A DNA stretch of 64,000 nt from Flavobacterium akiainvivens (GTDB lineage: Bacteria; Bacteroidota; Bacteroidia; Flavobacteriales; Flavobacteriaceae), in NCBI RefSeq assembly GCF_001278115.1, contig NZ_LIYD01000005.1, positions 2,001,715-2,065,714 of the forward strand. Reading direction: 5' to 3'. A model generated the notes under the pieces. The model worked only from the letters and a program-made list of their open reading frames with translations. It was not told the origin of the DNA and made no database searches. Made by a program: the position numbers and the translations under genes. Positions 1-64,000 of the stretch are shown piece by piece. The stretch's first letter is position 1. Every line of letters begins with the position of its first letter.

Positions 1-652
1 TGGTATATCCACTGAATATCCTATAAAAGAAATACCAGAAGAAAGTATCTTTTATAGAATCCGCAAAAATTTAAGCTCTCCTGAAAGCGAAGAGCAATAT
101 GATAGCGCTCCTGATTCATGCTTAGGACAGAATAGATTAGATAGTACTGGGCTGCCTATTTTATATGCTTCGCAAAATTTAGAGCTCTGTGTACACGAAT
201 GCCGCGTCACTATGGCAGACAATACATATGTAGCAACTCTACAGCCAACTCGTTCTCTGAAGTTCCTCGATTTGACACATATACTCCACGAGAATGTAGG
301 TGAATTTGAAAGTTTAGATATTGCCATTCATATGCTTTTCTCTGCACCAGAGCATTCTTATGATATATGTCGCGAGATTGCCAAAGCAGCTCATATACAC
401 GGATATGATGGCTTAATTTACCCCTCTTATTTTAGTACACTAGGAACAGGCTCTACTCCATTTCCAACACTGTTAGGTTTTTCGATTAGGCAATTTGAAG
501 AATTGAAAGACTATGCAAGAGCCCAGGTAATTGAAAATATCGCCATATTTGGTAGACCGCTAAGGGATGGTAAAATAATAGTAAGGAGCATTAATCGCGT
601 AGTTCTTAATAAAGTAGAATACGATCTACGATTTGGTCCCGTACAAATTTAA
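1..652 (+). CDS. RES-domain protein, 5' end outside window
   Basis: The frame is open from base 2 to the stop at 652, so the gene starts before the window. The ATG at 212 is internal, because conserved sequence precedes it. The translation shows the RES pattern: an FYRIR stretch near base 50, an NRLDSTGLPILYAS segment around 130-175, then LELCVHECR, and later GYDGLIYPSY. In known RES toxins these residues build an NAD-binding pocket, and the proteins deplete NAD+ while an Xre-type antitoxin normally precedes them. That antitoxin would lie outside the window and is not seen. The CoiA-like gene starts 14 bases downstream, suggesting co-transcription. The family call is good; toxin activity is inferred. 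Confidence 0.75.
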   Translation, partial: GISTEYPIKEIPEESIFYRIRKNLSSPESEEQYDSAPDSCLGQNRLDSTGLPILYASQNLELCVHECRVTMADNTYVATLQPTRSLKFLDLTHILHENVGEFESLDIAIHMLFSAPEHSYDICREIAKAAHIHGYDGLIYPSYFSTLGTGSTPFPTLLGFSIRQFEELKDYARAQVIENIAIFGRPLRDGKIIVRSINRVVLNKVEYDLRFGPVQI

Positions 653-666
653 TAGATAGAATAGAT

Positions 667-1479
667 ATGCGTTTCGCTATTGTTGATACAGAATTAGTTG
701 AGGCTAGAAGTGGCCTTTTAGCTACATGCCCTGGATGCGAGCAGCCAGTCGTGGCTAAATGCGGCTCGAAAAAAGTGCATCATTGGGCACACAAAGGTAG
801 CAGGATTTGTGACGACTGGTGGGAACCTGAAACAGAATGGCATCGCGCATGGAAAAATAATTTCCCGACTGAGTGGCAGGAAATATTCTTGCCTGATATC
901 AAAACAGGTGAAAAGCATATAGCCGATACTCGTACTCCTGATGGCCTAGTGATAGAATTCCAACATTCGCATATTGACCCAAAAGAACGTATGATCCGTG
1001 AAAATTTCTATAAGACTATGGTTTGGGTAGTAGACGGAACACGCCTTAAAAGAGATTTTCCACGATTTCTAAAAGCCAAAGATGGTTTTCGCCAAGTTCT
1101 CAAGCCCGGAAACTTCCACGTAGAATTTGTTGAGGATTGCTTTCCTGCTGCATGGCTCGAATCTACTGTCCCTGTTATTTTCGATTTTCTTGGACACGGA
1201 TTAATCTCCGATGATCTCTCAATTAGACAACCTCTCTACTGTCTATTTCCTATACGTGTAGGCTGGTATGCCGTTGTTGCTGAAATCCCGAGAAAAGCAT
1301 TTATAAAAAGCGTTACGAGCGGTGAATGGCTTCCTCGGGTCAAAAGTTATATGGAGGAACTCAAACAAATAAATCGCGAGAGGGATGCCGAAATGAAGAA
1401 GCAACAAAGGAGAGGATCTGGGAGGATTTTCTTCAGACCTGTTAGATATGTTCGATATGTCCGGCGAAGACGCTTTTAG
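667..1479 (+). CDS. CoiA-like nuclease-domain protein
   Basis: A 270-aa protein with the CoiA-family layout. The N-terminus has a zinc-site-like cluster (C21, C24, HHWAH around 38-42, C48). Next come ETEWHRAWK (about 56-63) and a PD-(D/E)XK-like core: D87 in IADTR and E97-x-Q99 in IEFQHS. The C-terminus is basic and arginine-rich. CoiA was named for competence in Gram-positives, but this superfamily is common as a stand-alone nuclease on accessory DNA. It sits 14 bases after the RES gene and about 50 bases before an attachment-site-like repeat, so it is probably cargo at the far end of an integrative element. Catalytic activity is inferred from the motif only. Confidence 0.65.
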   Translation: MRFAIVDTELVEARSGLLATCPGCEQPVVAKCGSKKVHHWAHKGSRICDDWWEPETEWHRAWKNNFPTEWQEIFLPDIKTGEKHIADTRTPDGLVIEFQHSHIDPKERMIRENFYKTMVWVVDGTRLKRDFPRFLKAKDGFRQVLKPGNFHVEFVEDCFPAAWLESTVPVIFDFLGHGLISDDLSIRQPLYCLFPIRVGWYAVVAEIPRKAFIKSVTSGEWLPRVKSYMEELKQINRERDAEMKKQQRRGSGRIFFRPVRYVRYVRRRRF

Positions 1480-1532
1480 TCTGATCTATATTGACTATTC
1501 GAAATTTAACTGTAGATATTTTTTGATGTAAA

Positions 1533-1554
1533 CCGTAACCCCGGCGTAACCCCA
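1533..1554 (+). repeat. Tandem GTAACCCC repeat, left arm of attP-like site
   Basis: Two tandem CGTAACCCC units. A 21-base stretch beginning here recurs exactly and in the same orientation at 1767-1787, on the other side of the tRNA-Lys fragment. By position and tandem nature these look like arm-type integrase binding sites. That role is inferred. Confidence 0.6.
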
Positions 1555-1602
1555 GGTGATTCTTCGGGTTTTCAAGACTGCGGCTAAGTCATTGAAAATA
1601 AA

Positions 1603-1648
1603 TGGTGATCCCGCTGGGATTTGAACCCAGGACCCTCTGATTAAAAGT
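1603..1648 (-). pseudogene. tRNA-Lys(TTT) 3' fragment with encoded CCA (att core)
   Basis: Read on the minus strand, this is the 3' part of a tRNA: anticodon loop CTTTTAA (TTT, lysine), 3' anticodon stem TCAGA, T stem and loop CTGGG-TTCAAAT-CCCAG, acceptor strand CGGGATC, discriminator A and CCA. The 5' half is absent: the sequence upstream of the loop does not pair with TCAGA. A tRNA fragment reaching from the anticodon loop to the 3' end is the usual attachment core of tRNA-targeting integrases. The encoded CCA contrasts with the tRNA-Met at 7938-8011, which has none. Confidence 0.8.
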
Positions 1649-1766
1649 TTGATTATGGCACTTTTGACATGCTTTATGTAATATTGATAAACATTGATTT
1701 TCCTTGTGTTTTCAATGAATTACTGCTTTATAAGGTATGATATGGAACGGTGTGATTTTACATCAG

Positions 1767-1790
1767 CCGTAACCCCGGCGTAACCCCGGC
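1767..1790 (+). repeat. Tandem GTAACCCC repeat, right arm of attP-like site
   Basis: Direct-orientation copy of the repeat at 1533-1553, again as two tandem CGTAACCCC units, 42 bases before the integrase start codon. With the left copy it brackets the tRNA-Lys fragment. Confidence 0.6.
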
Positions 1791-1831
1791 ACAAAACAAA
1801 ACATATCTTATTTCCTGAAAGAGGGCAGTTT

Positions 1832-3037
1832 ATGAGCAAGAAGCTCAATTTCACTAAGGCCGCTTTAGAGTCCATTGAGCTACCTAAAAAGGGGCAGCGA
1901 CTTGTTCTCATCGACACCAAGATTGGCGGGCTACATTGTCGCGTTACAGACAAAGGCGTTAAAACATTCAGCGTCTTCCGCCGTATGAATGGGCGACCAG
2001 AAAGAGTAACGATAGGAAAATTTCCCACAGTGTCGGTTGATGTTGCTAGGGCAATGGCAATAAAAATCAGCAATGCCCTTGTAGAAGGGCAAAGCCCCGC
2101 CGATGCAAGGCGGGCGCATAAGGCCGAGCTGACCTTTGATGACCTGTTTCATAAATATTTAGAGAAGCACTCAAAAATTAAGAAACGAACAGCATATCAA
2201 GATGAAAGCAATTATAAAGCTTACTTAAAAGATCAGGTCGGAAAATATAAGCTTTCTCAAATTCAGCAAAAAGATATTGCGGATATTCATGCGGACATTT
2301 GCTGTCAGGTAAAGCGAACAACAGCCGAAAATGAAGTGCTTTACAAGAGCGCAAGCACAGCAAACAGAATATTAGCTCTTGCCTCCAGCATTTTCAGTTG
2401 GGGCGTTAATAATGGGTTCTGTAAATTTAACCCGGCACGAGGCATTAAGAAAAGCCCCGAGCGCAGTCGCGACAGATTTCTACAGGCTGATGAACTGCCG
2501 CGCTTTTTTTCTTCCCTTGCACAGGAGGAAAACGAAACTCTACGTGATTTCTTCATGATGTGTTTGCTGACAGGCGCACGCAGAAGCAACGTCATGGCAA
2601 TGGAATGGAATCAAATTTCTCTTGAAAGAAAAGAATGGCGAATACCCCGTACTAAGAATAATGAACCACAAACAATTCCACTTGGCGAAGAAGCCATCGA
2701 AATTTTAAAAAGCCGTAAGGTTGTGAACGAATCAACTTCGCCTTTTGTCTTTCCCGGAACTGGAAAGAGCGGCTACCTCGTAGAACCTAAAAAGGGATGG
2801 CAAAGAATTTTAAAGCGAGCGGGTATCGAAGATCTGCGAATTCATGACTTGCGGAGAACTTTAGGGAGCTGGCAGGCGAAGACTGGTGCAAGCCTTCTTA
2901 TTGTTGGTAAATCGCTAGGACATAAATCACCGCAAGCCACCGCAATATATTCTAGGCTTGATCTCGACCCTGTGCGCAAATCAATGGAAACAGCAACAAA
3001 GGCAATGTATCAAGCATCCAAAGAGCAACAACAATAA
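1832..3037 (+). CDS. P4-type tyrosine integrase
   Basis: A 401-aa site-specific recombinase. The N-terminus is a DUF4102-like arm-binding domain (IGGLHCRVTDKGVKTF, then VTIGKFPTVSVDVARAMA), followed by a SAM-like core-binding domain (about 105-205). The catalytic domain has R in LTGARRSN, K in the PRTKNNEP strand, HDLRR, LGHKS and the nucleophile in IYSRLD. All catalytic residues are present, so it is probably active. The ATG is preceded by GAGGG at suitable spacing. It faces away from the adjacent tRNA-Lys fragment, as expected of an integrase beside its attachment site. This integrase type is far more typical of Proteobacteria than of Bacteroidota. Confidence 0.92.
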   Translation: MSKKLNFTKAALESIELPKKGQRLVLIDTKIGGLHCRVTDKGVKTFSVFRRMNGRPERVTIGKFPTVSVDVARAMAIKISNALVEGQSPADARRAHKAELTFDDLFHKYLEKHSKIKKRTAYQDESNYKAYLKDQVGKYKLSQIQQKDIADIHADICCQVKRTTAENEVLYKSASTANRILALASSIFSWGVNNGFCKFNPARGIKKSPERSRDRFLQADELPRFFSSLAQEENETLRDFFMMCLLTGARRSNVMAMEWNQISLERKEWRIPRTKNNEPQTIPLGEEAIEILKSRKVVNESTSPFVFPGTGKSGYLVEPKKGWQRILKRAGIEDLRIHDLRRTLGSWQAKTGASLLIVGKSLGHKSPQATAIYSRLDLDPVRKSMETATKAMYQASKEQQQ

Positions 3038-3249
3038 ACACGATTCTTCATGCAGGCTCTATTCGGAGCCAGCATGATTCTCATAAAATCCATTTAGATT
3101 GAGAAAATTCTGTCCTCACATATTTCGCTATGAATTGATATGCGTTGTTTATCGTTTACGAATTCAGCTTTTTTATAGTCCGCGTAAAAATCGGTTATAG
3201 TTAATTAAGGATTGCAACTTATGATAGTCCTTGATGAAAGGAGATTACT

Positions 3250-3450
3250 ATGACTAGAACTAACCCGACTGAGGAAATATACTTTAACAGAAAGGAGGCT
3301 GCTGCATATATGAACTGCTCATGGCGCTCACTGGCAACATGGGACTGCAAAGGCACTTATGATTTCAAGCCAATCAAGATCGGCAAAAAAATGGTGCGCT
3401 ACCGTAAATCGGTTCTCGATGCGTTTATGAGAGAACGCACCCGACCGTAA
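3250..3450 (+). CDS. AlpA-like HTH regulator/excisionase
   Basis: A 66-aa protein with a winged-HTH excisionase-like (HTH_17/AlpA) pattern: YFNRKEAAAYMNCSWRSL, then a recognition region leading to KIGKKMVRYRKSVLDAFM. Such proteins act as recombination directionality factors or as activators of the adjacent integrase. A strong Shine-Dalgarno (AAAGGAG) lies 7-8 bases before the ATG. The 212-bp spacer between int and this gene holds no other gene that I can see. The role in excision is inferred from family and position. Confidence 0.75.
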   Translation: MTRTNPTEEIYFNRKEAAAYMNCSWRSLATWDCKGTYDFKPIKIGKKMVRYRKSVLDAFMRERTRP

Positions 3451-3498
3451 TAAATCCCCCCATAAATCTAAAAATCTAAACTTTTGAAAGGTGTTGCT

Positions 3499-4425
3499 AT
3501 GAACATAGAACAAGCCAACGGCATTGCTATGACTGAAATCCTGCGTAAACTCGGCTATTATCCCGTACGGGAAAAAGGCGATGAATTGTGGTATCTCTCG
3601 CCGCTTCGCGACGAAAAAACTGCAAGCTTCAAGGTGCATACAGGCAAAAACGTATGGTACGACTTTGGGGCAGGAAGAGGCGGGGATGTCATCAAATTCG
3701 CCTGCAATTATCTTGTATCAGGAAATGACGGATCTGCGGTCTCTGCGGCCTTGAAATGGCTTCAGGCGTTCGATACCTATACCTATACGACTGTAACCTA
3801 TGCCAAAAGAGAACCCGACCCGGCAGAAAGAGGTTTTCAGGTTCTTAAAGCATCTGAACTTAAATACCGCATTCTCACCAACTTTATCGAAAGCCGGGGC
3901 ATTCCTTTGGAATTGGCTCAGGAATTCCTCAAAGAGGTCTTGGTACGCAATAACCGCACAGGCTGGCAATTCCGCGCCATCGGGCTTTATACCGAAGCTG
4001 AAGGTTTTGAAATTCGAACAGAGGATTTAAAAGCCAGTGTCGGAGCAAAAAGTATTTCCTTTATTCGCGGAACTGAACTACCCGCAAAAGAAATCCATGT
4101 CTTTGAAGGTATGATGGACTTCCTATCAGCCTTCGCCCAACACGAAAAGCAGCATTTTGAAGGCGATGTGATTGTTTTGAACTCTGTTTCCCTCGCGCCG
4201 CAGGCAGTGCCTTACATCACAAACTACCGTAATTATAAAAAGCTGACGACATGGCTTGATAACGACGAGGCTGGGCGTGATGCCACCAAATACTTCAAGG
4301 AACTTGCTGTAAATGAGAGTATCGAATTTGAAGCCATGAACGACCTATATGCGCCTTACAAGGATGTAAATGACTGGCATGTGCAAACGCTGAAGTCAAA
4401 GCCTCCATCGACCCCCAAACCATAA
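3499..4425 (+). CDS. Toprim/primase-like protein of mobile elements
   Basis: About 308 aa. I start at the ATG at 3499, because AAAGG lies just upstream of it; the frame is open further back to a TTG at 3484. The N-terminus resembles the CHC2-type domain of DnaG-like proteins without its zinc cysteines (WYLSPLRDEKTASFKV, WYDFGAGRGGDVIKF). The C-terminal half has a toprim fold: glutamate in VFEGMMDFLSAF and the acidic pair in TTWLDNDEAGRDATKYF. Proteins of this form are common on Bacteroidota mobile elements and are presumed to support element replication or transfer. It lies 10 bases before the RadC gene. Confidence 0.75.
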   Translation: MNIEQANGIAMTEILRKLGYYPVREKGDELWYLSPLRDEKTASFKVHTGKNVWYDFGAGRGGDVIKFACNYLVSGNDGSAVSAALKWLQAFDTYTYTTVTYAKREPDPAERGFQVLKASELKYRILTNFIESRGIPLELAQEFLKEVLVRNNRTGWQFRAIGLYTEAEGFEIRTEDLKASVGAKSISFIRGTELPAKEIHVFEGMMDFLSAFAQHEKQHFEGDVIVLNSVSLAPQAVPYITNYRNYKKLTTWLDNDEAGRDATKYFKELAVNESIEFEAMNDLYAPYKDVNDWHVQTLKSKPPSTPKP

Positions 4426-4435
4426 GGAGCAAAGA

Positions 4436-4939
4436 ATGAGCCTGACCCAAGACTTTAGCAAGGTCGCCGAAATTCAATTAACCTATAAAGGAAACTACAT
4501 GCCATCAGAAAAGCCGGTCATTAGAACCTCACGGGATGCCTACAATCTATTTTCAGAGACCTGGGATAGCAATACAATTGAATTGCAGGAGCATTTCAGG
4601 ATCATGGTACTGGATCGTGATAATAGTGTGCTAGGTGTCTCTACAATATCCACAGGGGGGATTACAGCCTGTATTGTTGATACAAAACTTGTATTTGTTA
4701 CTGCGCTTCTAGCGAAAGCATCAGGGATAATTATTGCGCACAACCACCCATCGGGAAATAAACGATTCAGCAGCGTAGATAAAAAGCTTACTCGGGACTT
4801 GGCAACTGCCGGAAAAGTTTTAGATATTCCTGTCCTTGATCATCTGCTTGTTACAAAGGAAGGTTGGCTGTCTATGGCAGATATTGGAGAAATGCCAAAT
4901 ATATTAGTCATGCCCCAAGAAACTATTGTACCATTCTGA
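4436..4939 (+). CDS. RadC/JAB-domain protein
   Basis: A 167-aa MPN/JAB-domain protein with a complete JAMM metal site: E52, H102-x-H104 in AHNHPSG, S112 and D115. These proteins are predicted zinc hydrolases carried by many plasmids and integrative elements; the substrate is unknown, and the historical link to DNA repair was withdrawn. The ATG follows AAGGAG. A second in-frame ATG 20 codons on, also after AAAGGAA, could give a shorter product lacking only the N-terminal tail. It is the last gene before the convergent stem-loop at 4951-5001. Confidence 0.85.
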   Translation: MSLTQDFSKVAEIQLTYKGNYMPSEKPVIRTSRDAYNLFSETWDSNTIELQEHFRIMVLDRDNSVLGVSTISTGGITACIVDTKLVFVTALLAKASGIIIAHNHPSGNKRFSSVDKKLTRDLATAGKVLDIPVLDHLLVTKEGWLSMADIGEMPNILVMPQETIVPF

Positions 4940-4950
4940 CTTATTATTAT

Positions 4951-5001
4951 ATTCCTTGTGATAAAACCAAATAATCCTCTTTGGGCTTTATCACAAGGAA
5001 T
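4951..5001. terminator. Convergent stem-loop between radC and the AT-rich operon
   Basis: A perfect 15-bp inverted repeat (ATTCCTTGTGATAAA and its complement) with an inner CCAAA/TTTGG stem. It lies between the plus-strand radC gene and the minus-strand operon ending at 5033, so it can terminate both. Base composition changes abruptly here. Confidence 0.7.
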
Positions 5002-5032
5002 TCAAACTAGATTTTTGAAATCTATAGTAGAA

Positions 5033-5602
5033 TTACACAAAGAAATCGAACTTAAAGCAAAATCTCCCTTTAGAAAGTACAAGATATCTTTCTTCACCAT
5101 TTAAATCTCTCTTTGCTAAGCCAGCCTTGACAAATTTATTCATAAAAATTTCGAATTGCAATTCGTTCACATTCTTTCGAATGTATTCAGGTAAGCTATC
5201 AAAGTGTTCTTGAACTGTCATATATGCATTTTTAATAGGTAAACGCATATATACAACTTCTTCTTCATCTTTAATCTCCATGAGTTCAAAGCTGATTATA
5301 CTTGTCAATATTGCCGTAAGTATTGTACTGCCAAATTGCTTATGATCATTAAAATAAAGTACACTAGATAGTAAAGACGCATGAAATGCCTTGTTAAATA
5401 AATCTTTACCTACAGTAAGTTTTAAAGCTCCAGTTTTAAAATATAATGGTTCAATTGTATTGTTATTTGTTTCTAACTGTGCCTTAAAAGACTGCCAAAA
5501 ATACTGTTCAGTATTAATTATACTAATACTACGATCACCTTTAAAAACCTTCGATAATTTATCATTTATAAATGCTTCACTAATCTCGATATAATCTTCC
5601 AT
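5033..5602 (-). CDS. Hypothetical protein, last gene of AT-rich operon
   Basis: A 189-aa protein I do not recognise. It has no signal peptide or clear membrane segment. The last 50 residues (NELQFEIFMNKFVKAGLAKRDL, then a beta-hairpin-like EERYLVLSKGRF) could form a small winged-helix fold. It starts 12 bases after the 627-aa gene and has the same very AT-rich composition, so the three genes 7514-7759, 5615-7498 and 5033-5602 very likely form one transcript. No Shine-Dalgarno is seen, unlike the neighbouring integrase module. It could be a partner or inhibitor of the large protein; this is speculation. Confidence 0.6.
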   Translation of the reverse strand: MEDYIEISEAFINDKLSKVFKGDRSISIINTEQYFWQSFKAQLETNNNTIEPLYFKTGALKLTVGKDLFNKAFHASLLSSVLYFNDHKQFGSTILTAILTSIISFELMEIKDEEEVVYMRLPIKNAYMTVQEHFDSLPEYIRKNVNELQFEIFMNKFVKAGLAKRDLNGEERYLVLSKGRFCFKFDFFV

Positions 5603-5614
5603 ACTTATAATTAA

Positions 5615-7498
5615 TTAATAATAACTCTCATTTATCAAAGAAGTTTTGAACCAAACTGAATGATCTAAGTATGCTTGTCGAACTACATCAAATATAGCAG
5701 ATCCATATTTCCTTTCTGTAAACATACTTTTATCAAGAATATCTTTATCATAAATATAATTTTTATTTTTACCAAGGTATTTAAGAGCCATAACTATAAA
5801 ATACTTCGTACAAGGTGTAACAACTAAAACAGTCTTACAATCATTCCCGAACTCCAATAAACAGACAATAAATGTAGCGGAAGTATCACCATTAAAAGAA
5901 ATATCCATCTCACAATAAGTAATATTCGGGTTAGTAAAAAAAAAATCTTTTTCGAGAAGGTAAACAAAAGACAAATCATTAAAAAAGATTGTGTAATGAC
6001 TAAAGTTATAAATAATTTCATCCCATTTTAACAGAAATTCTTCACAACCTATAATGTGATAGTAAACACAACAACAAATCTCTAGTGAAGTGCGGTTAGA
6101 TGCAAAAAATATTCTTAAATCTTCAGGATCATCAAAAGGTATTATTATTACTTTTCGTTTATCACCTACATAATATCGAGAACTAAGAAAAGTGATTGGA
6201 TTTTTTTGACTATCTAACCACATTTTGTCTTCAACATTTTCGAATTTAAATTCGTTAACCAGATTTCTTGGGCTTCTCATCATAAGCACTAAGTCACCGA
6301 ATGAATTAAAAAGGCCAGGCTCATTTTCTCCACTAAAAATTGTTCTTTTTAAATCAACCGGCAAATTTTCAGGCTTTATGATCTCACAAATTTCAGGTTC
6401 TTCGTTAATAATCCATTTAAAATTTTCGAGGTTTATTAGCAGTGAACGATCAATAGGATATTCTTTTTCAGACATCTCTCTCAATACTGTCATTCCTAAA
6501 TATTCGTTTACCTTTATTCGGATATGGTTAGGTAACGCATAGGCTTCAGCATAATTTCTAGTAAATGAATTTAATTTATTAAACTCTTTTTGTAAGAGAT
6601 TATATAAGTATTCACTGAGTTCTTGATACAGCATCACAACGGGTGGATTATGAAGAGGCTCTTCTACGAATTCTCCACGAATTTGCTTCTCAATATAATT
6701 GTATGCAGGAAGATATTTCCTAAATTTGAAGAATTCTTCAAATGCTTTTTTAAAGAAATCAGAGCCTAATGTTTCTGCAATATATATTAGTCTATGGTCT
6801 GGATAATCTAAATCTATGAGATCTGAAAAATTTATCTTATCAAATTCACTATCAATCTTTTGTAGCGATTTTAGGCTTGAAAAGCAAAAATTAAGACAAA
6901 CACTCATAATTATACCTTTATTATAACTCCCTGGAATATTTTCAACCAAACTCTCGCCCAAGTAATAATAATATAAATAATCTCGATCATTTTCTGTCAG
7001 TTTTTCAGGCGAAGAAATATTTTCTGACTTATTGATACTGAACCAGGTTGCAAATGTTTCATGCGCCTTAATTGAATTTTCTGACAACCAATTGTATATA
7101 TTACTATATGAACCATTATTAAAATTATCGTGCTCAGGTAATATTGAATAAATTGAAAGGAGGTTGCCAAAAGGAGTTGAGGCATTAATAAATCGATGTA
7201 TTGGCTCATGAATTCCAAAGATGAATTCTTTTTCTTGCGACATAAACTTCGCATCTTTAATAATAATTCCGTTAGCTGAATATGTGCCTATTGGAACATG
7301 TTTATCTTCCGCCAAAAGGCGCGATTCCACATTATCTGCGGACATTTTGATCATGATTTGAATTATTTCAACATTCTTTTCAGATAATATAAAAATACCT
7401 GATTCAGTACTAAATTCCTTAACTAAATATTCAATAACGCGTTCATCACGATCAGTTAGATAGGGTATAAGTATTTCTCGTATTTCATCGGTACTCAT
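5615..7498 (-). CDS. Hypothetical 627-aa protein with HExxH motif
   Basis: A large soluble protein of unknown family. Residues 97-101 read HEPIH, a possible zinc-peptidase HExxH motif in the context FIFGIHEPIHRFINAS, with E147 (AHETFATW) at a distance where gluzincins place the third ligand. The rest is rich in aromatic and acidic residues, with no transmembrane segment and no signal peptide. It is the central gene of the AT-rich operon, 15 bases after the 81-aa gene and 12 bases before the 189-aa gene. A peptidase-like effector is possible, but the motif may be coincidental. No recognisable nuclease or ATPase motif was found. Confidence 0.65.
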   Translation of the reverse strand: MSTDEIREILIPYLTDRDERVIEYLVKEFSTESGIFILSEKNVEIIQIMIKMSADNVESRLLAEDKHVPIGTYSANGIIIKDAKFMSQEKEFIFGIHEPIHRFINASTPFGNLLSIYSILPEHDNFNNGSYSNIYNWLSENSIKAHETFATWFSINKSENISSPEKLTENDRDYLYYYYLGESLVENIPGSYNKGIIMSVCLNFCFSSLKSLQKIDSEFDKINFSDLIDLDYPDHRLIYIAETLGSDFFKKAFEEFFKFRKYLPAYNYIEKQIRGEFVEEPLHNPPVVMLYQELSEYLYNLLQKEFNKLNSFTRNYAEAYALPNHIRIKVNEYLGMTVLREMSEKEYPIDRSLLINLENFKWIINEEPEICEIIKPENLPVDLKRTIFSGENEPGLFNSFGDLVLMMRSPRNLVNEFKFENVEDKMWLDSQKNPITFLSSRYYVGDKRKVIIIPFDDPEDLRIFFASNRTSLEICCCVYYHIIGCEEFLLKWDEIIYNFSHYTIFFNDLSFVYLLEKDFFFTNPNITYCEMDISFNGDTSATFIVCLLEFGNDCKTVLVVTPCTKYFIVMALKYLGKNKNYIYDKDILDKSMFTERKYGSAIFDVVRQAYLDHSVWFKTSLINESYY

Positions 7499-7513
7499 AG
7501 TATTTATTTTAAG

Positions 7514-7759
7514 TTAGTCGTTTGAAATAAGAATTAATTGTTTATACCTACTCTTATCATCAGCCAATTCTAGATCAGTAAAGACTTCCGCCATCATCAA
7601 TCTTTCATCACATATTACCGATGATAAACCAACAAACTTAAGTTTTGATGGGGCGAAAAGGTGGTATCTACAATCGCATTTTGGTGGGGAAGCTGAAAGT
7701 GAGTTTCCAATATAAACACACCTACGCTCTTCGAGAATATGAATGATATAATAATACAT
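7514..7759 (-). CDS. Small hypothetical protein, weakly GIY-YIG-like
   Basis: An 81-aa protein, first gene of the AT-rich operon. Its start, YYYIIHILEERRCVYIGNS, resembles the two-strand GIY...YIG motif of GIY-YIG nucleases in spacing and residues. The protein is shorter than that domain and I cannot find the usual downstream Arg and Glu with certainty. Two cysteines (KCDCR) follow. The resemblance is weak. The upstream region (7760-7860) is extremely AT-rich and would hold the operon promoter; no clear TAnnTTTG box could be fixed. Confidence 0.45.
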   Translation of the reverse strand: MYYYIIHILEERRCVYIGNSLSASPPKCDCRYHLFAPSKLKFVGLSSVICDERLMMAEVFTDLELADDKSRYKQLILISND

Positions 7760-7867
7760 AGAGGAAAATATTTATGAGATAAATATAATAGAAAAATGTT
7801 AACTTAATGTTAGTCAATATATTCTTATATTAAAATATATCTTTTAAAGATATAACTCATAAAAAAA

Positions 7868-7889
7868 TGTTGTACCTATGTTGTACCTA
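7868..7889 (+). repeat. Two tandem 11-bp repeats beside tRNA-Met
   Basis: TGTTGTACCTA occurs twice in perfect tandem, directly beyond the terminator of the tRNA-Met gene on its 3' side. It resembles in position and form the tandem GTAAC repeats near the other attachment sites in this window. It may mark the end of an element integrated at the tRNA 3' end. Confidence 0.5.
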
Positions 7890-7897
7890 AAAACACA

Positions 7898-7927
7898 AAG
7901 GGCTTTCAGATATCTCTGAAAGCCCTT
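7898..7927 (-). terminator. tRNA-Met terminator
   Basis: Perfect 13-bp stem (AAGGGCTTTCAGA and complement) with a TATC loop, 11 bases beyond the 3' end of the tRNA-Met gene and followed on the minus strand by T-rich sequence. Confidence 0.75.
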
Positions 7928-7937
7928 ATTTTACTCG

Positions 7938-8011
7938 TAGCGAAGACGGGAGTTGAACCCGTGACCTCAGGGTTATGAATCCTGCGCTCTAACCGACTGA
8001 GCTACCTCGCC
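7938..8011 (-). tRNA. tRNA-Met (CAT), elongator
   Basis: Full cloverleaf on the minus strand: acceptor GGCGAGG, D-arm GCTCAG...GAGC, anticodon loop TTCATAA (CAT), variable GAGGT region, T-arm ACGGG-TTCAACT-CCCGT, acceptor CTTCGCT and discriminator A. There is no encoded CCA. The GGATTCATAACCCTGAGGTC context is that of the elongator rather than the initiator. Acceptor pairs 1-72 and 6-67 are G-T wobbles, and 31-39 is an A-C mismatch. The 3' end points into the accessory DNA at 5-7.9 kb. Confidence 0.93.
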
Positions 8012-8162
8012 ATTTTTTCGGTTCACATCCTTGCTGAATGCGGGTGCAAATATAAAACTTTATTTAGAGCTTGCAAGTAATTTTTGCGTAAAAAAATTAT
8101 TTTTAAAATTGTTTTTTTTTCAATGTTAATTATTATATATTTCCGAAAATTTTGACGAAAAA

Positions 8163-8555
8163 ATGGACGAAAAAATAAAGTATGAACTGGAGTTCCCTAT
8201 AACTTCTTCTCCCCAGTTACTATACCAGTATATATCTACACCATCAGGTTTATCTGAATGGTTTGCTGATAACGTTAACTCCCGCGGCGAAATCTTTACC
8301 TTTATTTGGGACGATTCTGAAGAAAAAGCACGACTGTCTTCTAAAAAAAGCGGCGAAAAAGTAAAATTCCGCTGGGTAGATACTGATAACAAAGACAGCG
8401 AGTATTATTTTGAACTGCGCATACTGGTTGATGAAATTACCAAAGACGTATCTTTAATGGTGGTAGATTTTGCCGAGCACAACGATATGGCCGAATCTAA
8501 ACTACTGTGGGAAAACCAGATATCAGACCTTAAGCACGTTTTGGGCTCTGTATAA
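8163..8555 (+). CDS. START-like/SRPBCC domain protein
   Basis: A 130-aa protein of the flavobacterial START-like family (SRPBCC/AHSA1-type fold): KYELEFPITSSPQLLYQYISTPSGLSEWFADNV at the start, then GEIFTFIWDDSEEKA. The fold binds hydrophobic ligands in a deep cavity; no ligand is known for this subgroup. It is cytoplasmic with no signal peptide. It is the first core gene after the tRNA and is followed 55 bases later by a class IV aminotransferase gene, the usual flavobacterial order. The start follows an AT-rich leader typical of Bacteroidota and lacking a Shine-Dalgarno. Confidence 0.88.
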   Translation: MDEKIKYELEFPITSSPQLLYQYISTPSGLSEWFADNVNSRGEIFTFIWDDSEEKARLSSKKSGEKVKFRWVDTDNKDSEYYFELRILVDEITKDVSLMVVDFAEHNDMAESKLLWENQISDLKHVLGSV

Positions 8556-8610
8556 CAATGGTTCCTATTTTTAAAAGTATATTTGCCCTGATTTTATCAG
8601 GGCTTTTTTT

Positions 8611-9450
8611 ATGATTAATTACAACGGCACCATAGTTACTTCGGCAGATATTGCAATACACAACAACAGGGCATTTTTGTATGGAGATGCTATTTTTGAA
8701 ACCCTTAAAGTGCTTGACGGAAAGGTACTTTTTGCCGAAGACCACTATTTTCGCCTGATGGCCTCTATGCGCATACTGCGCATGGAAATACCCATGACCT
8801 TTACCCAGGAATATATGGAAAGCCAGGTAACGGCGCTAATACAGCTGCTTCCTGCAGCACCGTCTTACAGGGCCAGAATAACGTTTTATCGTAACCCCGG
8901 GGGCAAATACCTGCCAACAGACAACAACAGTGCATTTATAATAACTGCCGAGCCACTGCAAAGCCCGTTATACAGTATTAACGAAGCCCCATATGAGGTA
9001 GAATTGTTCAGGGACTACTATGTAACCAAACAATTACTATCTACGCTTAAAACCACTAATAAGGCCGTGCACATAACTGCCGCCATATTTGCCGATGAAA
9101 ACGGCTACAACAACTGCCTGCTGGTAAACGATGATAAAAATGTGATTGAAGCCACTAACGGCAACCTGTTTATGCTAACCGGCAATAAACTGGTTACCCC
9201 TGCCCTTGCCGATGGGTGCCTTAACGGTATTATGCGCAAACAGGTGCTGGCACTGGCCCGCAAGGTTGAAGGCTATGAGGTGGTTGAAGAACCTATATCT
9301 CCTTTTGACCTGCAAAAGGCAGACGAACTATTTATTACCAATGTAATAACCGGCATACAACCCATAACAAAATACCGCAAAAAAGAGTATAAGCAAGACT
9401 TTACCCAAAGCCTGCTCAAAAGGTTAAATGCACAGATAAGGTTTAGTTAA
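8611..9450 (+). CDS. Class IV PLP-dependent aminotransferase
   Basis: A 279-aa fold-type IV aminotransferase or lyase (BCAT, D-amino-acid transaminase or aminodeoxychorismate lyase group). It starts with NNRAFLYGDAIFETLKV, carries the probable PLP lysine K147 (TLKTTNK), and ends the cofactor site with VIEATNGNLFM and TPALADGCLNGIMR. The length and the GDAIFET start fit PabC-like or BCAT-like enzymes; the substrate cannot be set from sequence. It may pair with the START-like gene upstream. Its stop overlaps the end of the convergent yqgE gene by 8 bases. Confidence 0.85.
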   Translation: MINYNGTIVTSADIAIHNNRAFLYGDAIFETLKVLDGKVLFAEDHYFRLMASMRILRMEIPMTFTQEYMESQVTALIQLLPAAPSYRARITFYRNPGGKYLPTDNNSAFIITAEPLQSPLYSINEAPYEVELFRDYYVTKQLLSTLKTTNKAVHITAAIFADENGYNNCLLVNDDKNVIEATNGNLFMLTGNKLVTPALADGCLNGIMRKQVLALARKVEGYEVVEEPISPFDLQKADELFITNVITGIQPITKYRKKEYKQDFTQSLLKRLNAQIRFS

Positions 9451-10003
9451 GCGCAGGGTTTTCGGGCGCATTGCTCCAGATAAGGTATTCGCCGCCAAGC
9501 TCCATAATTTTTTCTTTCCAGAAAGAAGTACTTGATTTACCTATAATTTTATTGCTGTAGCTGTTAGCCGTAACAATCCATGAACTTTCTTCAAGCTCCT
9601 CCTCAAGCTGATGGGCATTCCACCCGCTGTAGCCCAAAAAGAAACGAATGTTGCTTTTTTTTATAAGCCCACGGTTTATAAGGTCTTTTGCCGATTCAAA
9701 ATCGCCACCCCAGTATATGCCGTTGTTAATTTCAATACTATTGGGTATTAAATCAGGCACATTGTGTATAAAATACAGGTTATCCTGCTCTACCGGGCCG
9801 CCATTGTAAATTTTAAAATTACTCTGAATTTCAGGTATCAGGTCGTGTATTGTATACCCCAACGGCTTGTTGAGTATAAACCCCACCGAGCCTTCGTGGG
9901 TATGGTCGGCAAGGAGCACAACCGACCTGTTGAAAGAAAGATCTCCTATTGTAGAGGGCTCTGCTATTAACAGGTGGCCCTTTTGGGGTTTAAGTGAAAT
10001 CAT
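9443..10003 (-). CDS. YqgE/AlgH family protein
   Basis: A 186-aa DUF179 protein with the diagnostic N-terminus KGHLLIAEPSTIGDLSFNRS, VVLLADHTHEGSVGFILNKP and NGGPVEQDNLYFIH. The start is set at the ATG at 10003, because the longer frame to 10051 adds 16 residues without conservation and the family begins just before KGHLL. The function is not established; family members are linked to transcriptional regulation of alginate genes in Pseudomonas. It is transcribed convergently with the aminotransferase gene and overlaps its end. Confidence 0.9.
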   Translation of the reverse strand: MISLKPQKGHLLIAEPSTIGDLSFNRSVVLLADHTHEGSVGFILNKPLGYTIHDLIPEIQSNFKIYNGGPVEQDNLYFIHNVPDLIPNSIEINNGIYWGGDFESAKDLINRGLIKKSNIRFFLGYSGWNAHQLEEELEESSWIVTANSYSNKIIGKSSTSFWKEKIMELGGEYLIWSNAPENPALN

Positions 10004-10143
10004 ATTCCTGCAATTTGTATTAAAATTATACAGAAAATTTCCCCAAACCAAAAAAATTATAAAACTTTTAAAAAAAAGACAATCTTCTGCCCCAATATAA
10101 CGTTACAGAAGATTATCCTTTACATTTCTTATCTAAAACTTAA

Positions 10144-11757
10144 TTAATAATTTACTTTTTCAAGGCGCATTTCGGCCTGGCCGGTTTTTTGGTTTACTTC
10201 AAGCAAACGTATATAACCGTTTTTAGCCAGCCCCGGATAAATCTTCAGGTCTTCGCCATACAACGGCAGCGTTTCAAAACCATATTCTCCACTTACGTCA
10301 GATATTATACCCAGTGTCCATAGTGGTTTCTTAGCCATTTTTCTTTTGGTACCTTCCTGGTCGTTAAGGGTATAGTACATTACAAAATCGCCGTCTTTGT
10401 TAATCTTCTGGCAAAACATATAATCAAAAATGCCATATTTTTTCATTTCTTCACGCGTAATACCCGCATATACTTCAACAGAATTTTGCTTCTCAATTTT
10501 TTTAGAAAAGACAACCTTATTATCCATATCAAATTCAACAAGGTACATTTCCTTTAGCTGCGCATAAATGCTTTGTACTTTTTTAAGGGGCGAATAACCT
10601 GACTTAAACCCATATCCTTCAAGTACTAAAAGCAGGGTGCCCTTTGGGGTTATTATAAACTCCTGTGCGGCAAACCCATAGTCTTTACCCATACCACCAT
10701 ACTCTGTTAACCCGGGAATGGTTGACGCAAGGTCTTTCCAAAGTATAAAATCACGTTTTGTTTCTTTAACCGTTTTTTTATCAAACACCAGGTGCCCGTA
10801 CCCCTGGCTCCATCCTTTTTTAGATTTTTGGTGCGCATTGGTGTACACATGCAGCTTATCTCCTATTATACCGGTACTGTACAATGTAATTTCAAGCTCC
10901 TTATCATCTAATTCAATCTCACCCAGCAATGCACCCGTTTTAATGTTATACACTTCAATACTTTTGCTTAAAAGCGCCTCTTTATCTTTAAGGAATAGTT
11001 TTTTCATCAGCAAAACCTCATCATCAGAATCAAGGTACTCATACTGAAGGGCTGTTTTTTTATCGGCATTTATATTTTTAGACCAGACTTCTTTAAGGTC
11101 TTTATCAAGAACCGCAAAACGCTTTATTTCCTGGTGTTTTTTATAATTATAGGTTACAGGGTTAGTTGCCACAAGCTTTTCGGGGTTGTGCTCTGTAATG
11201 GCAAAAGAAACAAAATAGTCGCTCTTTGTGCTAATGAGCTGCTGCAGGTAATACAGGTCATCAAAAGACATTTTATCGCCTGTTTTATACTCATATTCCT
11301 TTTTCTTAAAGCCCTCATATTTATACTCTTTGGAGGCTGCAAAGGTGTCCAGGTTTATATTAACAAACCTGTAGTTAAAAAACGCCATTACATCATAATA
11401 ATCTATATTAACCTTCCTGTCGTTTACACCTACCGTAAGCTGGTTGCCTATTTTTTTTACAAACGTAAGTTCTGTACGGGTTTTAACCAAAGTCATTTTA
11501 AAGGCTGCCTGGGTAAGGCTTACCGATGTTAGTTTATTAAGGTTTTTATCGAGTATAACATATTCAAGGTCAAAAACTTCTTTACTTTTCCGGTCTAACT
11601 GATAAAGCAGGCAGTAACCAAAAACGTTGCTGTCGTCATCTTCCATAATTACCGCAGAATCGATAAATATACCCGATGAAAGCTCACCCAGTTTTTGCAC
11701 CTGGGCCAGTGCCGTGCCGCAAAACAGCACTGTAAAAAACATAATAATTCGTGTCAT
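10144..11757 (-). CDS. Secreted hypothetical protein, 537 aa
   Basis: An N-terminal signal peptide (MTRIIMFFTVLFCGTALAQ) is followed by a long, beta-rich sequence of short strands. I see no catalytic motif and no T9SS sorting domain, so the product is probably periplasmic or outer-membrane associated. The start codon overlaps the stop of the upstream M48 peptidase gene by 4 bases (ATGA), so the two are translationally coupled and probably work together. Proteins of this shape are widespread in Flavobacteriia without a known role. Confidence 0.7.
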   Translation of the reverse strand: MTRIIMFFTVLFCGTALAQVQKLGELSSGIFIDSAVIMEDDDSNVFGYCLLYQLDRKSKEVFDLEYVILDKNLNKLTSVSLTQAAFKMTLVKTRTELTFVKKIGNQLTVGVNDRKVNIDYYDVMAFFNYRFVNINLDTFAASKEYKYEGFKKKEYEYKTGDKMSFDDLYYLQQLISTKSDYFVSFAITEHNPEKLVATNPVTYNYKKHQEIKRFAVLDKDLKEVWSKNINADKKTALQYEYLDSDDEVLLMKKLFLKDKEALLSKSIEVYNIKTGALLGEIELDDKELEITLYSTGIIGDKLHVYTNAHQKSKKGWSQGYGHLVFDKKTVKETKRDFILWKDLASTIPGLTEYGGMGKDYGFAAQEFIITPKGTLLLVLEGYGFKSGYSPLKKVQSIYAQLKEMYLVEFDMDNKVVFSKKIEKQNSVEVYAGITREEMKKYGIFDYMFCQKINKDGDFVMYYTLNDQEGTKRKMAKKPLWTLGIISDVSGEYGFETLPLYGEDLKIYPGLAKNGYIRLLEVNQKTGQAEMRLEKVNY

Positions 11758-13055
11758 AATTTAGATTGGTATTGGTTTATTATATTGGCCATTTCGGTTT
11801 TCCTTAACTGTCTTATAAAAGACAGGAATGTATTGTAACTATAGGAGTATCGCGGATTTACATTTTCAACATACTTGTTCATGGTATAGTTTTTTTGCGA
11901 CTCCTGAATTTTTACAAGATTGCTGTGCACCATTTTTGCAAGGAACTTATCATCAGGGCTGGTTTTAAGCAGCAACAGTGTTTGATAGAGCGATTTGCCG
12001 TACTCTTTCATAACAAAAAGCCCCAGCACACTGTCATATTGCGCACGGGTAGTAAGCTCGCGGCTAATGGCTTCAGGCTGGCTTGTAGCGGTTATACCAA
12101 AAACAGTTTTGAGGCGTTGCGCCCTGTCTAAACAGTCAGGGTGGGTTTTAAGCGAATCTATCTGCCAGAATTTAGGGGTTTTGTCATACTTATAACCGCT
12201 TATTTCATCGCCTGCAAGCCACTCAGGTTTAAACGGTTGCTTTTCAGACGAGAATAACTTTTCATAATCAGCCGGCAGCAGCGAGTCTTTTTCCCTGTCC
12301 ATATCGTCAAGGGTTGTAAAACTTTTAATCACCACACCCTCATTGCCCGGAAAGGCATTTTTATACAGTACAAACCCAAGCGAATCGGCCTGGTACTCTA
12401 CCCCGCGGTGCCTTTTGCGGTTGCTGTATACAATGGTTTTATAAAGCCCGGAGGCATCCTGTGCCTTATTGTATTTTTTCTTTTCTATTTCACGGGTTTT
12501 TTGCTTTATTTCCTGCGAGCTGTTTATTTTGGCATACTCCTGCAACCCGCCCTGTGGATGATTTAACAGGTTGTGTGCCAGCTCATGGCATAAAATATAA
12601 GCCAGCTCGTGCATACTGGTTACATTATACAACAGTGGCAGGTGCACCACCACAAAACCATCGCCCATGGCATAGGCATTTGGCGATTCGGCAAAGGAGA
12701 GCAATATGCGGGTTGAGGCCAGTTCGGCATACTGCGGGTTAGCCTTTACAATTTGCTGGAAAAGGCCGTTTAGCTGCTCATCATAATATGCATCCTGAAC
12801 AAAAAGGCCGCTGTTTACCTTTTCAATAAATTCGGTATTGATTTCGGTATAGGATTCAATAAGCATTTTACGGAAATTTTTATCCATAAAACCGTTATAA
12901 GAAGCCATAGTGTGCGATGCCCGCTCTTTATATAACGACCGCAGTTTAGCACGGTAGCCCGCATTAGCGGTATCTACAGGTGTATGGATGTGAGGCTGGG
13001 CAAGGGCAGAAATGGTAAGGAATAAGCAAAATAGTGAGGTAATTTTTTTAATCAT
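11754..13055 (-). CDS. Secreted M48-family metallopeptidase
   Basis: A 433-aa protein with a signal peptide (cleavage probably after ALAQ near residue 20) and a gluzincin zinc site: HELAH at 157-161, third ligand E220 in VEYQADSLGF, the ExxxD form usual for M48. The domain is about residues 60-260; the C-terminal third is helical and unassigned. It is probably a periplasmic, cell-envelope quality-control type protease like BepA. Its stop overlaps the 537-aa secreted gene by 4 bases. The upstream spacer (13056-13183) is AT-rich and holds nothing identifiable. Confidence 0.85.
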   Translation of the reverse strand: MIKKITSLFCLFLTISALAQPHIHTPVDTANAGYRAKLRSLYKERASHTMASYNGFMDKNFRKMLIESYTEINTEFIEKVNSGLFVQDAYYDEQLNGLFQQIVKANPQYAELASTRILLSFAESPNAYAMGDGFVVVHLPLLYNVTSMHELAYILCHELAHNLLNHPQGGLQEYAKINSSQEIKQKTREIEKKKYNKAQDASGLYKTIVYSNRKRHRGVEYQADSLGFVLYKNAFPGNEGVVIKSFTTLDDMDREKDSLLPADYEKLFSSEKQPFKPEWLAGDEISGYKYDKTPKFWQIDSLKTHPDCLDRAQRLKTVFGITATSQPEAISRELTTRAQYDSVLGLFVMKEYGKSLYQTLLLLKTSPDDKFLAKMVHSNLVKIQESQKNYTMNKYVENVNPRYSYSYNTFLSFIRQLRKTEMANIINQYQSKL

Positions 13056-13183
13056 GGACAGAGGATTGGTTTGCCCATAAATTTATTTAAATAATTGAAT
13101 TACTGCTACATTTTTACAAAATTTCTTAAAAAGAATAAAAAATTGTTTTAGTGCTGCCAATTCTTACAGTTTACAACAACAAA

Positions 13184-13207
13184 AAAGCCTCCATGAAAGG
13201 AGGCTTT
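13184..13207 (-). terminator. Terminator of hup
   Basis: On the minus strand: AAGCCTCC, a short loop, GGAGGCTT and a T run, 21 bases after the hup stop codon. Confidence 0.8.
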
Positions 13208-13227
13208 AGTGTATTTTTTAATGTAAA

Positions 13228-13503
13228 TTATTTGTTTACGTGTGTATCAAGCTCAGCACCCGGCTTAAACTTAACCACATTTTTAGCAGCGATGCTGATG
13301 GTTTTACCTGTTTGAGGGTTACGGCCTTCGCGTGCAGCCCTGCCTGAAACAGAGAAAGAACCGAAACCTACAAGAGATACCCTGCCACCTTTTGCAAGAG
13401 ACTCGCTAACATTAGTTACAAATGATTCAAGGGCTTTTTTAGCAGCACCTTTAGAAATTCCTGCGTCAGCAGCGATAGCATCAATTAATTCTGATTTGTT
13501 CAT
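13228..13503 (-). CDS. hup: HU family DNA-binding protein
   Basis: A 91-aa histone-like protein: MNKSELIDAIAADAGISKGAA at the N-terminus, the DNA-binding beta arm region GSFSVSGRAAREGRNPQTGK, and FKPGAELDTHVN at the end. The start is set at the ATG at 13503, which matches the HU N-terminus; the frame extends 16 codons further to 13551 but those residues are not HU-like. HU bends DNA and compacts the nucleoid. It is monocistronic with its own terminator. The 5' region to 13697 is AT-rich, as for a highly expressed flavobacterial gene. Confidence 0.95.
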   Translation of the reverse strand: MNKSELIDAIAADAGISKGAAKKALESFVTNVSESLAKGGRVSLVGFGSFSVSGRAAREGRNPQTGKTISIAAKNVVKFKPGAELDTHVNK

Positions 13504-13697
13504 AATAAATTTGTTATTAATTGTTTGGTTAAAAATTATTGTTTTTTCCAAATTCCTGTATTACAAATTTAGCAGGAAAACCTTACCACGCAAGAGTTTT
13601 CTGCGATTATGATTTTAATTGTTGATAACTTTTCCCAAAATGTTAATTCAAAGGCTTGTTTTATTAAAATTTTCTAAAAAACCACTGTTTTAAGCCT

Positions 13698-14645
13698 TTA
13701 AAACGCTTTTGCTTCAACAGAAAACGCTTGACCGTTTAACAACTCTTTAACGTTCATGCGTTTTTTTGCAGGCATTTGCAGGCTTGTTATGTGAATAAAA
13801 CCATCTGAAACCGCCACTTTGAGCGACTTTTTATCAGAAATAAGCGTGCCTGTTATAAAATCATGCACAGCCTCTTCAAACACGGTTTCGTATATTTTTA
13901 CGTTCCACTCCTGCCCTGCATCGGCAATAAATGTCCACGCCGCAGGATACGGGCTAAGGCCGCGCACCTGGTTATAAATTTCTTTACCCGGCTTTGTCCA
14001 GTCTACTTTGCAATTGTCTTTATTTAGCTTGTAGGCCGTTTTTATATCGCCGTCGTGTGGCTGTAACGTTGTTTGTACATTTCCACCCTGAATCATACCC
14101 AGGGTTTTTAACACCGTTTCCTTACCTAAATCCATCAGGCGGTCGTGCAGCTGCCCGGCAGTTTCATCAGGGGCAATATCGGTTTCAGCCTTAAGTATCA
14201 TGGCACCGGTATCTATCTTATCGTCTATAAAAAAGGTGGTAACGCCGGTTTTTTCCTCGCCGTTAATCACTGCCCAGTTTATAGGCGCAGCACCACGGTA
14301 TTGTGGCAATAATGACGCATGCAGGTTAAACGTGCCCAGCTTTGGCATGCGCCAAACTACCTCCGGCAACATACGGAACGCCACCACCACCTGCAGGTTA
14401 GCTTCAAGGCTTTTCAGTTCTGCCAGAAAGGCTTCGTCTTTAAGGTTAGTGGGTTGCAGTATGTTCAGGCCTTTTTCCAGCGCGTAGTCTTTAACGGCGC
14501 TGTATTTTACCTTCTGGCCACGGCCGGCGGGCTTATCCGGGGCGGTAATAACCCCCACTATATCATAATTATGCTGGTATATGGCATCGAGTATACCCAC
14601 GGCAAAATCGGGCGTACCCATAAAAACTATCTTAAGCTGTTCCAT
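13698..14645 (-). CDS. fmt: Methionyl-tRNA formyltransferase
   Basis: A 315-aa enzyme that formylates initiator Met-tRNA. The hydrolase core has the substrate loop APDKPAGRGQ, the catalytic Asn-His region FNLHASLLPQYRGAAPINWA, and DTGA near residue 150; the C-terminal tRNA-binding domain (about 205-315) follows with LSPYPAAWTF. The start codon overlaps the recQ stop (TAATG), so the two are translationally coupled. The recQ-fmt order is common in Flavobacteriaceae. Confidence 0.96.
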   Translation of the reverse strand: MEQLKIVFMGTPDFAVGILDAIYQHNYDIVGVITAPDKPAGRGQKVKYSAVKDYALEKGLNILQPTNLKDEAFLAELKSLEANLQVVVAFRMLPEVVWRMPKLGTFNLHASLLPQYRGAAPINWAVINGEEKTGVTTFFIDDKIDTGAMILKAETDIAPDETAGQLHDRLMDLGKETVLKTLGMIQGGNVQTTLQPHDGDIKTAYKLNKDNCKVDWTKPGKEIYNQVRGLSPYPAAWTFIADAGQEWNVKIYETVFEEAVHDFITGTLISDKKSLKVAVSDGFIHITSLQMPAKKRMNVKELLNGQAFSVEAKAF

Positions 14646-16537
14646 TACAGTACTATATATTCGTTATAAGAATTAATGGTTATCCTGCCGTTTTGCAGCA
14701 GCAGGTTTATGGCAAATATGGTCTCCTGGGGTGTGAGCCCCAGTTTATCTTCTATGTGGCGTGAGCTGAGTTCGCCTTCTTTAAGCAGCTCTAATATGGC
14801 TGTGGCGGTTTCAACCGGACTTTTAGGCGTACTCTTTTTAGCAATACAATAGGAGCAAATACCGCAGTCTTCCTCCGGCTTTTCATCAAAATATTCCAGT
14901 ATCAGGCGGCTTTTGCACCTGGTAGTATCTACGGCATAGTGCACCACACTTTCAAACTGCCTGACTTTAATATCGTTTTGTTGCGTAAGAAATTTGGCAA
15001 TACGGTTTATGGTATGGCTGTCTTCGCGAATTTCATTAAACAGTATAGAACTATCGTTGCCCGTTTTACGAAGGGCAATCACACCTTTTTGCTCCATCTT
15101 TTCGAGCATAGCTATAATGGCCGCCTCATTAGTTTTGGCCTTTTTAGCCACCATGGCGGTATTTACACCCGTTTCCATTTCAAAGATACCGGTATAATTC
15201 CGTAATATGGTAAGCACCGCCTCTTCATCGGCCGGGTTAAGGCTTATGTAACGGATAACTTCTTTACTTGGGATGATAAACTGCACGCTGACCTTTTCTG
15301 AAAACTCCTTAGAAAGCGTCAGCACCCCCTGCCGGTCTAAAAACTGCAGGGCGTTAAACGCCTTTACCGCCGGGAAGCTGTATTTATGGCAAAAGTCGTT
15401 AAAATTAAAAGGGTATGTCTCCCCCATGCCCTCGCCATAAGCAATCTGCAAAAAGGCATTGAGTTTAGAATATACTTCGCCCAAAAACTTCTTATCGGGT
15501 AAAACTTCTATAAACTGGCTTTGTGTGGCCTTAATATCACTGGGGTTAACCAGTAGTACTGCAAAGGCTTTTTCGCCGTTACGGCCTGCCCTGCCCGCTT
15601 CCTGGTAGTAGTTTTCAAGGTTTTCGGGCAGCTGTATGTGGATAACCGTTTTTACATCAGGCTTGTCTATACCCATACCAAACGCATTGGTAGCCACCAT
15701 GGCCTGTGCCTTATTACTGAGCCAAAGCTGCATATTGGCCTCCTTTTCTTTTTCTTTAAGGCCGCCGTGGTAAAAGGTAGCGGTATAGCCCAACGCCTGC
15801 AACTGTGCCGAAACATCGTGGCAGGCACGGCGGTTGCGCACATATATTATAGAAGGCCCGGGGTTTTTAGTAAGCATTTGCTGCATGCGGTACAGCTTGT
15901 CTTCAGCCTCAAAAACCATGTAGGCTATATTTTCCCGGGCGAATGATTTTTTAAAGACATTCGGATGCTCAAGCCCCAGTTGGGTAACAATATCCTGCTG
16001 CACGCGCTGTGTGGCCGATGCCGTAAGCGCTATAAACGGCACCTTGGGCAAATGTTTTTTTAGGGCAGATATCTTAAGGTATGCCGGACGAAAATCATGC
16101 CCCCATTGCGACACGCAGTGCGCCTCATCTACCGCTACAAGGTTTATGGGCAGGTCTTTTATACGGTCTACTATCCAGTCGGCCTGAAGGCGCTCAGGCG
16201 ACAGGTATAAAAACTTATAGCCGCCAAATTTAGCATTATCAAGCAGGTTGCTTATATCGTCTACACTCAGGCTGCCGGTTAGCGCCAGGGCCTTTATATT
16301 GCGTTTTTCAAGGTTGGCCACCTGGTCTTTCATAAGTGCAATAAGCGGCGACACCACAAGGCAAAGCCCCTCCTGCATCATGGCCGGCACCTGAAAACAC
16401 AACGACTTACCCCCACCCGTTGGCATAAGGGCAAAAGTGTCCTTACCCTCAAGCACACTTTGGATTATCTTATCCTGCGGTGCACGAAAGGTGTCATAAT
16501 TCCAGTATTTTTTCAGGGTTTCCTGCGCCTGCTGCAT
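14645..16537 (-). CDS. recQ: ATP-dependent DNA helicase RecQ
   Basis: A 630-aa superfamily 2 helicase. Walker A MPTGGGKSLCFQVP (about 38-50), DEAH box AVDEAHCVSQWGHDFRP, motif VI with QEAGRAGRNGE, and a RecQ C-terminal zinc site (C in TTRCKSRLILEYF, then DCGICSYC). A winged-helix segment follows at the end (ELSSRHIEDKLGLTPQE). There is no HRDC domain, as in the shorter RecQ forms common in Bacteroidota, which often carry a second RecQ. It probably acts in recombination and replication-fork repair. It overlaps fmt by one base and is preceded by the ATPase gene 4 bases upstream. Confidence 0.94.
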   Translation of the reverse strand: MQQAQETLKKYWNYDTFRAPQDKIIQSVLEGKDTFALMPTGGGKSLCFQVPAMMQEGLCLVVSPLIALMKDQVANLEKRNIKALALTGSLSVDDISNLLDNAKFGGYKFLYLSPERLQADWIVDRIKDLPINLVAVDEAHCVSQWGHDFRPAYLKISALKKHLPKVPFIALTASATQRVQQDIVTQLGLEHPNVFKKSFARENIAYMVFEAEDKLYRMQQMLTKNPGPSIIYVRNRRACHDVSAQLQALGYTATFYHGGLKEKEKEANMQLWLSNKAQAMVATNAFGMGIDKPDVKTVIHIQLPENLENYYQEAGRAGRNGEKAFAVLLVNPSDIKATQSQFIEVLPDKKFLGEVYSKLNAFLQIAYGEGMGETYPFNFNDFCHKYSFPAVKAFNALQFLDRQGVLTLSKEFSEKVSVQFIIPSKEVIRYISLNPADEEAVLTILRNYTGIFEMETGVNTAMVAKKAKTNEAAIIAMLEKMEQKGVIALRKTGNDSSILFNEIREDSHTINRIAKFLTQQNDIKVRQFESVVHYAVDTTRCKSRLILEYFDEKPEEDCGICSYCIAKKSTPKSPVETATAILELLKEGELSSRHIEDKLGLTPQETIFAINLLLQNGRITINSYNEYIVL

Positions 16538-16541
16538 AGTA

Positions 16542-17078
16542 CTATAAAAGATGCCCCAAGATAAAAAGAATTCTGTTATCAGGGCTGTCTTTTGGCACTT
16601 CTATAAGCTCATAGCCGTATTTGCGGTAGGTTTCCTGCAAATGGCCGGAAATGAGCTTTGCCTGCTCATAGTTTTCATAACGGGCTTCATCTGCCGTATA
16701 GATTTCTTCCCACGGTGGCAGGAAAAATATTTTGGTATACTTGTGGTTGTGGCAGGCCTCATCAAAAAAAGCGGGATAGGCATCTCCTATATAATGCATA
16801 TAGGCCAGCACATCAGGTATGCCGCGGTCAATAAACACTATATCGCCCTCCTGGGCTACGGCATTGTGGTATTGTTTTTTGCGGCCTTCTAAAAGCAACT
16901 CGCTAAATAATAAAGGCTTCTCCAGAAACAACTGCTCTATGCCCTGGTGGCGTGCCTCAAGGGTTACCTCGCGCGAAATTTCAGGGTAGCACGTGTGCCC
17001 CTTTTCGGTAAGCTTTTCTATAAGCGTGGTTTTGCCGCTACCCGGCCCGCCAATTAATACAACAATTTCCTTAGCCAC
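16542..17078 (-). CDS. AAA P-loop ATPase/kinase-like protein
   Basis: A 178-aa single-domain P-loop protein: Walker A GGPGSGKTT at 9-17, then HTCYPEISREVTLEARHQG, FIDRGIPDVLAYMHY as Walker B-like region, and KIFFLPPWEEIYTADEARYENYEQA. This is the AAA_28/NadR-kinase-like family, often called predicted ATPase; substrate unknown. It is the first gene of the ATPase-recQ-fmt operon (4-base gap, then a 1-base overlap). A clear paralogue lies at 43045-43605 on the mobilizable element. Confidence 0.82.
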   Translation of the reverse strand: MAKEIVVLIGGPGSGKTTLIEKLTEKGHTCYPEISREVTLEARHQGIEQLFLEKPLLFSELLLEGRKKQYHNAVAQEGDIVFIDRGIPDVLAYMHYIGDAYPAFFDEACHNHKYTKIFFLPPWEEIYTADEARYENYEQAKLISGHLQETYRKYGYELIEVPKDSPDNRILFILGHLL

Positions 17079-17278
17079 AATTATTTATTATAAAGCTGCA
17101 AAAGTAAGCAAACAGCTAAAAATATAAAAGCATTAAGAAAATGGCTGCATTAATCTTAAAATATGTTAAAAAAGAAATAACTTAAACAATTTGTCGTTAA
17201 AATATTTACCAGACGCTAAACATTTGCTATATTAGCACAGAACAGAAGGATATTATAATAATTTAATGAAGGGGCGCT

Positions 17279-17413
17279 ATGAAAAAATCAGCAACATTGC
17301 ACAAAGGACTAACGGAGCATGAAAAATCGTTAGCTTTAAAAAACAACATTATTAACGGCATACAAATTATTGCCGCGGGCCTTGTGGTCATTACAATATT
17401 TGTATTGGCATAA
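17279..17413 (+). CDS. Small membrane protein, 44 aa
   Basis: A 45-codon frame from ATG to TAA: a basic and polar N-terminal half (MKKSATLHKGLTEHEKSLAL), then one hydrophobic helix from about residue 28 to the C-terminus (IQIIAAGLVVITIFVLA). The shape is that of a single-pass tail-anchored small protein. It is followed after 20 bases by a good stem-loop terminator and preceded by 200 bases of AT-rich intergenic DNA, so it would be monocistronic. I recognise no family. Confidence 0.55.
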   Translation: MKKSATLHKGLTEHEKSLALKNNIINGIQIIAAGLVVITIFVLA

Positions 17414-17433
17414 CAACGCTAAATACAAAGAGA

Positions 17434-17458
17434 AAGGGATGCTTTTTGGCATCCCTTT
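17434..17458. terminator. Bidirectional terminator
   Basis: AAGGGATGC, a T5 loop, GCATCCCTT and a T run, between the plus-strand small membrane gene and the end of the minus-strand gene at 17461. Confidence 0.75.
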
Positions 17459-17460
17459 TT

Positions 17461-17862
17461 TTATTTCTTAACCCGCTTAAAAACAATGGGGTCTACCGTA
17501 AAGTCTTCTGGGCGCTCTAAATTATTCATGGCAAGTACAATTTCATCAGGGTTATTTACCTTATAAATACCCATTAATGTATTTTCCTGCCCAGAGCTGA
17601 GTTCTTTCATAATAAAATCCAGTTGATTGGTACCATCAATAAATTTATAGGTCATTTGCCCCTCAATTCCTTCCATTTCAAAATGCTTGCCGCCTACAAT
17701 TTCGTCTCCTTTTTGCATGGTTACATAGCCTTCGGCATCAAAGGTTATATAAACAGCACCGCCATCGTCATCGGTTCCCTGCCATTTACCTACCGATTTA
17801 AAATCTTTTTGCGCCAGCACGGGCATAGTTGCCAGCAGGAATAGCATTATAACGTGTTTCAT
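17461..17862 (-). CDS. Secreted lipocalin-like small protein
   Basis: About 133 aa from the ATG at 17862, chosen because it gives a proper signal peptide (MKHVIMLFLLATMPVLAQ); the open frame back to 17949 adds non-conserved residues. The mature part has the pattern SVGKWQGTDDDGGAVYITFDAEGYVTMQKGDEIVGGKHF. This is shared with the protein at 24222-24635 (GKWEGTVEGEKFGMEFDKDGYATLQKGD), so the two are paralogues. The beta-strand-rich, GKW-starting layout resembles lipocalin-like Bacteroidota domains. The function is unknown. Confidence 0.7.
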   Translation of the reverse strand: MKHVIMLFLLATMPVLAQKDFKSVGKWQGTDDDGGAVYITFDAEGYVTMQKGDEIVGGKHFEMEGIEGQMTYKFIDGTNQLDFIMKELSSGQENTLMGIYKVNNPDEIVLAMNNLERPEDFTVDPIVFKRVKK

Positions 17863-17963
17863 AAATAGTGTATCAATTGTTGTATCGCTTATGTAAATAT
17901 ACGGTTTTAGGCAGGGCAATACCCAAAATGGCGTAACTTTACCATTCAATTTATATAAAAGCC

Positions 17964-18581
17964 ATGAAAAAACAACTCATAGTATTACTTGCAGTACTTG
18001 CCCTGGCAGGATGTGCCTCTAAAAACGGCAATGCCGCACCCGAAACCTTTACAGCAACATCGGCCAACGGACTGGCTATAGGCACCATAACTTTTGAGGG
18101 CGATGTGCCCATGAACGATATTTACCGTTTTTTTTACGAAGGGCAAACCGGGGACAAGAAATTCAACAAGCAAAACGCCGACAGGATTATTATAAACGGC
18201 CGCACCGATGGCAAGAGCGTTTTTAACGGTGATTTTAATAACAAGAAAACGTATCTGTTTGTGCTTGAGGTTAAACCGGGCAGCTATGCCTTTACCAAAT
18301 ACAACCACCTTGACCACCTGGGGCCGCAGGGAATGGTTACCGAAAGCAAACCGTTTGGGATACCCTTTGAAGTGAAAGCCGGTGCCATAACCTATATAGG
18401 CGAAATGAGTTATGTGGATAAGGCTGCAAAAGGCGAACCTAAAATATTTGTTGCCGATTATTTTAATCGTGATTTACCCGAGTTTAAGAAGAAATACCCA
18501 AATATTGACTGGGAAAAAGCTGATAATAAGACACCTAAAACGGGCAATAAGGGAGAAAACATGGTGGACTTCAGGAACTAA
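17964..18581 (+). CDS. Putative lipoprotein, 205 aa
   Basis: A lipoprotein signal with lipobox LAGC (cysteine about residue 17). The mature sequence is beta-rich (GLAIGTITFEGDVPMNDIYRF, TYLFVLEVKPGSYAF, GAITYIGEM) and ends in a polar tail. The middle part resembles a DUF2846-like or carboxypeptidase-regulatory-like beta sandwich, but I cannot place it in a family. It is divergent from the secreted gene at 17461-17862, with a 101-bp shared promoter region. Confidence 0.65.
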   Translation: MKKQLIVLLAVLALAGCASKNGNAAPETFTATSANGLAIGTITFEGDVPMNDIYRFFYEGQTGDKKFNKQNADRIIINGRTDGKSVFNGDFNNKKTYLFVLEVKPGSYAFTKYNHLDHLGPQGMVTESKPFGIPFEVKAGAITYIGEMSYVDKAAKGEPKIFVADYFNRDLPEFKKKYPNIDWEKADNKTPKTGNKGENMVDFRN

Positions 18582-18866
18582 CGAAGAAAAACCTTACATA
18601 ACGCAGAAATTTTGAACATATTGCATTAAAATGTAAATTTTAGTTTAAAAAAAATTTTAAACAGGCCGCTATTGGGCATTTCTTTATAAATAAGATAAGG
18701 TTTTAAGGGTTTTAACATTTAAATATCCTCAATTTTTAACAGGATTTTATATATTATTATCTACACAAAAGAGTAAATGATGTTAAAAACGCAACATTTA
18801 ACAAATTTAACAATTATTTATTCAGTTAAATCTTTTACTTTTACTCTTACCTAAATCTTAATAATT

Positions 18867-19100
18867 ATGGAGAAAATTACTCTTGACGCAATGCGTAATT
18901 TCATTCTTGACAACGAGCTAACCGACACTGTGGCCATATCGCTGCACCCGGACAGTTTTGACAGCGTAGTGATGGACTACCTTGACACAAACGGCAACCA
19001 GATTGAGCGCCCGTTTGAAATTCTGGGTATTGAAATCCTTCAGGATGAATCAGGCAACGTACCTGTAAACAAGTACAACGTTCTTGACGCTGTGAAGTAA
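18867..19100 (+). CDS. Small hypothetical protein, 77 aa
   Basis: An acidic, soluble protein with no signal peptide, starting MEKITLDAMRNFILDNELTDTVAISLHPDSF. The gene is monocistronic: a 285-bp AT-rich upstream spacer (18582-18866) and its own terminator 30 bases downstream. The long leader with TTTTACTTTTAC just before the start suggests a strong promoter, though the exact box is not clear. Small acidic proteins of this kind recur in Flavobacteriaceae. No function can be given. Confidence 0.7.
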   Translation: MEKITLDAMRNFILDNELTDTVAISLHPDSFDSVVMDYLDTNGNQIERPFEILGIEILQDESGNVPVNKYNVLDAVK

Positions 19101-19130
19101 GGCTTAATTGTCATCTTACAGAAAAAAACA

Positions 19131-19164
19131 AATCCCGCCTGGCTGACCAAGGGCGGGATTTTTT
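19131..19164 (+). terminator. Terminator of the 77-aa gene
   Basis: AATCCCGCC...GGCGGGATT followed by TTTTTA, a 9-bp stem with a 12-base loop. Confidence 0.8.
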
Positions 19165-19180
19165 ATTCAAAGCTATATTT

Positions 19181-19280
19181 TAATATTTCGCACCTTGAAA
19201 ATGAATTCCGAAAGTGAAAAATTAAGCATCTAATTAGAGTTAAACTTCTGAAAAACAATGATGTATGATATTTCACACCG
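19181..19280. repeat. 100-bp repeat, copy 1 (left of hisS)
   Basis: Matches the reverse complement of 20919-21018 with only a few differences over about 100 bases. Shared parts include CCGAAAGTGAAAAATTAAGC, ACTTCTGAAAAACAATGAT and ATATTTCACACC, the last at both ends of the unit. It contains no gene. The two copies form an inverted pair around hisS. Confidence 0.85.
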
Positions 19281-19327
19281 CTTTTTAACCGCAAAATACT
19301 AATAGTCAAACTCTTATAAACAAAGTG

Positions 19328-20755
19328 TTACAAACCAGTAAGCTGCTCTACTAGCTGGTCAAACGTAACAATATCCTGTGTGCCTGAAGCCAGGTTTTTA
19401 AGGGTAAAGTTGTTGTTGTCAATTTCGGTGTCGCCGGTTAGTACGGCAAAAGGTATAATGCGCTTATCGGCATACTGAAACTGCTTGCCAATCTTGGCAT
19501 TATCGGGGTATAATTCGGCCTTAATACCTTGATTTCTAAGCCTTGAAATAGCCTTAAGGGCATATTGCGCTTCTTTATCCCCAAAGTTGATAAACAGTAC
19601 CTTAGTACCCTCTGTAACCGTTTCAGGGAACAGGTTAAGCTCCTCAAGCACAAGGTAAATGCGGTCAAGGCCAAACGATATGCCTACACCACTCATGTTC
19701 TTAAGCCCAAATATACCGGTAAGGTCGTCATAACGGCCACCGCCGCCTATGCTGCCCAGCTTAACTTCCTTAGGTGCAGATACTTCAAAAATTGCTCCGG
19801 TATAATAATTAAGTCCACGGGCAAGGGTAACATCGAGGTCTAAAATACTGTTGCCCAATCCTGTAGCAGCTACATTATTACAAATAAAACGCAATTCTTC
19901 AACGCCTTTGGTGCCTTCTTCGCTACCGGCAAGTAAATCAGCCAGTTGGTTCAGTTTTTCATCTATGCTGCCTGTAAAATTGAATAGCGGCTGTACTTTT
20001 TCAATAGCCTGTGCTTCAATGCCTTTAGCCAGCATTTCGGCCTTAACGCCGTCTTCGCCTATTTTGTCGAGTTTATCAAGAGCTACGGTAAAGTCAATCA
20101 GCTTGTCCTTAGCACCTATAACCTCGGCAATACCACCCAAAACCTTGCGGTTGTTGATTTTTATGGTAGCACCGTCAAGGCCAAGCTGCGTAAACACAGC
20201 ATCATACAGCTGCACCAGCTCTACCTCCTGCCAAAGCGAGGTACTGCCCACTACGTCGGCATCGCACTGGTAAAACTCACGGAAACGCCCTTTTTGCGGG
20301 TTATCGGCACGCCATACCGGCTGCACCTGGTAGCGCTTGAATGGGAAGGTTATATCATTTTGGTGCTGAACTACATAGCGCGCAAATGGCACGGTAAGGT
20401 CATAGCGCAGTGCCTTTTCAGATATCTTTGCTGTAAACTTATTTAGCTCTATAAGTTGCTCTGTAGTAATGTTTTCGGCAGAATTAGCCTTAAGTTCTTC
20501 CAATGACTGTGGCAGTTCTATACCTTTCTTGTCATAAAAGTAGTTACCTGAGTTCAATATCTTAAAAATCAGCCTGTCACCTTCTTCTCCGTACTTACCC
20601 ATAAGGGTATCTGAGTTCTCAAAAGACGGGGTTTCTATGGGCTGGAACCCAAACAGCTCAAAATGATGCTTTATGGCCGATATAATATATTGACGCTTAG
20701 CTACTTCTGAAGGGGAGAAATCCCTGGTGCCTTTTGGTATTCCCGGTTTTGCCAT
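19328..20755 (-). CDS. hisS: Histidyl-tRNA synthetase
   Basis: A 475-aa class II aminoacyl-tRNA synthetase. The N-terminus [17 protein letters not shown] is the usual flavobacterial form. Motif 2 region: [23 protein letters not shown]. Histidine-specific signatures: [15 protein letters not shown] and [16 protein letters not shown]. The anticodon-binding domain occupies about the last 90 residues ([16 protein letters not shown]). It is monocistronic, and both flanks carry copies of the 100-bp inverted repeat at close distance. Confidence 0.97.
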
Positions 20756-20841
20756 TTTTTATATGATTTTCAATTTGAAGGGCAAATATACGGTAGGGAT
20801 TTCAAAGTTTAGATTTCAGATTTCAGATTGTCCTCAAAAAA

Positions 20842-20863
20842 CGCTTAATTTTTCACTTTTGGA
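20842..20863. repeat. Short copy of the 100-bp repeat core
   Basis: CGCTTAATTTTTCACTTTTG here matches the core TGCTTAATTTTTCACTTTCG of the 100-bp repeat copy at 20919-21018, 100 bases away and in the same orientation. A further related copy in the opposite orientation lies at 60819-60838. Confidence 0.55.
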
Positions 20864-20918
20864 TTTTTAACCAACTCAAGCATAAGTTTTTAAAAATCAG
20901 CACTTTACAAAAAAATAG

Positions 20919-21018
20919 TGGTGTGAAATATCATATATCATTGTTTTTCAGAAGTTTACTTATAATTAGGTGCTTAATTTTTCACTTTCGGACTTCATTT
21001 TCACGGTGTGAAATATTA
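20919..21018. repeat. 100-bp repeat, copy 2 (right of hisS)
   Basis: Inverted copy of 19181-19280. It lies in the 398-bp spacer between hisS and the permease gene, which also holds a short core copy (20842-20863), TTTCAGATTTCAGATT-type repeats (20803-20830) and the 25-bp repeat at 21096-21120. No gene is seen in the spacer. Confidence 0.85.
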
Positions 21019-21095
21019 AAACACACCGGATAATTCTATTTCAACCACCATCCCAAATTTTAATCCAAAACTGTCCAGGCAAATTTCAAATCTGA

Positions 21096-21120
21096 AATCT
21101 TCAATCTAAAATCTGAAATC
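21096..21120. repeat. 25-bp dispersed repeat, copy 1
   Basis: A perfect 25-base match to 63893-63917. The unit is built from TCAATCTAAAATCTGAAATC-type words that are tandem-like in themselves. It sits 34 bases before the permease start codon; the other copy sits just before a thiolase start codon. Confidence 0.7.
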
Positions 21121-21153
21121 CGTACATTAGATGCCACAAAAATCCTGTGGGTA

Positions 21154-22404
21154 ATGTTTAACCTCTTTCGCGAAAATACCAAGATAGCGCTGGACTCCAT
21201 AAAGACCCAGCTGCTGCGCACCATACTTACCGTTTTTATCATCAGCCTGGGCATTTTTGCCCTGGTGGGCATACTGGCAGCCGTGGCCGCGCTGGAAAAT
21301 ACCATTATGGGCAACTTTGCCAGCATGGGTTCTAACGCGTTTACCATAAGCCGTTATGACAACAGCGAGCAAATAGGCCGCCAGAATGACGGCGATGTGC
21401 GCGAAAACCCCATCATCAGCTACCCGCAGGCCAAGGAGTTTCAGGATAAATACAGCTATGGCGGCGTTACTACCTCACTATCGTTTACCGCAGCGGGTAA
21501 TGTAGAGGTTAAGTATGAAGGTAAAAAGAGCGACCCCGATATTACCATTATTGGCGCCGACCAAAACTACCTGCCCAACAGCGGGCTGGAAACCCCACAG
21601 GGGCGCAACTTTACCCCTTTTGATGTTAACAACAATAACTATGTGTGTATTGTGGGCAGTGATTTTGCCAAGGGCGGCCTGCTTAAAGATGCACCTAATC
21701 CCATTGGCAAGGTTATCTCAATACGCGGGGCGAGGTTTACGGTAGTAGGCGTGCTTAAAGAGCGTGGCTCTACCTTTGGCAACCGCCAGGACCTTAACGT
21801 TATTATACCCATACAACTGGCGCGTTCGCTGTTTACAGCCCCTAATATAGACTATACTATTAAGGTAAACGTGGCCAACCACAACCTGCTGGAAAGCAGC
21901 GTAGACGAAGCCATACTAACCATGCGCCGTGTGCGCCACCTTAACCCCGTACAGGGCAACAACTTTGGCATAGAGCGCAGCGACGAACTCCTGGCGCAGC
22001 TAAAGGAAGAAACCGCTGTTATGAACGCTATAGCCTGGGCCATAGGTGTTATAACCGTGTTTGGCTCCAGCATTGCACTTATGAATATTATGCTGGTAAG
22101 CGTTACAGAGCGCACCCGAGAAATAGGCGTTCGCAAAAGCCTGGGCGCCACCCGCCTTATTATAGCACTGCAGTTTTTAACCGAAACCCTGGTTATATGC
22201 ATTATGGGGGCAGCCATTGGCGTACTGCTTGGCCTGCTGGTGGGCTTTGGCTTTTCTATGGCTATGGGGCTAAGCTTTGCCATGCCGTGGCAGGCGCTTT
22301 TTGCCGCACTTTCTACCGTGGTTATTGTTACCATCTTCTCAGGCCTGTACCCTGCCGTTAAGGCCGCCGCGCTCGACCCGGTTGAGGCGCTCAGGTATGA
22401 ATAG
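21154..22404 (+). CDS. ABC transporter permease (MacB/FtsX type)
   Basis: A 416-aa permease with the MacB layout: one N-terminal transmembrane helix (about 19-46, LLRTILTVFIISLGIFALVG), a periplasmic MacB-PCD domain (about 50-265), then three FtsX-type helices (IAWAIGVITVFGSSIALMNI, a middle pair around 330-365, and the last before VKAAALDPVEALRYE). The cytoplasmic ERTREIGVRKSLGATR loop is the conserved coupling region. Members export lipids, peptides or drugs, or drive lipoprotein release. The partner ATPase gene is not adjacent. The 3' end of this gene is duplicated 443 bp downstream. Confidence 0.9.
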   Translation: MFNLFRENTKIALDSIKTQLLRTILTVFIISLGIFALVGILAAVAALENTIMGNFASMGSNAFTISRYDNSEQIGRQNDGDVRENPIISYPQAKEFQDKYSYGGVTTSLSFTAAGNVEVKYEGKKSDPDITIIGADQNYLPNSGLETPQGRNFTPFDVNNNNYVCIVGSDFAKGGLLKDAPNPIGKVISIRGARFTVVGVLKERGSTFGNRQDLNVIIPIQLARSLFTAPNIDYTIKVNVANHNLLESSVDEAILTMRRVRHLNPVQGNNFGIERSDELLAQLKEETAVMNAIAWAIGVITVFGSSIALMNIMLVSVTERTREIGVRKSLGATRLIIALQFLTETLVICIMGAAIGVLLGLLVGFGFSMAMGLSFAMPWQALFAALSTVVIVTIFSGLYPAVKAAALDPVEALRYE

Positions 22405-22849
22405 GTATTAAGATGGCAGTTGGCAGATATTAGGACTATGCTATGAATATTAAAACTTAAGTTATGCTTGATACCGAATTAAAACAAATAATCGAAATAA
22501 CAAATAAAGCTACTAAAGCCCCTTGGACTTCTTATATAGAAGGAAGAGACCATACCAGTGGAAGCAACTTTATAATGACAGGAGTTGAAGAAGATAGAGA
22601 TTATGATATCGACGTTGATAGATTGAGGGAAGAAGACCAGGACTTTATAGCAATGGCAAGAAACACGTTACCACAATTAGTAGATGAAATTCTACGCCTG
22701 CAAAAAATTTTAAACGATAATTCTATCCCTTTCTAAAAAATAATAGTAGTGAAAAATCCCCGGCTGGTATGGGCTTGAATATTCGCAACTAAAAAGTAGG
22801 GCAAAAGCAAAATGCTTGCACCGGCAGGGGCGCTCAGGTATGAATAGGT
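22386..22849 (+). repeat. 21-bp direct repeat of permease 3' end bracketing an ORF
   Basis: A 21-base stretch with GGCGCTCAGGTATGAATAG, covering the last codons and stop of the permease gene (22386-22406), recurs exactly at 22829-22849. Between the copies lie 422 bases with the 90-aa gene at 22464-22736. This is the layout left by an insertion with target duplication or by a tandem duplication and decay. Confidence 0.7.
22464..22736 (+). CDS. Hypothetical protein, 90 aa
   Basis: A soluble acidic protein: TNKATKAPWTSYIEGRDHTSGSNFIMTG, then DQDFIAMARNTLPQLVDEILRL, a helical tail. The APW...EGRDH..G..FI pattern is one I associate with small orphan proteins scattered through Bacteroidota accessory loci; the function is unknown. 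The gene is more AT-rich than the permease before it and lies inside a 21-bp direct repeat that copies the permease 3' end, which suggests it was inserted. No transposase is nearby. Confidence 0.65.
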   Translation: MLDTELKQIIEITNKATKAPWTSYIEGRDHTSGSNFIMTGVEEDRDYDIDVDRLREEDQDFIAMARNTLPQLVDEILRLQKILNDNSIPF

Positions 22850-22885
22850 TTTATTTCTGGTTTAAAATTTAACAACACCATTATT

Positions 22886-23320
22886 ATGCGAAGTTTAACA
22901 CTATTGATTGTACTAATAAGTTTTGGTTGTTTTGCCCAGACAAAAGGTAGAGAAGAGACAGTTGACGGAATGAAAGCCGTAGTTAGAAATTTCTTTATTG
23001 CAAAAGGCGAAATTGATGACGAAAACAAACTCGATACAGCCGCGTATGATATTTGTGACGGAACTGATATTGGCACTAAAGAAAAAGGTATATACGTAAT
23101 CAGGACGGTATACCGTACCGATGGCAATGATTACCTGTTCTTTAAAAATGGGGCTGATTTTGAAATACTTGATTTTAAAGATTTACAGCTTTTAACCAAT
23201 AAAACTTTTGATTTATACAAAGGGCAAACTGCCGAAGAAATTTATAACCAGTTAGAGTGCTTGCTAAAATGGTATAAAGAGACTTATCTATTTAAGATTA
23301 AGAACAAGAAAAAGGTTTAA
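22886..23320 (+). CDS. Small secreted hypothetical protein, 144 aa
   Basis: A signal peptide (MRSLTLLIVLISFGCFAQ) precedes a polar alpha/beta sequence with no recognised motif and a lysine-rich C-terminus (KIKNKKKV). It is the first of four small exported proteins in a row (22886-24635) separated by short gaps, probably one operon or a cluster of related expression. It has no lipobox: the cysteine is followed by FAQ, a signal peptidase I site. The role is unknown. Confidence 0.65.
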   Translation: MRSLTLLIVLISFGCFAQTKGREETVDGMKAVVRNFFIAKGEIDDENKLDTAAYDICDGTDIGTKEKGIYVIRTVYRTDGNDYLFFKNGADFEILDFKDLQLLTNKTFDLYKGQTAEEIYNQLECLLKWYKETYLFKIKNKKKV

Positions 23321-23357
23321 GGTTATAAAACAAGAAAACTAACCAACCTCCTCACTT

Positions 23358-23816
23358 ATGAAGCTCATATCCTCACTATTATTCTTAATTTCCGCCTTAG
23401 CTCATGCCCAGGATGGCTCAGACATCAGGTATTATAACATTGAAAAGGCAGACAGCACCCTGGTGGGCAAAGACGTGCACTTTGACTTTTTTAACCGTTC
23501 TTTTGGCGGAAAAATTATAGATACCCTTACCATAACCATTAACAACAAGCCCATACGGTTTATTGAAGTACGTAAAGATAACGGTCACAACAACTGGTTT
23601 TCTCAACAGGGCATGGTAGCCATTGATAAAATTGACAACCGATTAATCAGGATTAACAAATGCAAAATTGACAGCATTGACACTGATTACTTTTATGTTA
23701 CCCTGTTTGTTGATTTTTGCGATGACAGCCTGAAAGCCATTGAAAGAAACCGCCAGATGCAGTATAAGTTTGGCAAAAAAGACGTGGTACAGGTTTTGGT
23801 AAAATCAGGAACATAA
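23358..23816 (+). CDS. Small secreted hypothetical protein, 152 aa
   Basis: A signal peptide (MKLISSLLFLISALAHAQ) and a beta-rich mature part (KDVHFDFFNRSFGGKIIDTLTITINNKPIRFIEVRKD). No known family was recognised. It lies 37 bases after the 144-aa gene and 13 bases before the lipoprotein start at 23830, consistent with co-transcription. Confidence 0.65.
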   Translation: MKLISSLLFLISALAHAQDGSDIRYYNIEKADSTLVGKDVHFDFFNRSFGGKIIDTLTITINNKPIRFIEVRKDNGHNNWFSQQGMVAIDKIDNRLIRINKCKIDSIDTDYFYVTLFVDFCDDSLKAIERNRQMQYKFGKKDVVQVLVKSGT

Positions 23817-23829
23817 TGTGTTTAACACC

Positions 23830-24213
23830 ATGAAAACACCACTTACCCTGTTATTACTTACAGCATTAATGGGCTGCAAAAGTAAAACAGCCCTGATTGA
23901 CAACCTTACATGTGGAGGCTGCCTTGAAGTGCAGGCTGATAAACGTGGCGGGCAGGCTTCTTATTCAGGCTTTACACTGGCTAAAGATGAAAATGCACTT
24001 ATATTTATGGGTAATTTTAACGACAGTATTAAAATTGAAGTTAATGGCATTACCCGTTTTGAAGACTTTGTTACCACACATGAAACCGATGGCATTAATA
24101 ACTATTTCAAACACAACTACGGTAACAATGCCGATGCCGTTGTAAAAATAACATCGCTTACCCGTACTATTTGCTGCGACTTTAAGATAGGCAGCACAAA
24201 ACGTAATACTTAA
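23830..24213 (+). CDS. Small lipoprotein, 127 aa
   Basis: The start is placed at the ATG at 23830, four codons inside the longest frame, because it begins a lipoprotein signal directly (MKTPLTLLLLTALMGC, lipobox LMGC). The mature part carries four further cysteines, in CGGC and CC pairs, which suggests disulfide bonds or metal binding. No family was recognised. It is followed 8 bases later by the lipocalin-like gene at 24222. Confidence 0.65.
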   Translation: MKTPLTLLLLTALMGCKSKTALIDNLTCGGCLEVQADKRGGQASYSGFTLAKDENALIFMGNFNDSIKIEVNGITRFEDFVTTHETDGINNYFKHNYGNNADAVVKITSLTRTICCDFKIGSTKRNT

Positions 24214-24221
24214 AACATACC

Positions 24222-24635
24222 ATGAAAAAATCACTTATCCTGTTCGTTACATTTTTAAGCCTTATGGCCTTTACCACCCCGCCTGCCGAGTTTAGCATTA
24301 TAGGCAAATGGGAAGGCACCGTAGAGGGCGAAAAATTTGGGATGGAATTTGACAAAGACGGCTATGCCACACTCCAAAAAGGCGACCAGCGTTTTGGCGG
24401 AAAAGAGTTTGATATGGGCGGCGAAAAAATTGCCATGACCTATGAGGTGGACTACAAGGCTACGCCAAACCTTATTAAAATTTCGCTTAAAAGGCTGTCT
24501 ACGGGCGAAAAAGAACTTATGTTTACCATAGGCTTCAGGCCGCTTAACGACAACGAATTTAAGGCCAATATAGCCGACGAAGACAAAACGCCTGATATTG
24601 ACGGCCCTGATGCCGTTGTATACAAGAGGAAGTAA
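24222..24635 (+). CDS. Secreted lipocalin-like protein, paralogue of 17461-17862
   Basis: 137 aa with a signal peptide (MKKSLILFVTFLSLMAFTT). The mature domain (SIIGKWEGTVEGEKFGMEFDKDGYATLQKGDQRFGGKEF, then ISLKRLSTGEKELMF and DAVVYKRK) follows the same pattern as the protein at 17461-17862, including the ending VVYKRK versus IVFKRVKK. The two are paralogues about 6.5 kb apart. The fold is probably a small beta barrel; ligand and role are unknown. It is the last gene of the small exported cluster, followed by an 18-bp-stem hairpin. Confidence 0.7.
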   Translation: MKKSLILFVTFLSLMAFTTPPAEFSIIGKWEGTVEGEKFGMEFDKDGYATLQKGDQRFGGKEFDMGGEKIAMTYEVDYKATPNLIKISLKRLSTGEKELMFTIGFRPLNDNEFKANIADEDKTPDIDGPDAVVYKRK

Positions 24636-24643
24636 TCCAGTTG

Positions 24644-24694
24644 GCAGTTATCAGGTAGCAGGCGGCAGTTTGCAAACTGCTACCTGATAACTGC
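24644..24694. terminator. Long perfect hairpin after the exported-protein cluster
   Basis: An 18-bp perfect inverted repeat (GCAGTTATCAGGTAGCAG and complement, 24644-24661 and 24677-24694) with an inner TTTGCAAA. It probably works as a terminator or RNA-stabilising hairpin. A related GGCAGTTGGCAG string occurs near 22414. Confidence 0.6.
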
Positions 24695-24736
24695 TATTTG
24701 TTTAGCCTGTCATAATTTTAATCCTGATACAACCAA

Positions 24737-24916
24737 ATGAAGAAAGTTACTGCATACATCCTCAAAAACGTACTGATTTTTGTTGTGTTTATGGTTATAC
24801 TCAATGCTGTTTTTACAATTGCAGATGTGGGCGTTAACACCACACAAGCCGTAGCCACAATAATAGTCGTATTACTCTTTACTTACTTCCTTGCAAGGGT
24901 AATAAGGAGGCTGTAA
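24737..24916 (+). CDS. Small membrane protein, 59 aa
   Basis: An ATG-to-TAA frame of 59 codons with two hydrophobic helices: about 8-29 (LKNVLIFVVFMVILNAVFTI) and 39-55 (AVATIIVVLLFTYFLA), joined by a short polar loop and ending in RVIRRL. The positive residues at both ends fit a hairpin with both termini in the cytoplasm. It has no neighbour close enough for certain operon membership. No family was recognised. Confidence 0.55.
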   Translation: MKKVTAYILKNVLIFVVFMVILNAVFTIADVGVNTTQAVATIIVVLLFTYFLARVIRRL

Positions 24917-24921
24917 TCAAT

Positions 24922-25374
24922 ATGGCTGTTGGCTCACACAGTATTAGCAAGATGATTGCGCCGGCAGGCACAGGTTATCAACAGCTTCATTTAGAACTAA
25001 AAAACAATTTCAAATATGAAAAAAGCTATATATTTTTTTTCATTTTTTTTGGAACCATTTTTATCTTCATTTTTATAAATGGATTTATAAAATCCCGTAA
25101 GGAATATGGTAGCAAATATAATTTTACTATCGATGAAATTAAATCAGATGCAAAAGGTAATCTAATATTTTTCGACAGTGTTGGTAATGAATATTCTTTT
25201 GCAAGCTTTACATTTAATAAACATGACAAATTAGGAATTTCAGTCGGAGATAAAGTATTTAAAGACTATAAATCTAAAAATATGATTTTTAGCAGAGAGA
25301 CAGAAGATAAGTATAGCGTTTATTACATACAGAAGCCTAATGGTATGGTACCATTTTCATTTTATAGCTATTAA
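24922..25374 (+). CDS. Membrane-anchored hypothetical protein, probable frameshift at T-tract
   Basis: The open frame runs from 24922, but its first 30 residues look like translated intergenic DNA. A natural start, ATG at 25016 (MKKAIYFF), lies in another frame. One extra T in the T8 run at 25033-25040 would join it to the main frame and give a normal membrane anchor (MKKAIYFFFIFFGTIFIFIF) before the soluble part. The gene is therefore a pseudogene, phase-variable, or affected by a sequencing error. The soluble domain (about 100 aa, FDSVGNEYSFASFTFNKHDKLGISVGDKV) is beta-rich and unrecognised. It is AT-rich relative to its neighbours. Confidence 0.5.
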   Translation: MAVGSHSISKMIAPAGTGYQQLHLELKNNFKYEKSYIFFFIFFGTIFIFIFINGFIKSRKEYGSKYNFTIDEIKSDAKGNLIFFDSVGNEYSFASFTFNKHDKLGISVGDKVFKDYKSKNMIFSRETEDKYSVYYIQKPNGMVPFSFYSY

Positions 25375-25529
25375 GAAATTATACGCTACCGCTGTGGTAG
25401 TGTTTCAGATTAGTTGCTTTTGCAGTAGGTTAATGTGCTTTTATCTGTAGGAAAACCGTTTAGATTTGGCAGGTTGTTTTTCATGGTTTTCAACCCTTAT
25501 CAATTTCATCATCCCAATTCTCCGTCATT

Positions 25530-25712
25530 TCAGCTTTTCTTTTTGGTAAGCACAAAATTACCTTTATCCTGTTTTGGCGCATGGGTAGGAAACGCTGCCA
25601 TGGCCTGGCTGAGCCTTATAAACGCCATAACCCTTTCGGCCGGGTGAAGCTTTAAAAACTCCTCCTGCCTGCGGGCATTGTTTTCTTCCTTGGTACCAAA
25701 ATAGATTTCCAT
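25530..25712 (-). CDS. Small conserved hypothetical protein, 60 aa
   Basis: The start is set at the ATG at 25712, five codons inside the longest frame, giving MEIYFGTKEENNARRQEEFLK. It is a polar, helical protein with a conserved-looking middle (HPAERVMAFIRLSQAM) and a lysine-rich end. It resembles short orphan proteins found in many flavobacterial genomes, often near toxin-antitoxin or nucleotidyltransferase genes, but no such partner is adjacent. The overlapping plus-strand frame at 25435-25647 is judged a shadow. Confidence 0.55.
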   Translation of the reverse strand: MEIYFGTKEENNARRQEEFLKLHPAERVMAFIRLSQAMAAFPTHAPKQDKGNFVLTKKKS

Positions 25713-25757
25713 ACAGTAAAGATACAAATTTAGATGAATCTGAGATGCCTCAACTCC

Positions 25758-25809
25758 GCTGCGCTACGTTCGGCATGACACAAACTGCTGTGCTGCGTTC
25801 GGCATGACA
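25758..25809. repeat. Two near-identical 23-bp repeats
   Basis: GCTGCGCTACGTTCGGCATG... at 25758-25780 and GCTGTGCTGCGTTCGGCATG... at 25787-25809 differ at two positions. They lie in the 205-bp spacer after the giant T9SS gene. Their form is that of dispersed flavobacterial intergenic repeats rather than a CRISPR. Confidence 0.6.
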
Positions 25810-25846
25810 AAACCCACTAAAGTTTCGCAACAGCCCTAAAAACAAA

Positions 25847-25874
25847 AATCCTGCCCAGAACGGGCAGGATTTGT
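25847..25874 (-). terminator. Terminator of the 1471-aa T9SS gene
   Basis: AATCCTGCCC, a short loop, GGGCAGGATT: a 10-bp stem 44 bases after the stop of the minus-strand gene, with A-rich flank giving a T run on the minus strand. Confidence 0.75.
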
Positions 25875-25917
25875 TTTTCCCGGTCGGGAAAAAAAATTAA
25901 AAACACGAAACTAACAC

Positions 25918-28900
25918 TTACTTAACAATAAGTTTTTTGGTAATACCCTCGCCTGTTTTTACAAGATAAATTCCTGCAGCCAGGTTAGCGGTATTGATGC
26001 TTAGCGCCTGCTTAGCCTCATAAACTTTTTTACCGGTGTAGTCAAACACCTCAACATCGGCAGCACGGTTAAAGTAGGCTATGCCACTTTCTGCCGGGTT
26101 AGGGAACACCACAAACTGGTTGGCACGTGTATAATCGTCACCCAGGCCAAGGTTTGTTGTATCTACCGAATATACAGATAGCGTACCGCTTATCTCGTTT
26201 GCTATAATCACATAAGGTGTGTTATCAGGGCTATCGGCCGCGCTGATAAAGATGATGCCTTCGGGGCCGTTATCGCCACCGTAAGCCGATACTGTCCTGC
26301 TGTTTTTGTAGTCTACAAACTTCACGTCAGCCGGGTCAGTAACATCATACACCATTACACCGCCTATACGCTCAAGGCCTACAAAGGCAAATGTTTTTTC
26401 GCCTATCTGGGCAACCGTTACACCTTCCGGCTCAGGGCCTTTGGCACGGCTGCGCGTTTTAGAAGTGTTGTCTTCGCTATCAGCATTAAACAGGGCGCTT
26501 ATAGATGGCGTCATGGCAGTGTACACTTCAAAATCGTTACCGCTGTCGTATACTATTTCTTTAGTATCGGCATTAAAGATTGAGAATGAGCGTGAACCCA
26601 GCGAGTAGATCTCCTCATAGTTACCGGCCTCATTTTTACCGTCGAAAGCCGTAACACGGAACCTGCCTGCGTTAAATGATTTCTTAAGCATTGCCGCATT
26701 AGGGAACGCCGTAGCATCAAGCGTATAAGAGTCGGCACCAATAGTAGTGCGTTCTACAAAGCCTGTGTATTCTTTCTCATCACCCTCGTTAGCGGTAACA
26801 ATGTAGTTAACACCACCCACGCTGTATGTAGCAGCGCCATCAGGCATGTAGTATGATTTAATTGGCCAGTTGGCAATAAGTATTTCGTTGTTGTTATCAG
26901 ATATATCAAATCCGTTACCCGGAAGGCTTACGTCTTTAGTGCCCAGTGCCCAAACATCGGCAATGGCGCCTGTAGCAAGGTTAATCTCGGCAATGGCGTT
27001 GTTTTCCTGCAGGGTTACCCATGCTTTTTGAGAATCGGCACTTGTAGTGATGTATTCCGGTTCAAAATCCTGGCTTAGTGTGCTTTCAGGCTTCAGTTTC
27101 CTTACGCCACTGGCTATAAGGGCTGCTTCCTGGCTGTTGTATGCCGTGAACAGTAGTGTGCTTACGTTAGCCTGTGTAAGGTTAGCCACACCGCCGCTTA
27201 TGTCTATTATACTTACCGAACCTTCAGGGTCTACGCTGTAGTTAGCGTTTGGCTGGCCTTCGTTAGCCGTAAGTACTTTAGTACCATCTGGTGTAAACGA
27301 TACGTTATCCGGAAGGTTGCCCACCGTTACCTGCTTAAGGAATGTACCATCTGTATCAAAAAATACAACCGAACCGTTCTCAGTACCTACCGCATTTGGA
27401 GAAGCTACTGCCACAATACCGTTATGTACAGCTACGCTGGTTACCTCGCCATAAGGGGCCATATCTATGCTCTCTATTGTTACCGGAGCTTCCGGGTTTT
27501 CAAAGTTGATGATATCAAGCCTGCCCTCTACTGCGCTTGTAGCGAATAGCTTTTTACTTGCAGGGTCAAACACCACAATCTCGCAGGTGCTCTCGTTAGC
27601 GCCGCTTGGGTCGAAGCTCACTACATAATCAAGTGTAATGGTTTCGTTAGCCACCGGGGCCTGGATGTCGTTATCTTTAATATATACCGTAGCAAGTGTA
27701 TCACCTGTAATGGTAACACCCACAGGGTTTTCAAGGCTTAGTACAAAGTATTCAGAATATTCTTCAACATCTGTATCGTCTAAAACAGGGATAGCTATAG
27801 TTTGCGTAAGCGCACTGCTGCCTGTAAAGTTTAGTGTTTGTGTGGAGAATGTAAAGTCCTGGCCGGCTGTAGCGGTGCTCCATGGGGCAGCCTTAAGTAC
27901 AAGGTCTACCGAACCCGTTGCAGGATTGGCAAGGTTTACCACAAAGTTTAGTGTACCCGCGTTTTCATTAACTACTACAAACGTTTCATCAAAAGATACT
28001 GTAGTGTTGTAGCTAAAGCTAAACTCGTAAGGGCAGGTCATGGTAAGGCCGTTGGCATCGGCAATGTTAGCTACCGTAAGCTCATAGGCTGAACCGGCTG
28101 TAAAAGCAGTGCCGTATGTTAGCGTAACCGTGTTACCGTTTAGCACAGCCGAAGTAAGGCCTGCAATACCGGTATAGTTAGCCACCGTTTGGGCAGATGC
28201 AGCATTAAGCGCACTGTTAAACGCAAGGGTAATGGTAGTGTTGTTTACCACAGTAGCCGTTTGCACGGTTGGCGAGCTTGGGAACGCCCATGCAGGCCAT
28301 GTTTGAGGCTCTGTGCCGCCAGCTACTGCAACCCAGTTAGCCGGGTTAACAAGCGCAGCCTTAAGTTCGGCAGGAGTACCTGTCATGGTACCGGTATAGT
28401 AAGCATTAACCGCGTTACCGTCTACAGCGCCTGTAACAGTACTGGTGTTAGTGCTGTTAGCCGCTGTAAGGCCTGCTGGCTGCATAGAAACGCTGCCACT
28501 GCACGATGTGTTAGCTGTAGCCCAGCCGTTGCTGGTAAGGGCCGTAATATAGTTAGGCGCTGTGTTAGTGCCTGTATATACAATTACCTGGTCGCCACCA
28601 GAGCTAAGGCCAAAGCCCGAACCCGTTACCGTACCTGAGCTTGCCGTTAGGGCATCGTTTTGTATGGTTACTACAGTACCGGCCGGTATGCAGCTTGTAG
28701 CTGTCCAAACAATACCGTTAGGGCACTGTGGTGTAGCGTTAGAAGTATATTTAGAGTCGGTAAACGTAATAAACGTACCGGCTGCAATATCAACAAACGT
28801 TACAAAAGCAATTTCGTCTTCGCCACCGCTTACGTTCATACGGTATGCCGTGAATAGGATATCGCCGGCTGTAAGCGCAGTCTGAACCGCTATAGTTGTA

Positions 28901-30333
28901 AAGGTAGATGTTACCGCTGTTGCAACCGCGTTGTTGCTTTCGTCTTCCACCACGTTTGGCAGCAGCGCTACATAATATGCCTGTGCATTGGCAAGAGCCG
29001 CTGTAGGTACAATAGTAATGGTGTTATCGGCAAAAGTAGCATCAAAAGGCACTACAGCGCCGTTAGCGTTGTTAAGGCGAAGCTCTACAAGGGCATCAAC
29101 GTTTGTGTTGGTTATAGCCGCATCGTTTATAAGCCTTACGTTTTCGTTAAATGATAGCGTTATTGGGGTTGCAACCGCTACGTTTGCCGCGTTGTTAGCC
29201 GGAACAATAGTTACAGCCGGGGCAGTAGTATCACTGGTACCCTCCATTGCGGTAGCGTGTACGGTTACGTTGTCAAAACGGTTGTTGCCTTCAAGGCCGC
29301 CTGTGCCCTGCTCAAACGCTACTTTAATTTTAAAGTTGGCATTGTTATCAGCGCCTGCTATGGCAGAAAGGTCAAGCGTAACCAATGATGGCGTAGTGGT
29401 TATAGGGTCTACCGTCTGGAAAAGCGTGTAGGTTGTTCCGTCTAAAGAGTATGACCATTTCTGGATTGAGGCACCCGAGCCTGAACGGCGTGTTACCGCT
29501 TTAAAAACAGGGTTTTCATATCCTGTAGTAGGCAGGGCAAACAGTACTTCGCCACCCACAGGGTTGTTAAACCTAAGATGTGTACCAGCTGGGTCGCCAT
29601 TTTGTGCGTTTAGGTCGGCAAAGTCCTGGCCATCGCCCGAAACCATTTCGCTGGCTGTGCCCAGGTTAGCCGTTACACTGCCGCCTGCAACAAGAAACGA
29701 AGTCTCGTTAGTATAGGTAGCACCGTTAAAGTTCCAGTAGTGTACCAGTTGTGGTACAGCAAGCTCTTGGCCTTCAAGGGTAAAGTTATCAAAACGGTTG
29801 TTGCCTTCAAGGCCGCCTGTGCCCTGTTCAAACGCTACCTTAATTTTAAAGTTGGCATTGTTATCAGCTCCTGCTATGGCAGAAAGATCAAGCGTTACTA
29901 ATGATGGTGTAGTGGTTATAGGATCTACCGTCTGGAAAAGCGTGTAGGTAGTACCGTCTAATGAGTATGACCATTTTTGGATAGAAGCCCCCGAGCCTGA
30001 ACGGCGGGTTACTACTTTTGCCACCACATCCTGGTAGCCGGTTGTAGGCAGTGCAAATAGTACTTCGCCGCCTACAGGATTGTTAAATCTAAGGTGTGTG
30101 CCGGCCGCATCGCCGTTTTGTGCGTTAAGTGTACCAAAATCCTGGCCGTCTCCGGTTACCATTTCGCTGGCAGTACCCAGGTTTGCGGTTATGGTGCCCG
30201 TACCTACGTTAGCAGTAGTGTAGGTGGCAACCGTGTTAAAGTTCCAGTAATGCAGCAGTTCCTGTGCCCCGGCCATATTGGCCAAAAGGCAGGCAAACAG
30301 CAGCATAATGGCTTTTGTGTAGTTGTTTTGCAT
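25918..30333 (-). CDS. Giant T9SS-sorted multidomain extracellular protein
   Basis: 1471 aa, exported by Sec (signal peptide to about residue 23) and then by the type IX system. In order: two nearly identical beta-sandwich modules (about 24-190 and 195-360, both with HYWNFN...GGEVLFALPTTGY), a Big_5-type Ig domain (TAPAVTIVPANNAANVAVATPITLSF), a lamin-tail-like domain (485-690), a second Ig-like domain, a Calx-beta domain (SVDLVLKAAPWSTATAGQDF), a choice-of-anchor-I-type beta propeller (about 900-1390, GPEPEGVTVAQIGEK) and a C-terminal sorting domain (FPNPAESG...NLAAGIYLVKTGEGITKKLIVK). It is probably a surface or secreted adhesin or phosphatase-like protein; the propeller type is often near alkaline phosphatases. 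The role is not proven. Confidence 0.85.
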   Translation of the reverse strand: MQNNYTKAIMLLFACLLANMAGAQELLHYWNFNTVATYTTANVGTGTITANLGTASEMVTGDGQDFGTLNAQNGDAAGTHLRFNNPVGGEVLFALPTTGYQDVVAKVVTRRSGSGASIQKWSYSLDGTTYTLFQTVDPITTTPSLVTLDLSAIAGADNNANFKIKVAFEQGTGGLEGNNRFDNFTLEGQELAVPQLVHYWNFNGATYTNETSFLVAGGSVTANLGTASEMVSGDGQDFADLNAQNGDPAGTHLRFNNPVGGEVLFALPTTGYENPVFKAVTRRSGSGASIQKWSYSLDGTTYTLFQTVDPITTTPSLVTLDLSAIAGADNNANFKIKVAFEQGTGGLEGNNRFDNVTVHATAMEGTSDTTAPAVTIVPANNAANVAVATPITLSFNENVRLINDAAITNTNVDALVELRLNNANGAVVPFDATFADNTITIVPTAALANAQAYYVALLPNVVEDESNNAVATAVTSTFTTIAVQTALTAGDILFTAYRMNVSGGEDEIAFVTFVDIAAGTFITFTDSKYTSNATPQCPNGIVWTATSCIPAGTVVTIQNDALTASSGTVTGSGFGLSSGGDQVIVYTGTNTAPNYITALTSNGWATANTSCSGSVSMQPAGLTAANSTNTSTVTGAVDGNAVNAYYTGTMTGTPAELKAALVNPANWVAVAGGTEPQTWPAWAFPSSPTVQTATVVNNTTITLAFNSALNAASAQTVANYTGIAGLTSAVLNGNTVTLTYGTAFTAGSAYELTVANIADANGLTMTCPYEFSFSYNTTVSFDETFVVVNENAGTLNFVVNLANPATGSVDLVLKAAPWSTATAGQDFTFSTQTLNFTGSSALTQTIAIPVLDDTDVEEYSEYFVLSLENPVGVTITGDTLATVYIKDNDIQAPVANETITLDYVVSFDPSGANESTCEIVVFDPASKKLFATSAVEGRLDIINFENPEAPVTIESIDMAPYGEVTSVAVHNGIVAVASPNAVGTENGSVVFFDTDGTFLKQVTVGNLPDNVSFTPDGTKVLTANEGQPNANYSVDPEGSVSIIDISGGVANLTQANVSTLLFTAYNSQEAALIASGVRKLKPESTLSQDFEPEYITTSADSQKAWVTLQENNAIAEINLATGAIADVWALGTKDVSLPGNGFDISDNNNEILIANWPIKSYYMPDGAATYSVGGVNYIVTANEGDEKEYTGFVERTTIGADSYTLDATAFPNAAMLKKSFNAGRFRVTAFDGKNEAGNYEEIYSLGSRSFSIFNADTKEIVYDSGNDFEVYTAMTPSISALFNADSEDNTSKTRSRAKGPEPEGVTVAQIGEKTFAFVGLERIGGVMVYDVTDPADVKFVDYKNSRTVSAYGGDNGPEGIIFISAADSPDNTPYVIIANEISGTLSVYSVDTTNLGLGDDYTRANQFVVFPNPAESGIAYFNRAADVEVFDYTGKKVYEAKQALSINTANLAAGIYLVKTGEGITKKLIVK

Positions 30334-30511
30334 AAGTTGTTAGCTGTTGGTTAATAATGTGGTGCAAATGTGCGCCTGCTGTATTATCCAAGTTTTAAAT
30401 AAAAAACAACGCTGCGTTATTATGAAGTTACCAATATTTCTTAAATGTAAAAACCTACAGATTTTGTAAGTTTCGTTAACTAATATTTAACAAATTTACA
30501 TTTTAAATAAA

Positions 30512-30575
30512 AAAGCCTGCTGATATCGGGCAGGCTTTAAAAAGGTTGGGAATCTTCGGGGGGTAATTCCCAACC
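30512..30575. terminator. Two adjacent strong hairpins in a 420-bp spacer
   Basis: AAAGCCTGC...GCAGGCTTT (30512-30538) and GGTTGGGAAT...ATTCCCAACC (30544-30575) stand side by side between the starts and ends of two minus-strand genes (30334-30753). On the minus strand each is followed by a T run. No gene for which they would be the terminator is visible, so a small RNA ending here is possible. The rest of the spacer is AT-rich and otherwise empty. Confidence 0.5.
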
Positions 30576-30693
30576 TGTAGCGGGGGTTATATAATAGTTG
30601 TTAGATGCAGTATTTGCAGATATATACGTCAGGCTGTTTTATATGGTTTTAAAAAAGAATGTTTTTTTAAAAGATTTTAGAATTGGGCATAAA

Positions 30694-30717
30694 AAAGGCT
30701 GCCGGTAAGCAGCCTTT
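30694..30717 (-). terminator. Terminator of the fasciclin gene
   Basis: AAAGGCTGC...GCAGCCTTT stem followed on the minus strand by TTTTTTATG, about 40 bases after the stop. Confidence 0.75.
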
Positions 30718-30753
30718 AAACAACATTTACTAACACTGAAAAAAATCACTCAT

Positions 30754-31308
30754 TTATTTTGGCATCAAAACCGTGTCTATAACGTGTATAACACCGTTAC
30801 TTTGGTTTACATCGGCAATGGTAATTTTAGCCTTACCGCCTTTTTCGTCGATTACCCAGGTATCTTTACCGTCATTCTTAAACCAAAGCTTACCGCCTTC
30901 TACCGTAGTAACTTCGGCACTGCCATTTCCTTTTTTAATGGCGGCAGCTACATCGGCAGCGCTCCATTTACCGGCTACCACATGGTAGGTAAGCACGGTT
31001 TTAAGCATCTCTTTGTTTTCGGGTTTCAACAGTTTGTCTACCGTACCTTTAGGCAGCTTATCAAAAGCGGCATTGGTTGGGGCAAAAACGGTAAACGGCC
31101 CTTTACCCTGAAGCGTTTCTACCAGCCCGGCAGCTTTAACGGCGGCTACCAGCGTGGTATGGTCTTTAGAGTTCATGGCATTTTCTACAATATTTTTGGT
31201 TGGGTACATGGCCGCGCCACCCACCATTTTGGTTTGCGCCACAGCGGCACCGCTAATAAGCATAATAAAGGCAATGATTGCTGTTGCTAAAAATTTTGGG
31301 GTTTTCAT
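30754..31308 (-). CDS. Secreted fasciclin-domain protein
   Basis: A 184-aa single FAS1 domain protein. The start is set at the ATG at 31308, where a signal peptide begins (MKTPKFLATAIIAFIMLISGAAVAQ); the frame extends to 31431 but without sense. The domain shows NIVENAMNSKDHTTLVAAVKAAGL, GPFTVFAPTNAAFDKLP, the YHVVAGK box and NGVIHVIDTVLMP. FAS1 domains mediate adhesion or ligand binding; Bacteroidota carry many single-domain secreted forms. It is monocistronic. An imperfect hairpin (AAGCCCGTGAG...CATGGGCTT, near 31425-31450) lies upstream and might be a leader structure. Confidence 0.88.
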   Translation of the reverse strand: MKTPKFLATAIIAFIMLISGAAVAQTKMVGGAAMYPTKNIVENAMNSKDHTTLVAAVKAAGLVETLQGKGPFTVFAPTNAAFDKLPKGTVDKLLKPENKEMLKTVLTYHVVAGKWSAADVAAAIKKGNGSAEVTTVEGGKLWFKNDGKDTWVIDEKGGKAKITIADVNQSNGVIHVIDTVLMPK

Positions 31309-31566
31309 GGTTGTCTTTTGTTTAAAGTTTATAGGTACAGATACGCCATAAAAACAACCGTGGTTTGAAGGAGGATTTACATTTGGGAAAAGATTAACAA
31401 CAGGAAACTTTAAGGCACAAAAAAAGCCCATGCATCAACTCACGGGCTTCAACCAACTAATAAAAACACACTTTTATGCTCCTTGCATACCCTATATACG
31501 ATGGCTTTTTTGCACCGGTTTTAAAAAAATGCAATTTTAACATACGCCTCCATATCCTATAAAATG

Positions 31567-31574
31567 TAACTTTG
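31567..31574 (+). promoter_or_regulatory. -7 box TAACTTTG of lpxK
   Basis: Matches the Bacteroidota TAnnTTTG -7 element and ends 4 bases before the lpxK ATG, so the transcript would be nearly or fully leaderless. Confidence 0.5.
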
Positions 31575-31578
31575 TAGT

Positions 31579-32607
31579 ATGCTTAAACTATTGCGCAGGC
31601 TGCTCCTGCCCTTCTCTGCCCTGTATTGGCTAATTACAGCCATACGCAACCTGCTGTATGATTGGGGGGTGTATACATCGCACTCTTTCCCCCTGCCGGT
31701 TATAGCCGTGGGCAACCTGAGTACCGGCGGCACGGGCAAAACCCCGCAGACCGAATACCTCATCCGCCTGCTGGGCGACCGGTACCGCATTGCCACCCTG
31801 AGCCGGGGCTATGGCCGCAAAACCAACGGATTTATAATTGCCAATGAAAACGCTGCTGCCCAAACCATTGGCGACGAGCCCTACCAGTTTTACAGTAAAT
31901 TCCCCAACATAACCGTGGCCGTAGATGCCAACCGGGTTAACGGTGTTACCAACCTCCTGAACCTTAACCCAAAGCCTGAAATCATACTGCTGGACGATGC
32001 CTACCAGCACCGCCGCCTTAAGGCCGGGTTTTATATTTTGCTTACCGCTTACAGCGAAATTTATCCTGACGATTTTATACTCCCCGCGGGCAACCTGCGC
32101 GAAAGCCGCACCGGCGCACACCGTGCCAATGTTATTGTAGTAACCAAGTGCCCGCCGGATTTATCGGATACTGAGCAGCAACGCATTATCAAAAAGCTAA
32201 AGCCAAAACCTTCCCAAAAAGTGTTTTTTACTTGTATTGATTATGATGATTTAGTATATTCGGAAAAAGGTGTGCTGCATATTGATGATGCTACACAAAC
32301 GCAGCGGGTTCTTGTGGCAGGCATAGCAAAACCGCAATATTTTTTTGAGGTACTGGCCGGGCCGGGTACTATAAACAAACAGTATCCCGACCACCATGAG
32401 TTTACCGAAACCGAATTAAACGAACTGAACCAATTAGCTAATGAACGCATTATTATAACCACCGAAAAAGACTATACACGCCTTAAGGGCAAGCTGCCCG
32501 CCGACAGCCTGTATTACCTGCCCATTAGCAGTATGTTTATTAACGGTGGCGATGATTTTGACAATACCATTTTAACCTATGTGGGAAAAAGTACAGCAAA
32601 CCGCTAA
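31579..32607 (+). CDS. lpxK: Tetraacyldisaccharide 4'-kinase
   Basis: 342 aa. It phosphorylates the 4' position of the lipid A disaccharide precursor on the inner membrane. An N-terminal membrane-associated helix (LLRRLLLPFSALYWLITAIR) is followed by the P-loop GGTGKTP (about 55-61) and LDDAYQHRRLKAGFYILL, the conserved catalytic region. Length and order are usual for the family. Its last 29 bases overlap the start of the purine nucleoside phosphorylase gene, which lies in another frame. Confidence 0.95.
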   Translation: MLKLLRRLLLPFSALYWLITAIRNLLYDWGVYTSHSFPLPVIAVGNLSTGGTGKTPQTEYLIRLLGDRYRIATLSRGYGRKTNGFIIANENAAAQTIGDEPYQFYSKFPNITVAVDANRVNGVTNLLNLNPKPEIILLDDAYQHRRLKAGFYILLTAYSEIYPDDFILPAGNLRESRTGAHRANVIVVTKCPPDLSDTEQQRIIKKLKPKPSQKVFFTCIDYDDLVYSEKGVLHIDDATQTQRVLVAGIAKPQYFFEVLAGPGTINKQYPDHHEFTETELNELNQLANERIIITTEKDYTRLKGKLPADSLYYLPISSMFINGGDDFDNTILTYVGKSTANR

Positions 32608-33394
32608 ATACATAACCGACAAAACAGGCTTTGTGCCGCGCTATGGCGTTATTTTAGGCAGTGGCCTGGGCGGCTTTACACAGGATATTGCCGTAGAACA
32701 CACCATACCTTATAGTGAGCTGCCTAACTTTCCGGTTACTACCGTAGAGGGGCACACCGGGCAGCTGGTTTTTGGAAAAATAGGCCAAAATACCGTGGTG
32801 GCTATGCAGGGGCGTTTTCATTATTATGAAGGCTACAGCATGCAGGAGGTTACCTTTGCCGTAAGGGTTATGAAAGCCCTGGGGGTAGACAAGCTGATTG
32901 TAAGCAACGCCAGCGGCGGGGTTAACCCATTTTACAAGGTGGGCGATGTTGTTATTATTTACGATCACATAAACATGATGCCTGAGCATCCGCTAAGGGG
33001 TAAAAACGACGAACGTTTTGGCCCGCGCTTTGTAAACATGAGCGAGCCCTACAGCCGTAAAATGATTAGCAAAGCCAAGGAAATTGCAGTAACACAGGGC
33101 ACTGATGTTAAAGATGGTATTTACCTGGGCTTACAGGGGCCAACGTTTGAAACCCTGAGCGAATACCGCATGGTAAAGATACTGGGCGCCGACTGCGTAG
33201 GCATGAGCACCGTGCCCGAAGTGATTGTGGCGCGCCACATGGGCATGGAGTGTTTTGGCATATCGGTTATTACCGATATGGGCGACACACAGGAAGGCGT
33301 AAGCAACGTAAGCCATGACGAGGTGCTACAGGCAGCTGCATCGGCAGAACCAAAGGTAAGGGCACTGATTAAAGAACTGATTATTAAGTATTAG
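32579..33394 (+). CDS. punA: Purine-nucleoside phosphorylase
   Basis: A 271-aa trimeric-type PNP: phosphate-binding GVILGSGLGGF, GRFHYYEGY, VSNASGGVNP, GLQGPTFETLSEYRM and GMSTVPEVIVARHMGM, with the specificity region SVITDMG. It cleaves inosine and guanosine for purine salvage. It overlaps lpxK by 29 bases; the ATG at 32579 is preferred because it precedes the whole conserved domain (PRYGVILGSG) at the normal distance. The lpxK-punA order is common in Flavobacteriaceae. Confidence 0.95.
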   Translation: MWEKVQQTAKYITDKTGFVPRYGVILGSGLGGFTQDIAVEHTIPYSELPNFPVTTVEGHTGQLVFGKIGQNTVVAMQGRFHYYEGYSMQEVTFAVRVMKALGVDKLIVSNASGGVNPFYKVGDVVIIYDHINMMPEHPLRGKNDERFGPRFVNMSEPYSRKMISKAKEIAVTQGTDVKDGIYLGLQGPTFETLSEYRMVKILGADCVGMSTVPEVIVARHMGMECFGISVITDMGDTQEGVSNVSHDEVLQAAASAEPKVRALIKELIIKY

Positions 33395-33396
33395 GT

Positions 33397-34200
33397 TTAC
33401 TTAACCACTACAGGAAATACATAGGTTGCCATATAGGGGTTGCCATCTACAGTTGACGGGGCTACTTTAGGAAAAGAAGGCATAATTTTTACAACCTCAT
33501 CCTGAAGTTGCCCTGTAAATCCAAAAAGCTCAAAAGCAAGCAGGCCTCCTTCTTCATCAATTGTAAGCCTTATCACTTTTGTATCCTTTTTAAGTTCATC
33601 CACTGCAGCTGCACTTAGTTTCGGCAAAAGCCAGCCTGTAAATTTTTCTTCAAAACACTTTATAGGTGCTTTAACACCCACACACTCAGGAAAAACCGCA
33701 TCAATAATATCTATACCCCCTATTGGGCTTGTTTTATTATGCAATCTCTCATACATACTTTTGTAATCATGCCTGAATAAACCCGTACCGGTATCTTTTA
33801 CCAATACTAATACAAACCCTACCGAGCAAGTAGCCGGGGTACCCTCTGGCCTGTAAATGGGAATTACTTTCGGAAGTTTTTGCAGGGAAGCTTTAGCAAT
33901 GGCCTCAACTGTACTGTTGGCAGATTTTACCCTACGAACCTCTATATCACCCGATTCGGTTGTAAAAAGCATAAGGTTTACCTCTATTCTTTCTTGTGGA
34001 ACAGGTTGCTTTTTATGATAACCATTTACAGAATCAAGCACTATAGCACCCACGCTCTGCACAAAGCAGTCGTAACGCAATTCTGGTTCAACACATCCGG
34101 GAAATAACGGCACACTACGATTTGTAGTTTCAAGTTCAGTTCGCTGGGCAAAGACTACAGATACTGCAAAAAGCAGCATTATGAGGAGTTTAAATTTCAT
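33397..34200 (-). CDS. Secreted TonB-C-like hypothetical protein
   Basis: 267 aa with a signal peptide (MKFKLLIMLLFAVSVVFAQ). The mature part opens with SVPLFPGCVEPELRYDCF and reaches ANSTVEAIAKASLQKLPKVIPIY, the plFPGC-type pattern of Bacteroidota energy-transducer (TonB C-terminal-like) domains. A second half (VFPECVGVKAPIKCFEEKF...IMPSFPKVAP) repeats the same pattern, so the protein is two tandem degenerate domains. There is no membrane anchor. It ends 3 bases after the convergent punA gene. The role is unknown. Confidence 0.65.
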   Translation of the reverse strand: MKFKLLIMLLFAVSVVFAQRTELETTNRSVPLFPGCVEPELRYDCFVQSVGAIVLDSVNGYHKKQPVPQERIEVNLMLFTTESGDIEVRRVKSANSTVEAIAKASLQKLPKVIPIYRPEGTPATCSVGFVLVLVKDTGTGLFRHDYKSMYERLHNKTSPIGGIDIIDAVFPECVGVKAPIKCFEEKFTGWLLPKLSAAAVDELKKDTKVIRLTIDEEGGLLAFELFGFTGQLQDEVVKIMPSFPKVAPSTVDGNPYMATYVFPVVVK

Positions 34201-34242
34201 TTGGTATGGGTTTACTGCACAAATATATAAATATGTGCAGTA

Positions 34243-35085
34243 CTACCACCCCGTTACCAGTAAATTGCCGGCAGCCTTTTCGCCGCACTTTTGGTATTTG
34301 GCATACGCCGATACCGCCCGCTTGCGTATTGCCGCATTGCCCTCTCCCGCCAGGTAGCCGGTTATGGCATCGTGAATGGTGTAGGCTTCGGGGCACATAA
34401 GGTGGGTAGTCCACACCAGTGGGTTTACTTTTTCTTTATCAAGGTGCTGCGAAAAATAGCTTTTACTAAAACACGCCAAAACAACCACATTGCGGGTTTT
34501 GCCATCTGTATTTTTGTATACCTCATCTACATCAAAATCCATAAGGCCGTCGTGGCCTATATAGCCTACAAAGCTGCTGTTACCGCTTATGCCCAGTGTT
34601 TTTCCGTTAAGGTTTAGCGTGTCTTTTGCTGCGCCGTTTGCTGCCGCCAAAAAATCCTGCGTGCATTGTTTTATGTATTGCCCATCGTAAGCATCGGCCA
34701 CGAGGTAGCAGTTTTTGGTAGCGTGTTTAAACACCAGGCGTTCTAAAACCAAACTGTCTTTCTTTATGGTTTTTACCAGCTTCCACTCCTTGCTCTTTTT
34801 AAAATAGGTACGTATTCCGTAGCCACAGCCCCAATACAGGTTAGTATTTGGGTCCTGTCCGTTGCCTATACCCGCCGGAACGGGTACTATGCCCTGGTAT
34901 TTGTTATCGCACAGGGCAACAAATATGTGCAGGGTATTGGTAAGTGTATCAAAAGGAACATTTTGTTTTTCAGAAACCTGGGAAACAGCTGCCGGTTTTA
35001 TATTGTCAGTTTCAGCAACGGCGGGTTGCTGCTTTTTACAGCAAATAAAGGCCACGCAGGCAAGGAAGGGTAAAAAGTATTTCAT
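34243..35085 (-). CDS. Putative lipoprotein, 280 aa
   Basis: MKYFLPFLACVAFICCKKQQ is a lipoprotein-like signal with a double cysteine at about 15-16. The mature sequence contains TLHIFVALCDNKYQGIVPVPAGIGNGQDPNTNLYWGCGYGIRTYFKKS, then GYIGHDGLMDFD and NVVVLACFSKSYF, which looks like a soluble alpha/beta domain with a possible Cys-His pair. I do not recognise a characterised family, though similar lipoproteins occur across Bacteroidota. It is transcribed in the same direction as the 33397-34200 gene, 42 bases upstream. Confidence 0.6.
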   Translation of the reverse strand: MKYFLPFLACVAFICCKKQQPAVAETDNIKPAAVSQVSEKQNVPFDTLTNTLHIFVALCDNKYQGIVPVPAGIGNGQDPNTNLYWGCGYGIRTYFKKSKEWKLVKTIKKDSLVLERLVFKHATKNCYLVADAYDGQYIKQCTQDFLAAANGAAKDTLNLNGKTLGISGNSSFVGYIGHDGLMDFDVDEVYKNTDGKTRNVVVLACFSKSYFSQHLDKEKVNPLVWTTHLMCPEAYTIHDAITGYLAGEGNAAIRKRAVSAYAKYQKCGEKAAGNLLVTGW

Positions 35086-35244
35086 ATAGGCTGGTTTACT
35101 TATATAACCTTTATATACCTGAAATATTGTTTGTTACTTTTTTTAGCTGCTCATTTGCGGGCTTACTGTGTTGATAAATTCAATTCGTCATCCAATACTT
35201 AACTAAAAAACCTGCATGCCTTATTTTTACCAAAAACATTTACT

Positions 35245-36036
35245 TTGAAAAAAATAAGCCGCAGAAACTTTCTTGGCAATACCGCCGCCGCAAGTGCCGC
35301 AGGATTGCTGGTACCCACATCATTTTTTCATGCCTCGCCGCATGGAGAAGAAACAAAACAATCTACAAGGCCCAAAGTGCTGTTTTTTGATGTAAACGAA
35401 ACCCTGCTCGACCTTACCCCCATGAAAAAAAGCGTAGGCGATGCCCTGAACGGCCGGGCCGACCTGCTGTCGCTGTGGTTTACCACCATGCTGCACTATT
35501 CACTGGTAAGCACCGTGGCTAACCAGTATCATGATTTTGGGGCTGTTGGGGCTGCCGCACTTATTATGGTGGGTAAAAACAACGGTATTACCCTAACCGA
35601 AGACCAGGCCAAAGCAGCCATAAAACCTATACTGTCTTTACCGCCGCATATAGATGTATTGGCATCTTTAGCACGCTTAAAACAGGCGGGCTTTAAAATG
35701 GTGTCGTTTACCAACTCATCATCAAAAGCCGTAGCGGCACAACTTGAAAATGCCCGGCTTACCTCATACTTTGATGCACAACTAAGCATAGAGGAAATTG
35801 GCAAATTTAAACCTCATGCCGATGCTTACAGCTGGGCTGCCCGTAAAATGGGTATTGCCCCACAGGAGTGTATGCTTATTGCTGCCCATGGCTGGGATGT
35901 GGCCGGTGCACAATGGGCAGGCTGGCGCACTGCATTTTTAAGCAGACCCGGACAACAGCTGTACCCTCTTGCCGCTGAACCTGAATTTACAGCACCACAC
36001 TTAGGCAAATTATCTGATGTGCTTGTTGCCCTGTAA
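35245..36036 (+). CDS. Tat-exported HAD-family haloacid dehalogenase type II
   Basis: 263 aa. Starts with TTG, the only start that keeps the signal. The N-terminus carries a twin-arginine signal (SRRNFLGNTAAASAAGLL). The HAD core follows: nucleophile in VLFFDVNETLLDL, VSFTNSSSKA, the motif III lysine in GKFKPHADAYSWAARKMG, and MLIAAHGWDVAGAQWAGW. HAD type II enzymes act on 2-haloacids or related substrates; periplasmic placement by Tat is less usual. It is monocistronic, followed by a GC-rich hairpin at 36045-36065. Confidence 0.85.
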   Translation: MKKISRRNFLGNTAAASAAGLLVPTSFFHASPHGEETKQSTRPKVLFFDVNETLLDLTPMKKSVGDALNGRADLLSLWFTTMLHYSLVSTVANQYHDFGAVGAAALIMVGKNNGITLTEDQAKAAIKPILSLPPHIDVLASLARLKQAGFKMVSFTNSSSKAVAAQLENARLTSYFDAQLSIEEIGKFKPHADAYSWAARKMGIAPQECMLIAAHGWDVAGAQWAGWRTAFLSRPGQQLYPLAAEPEFTAPHLGKLSDVLVAL

Positions 36037-36044
36037 ACAAAAAA

Positions 36045-36065
36045 TCCCCGCCGGGTGGGCGGGGA
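36045..36065 (+). terminator. GC-rich hairpin after the HAD gene
   Basis: TCCCCGCC, a short loop, GGCGGGGA, 9 bases after the stop. It lacks a clear T run, so termination is likely but not certain. Confidence 0.55.
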
Positions 36066-36100
36066 CTTCTCCTCAATTAAAAATTCTATTATCGCTTTAC

Positions 36101-37747
36101 TTACTCTTTAATAATTTTAGTTGTACTGCCACTGTCTGTACCCAGCAGGTAAACACCTTTTGCAAGTCCGGATACATCTATGGTAACCTCGTTTGCTTTT
36201 TGGGTATTCTCTACCCTAATCAGCGTTTTGCCATATAGGTCAGTAAGTGTAAATACGGTAGTATCCTGTGCTCCTGTTATGGTAAGTACATTATTAACCG
36301 GGTTAGGATAAGCGTTAAATGTTTGTATTTTACGCATCATTTTCGCCTTACCATCCTGGCATTTTTCCCTGCAGTTAATGTTATCAAGATATACAACACC
36401 AAAGTCTTTAGAGGCGCCACAGTCTGCCACTACAAACTCAAGCAGCAGGTACCTTTCGTGGAATTCTTCAGGAATATAAAGCGTCCTGCAATGCCAGTCG
36501 GTATACACAAACTCTCCGCCCAGTGGCCCGTTAGTAGTGCCAAAAATAGGGTTGGTATTATCTGCCTTAAGACAGTAAGATGCTACTATGGTATTGCTGC
36601 TTACATCTATAACACGTGCGGTAAAGAACGGCTGATGATCAGGGTCGCCCTGGTGCGTGTTTTGTGCGCTAAATGCAAAGTTAAAGCTAATGAAAGGCAC
36701 ACCCGTAAAGTATTGGGACATACTGGTAACATCGGCATTGCCGTCATTAACGTTAAGCTTCATAGCAAAGTTGCCCGATATTACACGCTGTACCGCAACC
36801 GCAGGAGAGCAGCTGGCCAGGAATGGGTCTACCCCTACAGATACCCTTGTGCCATAAGGGGCTGTAAACTGGTCTGGTATGGTAGATGGCATTACTGTAG
36901 CAAAGCCCGGATCATTAGTATCTATATCGCAGCCCACCTGGGTGTAAGACTGTGCACGGTGCTTAAAGTCCCAAGGGTACAGGCCGTCCGGTTCAAAGTT
37001 ACCGTTTTCAATACAGGCCACTTCGCGGCATTTTTCCCTGCAGTTTACGTTATCAAGGTATACGGTACCAAAATCTTTAGATGCACCGCAGTCTGCCACT
37101 ACAAACTCAAGCATAAGTTTTCTTCGCCTGTATTCCTCCGGTATATAAAGTGTTTTACACTGCCAGTCGGTATACACAATTTCGCCGCCAACCGGGCCGG
37201 TGGTTGAGCTGAATAAAGGGTTTGTATTATCGGCCTTAATGCAATAAGAGGCTACTATTGTGCCACTGTTAATATCTACTACCCTGGCGGTAAAAAACGG
37301 CTGGTGATCGGGGTCGCCCTGGTGGCTGTTCATGGCGCTAAAGGCATAGTTAAAGCTAATAAACTCGGCGCCGTTAAAGGGCTGGAACATACTGGTAATA
37401 TCGGCATCGCCATCATTAATATTAAGTTTCATGGCATACTTGTTAAGCACTGTGCGGGGCACGCTTACAGATGGGCTGCATGATGCCAAAAAAGGGTCGA
37501 GCCCCTGAGAAACTACTGTGCCATACGGAAACGAAAACTGGTCTGGTGTGGACGATGCCATAAAGGGTGCAAAGCCGTTTGCAGGGCTTGTATCTATATC
37601 GCAGCCCACTTGTGTATAAGAACCTGCGCGGTGTGAAAACCGCCAGTTGTCTGTTCTTTTTTCAAAGTCGCCATTTTGGATACACTGTGCAAAAATCCCT
37701 GCCGATGACAGCAAGGCTGCCACCAGAAAAATGTAGTGTTTTTTCAT
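36101..37747 (-). CDS. T9SS-sorted protein with two tandem Cys-containing modules
   Basis: 548 aa: signal peptide (to about 20), two homologous modules of about 220 residues and a C-terminal T9SS domain (FNAYPNPVNNVLTI...DVSGLAKGVYLLGTDSGSTTKIIKE). Each module has RAxSYTQVGCDIDT, PDQFxxPYGT, DPFLASCSP, GDPDHQPFFTARV and FVVADCGASKDFGxVYLDNxNCREKC. The nearly identical module texts show a recent tandem duplication. The beta-sandwich-like modules resemble carbohydrate- or ligand-binding domains; no enzyme motif is seen. It is probably surface-anchored. It lies divergent from lipA across a 416-bp AT-rich spacer. Confidence 0.8.
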   Translation of the reverse strand: MKKHYIFLVAALLSSAGIFAQCIQNGDFEKRTDNWRFSHRAGSYTQVGCDIDTSPANGFAPFMASSTPDQFSFPYGTVVSQGLDPFLASCSPSVSVPRTVLNKYAMKLNINDGDADITSMFQPFNGAEFISFNYAFSAMNSHQGDPDHQPFFTARVVDINSGTIVASYCIKADNTNPLFSSTTGPVGGEIVYTDWQCKTLYIPEEYRRRKLMLEFVVADCGASKDFGTVYLDNVNCREKCREVACIENGNFEPDGLYPWDFKHRAQSYTQVGCDIDTNDPGFATVMPSTIPDQFTAPYGTRVSVGVDPFLASCSPAVAVQRVISGNFAMKLNVNDGNADVTSMSQYFTGVPFISFNFAFSAQNTHQGDPDHQPFFTARVIDVSSNTIVASYCLKADNTNPIFGTTNGPLGGEFVYTDWHCRTLYIPEEFHERYLLLEFVVADCGASKDFGVVYLDNINCREKCQDGKAKMMRKIQTFNAYPNPVNNVLTITGAQDTTVFTLTDLYGKTLIRVENTQKANEVTIDVSGLAKGVYLLGTDSGSTTKIIKE

Positions 37748-38133
37748 AAGGTGAAAGTAATTTAGATTGGTTTAGAAAAAAATGATTGGTTGGTTTGCCT
37801 TTAAGGCCTTATTGGCTGTGTTAAAATTAGCCAAAAAAGAATAACCCCATTTCATTTAACTATTAAATATCAAACACTTACACTATTAAAAACAGCAAAA
37901 ATCAATTTAAAAACACTATGCAAAATACATTACATAAAAAGGTTTATATAAATTTAACTCTTTTTAACATAAAAATTATCAAATCTGATTTTCAGTCCGT
38001 TGCGGGAAATCCGCCATTTATCTTAAATATGATTATATTTCGGATTTAGGATAATACCTCCCCTTCACATAATGTATGGCCAATGTGATTTTTATAGCCG
38101 TTTGGTACTGCCTGTTGGTATATAAATTTGCCT

Positions 38134-38141
38134 TATCTTTG
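38134..38141 (+). promoter_or_regulatory. -7 box TATCTTTG of lipA
   Basis: A consensus Bacteroidota -7 element, 22 bases before the lipA ATG at 38164, with a TTGG about 16 bases upstream as possible -33 element. Transcription would start downstream of the frame's earlier ATG at 38128, which excludes that start. The rest of the 37748-38163 spacer is AT-rich and without a gene. Confidence 0.65.
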
Positions 38142-38163
38142 TAGCCTAAAGAAAGAATTGAGT

Positions 38164-39054
38164 ATGGAGAGCGTGCTGGATACTTCAAGGCCCGTTGCTG
38201 CTAACGGCCTTCTTACACAAAAACCAAAATGGCTTAGGGTTAAGCTCCCTACCGGCCAAAAATATACCGAACTGCGCGGGCTTGTAGACAAATACAAGCT
38301 TAACACTATATGTACATCAGGCAGCTGCCCCAATATGGGCGAATGCTGGGGCGAGGGTACTGCTACCTTTATGATATTGGGTAATGTTTGTACACGTTCA
38401 TGCGGCTTTTGCGGCGTGAAAACAGGCCGCCCCGAAACGGTGGACTGGGATGAACCTGAAAAAGTGGCGCGTTCTATTAAAATAATGAACATTAAGCACG
38501 CGGTTATTACCAGTGTAGACCGCGACGACCTTAAAGATATGGGTTCTATTATATGGGCAGAAACGGTTAAGGCCATCCGCAGGATGAACCCTACCACTAC
38601 CCTTGAAACCCTTATACCTGATTTTCAGGGTGTGGAGCGTATTATAGACCGTATTGTGGGGGTATCGCCAGAGGTGGTAAGCCACAACATGGAAACCGTA
38701 AAACGCCTTACCCGCGAGGTGCGCATACAGGCAAAATATGAGCGTAGCCTTGAGGTACTGCGCTACCTGAAAGCCAGCGGCATTAACCGTACCAAATCGG
38801 GCATTATGCTGGGCCTTGGCGAAACCGAAGCCGAAGTACTGCAAACCATGGAAGACCTGCGCAATGTAAACCTTGACGTGCTTACTATAGGCCAGTACCT
38901 GCAACCCAGCAAAAAACACCTGCCGGTTAAGGAGTTCATTACGCCGGACCAGTTTAAGAAATATGAAGAAATAGGCCTTGAAATGGGCTTCCGCCATGTA
39001 GAAAGCGGCGCGCTGGTAAGGTCTTCTTACAAAGCGCAGAAGCACATTCTTTAA
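38164..39054 (+). CDS. lipA: Lipoyl synthase
   Basis: A 296-aa radical SAM enzyme that inserts two sulfurs into octanoyl groups. Auxiliary cluster cysteines in [12 protein letters not shown], radical SAM cluster CTRSCGFC, and the C-terminal RSSY motif serine ([13 protein letters not shown]). The start is set at 38164, because the -7 promoter box at 38134-38141 lies inside the longer frame. It is monocistronic. Downstream there is no usual terminator; instead the tRNA remnant at 39158-39185 and its stem-loop follow. Confidence 0.96.
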
Positions 39055-39157
39055 ATTTGTTTAAAGTTTAAGGTTCCATTCGGGGCGGGCTTGTACGTAA
39101 AAATGGAACGCGGATGACACGGATTGAACAGGTTTAAACGGATTTTACAAATTCAGA

Positions 39158-39185
39158 TCATGGGTTCAATTCCCGTCTTCGCTAC
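39158..39185 (+). pseudogene. tRNA 3'-end remnant (T-arm plus acceptor)
   Basis: 28 bases matching the T-arm and acceptor end of the tRNA-Met at 7938-8011 except at two positions (TGGGTTCAATTCCCGTCTTC here). The rest of the tRNA is missing; upstream sequence is ordinary intergenic DNA. It points right, toward the mobilizable element, and is followed by a terminator as a tRNA gene would be. Such a piece is the typical scar of tRNA-targeted integration. Confidence 0.7.
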
Positions 39186-39188
39186 ATA

Positions 39189-39232
39189 AAATAAAACCGC
39201 TGCATTTCAGTTGAAATGCAGCGGTTTTATTT
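39189..39232 (+). terminator. 17-bp perfect terminator stem
   Basis: ATAAAACCGCTGCATTT, a 6-base loop and its exact complement, ending in a T run. It stands directly behind the tRNA remnant, as the tRNA-Met terminator stands behind the intact gene. The remaining DNA up to 39416 contains a tandem GTAACG repeat and no gene. Confidence 0.85.
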
Positions 39233-39299
39233 TAAAGTTTTCAGGAAAAAGCAGTATCGGTTGAATACAAGGCTTTTATAGGGATAATCAAAGAAGTCA

Positions 39300-39328
39300 G
39301 GTAACGATTTGGTAACGGTGCTTATTGC
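39300..39328 (+). repeat. Left tandem GTAAC repeat of the element
   Basis: GTAACGATTTGGTAACGGTG here parallels GTAACGTTTTAGTAACCTTA at 51034-51053, in the same orientation, and both run on into a similar CTT-TTGC string. They may be arm-type integrase sites. Confidence 0.5.
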
Positions 39329-39416
39329 TTTGCTTTTCAACGTGTTTCCGTTAGCTCAAAGCAAATATACAAAAATTATTATTGTCTATATTTTATTAAA
39401 CAAGAAATGGAAAAGA

Positions 39417-39863
39417 TTAGGCGTCTGCCTTATTGCTGAAATACTCTCGTGCTATTTTGGATACTCCTGTACTAAAATATTTCTTGTCTTTGCAGACTCC
39501 CTCAATTGCTGTTTGCAGTTCTTCGGCATCAGTCCCGATAAGGAGATAACCGTCAATGCCAATTTCTAAAAGAGTGGTTACAATTTGCTCGCTATCATCG
39601 TCACTGTGGGCAATAAGTTTTAAGGTCGGGTATTTTGCTTTTAATTCGTGAAGTTGTGCCAGTACATTGCTGTCAGAAAAATCAAGGTTGATTATACAGA
39701 CTTGGGGAAGTTCTGCCAATGCAGATAATTGTGATAATCCGTCCTCAATGTTCTCCGAAAGGAACAGAACGTTAATTCCTGATAGGTTATTGCTGATTAT
39801 ATTTATAATCGGACTTTTATCATTGATAAACGCAATGTTGATTTGTTCGATAGTGTTTGCCAT
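39417..39863 (-). CDS. Degenerate receiver-domain protein
   Basis: 148 aa with the alternating fold of a response-regulator receiver: INIAFINDKSPI, VCIINLDFSDSN with the phosphoacceptor-like Asp, and IGIDGYLLIGTDAEELQTAI. The conserved lysine after GYL is replaced by Leu and there is no output domain, although the tail resembles a LuxR-type linker. It probably does not signal by phosphorylation. It lies beside the RteC gene, in the place where tetracycline-type conjugative transposons keep the RteA/RteB/RteC regulatory system, and may be a remnant or an anti-regulator. Confidence 0.65.
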   Translation of the reverse strand: MANTIEQINIAFINDKSPIINIISNNLSGINVLFLSENIEDGLSQLSALAELPQVCIINLDFSDSNVLAQLHELKAKYPTLKLIAHSDDDSEQIVTTLLEIGIDGYLLIGTDAEELQTAIEGVCKDKKYFSTGVSKIAREYFSNKADA

Positions 39864-39964
39864 AACTATTTTTATTACTTAGTTATACAAACTTACACAA
39901 ATATTTCAAGGTAGGCTATTTATCGCCTGTGCCTATTTTTAGGGTTGGTTTGCGAAGTATTCAC

Positions 39965-40810
39965 CTATAAATCTTTATCCATATATTCTTCCAAAGAAGA
40001 TTTCAGCTGGTCTAAAAATGCAGTTCGGGAACCTGCTCGATATTTCATTCGATGAAAAGAATTGTGCAAATCTCCCAAAGTAATCTGGAATAATCTTTCC
40101 AAAGTCATACTGATTTTTCGTATTCCTATTTTACCGTAGGAAAGAGAGCCATGTGCATACAGCGCATAAATCAATTCTATCAGTGCATTTTTGGTATCTG
40201 TCCAAAGGATACCGTCAGATGAGATACCGCTTGCAGAAAGAGAGCCTGCTATTTCATCATTGTTGATTTTTTGGAGTATGTAGGTATAGAGTAGCTCATT
40301 TGCTATTATCCGAGCCACTTTGTTATCATAGTAGGTTGAAAACAGCGGGTCAATCTCAAAAACAAAACTGTTCAGCCCATCGTGGAAATTAATGTTGCCT
40401 AACCTAAAGTAGGTTTCATCACGGTCGGTTCTTCCTGAACGATAATATCTGTAAAAATCCGAATTGTAGATATGCTCCCTATATTCCTGTTTTAATTCCT
40501 GCAATTGTTCTGAAAAATAACTGGCGTACATTTTCCCTCCGTCAACGGGACAAGCGGTCTGTATGCGAAATATCTTATTGTGGTAAATGAGTTTGGAGAG
40601 GATATATGGCTTAATGTTGCGAAAGAAATTGATTTCCTCCCATTGGTTTTTAAAGCCTTGCTTTGTAACATCCTCTCTTATAGACCATAAATATTCTTTC
40701 AGATATATGGTCATTTGATATGCTTCATCAATTGCATTAGGTGCAGAAAGCGAAATTGCATTTTCTTTTCGCTGTATCTCTGTGATAATATGATTTAATG
40801 AAAATGTCAT
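39965..40810 (-). CDS. rteC: RteC family protein
   Basis: 281 aa matching the RteC family of Bacteroidota conjugative transposons (LKQEYREHIYNSDFYRYYRSGRTDRDETYFRLGN, then YALYAHGSLSYGKIGIRKISMTLERLFQITLGDLHNSFHRMKYRAGSRTAFLDQLKSSLEEYM). The C-terminal part has a winged-helix-like look. In CTnDOT, RteC activates the excision operon. No tetQ or rteAB genes are present here, so its inducer is unclear. Its presence supports descent of this element from a CTnDOT-like ICE. Confidence 0.85.
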   Translation of the reverse strand: MTFSLNHIITEIQRKENAISLSAPNAIDEAYQMTIYLKEYLWSIREDVTKQGFKNQWEEINFFRNIKPYILSKLIYHNKIFRIQTACPVDGGKMYASYFSEQLQELKQEYREHIYNSDFYRYYRSGRTDRDETYFRLGNINFHDGLNSFVFEIDPLFSTYYDNKVARIIANELLYTYILQKINNDEIAGSLSASGISSDGILWTDTKNALIELIYALYAHGSLSYGKIGIRKISMTLERLFQITLGDLHNSFHRMKYRAGSRTAFLDQLKSSLEEYMDKDL

Positions 40811-40975
40811 TTTAAAGAGAATTTTTATTTTAGGCGTTTATATATATGATATGTATTATCATTAGCAAACGCTAAAACGTACCAAAAGAGCATTAAATAA
40901 GCCTCTTCATTAATGTGAGCTTTATTGAGTATTTCGTTATATTTTTATTTCTTACTCTCGTCTGGATGTTTAAGA

Positions 40976-41017
40976 AATAAAGGAGAAGCTTACCTTAATT
41001 CAAGCTCCTCCTTTATT
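40976..41017 (-). terminator. Terminator of the alcohol dehydrogenase gene
   Basis: AATAAAGGAGAAGCTT and AAGCTCCTCCTTTATT form a 16-bp stem with one wobble pair, 27 bases after the stop codon. Confidence 0.75.
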
Positions 41018-41043
41018 ATTTTTATTTAAAAAGAGAAATGGAA

Positions 41044-42057
41044 TTATATGGAAATAACTATTTTGCCAACCATATCTCCTTTTTCTATTCTTTTATATGC
41101 ATCCCTTACCTCATCCATATTATAGACCTTATCAATAACAGGATGGATATTATTAATTTCTATAGCACGGTTCATTTTTGAGAAACTTTCGGCACTTCCG
41201 GTCGCCAGACCCTGAATGCGTATAAATGACATATTGATGGAATGTTTGTGAATATCAATGGGTAATGCAGAACCCGATATAAATCCCGCAGTTGCCAAAA
41301 AACCATTTTCTTTGAGTGAAAGTAAGGACTGTTCTATGGTTTTTGTACCTGCAATATCCAGCGTAATATCTACTCCCTGTCCACCATTAAGTCGAAGAAC
41401 TTCTTTGTGCCATTTTGGATGTTCTTTATAATTAATGACTTCATCCGCTCCAAGTTCTAATAATTTCAATTCTTTTTCTTTTGTACTGGTAGTGGCTATC
41501 ACTTTGGCTCCTGCTGCTTTTGCCAATTGTAAGGCAAAAATGGAAACACCTCCCGTTCCTTGTGTCAGTACGGTTTGTCCGATTTGCAGGTTTGCCTGAT
41601 TAATTAGTGCGTGCCAAGCTGTTACGGCAGCAATTGGCAATGTGGAAACCTCCTCAAAACTTAGATTACTTGGAGCTTTTACAATCCCGTAAGTTGGTAG
41701 GCAAACATATTCTGCTAAAACGCCCTGTGTTTGCCACGCAACTCTTGTGTTGTATTCTTTTTGAAAGTTCCCTTTTGTCCAATTCTGTACATATTGGACT
41801 GCCACACGGTCTCCAACTTTCCATCCGCTTACGTCTTCTCCCAACTCTTCTATAATCCCTGCTCCATCAGATACTGGTGTGTAAGGAAGGTTAGGCAAGT
41901 CTTTGTAGAAATTGCCACTTGCTAATAAGAAATCCAAATAATTAAGCGAAACGGCTTTTATTCTTACAAGAACTTCTCCCTGTTTTGGACTTGGCTTCAC
42001 TACTTCCTTTAATTGTAATTTGTCAATATCGAACTCTTCTAATTGTATTGCTTTCAT
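41044..42057 (-). CDS. Zinc-independent NAD(P)-dependent alcohol dehydrogenase (MDR family)
   Basis: 337 aa, medium-chain dehydrogenase/reductase fold: GroES-like N-terminus (KPSPKQGEVLVRIKAVSLNYLDFLLASG, DGAGIIEELGEDVSGWKVGDRV) and a Rossmann domain with TQGTGGVSIFALQLAKAAGAKVIATT. The catalytic zinc ligands of classical alcohol dehydrogenases are not seen, so it is quinone-oxidoreductase-like. It is divergent from the AraC regulator (123-bp shared region), which probably controls it. This is cargo of the mobile element and its base composition is more AT-rich than the core. Confidence 0.88.
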   Translation of the reverse strand: MKAIQLEEFDIDKLQLKEVVKPSPKQGEVLVRIKAVSLNYLDFLLASGNFYKDLPNLPYTPVSDGAGIIEELGEDVSGWKVGDRVAVQYVQNWTKGNFQKEYNTRVAWQTQGVLAEYVCLPTYGIVKAPSNLSFEEVSTLPIAAVTAWHALINQANLQIGQTVLTQGTGGVSIFALQLAKAAGAKVIATTSTKEKELKLLELGADEVINYKEHPKWHKEVLRLNGGQGVDITLDIAGTKTIEQSLLSLKENGFLATAGFISGSALPIDIHKHSINMSFIRIQGLATGSAESFSKMNRAIEINNIHPVIDKVYNMDEVRDAYKRIEKGDMVGKIVISI

Positions 42058-42168
42058 ATCTAATCTTATTTTCTACAAAGTTGACTAATCGTAGTTTAAA
42101 AACTTGGTACTCTTCTTTGAAAAAACAGTAACATTATTGGGCGTTGTAATGCGGTAACCAAAAATTAG

Positions 42169-42176
42169 TATTTTTG
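42169..42176 (+). promoter_or_regulatory. -7 box TATTTTTG of the araC-type gene
   Basis: A consensus -7 element ending 4 bases before the ATG at 42181, suggesting a nearly leaderless transcript. Confidence 0.45.
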
Positions 42177-42180
42177 CATT

Positions 42181-43023
42181 ATGGATATTATTCACGAAAC
42201 ATTTGCAATTGAGATTGCAGAATATGATGAATGGCAAGATAGAAGCCGTAAAAACAATTTCTTTGAACTGGTTTACATTTTGGATGGCAAAGGATTTCAT
42301 AGTGTCAATTATGTAGATTATCCATATGAAGAAAACGGTATTTTCCTTTTACCTACGGCTAAATGCCATAAATATGTAATTGAAAAGCCAACCCGATTTT
42401 TGTTTGTCAGGTTTATGGGAAGTTATTTTTTACCTAACTCGAATGGAACTGTTGATTACAGCAACTGGTTTAGCCGTTTAAACTTTATTATGGGAAATCA
42501 CAGTCATCTTTCAGGAGAAATGATTGACGACCCTGATGATAAAAAACAGCTGAAGAGACTTTTAGATGTAATAATTTATGAATACAATAGAAAAGATATT
42601 TGTTCTGCATTTGTAATTCAGAATACATTAGTTTCTGTGCTGGCAATCATTTGTAGGAATGTTCAGCAAAAGGTATGGGGTGGACGAACTTTCAACGATG
42701 AAAAATTTGTTGATTTACTCAATTTCATAAGCTTCAATATTCTCGACCCCGAAAAGCTATCCGTTAAATATCTATCCAATAAATTTCACGTTTCCGAAAC
42801 TTACTTTAGTGAATATTTTAGGCGTAATTCCTCGGAACGGTTTCAGGATTACGTATTAAAATCTAAATTACGGATTGCACAGTCAAGAGCAAAATATACG
42901 GATAATCCTATTCAGGATATTGCTCTTGATTTAGGATTTACCGATAGTAGTCATCTCAATAGGATGATGAAAAATCACTTTGGAAAAGGAATGCGGGAAA
43001 TCAGAAAAGAAATGAAGAAGTAA
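42181..43023 (+). CDS. AraC family transcriptional regulator
   Basis: 280 aa: N-terminal cupin-like sensor (FFELVYILDGKGFHSVNY...KPTRFLFVRFMG) and C-terminal AraC double HTH (LSVKYLSNKFHVSETYFSEYF, DNPIQDIALDLGFTDSSHLNRMMKNHFGKGMREIRK). It is divergent from the alcohol dehydrogenase, which it probably activates; the ligand is unknown. It is followed 21 bases later by the ATPase gene in the same direction. Confidence 0.88.
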   Translation: MDIIHETFAIEIAEYDEWQDRSRKNNFFELVYILDGKGFHSVNYVDYPYEENGIFLLPTAKCHKYVIEKPTRFLFVRFMGSYFLPNSNGTVDYSNWFSRLNFIMGNHSHLSGEMIDDPDDKKQLKRLLDVIIYEYNRKDICSAFVIQNTLVSVLAIICRNVQQKVWGGRTFNDEKFVDLLNFISFNILDPEKLSVKYLSNKFHVSETYFSEYFRRNSSERFQDYVLKSKLRIAQSRAKYTDNPIQDIALDLGFTDSSHLNRMMKNHFGKGMREIRKEMKK

Positions 43024-43044
43024 TCTGAATTTAAACCAATACCT

Positions 43045-43605
43045 ATGAAATGTCAGAAAAAAAATCAATATCAAAACTACTACGTTATTACCGGTGGACC
43101 AGGCGTTGGAAAGACAACATTGCTTAATGCACTCGAAATTAAAGGTATGCGTGTAATTCCGGAAGATGCTCGGCAAATTATTAAAGAACAGATGCAAACC
43201 AACGGAGAAGGAGTGCCATGGAAGAATAAGACTTTATATGCAGAGTTAATGTTTGACGCTTCTTTAAGCACATATCGAAAAGTTGTTAGAGAAGTGTATG
43301 ATAAAACCGTTTTTTTTGATAGAGGACTATTGGACGTAATTTGCTATATGGAAATGGAAAACATACCTATATCTGAAGAGCAGAATAGTCAGGCAGAAGC
43401 AAATTCATATAATCGAAAAGTATTCATTCTTCCGCCTTGGTTAGACATCTACGAAACAGACAATGAAAGGAAACAAACTTGGAAAGAAGCTGTGTACACT
43501 TTTGATAAAATGAAGCAGACTTATTTAGATTTTGATTATAACGTGATTGAGGTTCCTAAAGAAACTGTTGACAAAAGATGTGAATTTATTTTAGACAACA
43601 TTTGA
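43045..43605 (+). CDS. AAA P-loop ATPase/kinase-like, cargo paralogue
   Basis: 186 aa; Walker A GGPGVGKTT, then EDARQIIKEQMQTNG, FFDRGLLDVICYMEM and FILPPWLDIYETDNERKQTWKEA. The last motif matches FFLPPWEEIYTADEARYENYEQA of the core protein at 16542-17078, so they are paralogues of one family. Sequence and AT content differ clearly, so this copy came with the mobile element rather than by local duplication. It lies 10 bases before the convergent mobB end and shares a direction with the AraC gene. Confidence 0.82.
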   Translation: MKCQKKNQYQNYYVITGGPGVGKTTLLNALEIKGMRVIPEDARQIIKEQMQTNGEGVPWKNKTLYAELMFDASLSTYRKVVREVYDKTVFFDRGLLDVICYMEMENIPISEEQNSQAEANSYNRKVFILPPWLDIYETDNERKQTWKEAVYTFDKMKQTYLDFDYNVIEVPKETVDKRCEFILDNI

Positions 43606-43615
43606 TAAACAATTT

Positions 43616-44872
43616 TCATAATCTCCTCCCTTTCTTCTTCATTCGGTTGGCAAACTGTTCTTCCTCGTAGTCCACACCCTGTTCTTGGGGCAACAGGCTG
43701 AACAATCCCAAATCGGAACTCTGTGAACGCTCTTGCAAGATAAAACCAAAAAGGTCTTTTGTAGGCAGGTTATCCATTGTATTTGTTTTGGAAACAGAGT
43801 TGTCCCGTATTCTTAATACGGGCTTATTTCTGTTGTTCCACCAATCGTTAAACACGTTTGCAGACAGGTTTCTGTCTAACTGTGAACCGTTCCAAACGGT
43901 TCGACTTTCGTGGTCAATAAAGGTCATACCATAAATTCGTCCTTCACTATTACGTCTTACAACTGTATTAATACTCTGCTCGGTCAACTGCTTTTTAAAA
44001 TCTGTTTCGTTAATTGTGGTATGTATGGCATGCTCTACCGTATTTTTCAGAACAGACTTTACAGGCGTGGTTTTCATTTTCTCTTTGGACTGCTCAAAGT
44101 GTTTTTGCAGATGTGCAACGCCTGCATCTTTTCCGAAAAGTGATGCTTTGAACGGATTGCTAACCTTGTTGCCGTTTTTATCCAATGCGAAATACACCAA
44201 TCCGTTTACGGTCTGTCCGTTCCGTTCACCTTTGACTTCCTCCGCTGTGATGTTGAAAAGAGAAAGTAACGCATTGTAGCTACCCATAGTAGAAAAGTTA
44301 TAATACTTGGGTAGATGCCTTACTACCGAAGCAATCTGACTTTTGATGTCGCCATTATTATGACTTACAGGCTTGAAAACTTTATTGGCTTGTTTCTGCT
44401 CTTGTTCAGTTGCCTTTTTCATATTATATTTCTGTTCCAAATCCCGACAGATTGCCATTGAGCGTGGATGGTCGTAATCATCGGGGATTTTCCTGCCGTC
44501 AATGCCTACACAAGTCGAAACGATATGGATATGGGTGCGGTCAATATCCGTATGCTTGAAAACAATATAGGGCTGATTGCCATAACCCGTACGCTCCATA
44601 TAAACGCGAGCCATTTCCGTAAACTGTTCATCACTGACCTTATCCGCAGGATCTGGGTTCAGCGATATATGCCGTACCGTCTTTTCAGTTTTAATATTTG
44701 CAGACAGATACGGCTCAAAGCATTTATTAAAATAGGCTACTGAATACTTGCCGTCCACAGTGTCGGGTATCTTGTTCAATAACAAAACCGCTCCGTCTTC
44801 CCTGTCTACTTTCTGCTGATTGTACAAAATAGCTCCGTACATATTGCTTCCTTTTCCAATTTTTGCAATCAT
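43616..44872 (-). CDS. mobB: Relaxase/mobilization nuclease MobB
   Basis: 418 aa of the MobB/BfmA relaxase type of Bacteroidota elements. The N-terminal domain carries the metal-binding histidine motif FKHTDIDRTHIHIVS (H107, D109, H114, H116) and MYGAILYNQQ, with a tyrosine near residue 17 as nucleophile candidate. The C-terminal half is helical and ends in a basic tail (RMKKKGRR). It nicks the transfer origin and leads the DNA strand through a helper conjugation pore. It starts 4 bases after the mobA stop, so the two are translationally linked. Confidence 0.9.
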   Translation of the reverse strand: MIAKIGKGSNMYGAILYNQQKVDREDGAVLLLNKIPDTVDGKYSVAYFNKCFEPYLSANIKTEKTVRHISLNPDPADKVSDEQFTEMARVYMERTGYGNQPYIVFKHTDIDRTHIHIVSTCVGIDGRKIPDDYDHPRSMAICRDLEQKYNMKKATEQEQKQANKVFKPVSHNNGDIKSQIASVVRHLPKYYNFSTMGSYNALLSLFNITAEEVKGERNGQTVNGLVYFALDKNGNKVSNPFKASLFGKDAGVAHLQKHFEQSKEKMKTTPVKSVLKNTVEHAIHTTINETDFKKQLTEQSINTVVRRNSEGRIYGMTFIDHESRTVWNGSQLDRNLSANVFNDWWNNRNKPVLRIRDNSVSKTNTMDNLPTKDLFGFILQERSQSSDLGLFSLLPQEQGVDYEEEQFANRMKKKGRRL

Positions 44873-44876
44873 AACT

Positions 44877-45311
44877 TTACTCTTTTTTCAGATACTTCTC
44901 TTCAAATTCCTGTGTCAAACGGATGACTTCCTTAGTAACTTGTACCAATTCGATGGTCTCCTTTTCCAATTTAAACAGGTACGTTCCTGCTTTTTTCTCT
45001 GAAAAATTGCGGTACAATATCTTCACAATCTGATTATAATTTGTTCCGATTGATCGGAATTGGCTAAAAAATCGGGTCAACTTTTCGTGATATTCTATTG
45101 CATCCATATCAATTTTAACGGTCTTTACCGTCTTCTGAAAGATACAGGCTGTAATAAAATGAGCAATTATTTTCATTTCTGATTGGTCGAAAAGGGCAAG
45201 AAATTTGGCATTATCCTCTGCATTCAGGTTGATGGAATACCGATTGACGGCTGGGTCAATCTTTGGTTTTCTTCCTGATTTCTTAATCTGTTTTCTGTTT
45301 TTTTCTTCCAT
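44877..45311 (-). CDS. mobA: MobA-type relaxosome accessory protein
   Basis: 144 aa: basic N-terminus (KNRKQIKKSGRKPKIDP), NRYSINLNAEDNAKFLALFDQSE and FFSQFRSIGTNYNQIVKILYRN, the MobC-like oriT-binding pattern seen next to MobB relaxases in CTnDOT-like elements. It binds the transfer origin and helps the relaxase nick. It is the first gene of the mobAB pair; the upstream 525-bp spacer, with several inverted repeats, is the likely oriT. Confidence 0.82.
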   Translation of the reverse strand: MEEKNRKQIKKSGRKPKIDPAVNRYSINLNAEDNAKFLALFDQSEMKIIAHFITACIFQKTVKTVKIDMDAIEYHEKLTRFFSQFRSIGTNYNQIVKILYRNFSEKKAGTYLFKLEKETIELVQVTKEVIRLTQEFEEKYLKKE

Positions 45312-45359
45312 AATAATCCATTTTTAATTTTACATAAACGAGCGACTTCGGAGCCGTTT

Positions 45360-45500
45360 CCTGCCCCCTGCAAGGGCAAGTGCTCTTGAGGTGCGGAAAT
45401 TTATTTCGAGGACCTCAAGAGATAACTTGCTCTGAACAGGAGTTCAGAAAATCCGTTTTGCAAACGGATTGGAGTTAGCAGGGAAAACCCATTGCTTCCG
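45360..45500. other. Putative transfer origin (oriT)
   Basis: In the 525-bp non-coding spacer upstream of mobA there are several inverted repeats: CTCTTGAGGT with ACCTCAAGAG (45383-45392, 45412-45421), GAAC-AGGA-GTTC, and the palindrome AATCCGTTTTGC...GGATT at 45450-45470. Such clusters next to relaxase genes are usual for oriT. The nick site cannot be set. The rest of the spacer (45500-45836) carries a repeated CGCCAAATGCTACCT motif and AT-rich leader DNA. Confidence 0.55.
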
Positions 45501-45557
45501 ATTACAAATTTCGACAAGACTATTTGAATAACAGCCATTTACAATCACGACAATAGA

Positions 45558-45576
45558 CGCCAAATGCTACCTTTGA
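45558..45576 (+). repeat. CGCCAAATGCTACCT motif, copy 1
   Basis: CGCCAAATGCTACCTTTGA here recurs at 47110-47128 with one change and, more distantly, at 46629-46643 (TGCCAAATACTGCCA). Each copy lies in the spacer before a plus-strand element gene (45837, 47190 and 46706). Confidence 0.6.
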
Positions 45577-45836
45577 GTGCCACATCAACATAGATAGGAC
45601 TGCTTTTGCTTCCTTTGTATATGGTTAGCTGGCTGATTGTTTATATCCTTAACTATGTAACCAATAAGCATAAATCCCTACAGCAAATCTGCTTGATTGA
45701 ATGCGGACGAATTACAGATTTTTGAGTTAATGGAACAGCTAATTAAGGGTATGCAAGTGCTTAGGTAGATAGGTACAAAAGTATATACAGCTGATTGCTT
45801 AGTTAACCAAACAGCTAATTGGATATAATATTAAAA

Positions 45837-46340
45837 ATGAGAGATATGATACACGAAGAAAACAAAAATCAGCAACCCGAAAAAGAAGATTTCTCTATTG
45901 AAAATTTCCTAACTGATGAAAAGAAACAATCTTTCACGGAACAACAGGCGGTAACACATCGGGAAGATTTTGCCAAACCCGAAGTAGATGAGGAAGCCAT
46001 TATGCGTGTAATGGCAGGCGAAGAACCTTCGGAAACTGTAACGAAAAACACAAAAACACCTGCGAGTAATACAAAAAAGATGATTTACAAGCCAAAGAAG
46101 CTGACCAAAGAGGATTACTGCGGACAGTTCTTTAAAATTCCGAACAGTACTGCAAGCAGGGGTAAATCGGTCTATGTACGGCAGGAACACCACGAAACAT
46201 TTAACAGGCTTACCAATATTATGGGCATCGACAAACTGACGATTTATGCATATCTGGACAACATTATCGAATACCACTTTCAGGAGTTTGGTGAATTGAT
46301 TAGGGAAATCTATAACGAGAAACACAAACCGTTATTCTGA
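45837..46340 (+). CDS. DUF3408 protein of mobilizable elements
   Basis: 167 aa. The start is placed at the ATG at 45837; a TTG at 45819 opens the frame but adds only six residues. An acidic, disordered N-terminal half is followed by the DUF3408 part: PKKLTKEDYCGQFFKIPNSTASRGKSVYVRQEHHETFNRLTNIMGIDKLTIYAYLDNIIEYHFQEFGELI, which looks like a ribbon-helix-helix type DNA-binding domain. It is standard in the mobilization region of Bacteroidota conjugative elements and is presumed to act in transfer or partitioning. It is divergent from mobA. Confidence 0.82.
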   Translation: MRDMIHEENKNQQPEKEDFSIENFLTDEKKQSFTEQQAVTHREDFAKPEVDEEAIMRVMAGEEPSETVTKNTKTPASNTKKMIYKPKKLTKEDYCGQFFKIPNSTASRGKSVYVRQEHHETFNRLTNIMGIDKLTIYAYLDNIIEYHFQEFGELIREIYNEKHKPLF

Positions 46341-46430
46341 TAAATATACGTGGTGGGTGGTACGTTTCTCTCTCTTAAAATTATTTTCCAAAAGAAAAAA
46401 ACAGAAAAAAAAGAAAGCCATTTCAATAAG

Positions 46431-46573
46431 GCGGACGGGCGGAAAAACCAAAAGGAAACGGAATAAGTCCCGAAGGGTGGCAGGGCAACAAAAAAACTCG
46501 GCGAAGCCACCTTAATTTTGCCCAGCCATTATGCCGTAGTCTTTTGGTTGGGCGGTGCGGTGGGTGTCCGCCT
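46431..46573 (+). ncRNA. Candidate structured RNA with pseudoknot-like pairings
   Basis: The spacer between DUF3408 and the 127-aa gene (46341-46705) holds nested complementary pairs: GGCGGAC 46431-46437 with GTCCGCC 46567-46573, and AACCAAAAG 46448-46456 with CTTTTGGTT 46542-46550. Inside these, GGTGGC 46477-46482 pairs with GCCACC 46507-46512 and GGGCAA 46484-46489 with TTGCCC 46519-46524; the last two cross each other, as in an H-type pseudoknot. It is GC-richer than its surroundings and has no open frame of note. It could be an RNA, a DNA-level origin or a regulatory leader. Confidence 0.4.
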
Positions 46574-46628
46574 TACCTTTGCTACCTTTTTTATTCTTTT
46601 TTGGAAGTGATTTTATAATGCCTTTGAC

Positions 46629-46643
46629 TGCCAAATACTGCCA
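46629..46643 (+). repeat. CGCCAAATGCTACCT motif, divergent copy
   Basis: TGCCAAATACTGCCA, lying inside an inverted repeat CCTTTGAC...GTCAAAGG (46621-46628, 46650-46657), 60-80 bases before the gene at 46706. Confidence 0.45.
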
Positions 46644-46705
46644 CCAAATGTCAAAGGAAAACATGACATTCTCTTGTAGTCTACATTGGAGTAAATTTTG
46701 AACCT

Positions 46706-47089
46706 ATGGCACAAAAAGCTACACCCGACAAGGAGCGGAAAGAGAAAGAATTAATCAGAAAAAAAGGGCATAGCCCTTTGATACAAGTTGATAAGCAGGG
46801 CGACCCGATTTCCAATTTCATTGCCAACTTTAAACGCCAATTCAAGGAAGCAAAAGGCTTAATAGATTGGAATAGGCTGTTCGGGGGCAAACGTGCTGAA
46901 CCACCAAAACAACCTACCCAGTCCGAAAGCATAATTGGTGCAACAAAAACGATTATGCGTTCGGATTTCAAAAACGATGAAAAAAGTCAGACTGTACAGA
47001 CCAACAAAAAACCTGCGTTGAGAATGGACAATACAATCAAAACACAACAAGCTCGCCTGAAAAACAATAAACCAAAACTGCGATTGTAA
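46706..47089 (+). CDS. Basic hypothetical protein of mobilizable elements, 127 aa
   Basis: A highly charged, largely disordered protein (MAQKATPDKERKEKELIRKKGHS; end LKNNKPKLRL) with one possible helical segment around PISNFIANFKRQFKEAKGLIDWNRLFGG. It resembles small proteins found at this place in Bacteroidota mobilizable elements. The composition fits nucleic-acid binding. The 5' spacer holds a divergent copy of the CGCCAAATGCTACCT motif. No function is known. Confidence 0.65.
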   Translation: MAQKATPDKERKEKELIRKKGHSPLIQVDKQGDPISNFIANFKRQFKEAKGLIDWNRLFGGKRAEPPKQPTQSESIIGATKTIMRSDFKNDEKSQTVQTNKKPALRMDNTIKTQQARLKNNKPKLRL

Positions 47090-47109
47090 TACCGCATTTG
47101 GCATCTGCA

Positions 47110-47128
47110 CGCCAAATGCTACCTCTGA
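47110..47128 (+). repeat. CGCCAAATGCTACCT motif, copy 2
   Basis: CGCCAAATGCTACCTCTGA, with CATTTGGC (47095-47102) and GCCAAATG (47111-47118) forming an inverted repeat around it, 62 bases before the HTH gene at 47190. Confidence 0.6.
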
Positions 47129-47189
47129 AAGCAACATTGGAAATTTCTGTATAAGTAGCTTTTATTTTTGAGGTTTAAATGATGCAGAT

Positions 47190-47486
47190 ATGGAAATAAC
47201 GGTTTTAGACATTCAGATTTTGAAAGCATTGCACAGGGAAGTAAAAGAAGTTTCTCTATTGATTAAGGAAATGACTGCACCCTACAGAGCATTGCAACAG
47301 GCAACAAAATGGCTCGACCAGCAGGAAGCCTGCCTACTGCTAAATGTTAGTAAAAGAACTTTACAAACGTACAGGGCAAAGGGTATTCTTGGGGCAACGC
47401 AAATCAATCGGAAGACTTATTTCAGATTATCCGAAGTGGAATTACTGATGCAGGGAGAGCGACTATTAAAAAAGCAAAAGAAATGA
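47190..47486 (+). CDS. Excisionase-family HTH protein
   Basis: 98 aa with an N-terminal coiled helix (about 1-45) and an HTH_17 domain: DQQEACLLLNVSKRTLQTYRAKGILGATQINRKTYFRLSEVELLM. This is the form of the Orf2d/Xis2d-type directionality factors of CTnDOT-like elements. It overlaps the next HTH gene by 4 bases (ATGA), so the two are co-translated. It probably controls excision by the integrase at 49670-50920. Confidence 0.8.
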   Translation: MEITVLDIQILKALHREVKEVSLLIKEMTAPYRALQQATKWLDQQEACLLLNVSKRTLQTYRAKGILGATQINRKTYFRLSEVELLMQGERLLKKQKK

Positions 47487-47764
47487 AACAGATTGGAGAT
47501 TCAAACGAAAATATGCTTGCACTGCTCGAAGCTGTGGTAAGTATCAAAAATGAACTGCTGTATATCAGGGAATATTTCCACCCTTTATTGAAAGGGGAAA
47601 TCTACCTGTCAGGTGAACAGGTTTGCGAGATGTTACACATCAGCAAACGGACATTGCAACAGTACAGGGATGACGGACTGATACCTTTTATCAAGCTCGA
47701 ACGGAAAATCTTGTTTCGTGAAAGCGATATTGTAAAAGTATTGGAAGATAACTATCAGCGTTAG
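47483..47764 (+). CDS. Second excisionase-family HTH protein
   Basis: 93 aa, paralogous to the upstream gene in layout: N-terminal helix (MLALLEAVVSIKNELLYIREYFHP) and HTH_17 domain GEQVCEMLHISKRTLQQYRDDGLIPFIKLERKILFRESDIVKVLEDN. Paired HTH proteins of this kind are typical of CTnDOT-like excision operons. It starts in the ATGA overlap with the upstream gene and is followed by a strong terminator at 47814-47840. Confidence 0.8.
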   Translation: MKQIGDSNENMLALLEAVVSIKNELLYIREYFHPLLKGEIYLSGEQVCEMLHISKRTLQQYRDDGLIPFIKLERKILFRESDIVKVLEDNYQR

Positions 47765-47813
47765 CCCGATTACATCAAAAGAATGCTCTTGTATCCATAT
47801 CAATCAGTAAAAA

Positions 47814-47840
47814 CAGCCCATTGCTTAAAACAATGGGCTG
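47814..47840. terminator. Terminator between HTH operon and accessory genes
   Basis: CAGCCCATTG, a 7-base loop and CAATGGGCTG, followed by GTGTCGTTTTTT; it serves the plus-strand HTH pair and, in reverse, the convergent gene ending at 47899. Confidence 0.75.
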
Positions 47841-47898
47841 TGTCGTTTTTTGTAATGCCTTTGTGCAGTGTGAAGTCTATTTGGGCTTATATTCCTGA

Positions 47899-48951
47899 TT
47901 AGTTTCTTAATTTGAGTAAAAAATATAATCCATTATCTTCAAGTTCTCGTTTTTCTTCTTTGAATTCTAACAATGTCATCCCTGCTGTCAAACCTAAAGA
48001 GCTTAATAAAGCATAATGTATTGGCATACTTGCAACCACTGTCCCAATTAACGGAACATATGTTTTGGGATTTTGCATTTTTTCAATGAACTTCCTAAAT
48101 GTTTTACTATTCAGATTTTTCATTTTGTTTTCTAAGTCAATAAGAGGTTTTTGTATTTCACTAAAGAAAACACTTTGATACTCATTGTCTTTTAAATCAG
48201 CATTGTAAAGCTGTTTGTTTTTAACTTCGATGGCATTTATTGTTTGATAGAATAGCCCCAATTCATCCTTCAATCTTAATTTAAGTTCTAAAAGGTCATC
48301 AAAACTTAAAATGTCTGGGTTTGGTAAACTGATTTTTAAAGCGTCAAGTGCTAATGACTTTGTGTAGCCTTGAGTTTTTAAATCGTTGTTCGATTTGGTT
48401 GATTGTTGAATAAATGCTGAAAAAAGAGCTTTTAAATTATTACTACTGCTCAAACAAGTTTCTCCCTCTATCAAAAGTTTTAGAAACCATTTTAATTTTA
48501 AGGAATAATACCACCATATTAAATTGGTCTCAACAGGTTTACCCCAATCAAAATCCCACATATTTTTCATTATGTCGTAAACCTCTTCAGTGATTATTTT
48601 ACCGTCTTTCTCTGTTGGATGGTTTGGAAATATTAAGTTATGATTTGCATTAACTATTTCACTTATTTTACTTGCAAGTCCTTTTTCAAATTCATCTTCC
48701 TGATTTTCGTTTTTTTCAGTAATTGCAATTATATTCTCATCAATAAGAACCTTATAATCTGTTGTAAACGTTTTAGGAATAAATTGAAAATCTTCTACTC
48801 CGTCAAACTCAAACTTTCCACTTGCTTGGCTAAACTTTGGGGCATACACTGCATCATTAACAATATTTATTTTGTCATAATACAGAGCAAGCAACTTTAT
48901 TTCATTTGCCGATTTTGGTGTAATATCTGAATTATAGTAAATCTCTCTCAT
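47899..48951 (-). CDS. Unrecognised accessory protein, 350 aa, C-terminal hydrophobic segment
   Basis: The N-terminus (MREIYYNSDITPKSANEIKLLALYYDKINIVNDAVYAPKF) resembles the DUF6236-like family, a weak match by eye. The middle is helical, and near the C-terminus a hydrophobic stretch (TYVPLIGTVVASMPIHYALLSSLGLTAGM) could span the membrane. It is AT-rich, lies beside the integrase in the usual cargo position, and is followed on the same strand by the 195-aa gene upstream of it (52-base gap). A defence or toxin-like role is possible, but no diagnostic motif is present. Confidence 0.55.
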   Translation of the reverse strand: MREIYYNSDITPKSANEIKLLALYYDKINIVNDAVYAPKFSQASGKFEFDGVEDFQFIPKTFTTDYKVLIDENIIAITEKNENQEDEFEKGLASKISEIVNANHNLIFPNHPTEKDGKIITEEVYDIMKNMWDFDWGKPVETNLIWWYYSLKLKWFLKLLIEGETCLSSSNNLKALFSAFIQQSTKSNNDLKTQGYTKSLALDALKISLPNPDILSFDDLLELKLRLKDELGLFYQTINAIEVKNKQLYNADLKDNEYQSVFFSEIQKPLIDLENKMKNLNSKTFRKFIEKMQNPKTYVPLIGTVVASMPIHYALLSSLGLTAGMTLLEFKEEKRELEDNGLYFLLKLRN

Positions 48952-49003
48952 TTAAAAACTCTTTTAGAATGTTTGTTGACATTCAATCTCTAATATATTC
49001 ACA

Positions 49004-49591
49004 TTACTTTTTGCTAAGAAACTTAAATATATTATTGATATTAACTCCAATTCCTGCAATGTTAGGTTCAAGGATTATAGTATCATTTAATATTTTCCCA
49101 ATTCCGCCTTTCAATTCCTTTTTCACTTTAAAATCCTTAATTTCCTTTTTGTCTTTAATGTCTTGAAAAACTTTTTCAATAAGTTTGATAACATCTTGAG
49201 GAGTTTTACAAACACTCGCAATTTCGATAAAGACCAATTTGTCTTCTGGGATTTTGCCACCGATAGATTGTTTATCATTTCCCTCTAAAAAGTATTTAGG
49301 ATGAATTGTTGTAATCATCAGTGCGGGAAGCAATTCTTTAGGGTCAATGCCATTTACTGCTTCCCAAGACATAAGCTCTGAATAAAAATGACTTTCGGGA
49401 ATACCCTGAATAGCAACCGAGTTGTTTTCAGCGGCAAACTTTGCAATTTTGTCGAAACTGTCACGTAAAGTTTTACTAATTGGTTCATCCCAGTTATAAT
49501 AGTCAAGAATATATAGGTAATATTCCCTTTCTACATTCTCTGGAATGGCGGCGATTGTGCTAATTTTTAGTCCCATTATATTTATTTGCAA
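49004..49591 (-). CDS. Unrecognised accessory protein, 195 aa
   Basis: Soluble, with no signal peptide. A shorter start at the ATG at 49576 (MGLKISTIAAIPENVEREYYLYILDYYNWDEPISKTLRDSF) is also possible. The sequence contains VAIQGIPESHFYSELMSW and LLPALMITTIHPKYFL and ends in a hydrophobic IAGIGVNINNIFKFLSKK. I recognise no family. It is transcribed first in a two-gene unit with the 350-aa protein and is likely a functional partner, for example sensor and effector; that is inference. Confidence 0.55.
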   Translation of the reverse strand: MQINIMGLKISTIAAIPENVEREYYLYILDYYNWDEPISKTLRDSFDKIAKFAAENNSVAIQGIPESHFYSELMSWEAVNGIDPKELLPALMITTIHPKYFLEGNDKQSIGGKIPEDKLVFIEIASVCKTPQDVIKLIEKVFQDIKDKKEIKDFKVKKELKGGIGKILNDTIILEPNIAGIGVNINNIFKFLSKK

Positions 49592-49622
49592 CAGATTATT
49601 TGTAATAAGCTAAATTACAAAA

Positions 49623-49649
49623 AAAGCCAATGTAACTAACATTGGCTTT
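49623..49649. terminator. Terminator downstream of the integrase gene
   Basis: AAAGCCAATGT...ACATTGGCTTT with an A/T-rich tail, 21 bases after the integrase stop and before the accessory operon start. Confidence 0.75.
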
Positions 49650-49669
49650 CCTTGATTGCTTTATAGGTT

Positions 49670-50920
49670 TCATAGTTGAGAAGCAAAAGACTGTTCAATA
49701 CCCTTAAATTTGTGCGATACTTTTTGCATATCCTTTCCAACTTTCTCATTGAGAATTTTTGCATAAATCTGTGTAGTTGCAATATTCTTATGCCCTAACA
49801 TCTTGCTCAAACTTTCCAATGGAACGCCCTCACTTAAAAATAGCGTGGCAAAGGTATGACGTGCCAAATGAAAGGTTACTTTCTTTTCTACAAGGCAGTC
49901 AATCAGTTGAGATATTCTCTTTAAGCTGTCATTACAAATCGTATTTGATGGTACAGGAAATACCTTTCCGTCCTTTGACAATCCTGCATATTTTTCAATA
50001 ATCATTTTTGGAATATCTAAGAGCATTACGTTTGATGATGTAGCTGTTTTCTTTCTTCGCACAATAATCCACCTGTTACCGTCAAAAAAATCTTGGATAT
50101 TGCTATTTTTAAGTCCTTTCATATCTGAATAGGAAAGACCTGTAAAGCAACTGAAAACAAACAGGTCTTTAACTAATTCGTCTTTCTTTTTATCGCAGTT
50201 GAACGTTACGAGCTGTTCCAATTCATTACGCAATAGATAACCTCGGTCTTTATCCTTTTTGGTATTCTTGTATTCGCTGAACGGATTAAAAGCAAGATGC
50301 TTTCTGCTCATTGCCAATCGGCAAAGCGTAGTAAATCCAATCATATACAGCCAAATGGTGTTGTGTGTTAAACTTTGGTCGTCACGCAGGTAGTAATTAA
50401 AGTCCTGCACAAAATCAGGTGTAAGGTCGTTAAAGGACACATCGGAATAGCCGTATTTTGTAAGTGCAAAATTTCGAAGATGTTTCAAAAGTATTTTGTA
50501 TTTACTGCGTGTGCCATTTACCCGAAGTCCACTATTAACCTTTTTCTCATAGTCCAATAGGAACTGTTCATAGAATTTGAAAAAGGTCAGTTCTCCGCTT
50601 TCCATCCCAAGAACGGCATTTTTAAGTTTAGCACTGTTTACAGCCCCCTCATTCTTCAGAATTTTGGAATAGCATTCCTCAATACCCGAACGAATTTTGT
50701 CAAGTTTCCTGTTTGTGTCTTGTGCTTCTCGGCTTTTACCTAAAACCCTGCCGTACTTCAAATCCCAATTTGTTGCGGAAATATCCAGCTTTGTACTGAA
50801 TGCAGACTGTTTGCCGTTTACGGTAATTCTGCACATAACCGTAACTTTTCCGTTTTTCTTTGGTGCATTCTTTTTCAGGTAGAACAATACCTTAAACGTT
50901 GATTTTTTTGTCGTTTCCAT
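49670..50920 (-). CDS. IntDOT-like tyrosine recombinase
   Basis: 416 aa. The start is the ATG at 50920; the frame also opens at a GTG at 50926. Domains: Arm-binding (TFKVLFYLKKNAPKKNGKVTVMCRITVNGK), SAM-like core-binding (about 105-205), and catalytic domain with HLARH, LGHKNI and the tyrosine in TQIYAKI. The usual first catalytic Arg is replaced by Ser in CFTGLSYSD, as is known for IntDOT of Bacteroides. The active site is otherwise complete, so it is probably functional. It stands at the right end of the element, beside the tandem GTAAC repeat at 51034. Confidence 0.92.
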   Translation of the reverse strand: METTKKSTFKVLFYLKKNAPKKNGKVTVMCRITVNGKQSAFSTKLDISATNWDLKYGRVLGKSREAQDTNRKLDKIRSGIEECYSKILKNEGAVNSAKLKNAVLGMESGELTFFKFYEQFLLDYEKKVNSGLRVNGTRSKYKILLKHLRNFALTKYGYSDVSFNDLTPDFVQDFNYYLRDDQSLTHNTIWLYMIGFTTLCRLAMSRKHLAFNPFSEYKNTKKDKDRGYLLRNELEQLVTFNCDKKKDELVKDLFVFSCFTGLSYSDMKGLKNSNIQDFFDGNRWIIVRRKKTATSSNVMLLDIPKMIIEKYAGLSKDGKVFPVPSNTICNDSLKRISQLIDCLVEKKVTFHLARHTFATLFLSEGVPLESLSKMLGHKNIATTQIYAKILNEKVGKDMQKVSHKFKGIEQSFASQL

Positions 50921-51033
50921 ACTCACAATTCTTAATGATAAAATTAAACTTATGTGAGCTGCGGAACAATATGAAAAACTATGCAGAAAGCTGAAATACA
51001 GTATTTTAAAACGATTGTTTCTAATATTTAAAA

Positions 51034-51053
51034 GTAACGTTTTAGTAACCTTA
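51034..51053 (+). repeat. Right tandem GTAAC repeat of the element
   Basis: GTAACGTTTTAGTAACCTTA, the counterpart of the repeat at 39301, lying 114 bases beyond the integrase start. Confidence 0.5.
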
Positions 51054-51106
51054 CTTTTGCCAAACCTCGCTTTTTCCTGCTTTTTACCTCATTACCAAAA
51101 AATCAT

Positions 51107-51141
51107 AAAACGGCTGTAAAGCCTTTATTTACAACCGTTTT
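51107..51141. terminator. Hairpin at the right border of the element
   Basis: AAACGGCTGTAAA and TTTACAACCGTTT form a 13-bp stem with one mismatch. It stands between the element's right repeat and the end of the toxin gene (minus strand), for which it may be the terminator. Confidence 0.5.
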
Positions 51142-51194
51142 GCCTGTTATTAATCTTTGATGTATTTTTACTGAAACTTTATTTTAAAAGTATC

Positions 51195-51476
51195 TTATTT
51201 ATCAGAATAATGCCCTAAAGCAGACACAATAGTTACAGTAACCACAGCCTCTACTACAGAGTAAATAAGTCTATCCTTTTGGTTTATTCTCCTTGACCAA
51301 TAACCGGCAAGTTCATGCTTTAACTGTTCGGGCTGGCCAGTACCTTCATAAGGGTGTTCGGATAATTCAATAAAAAGCATTTCAATTTTTTTGATGTTGG
51401 CTTTATTGCCGGATTTGAAATGCTTCTCCAAATCTTTTTCTGCCTTAGGCGTTACTTCAACCCTAAACTTCCCCAT
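51195..51476 (-). CDS. YoeB/Txe-type mRNA interferase toxin
   Basis: 93 aa with the RelE-superfamily YoeB pattern: VTPKAEKDLEKHFKSGNKANIKKIEMLFIELSEHPYEGTGQPEQLKHELAGYWSRRINQKDRLIYSV and C-terminal ALGHYSDK (H89). The conserved GYWSRRIN arginines and the terminal HYxxK match the catalytic set of ribosome-dependent mRNA cleaving toxins. It overlaps the end of the antitoxin gene by 25 bases and is translated second, the usual order. Confidence 0.9.
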   Translation of the reverse strand: MGKFRVEVTPKAEKDLEKHFKSGNKANIKKIEMLFIELSEHPYEGTGQPEQLKHELAGYWSRRINQKDRLIYSVVEAVVTVTIVSALGHYSDK

Positions 51477-51667
51477 ACATCATCAGGATTAACTTCCTTT
51501 TTCTTCTTGCTCGCGGCAGATTTTTTAACCATGGCTACAAACTCGGGGTCATAAGGTGTTTCAATTACCTCTACCCCTTTGCTTTCTTTGGTAAAAAACT
51601 CAAGCATAGACAGCAATGCCTTACCGGCCTTGGTGCGCTCGTTTATTTTTAAGGTTATTGTTGTCAT
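51452..51667 (-). CDS. YefM-like antitoxin
   Basis: 71 aa: NERTKAGKALLSMLEFFTKESKGVEVIET looks like a short DNA-binding or dimerisation part, and the lysine-rich C-terminal half (VKKSAASKKKKEVNPDDVWGSLGLK) would wrap the toxin. It is not a standard YefM by sequence but occupies the antitoxin place. It starts 82 bases from the divergent GAPDH gene and probably represses the operon. The pair sits immediately beyond the right end of the mobilizable element. Confidence 0.78.
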   Translation of the reverse strand: MTTITLKINERTKAGKALLSMLEFFTKESKGVEVIETPYDPEFVAMVKKSAASKKKKEVNPDDVWGSLGLK

Positions 51668-51748
51668 ACTCCTGATTTATAACTACAAAAATACAAAAAC
51701 AAACTGTAAAGATTTAGTACCTTTACGGCCTTATTTTTCTTCACATAA

Positions 51749-52750
51749 ATGAAAAAAACTAAAATAGCCATTAACGGTTTCGGGCGCATAGGCCGCAACC
51801 TGTTCCGGCTGCTTATAAACCACCCCGCCATAGAGGTGGCCGCCGTAAACGACATTGCCGATGCCCGCACCATGGCGCACCTGCTTAAGTATGACAGCAT
51901 ACACGGCATCCTTCAGCACGAAGTTCATCACACCGAAGACAGCCTTATTATAGATGGTAAACCCGTGCCGTTTATTCGCCAGAAAAGCGTTCAGGATATT
52001 AACTGGGCGCAATATGATATTGACATAGTAATTGAATCAACCGGGCGCTTTAAAACGCTTGACGATGCACAGCAGCATTTGGATTCGGGCGCAAAACGGG
52101 TTATTCTTTCTGCCCCGCCGGAAGACGACCGCATTAAAACCATTGTTTTGGGCGTAAACGAACATATACTTGATGGTACCGAGCTTGTAATTTCTAACGC
52201 CAGCTGTACCACAAACAACGCCGCACCCATGATGAAAATCATAAACGACCTATGCGGTATTGAGCAGGCGTATATTACAACAGTACACTCATATACGACC
52301 GACCAGAGCCTGCACGACCAGCCGCATAAAGACCTGCGCCGTGCCCGTGGCGCTGCCCAAAGCATTGTGCCCACTACAACGGGGGCTGCCAAGGCGCTGA
52401 CCAAGATTTTCCCGCAGTTTGTGGGCAAAATAGGCGGCGGTGGCATACGCGTGCCGGTACCCGATGGTTCGCTTACTGATATTACCTGCTATGTAAGCCG
52501 CGAGGTGAGCATTGAAGAGATAAACGCAGCCTTTAAGACGGCATCGCAAAACGGGCTTACCGGCATCCTGGCCTATACCGAAGACCCTATAGTATCGGTA
52601 GATGTGCTGGGCAACCGCCATTCGTGCCTGTTTGACGCACAACTTACATCGGTCATAGACAAAATGGTAAAGGTTGTGGGCTGGTATGATAACGAGATTG
52701 GCTATTCGTCAAGGATTATAGATTTGATTATGTACACGAGCAGGGGGTAA
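51749..52750 (+). CDS. gap: Glyceraldehyde-3-phosphate dehydrogenase
   Basis: 333 aa, NAD-binding INGFGRIGRNLFR at the N-terminus, active-site NASCTTNNAAP (C153), and substrate-phosphate region TTTGAAKAL. It catalyses the reversible oxidation of G3P in glycolysis. Upstream, TACCTTTA near 51717 resembles a -7 box. It is followed by a terminator and is monocistronic. Flavobacteria often have two gap genes; the preference for NAD or NADP cannot be set with certainty, although the typical aspartate after the second strand (AAVNDIAD) points to NAD. Confidence 0.95.
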   Translation: MKKTKIAINGFGRIGRNLFRLLINHPAIEVAAVNDIADARTMAHLLKYDSIHGILQHEVHHTEDSLIIDGKPVPFIRQKSVQDINWAQYDIDIVIESTGRFKTLDDAQQHLDSGAKRVILSAPPEDDRIKTIVLGVNEHILDGTELVISNASCTTNNAAPMMKIINDLCGIEQAYITTVHSYTTDQSLHDQPHKDLRRARGAAQSIVPTTTGAAKALTKIFPQFVGKIGGGGIRVPVPDGSLTDITCYVSREVSIEEINAAFKTASQNGLTGILAYTEDPIVSVDVLGNRHSCLFDAQLTSVIDKMVKVVGWYDNEIGYSSRIIDLIMYTSRG

Positions 52751-52780
52751 TTTACCAACTCTGCTTTTAAATAACAAGTT

Positions 52781-52808
52781 GCCTGACGAAATGCTGATTT
52801 TGTCGGGC
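52781..52808 (+). terminator. Terminator of gap
   Basis: GCCTGACGAAAT...ATTTTGTCGGGC stem with one wobble pair, followed by ATTTTTTATT. Confidence 0.75.
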
Positions 52809-52890
52809 ATTTTTTATTATTTTGCCAATTACAGGCACACACTATTTATTTTTTCCTTAAATTGGTAGAACCAAATCTTTTAAAAAGCAT

Positions 52891-54663
52891 ATGAGCCAAA
52901 TAACCCGATTATTTGATTTTCCGTATTACCAGCTTGAGAAATACAACCTTGAGAAAGCGCTTGTTACAAAGCATGGCGAAGAATGGGTGGCTACCTCAAC
53001 GCAGGAGTATATAGACCAGGCCAATACTTTTAGCCGTGGCCTGCTGCGCCTGGGCATTAAAAAAGACGATAAGATTGCCGTTATATCGCACAACAACCGC
53101 ACCGAGTGGAATATTGCCGATATAGGCATATTGCAAACGGGTGCGCAAAACGTGCCGGTATACCCTACCATATCTGAAGATGATATTGAATATATACTTA
53201 ACCACAGCAACTCGCAATATGTTATTGTAAGCAACCAGGAACTGTTTGACAAGGTTAGTGCCATAAGAGGCAAGGTTGCAGGCCTTAAGGACATTTATTC
53301 GTTTGAAGAAGTGCCCGGCTGCAAAAACTGGAAAGAAATACTGGAACTTGGCAAAGACACGTCTAACCAAAGCGAGGTGGACAGCATTAAGCAAACCATT
53401 GGTACCGATGACCTTGCCACCATTATATACACTTCGGGCACTACAGGAAGGCCCAAGGGCGTAATGCTTTCGCATAAAAACATTGTGAGTAATGTACTGA
53501 TGAGCGAAGAGCGCGTGCCGTTTGAAAAGGGCCAGAGCGTGGCACTGAGCTTCCTCCCCGTGTGCCACATTTATGAGCGCATGATACTGTACATTTACCA
53601 GTATGTGGGGGTTAGCATTTATTTTGCCGAAAGCATTGAAAAGGTAAGCGCTAATATTAAGGAGGTTAAGCCGCACGTTATTACGGCTGTGCCGCGCCTG
53701 CTGGAAAAAGTGTACGATGCCATTATTGCCAAAGGCTCTGACCTTACCGGCATTAAACGCAAACTGTTCTTTTGGGCGGTTGATGTGGGCCAGGCTTATG
53801 AGCCGTATGGTGCAAACGGCGTTTGGTATGGCTTTAAGTTATGGATAGCCCGCAAACTGATTTTCAGCAAGTGGAAAGCCGGCCTTGGCGGAAATTTAGG
53901 CCTTATGGTTAGCGGCAGCGCTGCCATACAGCCACGCCTTGCCCGTGTATTTGCAGCCGCTGAAATTCCGGTAATGGAGGGCTACGGCCTTACCGAAACA
54001 TCGCCCGTTATAGCGGTTAACGACCAGCGCAACCACGGCTTTAAAGTGGGTACTGTGGGCAGGCCGCTTAAAGGCGTAGAGGTTAAAATTGCACAGGACG
54101 GCGAGATACTGACCAAGAGCGACAGCGTAATGATGGGTTACTATAACGACCCTGAAAAAACGGCCGAGGTTATTACCGACGGCTACTTCCACACGGGAGA
54201 TATTGGCGAGGTAGACAAAGACGGTTTCCTTAAAATAACCGACCGCAAGAAAGAGATGTTTAAAACCAGCGGCGGTAAGTATATTGCCCCCCAGCTGCTT
54301 GAAAATGCCATGAAGCAAAGCCGCTTTATAGAGCAGGTTATGGTAATAGGCGATGGCGAAAAGATGCCTGCAGCCTTTATACAGCCTGATTTTGCCTTTG
54401 TTAAGCAATGGGCGCAGCGCAAAGGGCTAAGTGTTGACAGCAACGAGCAAATTGCCCAAAGCAAAGAAGTGCACGACCGCATACAGGAGGAAGTAGATGC
54501 CGTAAACAAGAAATTTGGCCACTGGGAGCAGGTTAAGAAATTTGAAATTACGCCCGATGTATGGAGCGTAGAGGGCGGTGAAATGACACCTACCCTAAAA
54601 CTGAAGCGAAAAGCAGTAAAAGAAAAGTACCAGAAACTGTATGACAAGATATATCGTGAGTAG
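52891..54663 (+). CDS. Long-chain fatty acid-CoA ligase (AMP-forming)
   Basis: 590 aa, ANL superfamily: AMP-binding P-loop TIIYTSGTTGRPKGVMLSH, GYGLTETSP, TGDIGEVD, and the C-terminal lid DRKKEMFKTSGGKYIAP. It activates long-chain fatty acids to acyl-CoA for beta-oxidation or lipid remodelling, probably at the inner membrane. It is monocistronic with its own terminator. With the beta-oxidation operon at 61-64 kb it gives the fatty-acid degradation capacity of the region. Confidence 0.93.
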   Translation: MSQITRLFDFPYYQLEKYNLEKALVTKHGEEWVATSTQEYIDQANTFSRGLLRLGIKKDDKIAVISHNNRTEWNIADIGILQTGAQNVPVYPTISEDDIEYILNHSNSQYVIVSNQELFDKVSAIRGKVAGLKDIYSFEEVPGCKNWKEILELGKDTSNQSEVDSIKQTIGTDDLATIIYTSGTTGRPKGVMLSHKNIVSNVLMSEERVPFEKGQSVALSFLPVCHIYERMILYIYQYVGVSIYFAESIEKVSANIKEVKPHVITAVPRLLEKVYDAIIAKGSDLTGIKRKLFFWAVDVGQAYEPYGANGVWYGFKLWIARKLIFSKWKAGLGGNLGLMVSGSAAIQPRLARVFAAAEIPVMEGYGLTETSPVIAVNDQRNHGFKVGTVGRPLKGVEVKIAQDGEILTKSDSVMMGYYNDPEKTAEVITDGYFHTGDIGEVDKDGFLKITDRKKEMFKTSGGKYIAPQLLENAMKQSRFIEQVMVIGDGEKMPAAFIQPDFAFVKQWAQRKGLSVDSNEQIAQSKEVHDRIQEEVDAVNKKFGHWEQVKKFEITPDVWSVEGGEMTPTLKLKRKAVKEKYQKLYDKIYRE

Positions 54664-54715
54664 ATTTTTGGATTGTTCGATTATTAGATGATCCGACAGC
54701 CATTTAAAAGTACCT

Positions 54716-54739
54716 ACCAGCCTTCGGGCTGGTTTTTTT
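54716..54739 (+). terminator. Terminator of the acyl-CoA ligase gene
   Basis: CCAGCC-TTCG-GGCTGG, a stable UUCG-type tetraloop, followed by T7. Confidence 0.85.
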
Positions 54740-54884
54740 ATTCCATAATACAAGGTCGAAGAATCCAAAAATCCAATCATCGAACAATCTAATTACCAAA
54801 TCAACAATTGTTAAAAATTTAACGCAACCCTTTAACATAACCGGCATCTAAGTAAAAAAACCAATCACTTTATTATTGCTTGTT

Positions 54885-56441
54885 ATGAAAAAAACCTTAC
54901 TATCGCTACTGTGCATGCCATTTTTGGCTGCGGCACAGGCCGGCTCTTTTGACACCTCTTTTGCTGTTACCGGTAAAAAAACAGAGTACGTCCAGCAACA
55001 CCTTACCCGAGGTTACCGCATTGCCGTGCTGCCCGATGGCGCTATACTTACCGCCGGGATTAATTATGTGCCGAGTGAAGGCGTTTCTTTCCTTGGCGGT
55101 TTTGTGAGCAAACACCTTGAAAACGGCGATATAGACACCTCTTTTGGCAACAACGGCATTACGTATTTTGCTAATCCCAGCAGTTTAAACTGTTTTATAA
55201 CCGGGCTTAAAGTACAGCCGGACGGTAAAATTTTAGTAAGCGGCTCTATAAACGGCGAGGGAGAGCTAAGGCGCTTAAAAGCAGACGGTTCGCCCGATAC
55301 TGCTTTTGGCAACAACGGGGTGGTACAGGTAGCACCGCAGCATGTGGGCTGTATGGCGCTGGCCCCTGACGGTAAGATTATTGCCTTAGGCCAGTACTGG
55401 AACGGCCAGATAAACGTATACAAAATATGCCGCTACAAAGCCAATGGCAGTATCGACACCGGCTTTGGCACTAACGGTATTGTGTATGCTGATGTTACCG
55501 ATTATAAGTTTGATATTGCTACTGATGTTGTAGTGCAGCCTGATAATAAAATTGTTATATCTGGCAAATCATACCTTAACCTTGAAAATGGCGTGGTTAG
55601 CCGTTTTAACGAAGACGGCAGCCCTGACACCACATTTGCTAATAACGGTGTGGCTATTGTTGCACTTTCGCCCGACCAGGGTAACGGTTCGCTTGAAACC
55701 ATAGCGCTGCAACCTGACGGCAAAATTGTGGCGGCGGGCTATGCCATAGGGCTTTTTGGCACCGGGGGCTTTAACTCAACCAACCCGGCTGTGGCGAGGC
55801 TAAATGTTGATGGCAGTATAGATACCGGCTTCGGTACAGACGGAAAAATAGTACTGCCCACTGTGTTTAATGCTAACGACCAGTTTAAGTGCCTGCACCT
55901 GCAAGGCGATGGCAAAATACTGGCCGGTGGCAATGCAGCCTACCCTTTTCCGTACCTGCGCACCTACCACTACCTTACACGGTTTACCAGCAATGGCGAA
56001 GTAGACGAAACCTTTGGCGATGAAGGCAAATTGGTTCATGATTTTACGGGTAATAACGGCGATTACATGAATTATCTGGAAGACATATCCCAAATGGCAG
56101 ACGGACGTATTGTTACCGCAGGCTTTAGCGGGATAGATATGTACTATGAAATGAAAATGATTATATGCCGCTTTAAAAATGACGATACCGTGGGTATACA
56201 AAGCCTGGAAGCACCTGCATTTACAATACATCCTAACCCGGCAACTGACATTATAAACATAGCATTACCCGCAGGCAGCTGTGCTGCGCAGCTGTATAAC
56301 CTGCAGGGGCAACTGGTACTTAACCAGCCTCGCGAAGGCTTTACGGGCAGCATATCGCTTAGCGGGCTTGCAGCGGGCAGCTATATCCTGAACCTGGCTA
56401 CTGACAGCGGTACGGCATCGCACAAAATTATAAAGCTGTAG
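54885..56441 (+). CDS. T9SS-sorted delta-60 repeat protein
   Basis: 518 aa from the ATG at 54885, where a signal peptide begins (MKKTLLSLLCMPFLAAAQ); the frame opens three codons earlier. The mature part is a set of about eight delta-60 repeats with LDADGSIDTxFGxNG and VVQPDGKIVxxG patterns (for example GSPDTTFANNG, GSIDTGFGTDG), which build a seven-bladed propeller. The T9SS domain ends it (FTIHPNPATDIINI...GLAAGSYILNLATDSGTASHKIIKL). It is an extracellular or surface protein of unknown ligand. Confidence 0.87.
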   Translation: MKKTLLSLLCMPFLAAAQAGSFDTSFAVTGKKTEYVQQHLTRGYRIAVLPDGAILTAGINYVPSEGVSFLGGFVSKHLENGDIDTSFGNNGITYFANPSSLNCFITGLKVQPDGKILVSGSINGEGELRRLKADGSPDTAFGNNGVVQVAPQHVGCMALAPDGKIIALGQYWNGQINVYKICRYKANGSIDTGFGTNGIVYADVTDYKFDIATDVVVQPDNKIVISGKSYLNLENGVVSRFNEDGSPDTTFANNGVAIVALSPDQGNGSLETIALQPDGKIVAAGYAIGLFGTGGFNSTNPAVARLNVDGSIDTGFGTDGKIVLPTVFNANDQFKCLHLQGDGKILAGGNAAYPFPYLRTYHYLTRFTSNGEVDETFGDEGKLVHDFTGNNGDYMNYLEDISQMADGRIVTAGFSGIDMYYEMKMIICRFKNDDTVGIQSLEAPAFTIHPNPATDIINIALPAGSCAAQLYNLQGQLVLNQPREGFTGSISLSGLAAGSYILNLATDSGTASHKIIKL

Positions 56442-56455
56442 GTATTAGTTATAAG

Positions 56456-56516
56456 AGCCACTAATTTCACGAATCTGCACTAATATATTTTGTGTACATT
56501 CGTGAAATTAGTGGCT
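56456..56516. terminator. 19-bp perfect inverted repeat
   Basis: AGCCACTAATTTCACGAAT (56456-56474) and its exact complement (56498-56516) with a 23-base loop, followed by TTTCTTTTTT. It terminates the delta-60 gene; its CACGAAT wording is typical of dispersed flavobacterial repeats. Confidence 0.75.
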
Positions 56517-56539
56517 TTCTTTTTTAAATCAATTCCTCT

Positions 56540-57292
56540 ATGAAAAAACTGTGGTTGCTTGTTGCGTTTGTTGCCCTTGGCTCACTTGCCGTAATGGGCT
56601 ATGAGGATGCTGCCAATGATTACATTAGCTACACCGCCAACCTTTCTCAAGAAAAAGTAATCCTGTATTATAAAGATGCTGGCGGCAAACGCATAAAAAG
56701 TTTGGGCAACCTTAAAAAGCATGTGGAGGCAAGCGGACAAACACTGCTTTTTGCCATGAACGGCGGCATGTACAGCCCCAAACGTGAGCCTGTGGGCTTG
56801 TATATAGAAGATTTTAAAACCCTTTCCCCTGCCGATACAGCTTCCGGTAAGGGTAATTTTTACCTGAAGCCTAACGGTATTTTTTACATTGACGGCAAAG
56901 GTAAGGCGGGCATTAGTAAAACGGAAGATTTTAAGCCTGCCAACAACATAAAGTACGCCACACAAAGCGGCCCCATGCTGGTTATAAACGGCGCTATACA
57001 CCCGGCGTTTAAAGAAGGTTCAGATAATGTGAACATCCGCAACGGGGTGGGCATACTGCCCGATGGCAGCATACTGTTGTGCATGAGCAAAGAGAAAGTC
57101 AATTTTTATGACTTTGCTCAATATTTTAAAAACAAAGGATGTAAAAATGCCTTATATTTAGATGGTTATGTAAGCCGCACCTATGCTCCATCTGAAAAAT
57201 GGGAACAAACAGACGGCAACTTTGGCGTGATAATAGGTGTTATAAAACACAGATATGAAATGGTTACTCCTCTTACTGCTTGTACCCTTTAG
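56540..57292 (+). CDS. Phosphodiester glycosidase family protein (NAGPA-like)
   Basis: 250 aa with an N-terminal signal anchor (MKKLWLLVAFVALGSLAVMG). The conserved core is LLFAMNGGMYSPKREPVGLYIED, then YATQSGPMLVINGAIHPAF, RNGVGILPDG and NALYLDGYVSRTYAP, the NAGPA/DUF2233 pattern that removes GlcNAc from phosphodiester-linked sugars in its eukaryotic founder. In bacteria the substrate is unknown, probably an envelope glycan. Its end overlaps the start of the next secreted gene by 38 bases. Confidence 0.85.
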   Translation: MKKLWLLVAFVALGSLAVMGYEDAANDYISYTANLSQEKVILYYKDAGGKRIKSLGNLKKHVEASGQTLLFAMNGGMYSPKREPVGLYIEDFKTLSPADTASGKGNFYLKPNGIFYIDGKGKAGISKTEDFKPANNIKYATQSGPMLVINGAIHPAFKEGSDNVNIRNGVGILPDGSILLCMSKEKVNFYDFAQYFKNKGCKNALYLDGYVSRTYAPSEKWEQTDGNFGVIIGVIKHRYEMVTPLTACTL

Positions 57293-57707
57293 CCTCCTGG
57301 CACAAATTGGCCCTAACAATACCGTGAGTGGCAACAATGTGCTTTTTAGCGGCACGGTATACCTTGACAGCGTTGCGATTGACATCAACAAAACGTTTCT
57401 TGACCCTGATAATATACAATCTATATCGTTTGGTGTTGCAAGCCAGGACAGTATTCAGGGTGCGCCAAAAGCCGTGTATATTAGCCGCAAGGTGCCTTCC
57501 CCGTTAACAAAACTCAGCACTGTGTATGTAAAAGATTCTGTACACGTAAAATTTTTGGTAGACGACAGCTATATAGAAAAACCGGAGGAATACCTTATAG
57601 AAACAAGCTGTATAAAAAGTGTTTCGGTTTTAGATAATACTAAGGGCGTTACACACAACCCGCCCTCAATAATTTTACACATTACCACCCGGAAAGAAAA
57701 GGAATGA
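57255..57707 (+). CDS. Small secreted hypothetical protein, 150 aa
   Basis: A signal peptide (MKWLLLLLLVPFSLLAQ) starts inside the last 13 codons of the glycosidase gene, in another frame. The mature part (NTVSGNNVLFSGTVYLDSVAIDINKTFLDPDNIQSISF...YLIETSCIKSVSVLD) is beta-rich. The overlap implies translational coupling and joint function with the phosphodiester glycosidase. No family was recognised. Confidence 0.65.
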   Translation: MKWLLLLLLVPFSLLAQIGPNNTVSGNNVLFSGTVYLDSVAIDINKTFLDPDNIQSISFGVASQDSIQGAPKAVYISRKVPSPLTKLSTVYVKDSVHVKFLVDDSYIEKPEEYLIETSCIKSVSVLDNTKGVTHNPPSIILHITTRKEKE

Positions 57708-57747
57708 GCATTAAAACACTATATTTAGCGTAACAAACCAGTGATTT

Positions 57748-58266
57748 ATGAAACGTTTTTTAACCATAGCCGCTATAGTGCTTATTCCGTTTGCGGGCAT
57801 ATATCTGTATGGTGCCATGCCTGGTAATATTTTTACCGAAACCGCCCTTAAAAACTACGAGCGGGAGGCCGTTAGCAATAAAAGCTTCATTATTTTTACT
57901 CCCAATACAAAGGACTATGCCGGTCAATGTGCAGAGGAAGACAAGCGGGGTATACGTTACCCAGGCAAGGCAGCCTATGCACTACTGCACAGCCAGAATT
58001 ATTTTTCACCCGGCAAAAGGCTTGCAGCCACCCAGATGGAGGAACTGCTTACGCTGCTTAACGACAGCGCTTCTTATGACTGGGGCGAACTGGGCACACC
58101 AGAGGTGCACTACTATTTTACTTTTCATGATAATGCCGATAAATGTATAGGTGTAACCACCATAGACCTTTTAGGCCAGACCTACTCCTACCCGCCTACG
58201 GCCCATATGAAATGGGGCCTTTTAAATAAGATGGACAGGGTAAAACAGATAATTGACCAAAAATAG
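57748..58266 (+). CDS. Hypothetical membrane-anchored or secreted protein, 172 aa
   Basis: N-terminal hydrophobic segment (MKRFLTIAAIVLIPFAGIYLYG) acting as signal anchor, then a soluble domain with YAGQCAEEDKRGIRYPGKAAYALLHSQNYF and VHYYFTFHDNADKCIGVTTIDLLGQTYSYPP. Two cysteines may form a disulfide. No family was recognised. It stands between secreted genes in the same direction with a 40-base gap. Confidence 0.6.
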   Translation: MKRFLTIAAIVLIPFAGIYLYGAMPGNIFTETALKNYEREAVSNKSFIIFTPNTKDYAGQCAEEDKRGIRYPGKAAYALLHSQNYFSPGKRLAATQMEELLTLLNDSASYDWGELGTPEVHYYFTFHDNADKCIGVTTIDLLGQTYSYPPTAHMKWGLLNKMDRVKQIIDQK

Positions 58267-58314
58267 TTGTGTCCCGGCGCTATAATTTTTACTTTCGCTA
58301 CAAATCACCAATAA

Positions 58315-59265
58315 ATGAAACGCCTTTTACCCCTACTCTTCATTGCCCTGTGCCTTACCGCCTGCAATAACGAAACCATTATCGCCAACGATGCTATTGA
58401 TGCCAAAACGCGCAACATTATAAAGCAAAAGAACGACAGTATTATGCTGGGCCTTAAAACAGGCAGCCAGCGTATTTTTAAAAACATTGCTACTGAGTAT
58501 TTTATGAATAATATTCAGGTGCAAACCAAAAACCTGTACAGGGCCCTGCGCCGCCTTGACGGCTATAAGGTATATGACCAGTATGAGGTTAGCGGTAAAA
58601 AAGCGTTTGACCTGGTGCACATCCCCAACGAAAAGAAACGTTACACCTACAGCTATACCGCCGGGGCTGCAACCAGCTTTGTGTGCATTATGGAACTTGA
58701 AATGGGCAAAGACACCGGCGCCGTAGCCGCCATGTATGCCCTTGTTGACAATCAGTGGAAACTGGACCGCCTTGATGCCTTTATGCTTACCGCAGACGGA
58801 AAAACGGCTATTGAACTGTATGAGGAAGGCAAGAAAGCCGAGAAAGCAGGCAACACTTATGAATGTGTATATTATGCGGCCAATGCCGCGCAAATGATAG
58901 AAACCTATAAAAATACCGGCTTTGAGCCTGATAATGCCCGGAAAATCATCCTGTTTAAAAAGAATATTGAAAACCAGCTGATTGATTTTCCGTATACGCT
59001 GGAAAATGTGCCCGGAAAACCGGTACTGACAGGCATTTTTACGCAGCCACGCGAGGGTGGTAAATTCCACTACGCTATTAGCTATGAAACCAAGACCCCG
59101 GTTAGCAACCTGGCTGCCCTTAGCAAGGAGTATGACCTGGTTAAGGCCGAGGTTAAAAAGGTGTTTAGTGGCATTAACTTTGACAAGAGCCTGTATGAGT
59201 TTAAGGCACTTAATATTGATGCCGCAGAAGACCGCATTACAGACTCATACATTTTTACATACTAA
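58315..59265 (+). CDS. Putative lipoprotein, 316 aa
   Basis: Lipoprotein signal MKRLLPLLFIALCLTAC with lipobox LTAC. The mature part is alpha/beta with EYFMNNIQVQTKNLYRALRRLDGYKVYDQYEVSGKKAFDLVHI, VCIMELEMGKDTGAVAAMYALVDNQWKLDRLDAF and a C-terminal domain that probably binds a ligand. I do not recognise a characterised family. The stop codon overlaps the ATG of kptA by one base (TAATG), so expression is coupled to an RNA-modifying enzyme, which is an odd pairing. Confidence 0.65.
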   Translation: MKRLLPLLFIALCLTACNNETIIANDAIDAKTRNIIKQKNDSIMLGLKTGSQRIFKNIATEYFMNNIQVQTKNLYRALRRLDGYKVYDQYEVSGKKAFDLVHIPNEKKRYTYSYTAGAATSFVCIMELEMGKDTGAVAAMYALVDNQWKLDRLDAFMLTADGKTAIELYEEGKKAEKAGNTYECVYYAANAAQMIETYKNTGFEPDNARKIILFKKNIENQLIDFPYTLENVPGKPVLTGIFTQPREGGKFHYAISYETKTPVSNLAALSKEYDLVKAEVKKVFSGINFDKSLYEFKALNIDAAEDRITDSYIFTY

Positions 59266-59810
59266 TGCTGCCTGAAAAAGAGCTGAAGCACCTGAGCAAA
59301 TTTATGAGCCTGGTGCTGCGCCACAAGCCCGAAACCATAGGCCTTGAGCTCGATGCAAACGGCTGGGCGCCTGTAGACACCCTTATTGCAAAAATGCAGG
59401 CGGCAGGTAATACCATTGATAAAGACATACTAAACCACCTTGTAGCCACTAACGAAAAGAAGCGTTTTGCGTTTGATGAAACCGGCAGTAAAATTCGTGC
59501 AAGCCAGGGGCATTCGGTAACCATCGACCTGGGCTATACAGCACAGCAGCCGCCCGAAATACTGTTTCATGGCACGGCAGCCCACAACCGTGATGTTATT
59601 CTTACAGAGGGGCTTAAAAAGGGCTCACGCCACCACGTGCACCTCAGCACTAATATTGATACGGCCAGGCAGGTAGGCAGCAGGCACGGTAGCCCGTTGG
59701 TGCTTACAGTACAATCGGGCACTATGCATAAAGACGGTTTTGCGTTTTATGAGTCGGAGAACGGGGTTTGGTTAACCGATAGCGTACCGGCTGAATATTT
59801 GGGTTTATGA
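59265..59810 (+). CDS. kptA: RNA 2'-phosphotransferase (KptA/Tpt1)
   Basis: 181 aa: KFMSLVLRHKPETIGLELDANGWAPVDTLIAKM winged-helix start, KKRFAFDETGSKIRASQGHSV, then the NAD-binding ADP-ribosyltransferase part with LFHGTAAHNRDVILTEGLKKGSRHHVHLS. It removes an internal 2'-phosphate from RNA using NAD+, as in the last step of eukaryotic tRNA splicing; bacteria lack that pathway, so the natural substrate is open. It overlaps the lipoprotein gene by one base and the DUF2071 gene by four. Confidence 0.93.
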   Translation: MLPEKELKHLSKFMSLVLRHKPETIGLELDANGWAPVDTLIAKMQAAGNTIDKDILNHLVATNEKKRFAFDETGSKIRASQGHSVTIDLGYTAQQPPEILFHGTAAHNRDVILTEGLKKGSRHHVHLSTNIDTARQVGSRHGSPLVLTVQSGTMHKDGFAFYESENGVWLTDSVPAEYLGL

Positions 59811-60520
59811 TAAAAATCCCCACCATACACGGCATTATAGAACGGCGCATGCTGATTAACTATGCCATAGACCCCGTTGTAGCACAAAGCCAGCTACCGG
59901 CATCCTTCAGGCCGCTGCTGCACAACGGCAGCGCTATAGGCGGTATTTGCCTCATCCGCCTGACGGGAATAAAGCCCAAGGCAATGCCTTTTTTGCCCGG
60001 TATAGCCAGCGAAAACGGCGCCCACCGCTTTGCCGTGGAATGGGATGAAAACGGGGTGACCAAACAGGGCGTGTACATTCCGCGCCGCGATACCTCAAGC
60101 AGGCTTAACGCGCTGGCAGGCGGCAGGATTTTTCCCGGGAAGCACTACAAGGCCAACTTTAAGGTAACCGAGCAAAACGGGCATTACAACGTGGGCTTTA
60201 CCAGTAGCGATGCCACTACCCTCTCGGTTAAAGCTACAGAAACCAATACGTTTAACAGCCCCGTGTTTGGTAGCAACCTTGATATGGCCTCGGCCTTCTT
60301 TAAAAACGGCTGCCAGGGCTACACACCGGGCGCAGGCGGTTTTGATGGCCTTACCCTGCATACCTACAGCTGGCAGGTGCAGCCCCTTGATGTTGAAACG
60401 CTGCAATCGTCTTATTTTGATGATGAAACAATCTTCCCGAAAGGGTCGGTTACCTTTGACAACGCCCTACTTATGAAAAACATAGAGCACGAATGGCGGG
60501 TGGGCAAGAAAATAAGCTGA
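59807..60520 (+). CDS. DUF2071/YqjF-like protein
   Basis: 237 aa: IPTIHGIIERRMLINYAIDPVVAQSQLPASFRPLLHNG, GICLIRLTGIKPKAMP, then HRFAVEWDENGVTKQGVYIPRRDTSSRLNALAGGRIFPGKHYKA, the usual DUF2071 layout with an acetoacetate-decarboxylase-like fold. Function unknown. It starts in an ATGA overlap with kptA, so it belongs to the lipoprotein-kptA-DUF2071 transcript. Confidence 0.82.
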   Translation: MIKIPTIHGIIERRMLINYAIDPVVAQSQLPASFRPLLHNGSAIGGICLIRLTGIKPKAMPFLPGIASENGAHRFAVEWDENGVTKQGVYIPRRDTSSRLNALAGGRIFPGKHYKANFKVTEQNGHYNVGFTSSDATTLSVKATETNTFNSPVFGSNLDMASAFFKNGCQGYTPGAGGFDGLTLHTYSWQVQPLDVETLQSSYFDDETIFPKGSVTFDNALLMKNIEHEWRVGKKIS

Positions 60521-60552
60521 TTTTTTAAACCAAAAAAGTTGCACAGGTCATT

Positions 60553-60570
60553 TTCTCGATATATCGTGAA
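60553..60570. promoter_or_regulatory. Palindromic site CGATATATCG, copy 1
   Basis: TTCTCGATATATCGTGAA, one mismatch from the perfect palindrome at 60643-60660. Confidence 0.5.
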
Positions 60571-60620
60571 TTTTTTTGAAGCAACATTTGGAACAACGTA
60601 AACTTTTTAGGTGCAGGTTC

Positions 60621-60665
60621 TTTTTTCAGTCCTGAAAAAAAATTCACGATATATCGTGAATTTTT
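60621..60665. promoter_or_regulatory. Two adjoining perfect palindromes
   Basis: TTTTTTCAG-TC-CTGAAAAAA (60621-60640) adjoins a 28-base palindrome centred on TTCACGATATATCGTGAA (60638-60665). They lie with copy 1 at 60553 in the 480-bp spacer between the DUF2071 gene and the MarR gene. They could be operators or terminator stems; the A and T flanks also allow a bidirectional terminator. Apart from these and the marR promoter, a 100-bp-repeat core remnant (60819-60838) is the only other feature of the spacer. Confidence 0.6.
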
Positions 60666-60818
60666 AGAGCGCCGGATGATTCTGATACCCCTGACTAAAG
60701 CCGGGGGCAAATTATAATTTGGGTTCGGGTTACAAAACCTGAAACTTTACCCGAGGATTTTAATTCAGGCTATCGAAAATTCTAAAAATCGAACCATCCA
60801 AAAATCGAATCTCAAACT

Positions 60819-60838
60819 CCAAAAGTGAAATATTAAGC
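60819..60838. repeat. Distant copy of the hisS-flanking repeat core
   Basis: TCCAAAAGTGAAATATTAAG matches the CCGAAAGTGAAAAATTAAG core of the repeat pair around hisS, 40 kb away. Confidence 0.5.
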
Positions 60839-60903
60839 CCTATTTACACCTGCCTGAAAGAAAAATCCTAAATATTTTTACAATAAAATTACTTATATTT
60901 ACG

Positions 60904-60965
60904 TATGCAGGCATAGCATTTTTTTGCTTAACATAAAATACTTCTAAATTTAATATGCGTGCATA
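60904..60965. promoter_or_regulatory. Two TATGC-N2-GCATA operators in the marR promoter
   Basis: TATGCAGGCATA at 60904-60915 and TATGCGTGCATA at 60954-60965 are perfect half-site palindromes with a 2-base spacer, 50 bases apart, the second 12 bases before the -7 box. Position and form fit the operator of the MarR protein encoded next. Confidence 0.7.
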
Positions 60966-60976
60966 CTATTTTTTAC

Positions 60977-60984
60977 TATATTTG
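60977..60984 (+). promoter_or_regulatory. -7 box TATATTTG of marR
   Basis: A consensus Bacteroidota -7 element, 16 bases before the ATG at 61000 and just after the second TATGC-N2-GCATA palindrome. Confidence 0.7.
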
Positions 60985-60999
60985 AAATAACTAACCTGT

Positions 61000-61452
61000 A
61001 TGAAGGAGAAGACAATAGATTATATACTGAGGGCTACATGGCAGGCAGTATCGCGCATGTATAATGAGGAAGCCGCCAAGTATGGCGCAAGCATGTCAGT
61101 AGGTTTTGCCCTCTTAAGTATTGATAAAGAGCAGGGTATACCCAGCACAGCCCTTGGCCCGCAAATGGGCATGGAGGCCACAAGCCTTACACGTACGCTG
61201 AAAAGCATGGAAGATAAAGGACTGATTGTCAAGAAGAAAAACCCGGTAGACGGCCGCGGTGTGCTGATAAACCTTACCAAGCTGGGCAAGGAAAAACGCG
61301 ACCTGAGCAAAGACAGGGTACTGACGTTCAATGAGGTAATAAAACAGCACATACCGCAGGAAAAGCTGGATGCCTTTATTGAAGTAGCCGAAAAAATAAA
61401 CGAGTTAATAGCTGACCGGCAGATATTTACAAACGACGGCGACAGCAAATAA
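61000..61452 (+). CDS. MarR family transcriptional regulator
   Basis: 150 aa: dimerisation helices at both ends and a winged HTH with STALGPQMGMEATSLTRTLKSMEDKGLIVKKKNPVDGRGVLINLTKLG. It is the first gene of a beta-oxidation operon (38 bases before the dehydrogenase gene), and its promoter holds two TATGC-N2-GCATA palindromes. It probably represses the operon and responds to an acyl-CoA, as FadR-like MarR proteins do elsewhere. The ligand is inferred. Confidence 0.9.
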   Translation: MKEKTIDYILRATWQAVSRMYNEEAAKYGASMSVGFALLSIDKEQGIPSTALGPQMGMEATSLTRTLKSMEDKGLIVKKKNPVDGRGVLINLTKLGKEKRDLSKDRVLTFNEVIKQHIPQEKLDAFIEVAEKINELIADRQIFTNDGDSK

Positions 61453-61489
61453 CAACAAACTATAAACCACAAACTTCTAAACATAAAGC

Positions 61490-63880
61490 ATGAAACGCAC
61501 CATTAAAAAGGCGGCCGTTATAGGCTCCGGCGTTATGGGCAGCGCCATTGCGGCCCATTTTGCCAATATTGGCGTAGAAGTCCTGCTGCTGGACATCCCC
61601 CCAAGGGAACTTACCGAAGCAGAACAAAAAAAAGGCTTATCACTTACAGATAAGGCAGTTAGAAACCGTATAGTGAACGACCACCTGGCCAATTCGCTAA
61701 AGAGCAGCCCTTCCCCTATTTACCATAAAAAGTTTGCCAGCCGCATATCTACAGGCAATACCGAAGACGATATGCACAAAATTGCAGAGGCCGACTGGAT
61801 AATAGAAGTGGTAGTTGAACGCCTGGATATCAAGCAGAAAGTGTTTGAACAGGTAGAAAAATACCGCAAACCGGGCACCCTGATTACCTCAAACACCTCG
61901 GGTATCCCCATCAAATTTATGAGCGAAGGCCGCAGTGAAGACTTCCAGAAGCACTTTTGCGGCACGCACTTCTTTAACCCTCCCCGTTATTTAAAGCTTT
62001 TCGAAATCATTCCCGGCCCGCAAACAAGCATGGAAGTACTTGATTTCCTGAACAATTACGGCGAGCAGTTCCTTGGCAAGACATCGGTAGTGGCAAAAGA
62101 CACCCCGGCGTTTATAGGCAACCGTATAGGCATTTACGGCATTATGAGCCTGTTCCACCAGGTTAAAGAACTGAACCTGACCATAGAAGAGGTAGACAAG
62201 CTTACCGGACCGGTTATAGGCAGGCCTAAGAGTGCCACCTTCCGCACGGTAGATGTGGTGGGCCTTGATACCCTGGTACACGTAGCTAACGGTATTTATG
62301 AAAACTGCCCTGAGGATGAGCAGCACGAACTGTTTAAACTACCGGATTTCATCAATAAGATGATGGAAAACAAGTGGTTGGGCAGCAAAAGCGGACAAGG
62401 TTTCTATAAAAAAGTAGACAAAGACATACTGGCCTTAGACCTTGATACACTTGAATACCGTGCGCAGAAAAAAGCATCATTCGCCACCCTTGAACTTACC
62501 AAAACCATTGATAAACCGATAGATAGGTTTAAAGTACTGGTTGGCGGGCAGGACAAGGCCGGCGAGTTTTACCGCAAGAACTTTGCAGGCACCTTTGCTT
62601 ATGTAAGTCACAGAGTACCGGAGATTACCGACGACCTGTACAAGATAGACGATGCCATGAAAGCCGGTTTCGGCTGGGAAAACGGCCCCTTTGAAATATG
62701 GGATGCCGTGGGCGTTGAAAAAGGGCTTGAGCTTATAAAAGCCGAAGGACTTGAAGCGGCACAGTGGGTTAACGACATGATAGCCAGTGGTGTAAAAAGC
62801 TTTTACACCATTAAAGAAGGCGCTACCTATTACTACGATTTGGCCTCGAAATCGCACAAAAAGGTGCCGGGACAGGATGCCTTCATTATACTGAACAACA
62901 TCCGCGAAAGCAAGAAAATATGGAGCAACAGCGGTGCTATAATCCAGGACCTGGGCGATGGCATCATCAACCTTGAGTTCCAGAGTAAAATGAACACCAT
63001 AGGCGGCGATGTGCTTCAGGGCATTAACAAGGCCATAGACCTTGCCGAGAAAGAATATGACGGCCTTGTTATTGGTAACCAGGCAGCTAACTTCTCGGTG
63101 GGCGCTAACATAGGCATGATCTTCATGATGGCCGTAGAGCAGGAATATGATGAGCTTAACATGGCCATCAAACTGTTCCAAGACACCATGATGCGCGTGC
63201 GCTACTCGTCTATTCCTGTGGTAGTTGCACCGCACGGCATGACCCTGGGCGGTGGCTGCGAAATGAGTATGCACGCCGATAAAGTGGTGGCTGCCGCAGA
63301 AACCTACATTGGCCTTGTGGAATTTGGCGTAGGCGTCATCCCCGGCGGCGGCGGCTCTAAAGAGATGGCTCTCAGGGCCTCTGACCTTTGGCATAAAGAC
63401 GACGTGGAGCTGAACGTATTGCGCGAATACTTCCTTACCATTGGTACTGCAAAAGTCTCAACCTCAGCCTATGAGGCGTATGATTTGGGCATCCTGCAAA
63501 AAGGTAAAGACGTGGTGGTGGTTAACAAAGACCGCCAGATTGCCGAAGCCAAAAAGCACGCCAAACTACTGGCCGAAGCGGGCTATACAGCACCTATTCG
63601 CCGTAAGGACGTTAAAGTACTGGGCAAGCAGGCGCTGGGTATGTTCCTTGTAGGGACAGACAGTATGGAGGCCGGCCACTACATTAGCGAGCACGACAAG
63701 AAGATTGCCAACAAGCTGGCCTATGTTATGGCCGGTGGCGATTTGAGTGAGGCAACGCTGGTTAGCGAGCAGTACTTACTTGATTTAGAGAGGGAAGCAT
63801 TCCTTTCATTAACCGGAGAACGTAAAACCCTCGAAAGGATTCAATTCATGTTAACGAAAGGAAAACCACTTAGAAATTAA
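61490..63880 (+). CDS. 3-hydroxyacyl-CoA dehydrogenase/enoyl-CoA hydratase fusion
   Basis: A 796-aa multifunctional beta-oxidation enzyme. The NAD-binding dehydrogenase domain comes first (AAVIGSGVMGSAIAAHFANIG, FFNPPRYLKLFEIIPG, then VAKDTPAFIGNRIG), followed by a second dehydrogenase C-terminal domain and the hydratase domain (APHGMTLGGGCEMSMHADKVV, GLVEFGVGVIPGGGGSKEM). This order is the reverse of E. coli FadB and normal for Flavobacteriia. It lies between the MarR regulator and a thiolase gene (41-base gap), forming a fatty-acid degradation operon. Confidence 0.94.
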   Translation: MKRTIKKAAVIGSGVMGSAIAAHFANIGVEVLLLDIPPRELTEAEQKKGLSLTDKAVRNRIVNDHLANSLKSSPSPIYHKKFASRISTGNTEDDMHKIAEADWIIEVVVERLDIKQKVFEQVEKYRKPGTLITSNTSGIPIKFMSEGRSEDFQKHFCGTHFFNPPRYLKLFEIIPGPQTSMEVLDFLNNYGEQFLGKTSVVAKDTPAFIGNRIGIYGIMSLFHQVKELNLTIEEVDKLTGPVIGRPKSATFRTVDVVGLDTLVHVANGIYENCPEDEQHELFKLPDFINKMMENKWLGSKSGQGFYKKVDKDILALDLDTLEYRAQKKASFATLELTKTIDKPIDRFKVLVGGQDKAGEFYRKNFAGTFAYVSHRVPEITDDLYKIDDAMKAGFGWENGPFEIWDAVGVEKGLELIKAEGLEAAQWVNDMIASGVKSFYTIKEGATYYYDLASKSHKKVPGQDAFIILNNIRESKKIWSNSGAIIQDLGDGIINLEFQSKMNTIGGDVLQGINKAIDLAEKEYDGLVIGNQAANFSVGANIGMIFMMAVEQEYDELNMAIKLFQDTMMRVRYSSIPVVVAPHGMTLGGGCEMSMHADKVVAAAETYIGLVEFGVGVIPGGGGSKEMALRASDLWHKDDVELNVLREYFLTIGTAKVSTSAYEAYDLGILQKGKDVVVVNKDRQIAEAKKHAKLLAEAGYTAPIRRKDVKVLGKQALGMFLVGTDSMEAGHYISEHDKKIANKLAYVMAGGDLSEATLVSEQYLLDLEREAFLSLTGERKTLERIQFMLTKGKPLRN

Positions 63881-63892
63881 GGGTTTGCGTGG

Positions 63893-63917
63893 AATCTTCA
63901 ATCTAAAATCTGAAATC
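63893..63917. repeat. 25-bp dispersed repeat, copy 2
   Basis: A perfect 25-base match to 21096-21120, here in the 41-bp space between the dehydrogenase stop and the thiolase ATG, ending 4 bases before the start codon. Confidence 0.7.
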
Positions 63918-63921
63918 TGAA

Positions 63922-64000
63922 ATGAAAACCGCATATATAGTTAAGGCTTACCGCACTGCGGTAGGAAAAGCTCCCAAGGGAGTCTTTAGGTTTAAGCGAC
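63922..64000 (+). CDS. Acetyl-CoA acyltransferase (thiolase), 3' end outside window
   Basis: The first 26 codons read MKTAYIVKAYRTAVGKAPKG, then VFRFKR: the thiolase N-terminus with the conserved RTAVGK. The rest lies beyond the window. It follows the dehydrogenase gene in the same direction and would complete the last step of beta-oxidation. The full enzyme, with its active-site Cys, cannot be checked here. Confidence 0.85.
   Translation, partial: MKTAYIVKAYRTAVGKAPKGVFRFKR

Follow-up and report, generated by a model that had tools for sequence, protein, structure and literature searches.

An uncrossed attachment site beside its integrase gene in the chromosome of Flavobacterium akiainvivens, probably carried in by a second integrative element

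The window analyzed here (the whole stretch of 64 kb) begins with the last 11 bp (TGGTATATCCA; 1-11, + strand) of an IS21-family copy, a right end common to other IS21 copies. It is followed on the + strand by an ORF for a RES-like protein of 146 aa (212-652), a weak assignment (PF08808, E 0.0067, below its cut-off), and by the gene for a CoiA-like protein of 270 aa (667-1479; PF25164 CoiA_N, E 3.8e-9) on the far-arm side of the attachment site described below. A CoiA-like gene on the far-arm side of the core is also present at the Microvirga plasmid locus L019 (1780-2043; 35% over 86 aa). Further downstream lies int_P (1832-3037, + strand), which encodes a tyrosine integrase of 401 aa with Arm-DNA-bind_3 (PF13356, 5.9e-12) and Phage_integrase (PF00589, 3.9e-26) domains; in an alignment of six proteins, it has kept the conserved R, HxxR, H and Y positions, which we take to be the catalytic residues. 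Three genes on the + strand come next: one for a small HTH protein of 66 aa that is likely an excisionase or regulator (3250-3450; PF12728, 4.3e-5, below cut-off; phrog_66 excisionase and transcriptional regulator, 3.9e-6), one for a CHC2/Toprim primase of Bacteroidota type (3484-4425 with the TTG start as listed, an ATG being present at 3499; PF13155, PF01807), and one for a RadC-like JAB protein of 167 aa (4436-4939; PF04002, 1.6e-33). The adjoining low-GC (30%) cargo on the - strand (5033-7759) consists of three ORFs to which no family could be assigned; none of the three has a match in Pfam or PADLOC, and the two larger ones have none in PHROGs. Among these, the low-GC ORF at 5615-7498 encodes 627 aa and lacks a match in all three collections. 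Nine ORF products of window 1-8011 were scanned, and a single integrase was found among them.

The segment between the CoiA-like gene and int_P contains two 100% identical copies of a 21-bp arm pair, CCGTAACCCCGGCGTAACCCC, both on the + strand (1533-1553 and 1767-1787). These two are the only matches with three or fewer mismatches in the 64 kb, while 100 dinucleotide shuffles yielded none, and a repeat finder returned them as its first family with a spacing of 234. They enclose a core of 46 bp (1603-1648, - strand, read by eye) that represents the 3' portion of a tRNA-Lys (TTT) and spans the anticodon loop up to the CCA. The far arm pair is located 49 bp from the tRNA 3' end, which is the geometry of the relatives, the integrase-side pair is found 118 bp from the core, and int_P starts 44 bp past the latter pair. 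ARAGORN detected no tRNA-Lys in the window, its sole call being a tRNA-Met at 7937-8011; the core matches the 3' end of the host's intact tRNA-Lys(TTT) genes at 86% over 44 nt. The initial annotation had described tandem arms on both sides of a tRNA-Lys 3' fragment, and this is what the two identical 21-bp pairs around 1603-1648 represent; its coordinates (1533-1790) ran 3 bases too far, since the site ends at 1787, and are otherwise accurate.

To place this arrangement among its relatives, the integrase was compared with genome contigs, which gave 9 loci, and a sample of 398 genomes was taken from the phylum of Acidithiobacillus sulfuriphilus, the organism that carries locus L010. Integrase matches at E 1e-60 or better were present in 15 of these 398 genomes, with up to 56% identity. 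Most of the integrase relatives possess an arm pair with an 11-bp period upstream, in most of them together with a tRNA 3' fragment, and the arms of several are of the GTAACCCC type; the concern raised at the outset that the arms might prove unrelated to the integrase is not borne out. Both ends could be read in seven integrated loci (L010, L011, L012, L015, L101, L115, and L116). In all seven the arms are split, one pair being found on the integrase side and one near the second core copy; at L101 the far pair is imperfect and was read by eye. ARAGORN identified an intact tRNA at the far end of six of the seven (Lys, Lys, Asn, Arg, Met, and Met), and the far end of L015 is marked by the core repeat alone. 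The split arms of these loci are the crossed state.

A different arrangement is present on four viral contigs (L154, L155, L160, and L161), where a far pair, a tRNA-like 3' fragment (by eye), an integrase-side pair and the integrase gene follow one another. The far pairs start at -276 to -311 and the near pairs at -30 to -63 relative to the start of the integrase match, compared with -298 and -64 in the window. These two-sided arms of the same unit on viral contigs are the free attP. The viral set consisted of 26 loci (L143-L168) of the 55 found, and a two-sided attP was seen in 4 of the 26; 6 of the 26 are devoid of the integrase start and at least 4 more of usable upstream DNA. When the window's integrase itself served as the query against viral contigs, no relative was recovered, and a search with the exact 34-bp stretch of tRNA sequence gave no match. 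Given that the site has the anatomy of the viral free attP and that the arms are split in integrated relatives, the proposal that an uncrossed attP-like site resides in this chromosome holds up. Judged by its sequence, window 1533-1787 is confirmed as the complete, uncrossed attP of int_P, and its recombination activity is putative.

Cellular loci were surveyed over 480 bp upstream of the integrase, at 28 loci including the window and then at 4 more (L016, L019, L094, and L099). Among these 32 loci, a core flanked on either side by one and the same arm pair in a single orientation was seen at two only, the window and L064 from genome G588. At L094 the same unit occurs twice in opposite orientation (-273 and -71), with the tRNA fragment (about -420) outside both. 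A second arm pair of a different unit is found at -262 to -299 at L100, L085, L011, and L120, to which L010 adds one by eye; the second pairs of unlike unit at the former four are as the accretion of unlike elements would give. With less than 300 bp of upstream DNA, L105 and L109 are too short to reveal a far pair. L017, L018, L092, and L093 (no integrase start or upstream DNA) lay outside the scan, as did L113, a repeat of L010. Three candidates for further cases were rejected. The Bacteroidota-binned G1100 (a 5.2-kb contig) and G1144 have one-sided or differing arms and possibly represent bin contamination. G360 carries an int_P homologue with integrase-side arms and no recognizable core, and another arm pair (GTTATGCATATGTTATGCA) is found beside a tRNA-Ser of this locus (L068, G360:C31, 407-5574). 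Two ORFs of the same locus, a Gabija-like pair by eye, directly precede the int_P homologue.

At the other end of the segment, a second type of arm pair, GTTGTACCTATGTTGTACC (7869-7887, + strand, 19 bp), lies 49 bp from the 3' end of the intact tRNA-Met(CAT) gene (7937-8011, - strand), the presumed attachment gene of a carrier element that we refer to as X. This tRNA-Met gene is found at the same place in all nine genus relatives checked, and no GTTGTACC pair was seen within 160 bp of it in the seven genus relatives read. Two of the genus relatives (L035 and L040) have other repeated units beside it, as read by eye, so the place looks like an integration hotspot. A tRNA-Met-like 3' fragment (39155-39194), which matches the tRNA-Met at 7937 with 86% over 42 nt, is also present further into the window, with an GGTAACGATTTGGTAACGG pair at about 39300, a relaxase-like ORF (by eye; 43616-44872, - strand) and an ORF for a Bacteroidota-type integrase at 49670-50926 (- strand); these features probably represent a second integrative element in the window.

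The left side of X is less complete. The body of the IS21 copy is situated to the left of the window, with a run of 284 N inside it, and beyond it stands an SDR gene truncated to its first half; the other half was not recovered, nor was it seen beside the IS21 copies. A protein encoded in the left flank possesses a T9SS type A sorting domain (TIGR04183, E 9e-15), a mark of Bacteroidota. Since the left end is cut by IS21 and the 284-N gap, the carrier is seen only half in the window's genome. The initial annotation had advised looking to the left for an intact tRNA-Lys or a second integrase, and this was answered in part: no tRNA-Lys is present in 123 kb around the site, and the 59 kb to the left of the window and the other stretches searched yielded neither an int_X end (int_X being the integrase of X described below) nor a tRNA-Met core. 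The genome's other integrases, at the loci searched, reach at best 26% to the int_X of G588. We infer that the left end of X was lost, together with its integrase gene, at IS21. Five IS21 copies are present on contig C1 (near 1042502, 1060551, 2000254, 3816132, and 4434797), and by eye no matching target duplication flanks any of them, so that the exact event of loss is not readable. N gaps of 154, 284, 344, and 284 bases are contained in four of the five copies, and scaffold joins at such copies deserve checking.

The idea that an inversion mediated by IS21 removed the left end found no support. The copies at about 1.04 and 1.06 Mb are in opposite orientation, and TTTGTACC arms precede an integrase gene at 1.093 Mb; by eye, however, the left flank of one copy never continues directly into the right flank of another, and no tRNA-Met core was found in the stretches read there. 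At the copy at 4434797, the two flanks match each other in inverted orientation over 6 bp. The SDR halves were likewise discarded as evidence for a simple insertion of IS21, since no C-terminal half was found next to an IS21 copy; the SDR piece at 4436327 covers residues 72-144, an overlapping portion, and is therefore another gene.

Both ends of such a carrier can be read in G588, a genome from the window's class and from another family. Its 542-kb contig possesses a tRNA-Leu(TAA) gene (262095-262180) with an GTTGTACCTATGTTGTACC arm pair by its 3' end, and a 107-bp copy of the tRNA-Leu end (228452-228558; 99%) followed by the same GTTGTACCTATGTTGTACC pair and by int_X, the gene for an Arm-DNA-bind_5 integrase of 403 aa. 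Since the copy of the tRNA-Leu end, the arm pair and int_X mirror the intact tRNA-Leu with its GTTGTACCTATGTTGTACC pair, X is crossed into tRNA-Leu in G588, as an element of 33.6 kb with both ends crossed. An identical 19-mer arm pair thus occurs at both ends of X in G588 and beside the tRNA-Met of the window, where this right-end pair would be what is left of a comparable outer element. The same arm type is also present on a virus-like contig, IMGVR_UViG_3300048834_001057 (L140/L141; 51.7 kb), which has repeated ends, an GTTGTACCTATGTTGTACC arm pair and an int_X relative (29%).

The cargo of X in G588 includes a TrwC-type relaxase, an ArdC protein and a TraG/TraD match below cut-off, and ten scanned proteins of the element contained two tyrosine integrases and one resolvase. 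Inside X lie an int_P homologue (40% to the window), an uncrossed attP, and homologues of the HTH protein (51%), the primase (39%) and RadC (46%). The arm unit of this attP is GTTCCACC, opposite to the integrase gene, and the core (L064, 2844-2888) is CCA-bearing and by our reading derived from a tRNA-Thr(GGT); its gaps measure 121 and 56 bp, compared with 118 and 49 bp in the window. The flank at L064:2890-2990 occurs once in G588. The integrase, HTH protein, primase and RadC (in two copies) are the only proteins of the G588 element with counterparts in the window, apart from a match of int_X to the unrelated integrase near 50 kb (23%). Compared with the window, the integrase-attP block of G588 is inverted relative to the HTH-primase-RadC genes, and the arms are reversed relative to the integrase gene.

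Among the explanations that the initial annotation had offered, entry by way of a second element is the best supported, given both ends of X in G588 and the same arm pair at the window's tRNA-Met. We therefore consider it probable that the attP was carried in by X, itself integrated at tRNA-Met; the attP would then be uncrossed because the DNA entered the chromosome by other means than int_P. In the proposed course of events, X, equipped with its own Bacteroidota-type integrase, would have taken up an int_P-attP-HTH module and would also have held a Bacteroidota-type primase and a RadC gene alongside it. X would then have integrated at tRNA-Met, and its left part, with int_X and half of the host's SDR gene, would later have been lost at the IS21 copy. 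int_P may still work.

The module looks mosaic from its sequence relationships, because the integrase family is commoner outside the Bacteroidota, whereas the relatives of the primase are nearly all found within this phylum. The integrase and attP would accordingly have a different background from the Bacteroidota-type primase: the 15 of 398 genomes with integrase matches at E 1e-60 from the Acidithiobacillus phylum compare with 3 of 395 at 1e-45 from the window's phylum, the window counted. Among 30 plasmid records with the window's primase, the named genera are nearly all Bacteroidota, with Sulfitobacter as one exception. The Sulfitobacter and Runella primase plasmids were considered as free forms of the element and set aside, since no tyrosine integrase is annotated on them (the gene table is incomplete). 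Homologues of the HTH protein were present at several relatives' loci, and neither primase nor RadC had a match at E 1e-5 in 27 relatives' loci (G360 included) or in 26 viral loci, many of either set being short. In an integrase tree of 29 rows, the window grouped with two rows from G721 (support 82/89, not starred); five changes are needed to account for the five Bacteroidota-binned rows, of which starred branches force at least two, and long branches, that of L064 included, make the placements unsure. The tRNA core does not settle the donor. Its best outside match (95% over 44 nt) comes from a genome of the window's phylum and is without CCA, and its match in the other phylum's sample (92% over 49 nt) is with CCA; five tRNA-Lys loci of the window's phylum, besides the host's, as well as the tRNAs read from the window's genome, are without CCA. 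An attachment core moves with its element and so need not mark the last host.

Two elements of the int_P type might once have stood in tandem at a tRNA-Lys gene, the site being their junction and the rest having been deleted. Such a junction of two like elements would appear identical to an attP, and two-sided arms do occur at L100, L085, L011, L120, and (by eye) L010, but with unlike units. A tandem array should show the element a second time and should end at an intact target tRNA, and neither feature was found: the genome contains one int_P and a single copy of the 301-bp site, whose other matches are the two intact tRNA-Lys(TTT) genes (86% over 44 nt), and 123 kb around the site hold no tRNA-Lys and no third GTAACCCC pair. 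The host's two tRNA-Lys genes are located elsewhere, intact and only 86% like the core. A former tandem is accordingly quite improbable, and the initial proposal of two copies in tandem finds no support in the present genome. Given the single site and the lack of GTAACCCC in 19 kb around both tRNA-Lys genes, an intact tRNA-Lys gene with both arm repeats, which the initial annotation had named as evidence against its reading, is not what the genome contains; its search for the core elsewhere led only to those two genes. With one int_P and one site, the junction of a concatemer is also unlikely, although the left join of the window rests on scaffolding because of the 284-N gap. That gap, directly left of the window and within a repeated IS21, is what an assembly artefact, in which reads from a free circle were joined to the chromosome, has in its favor. 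We regard such an artefact as very improbable: the window itself is without N, so that the attP site and tRNA-Met stand on one ungapped stretch, a free circle needs an integrated parent copy and none was found in the assembly, and the equivalent arrangement recurs in G588 on a 542-kb contig with no N in the 37.9 kb read.

The site could also be a functional second address. X would use int_X (arms GTTGTACC) at tRNA-Met or tRNA-Leu in Bacteroidota, and its second integrase, from a family found mostly in another phylum, with a free attP whose CCA-bearing tRNA-Lys or tRNA-Thr core would serve in the tRNA genes of other hosts. Two distant Bacteroidota lineages have preserved an intact integrase frame along with the two arm pairs, and both cores encode CCA, unlike the tRNA-Met and tRNA-Leu genes next to X (by eye). 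The frequency of relatives in the Acidithiobacillus-phylum sample given above points the same way, as does the finding that none of the scanned loci from that sample has a two-sided pair of the same unit in the same orientation. Retention may be passive, however, and no int_P-integrated element with primase or RadC was found among the 27 loci, many of them on short contigs; a second address of this kind seems rather unlikely to us. The intact site and integrase would equally suit a chromosomal landing pad for circles of related int_P elements (attP x attP), but neither the window nor G588 has such an insertion, and we consider this very improbable. Carriage by X, with int_X as the integrase in use, is thus the explanation that we prefer.

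An attachment site in a chromosome is usually taken for a crossed end. Where an attP instead stays free within an element that a different integrase has inserted, its sequence marks an integration system that was captured or is kept as a spare. Software that assigns to each integrase its closest tRNA fragment could place the ends wrongly in this case. Should the spare system be functional, it would offer one element a direct route to settle in different phyla. Among the literature matches listed, with subscription journals mostly outside their scope, none concerned an uncrossed attP retained by an element that had been inserted by a different integrase. In CGI48/GI21 of Shewanella putrefaciens CN-32 (PMC8978831), an inner element with its own integrase resides inside a tRNA-integrated outer one, and its usual chromosomal site (yicC) is intact. 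According to the portion of that article considered here, GI21 has crossed into the outer island (attL21/attR21, 9 bp), whereas the inner attachment site is uncrossed in our case, with no attL and attR of the inner element but one copy of the core and the same arms on both sides. The tripartite ICE3 elements of Mesorhizobium (PMC5882170) are described, in the part of the article consulted, as single elements with several tyrosine integrases, each with its own attachment sites; three integrases are involved, and the parts are dispersed over three chromosomal regions. Instead of three integrases and three crossed sites, window 1-8011 has one integrase and the G588 element two tyrosine integrases, and G588, with both ends seen, has one site crossed and the other not. 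Accreted islands at tRNA genes (L010, L011, L100, L085, and L120) share the two-sided arms with the window, but there the units differ by side. Closest in order and spacing are the viral attP sites of L154, L155, L160, and L161, which are expected to be free, whereas that of the window is part of a bacterial chromosome.
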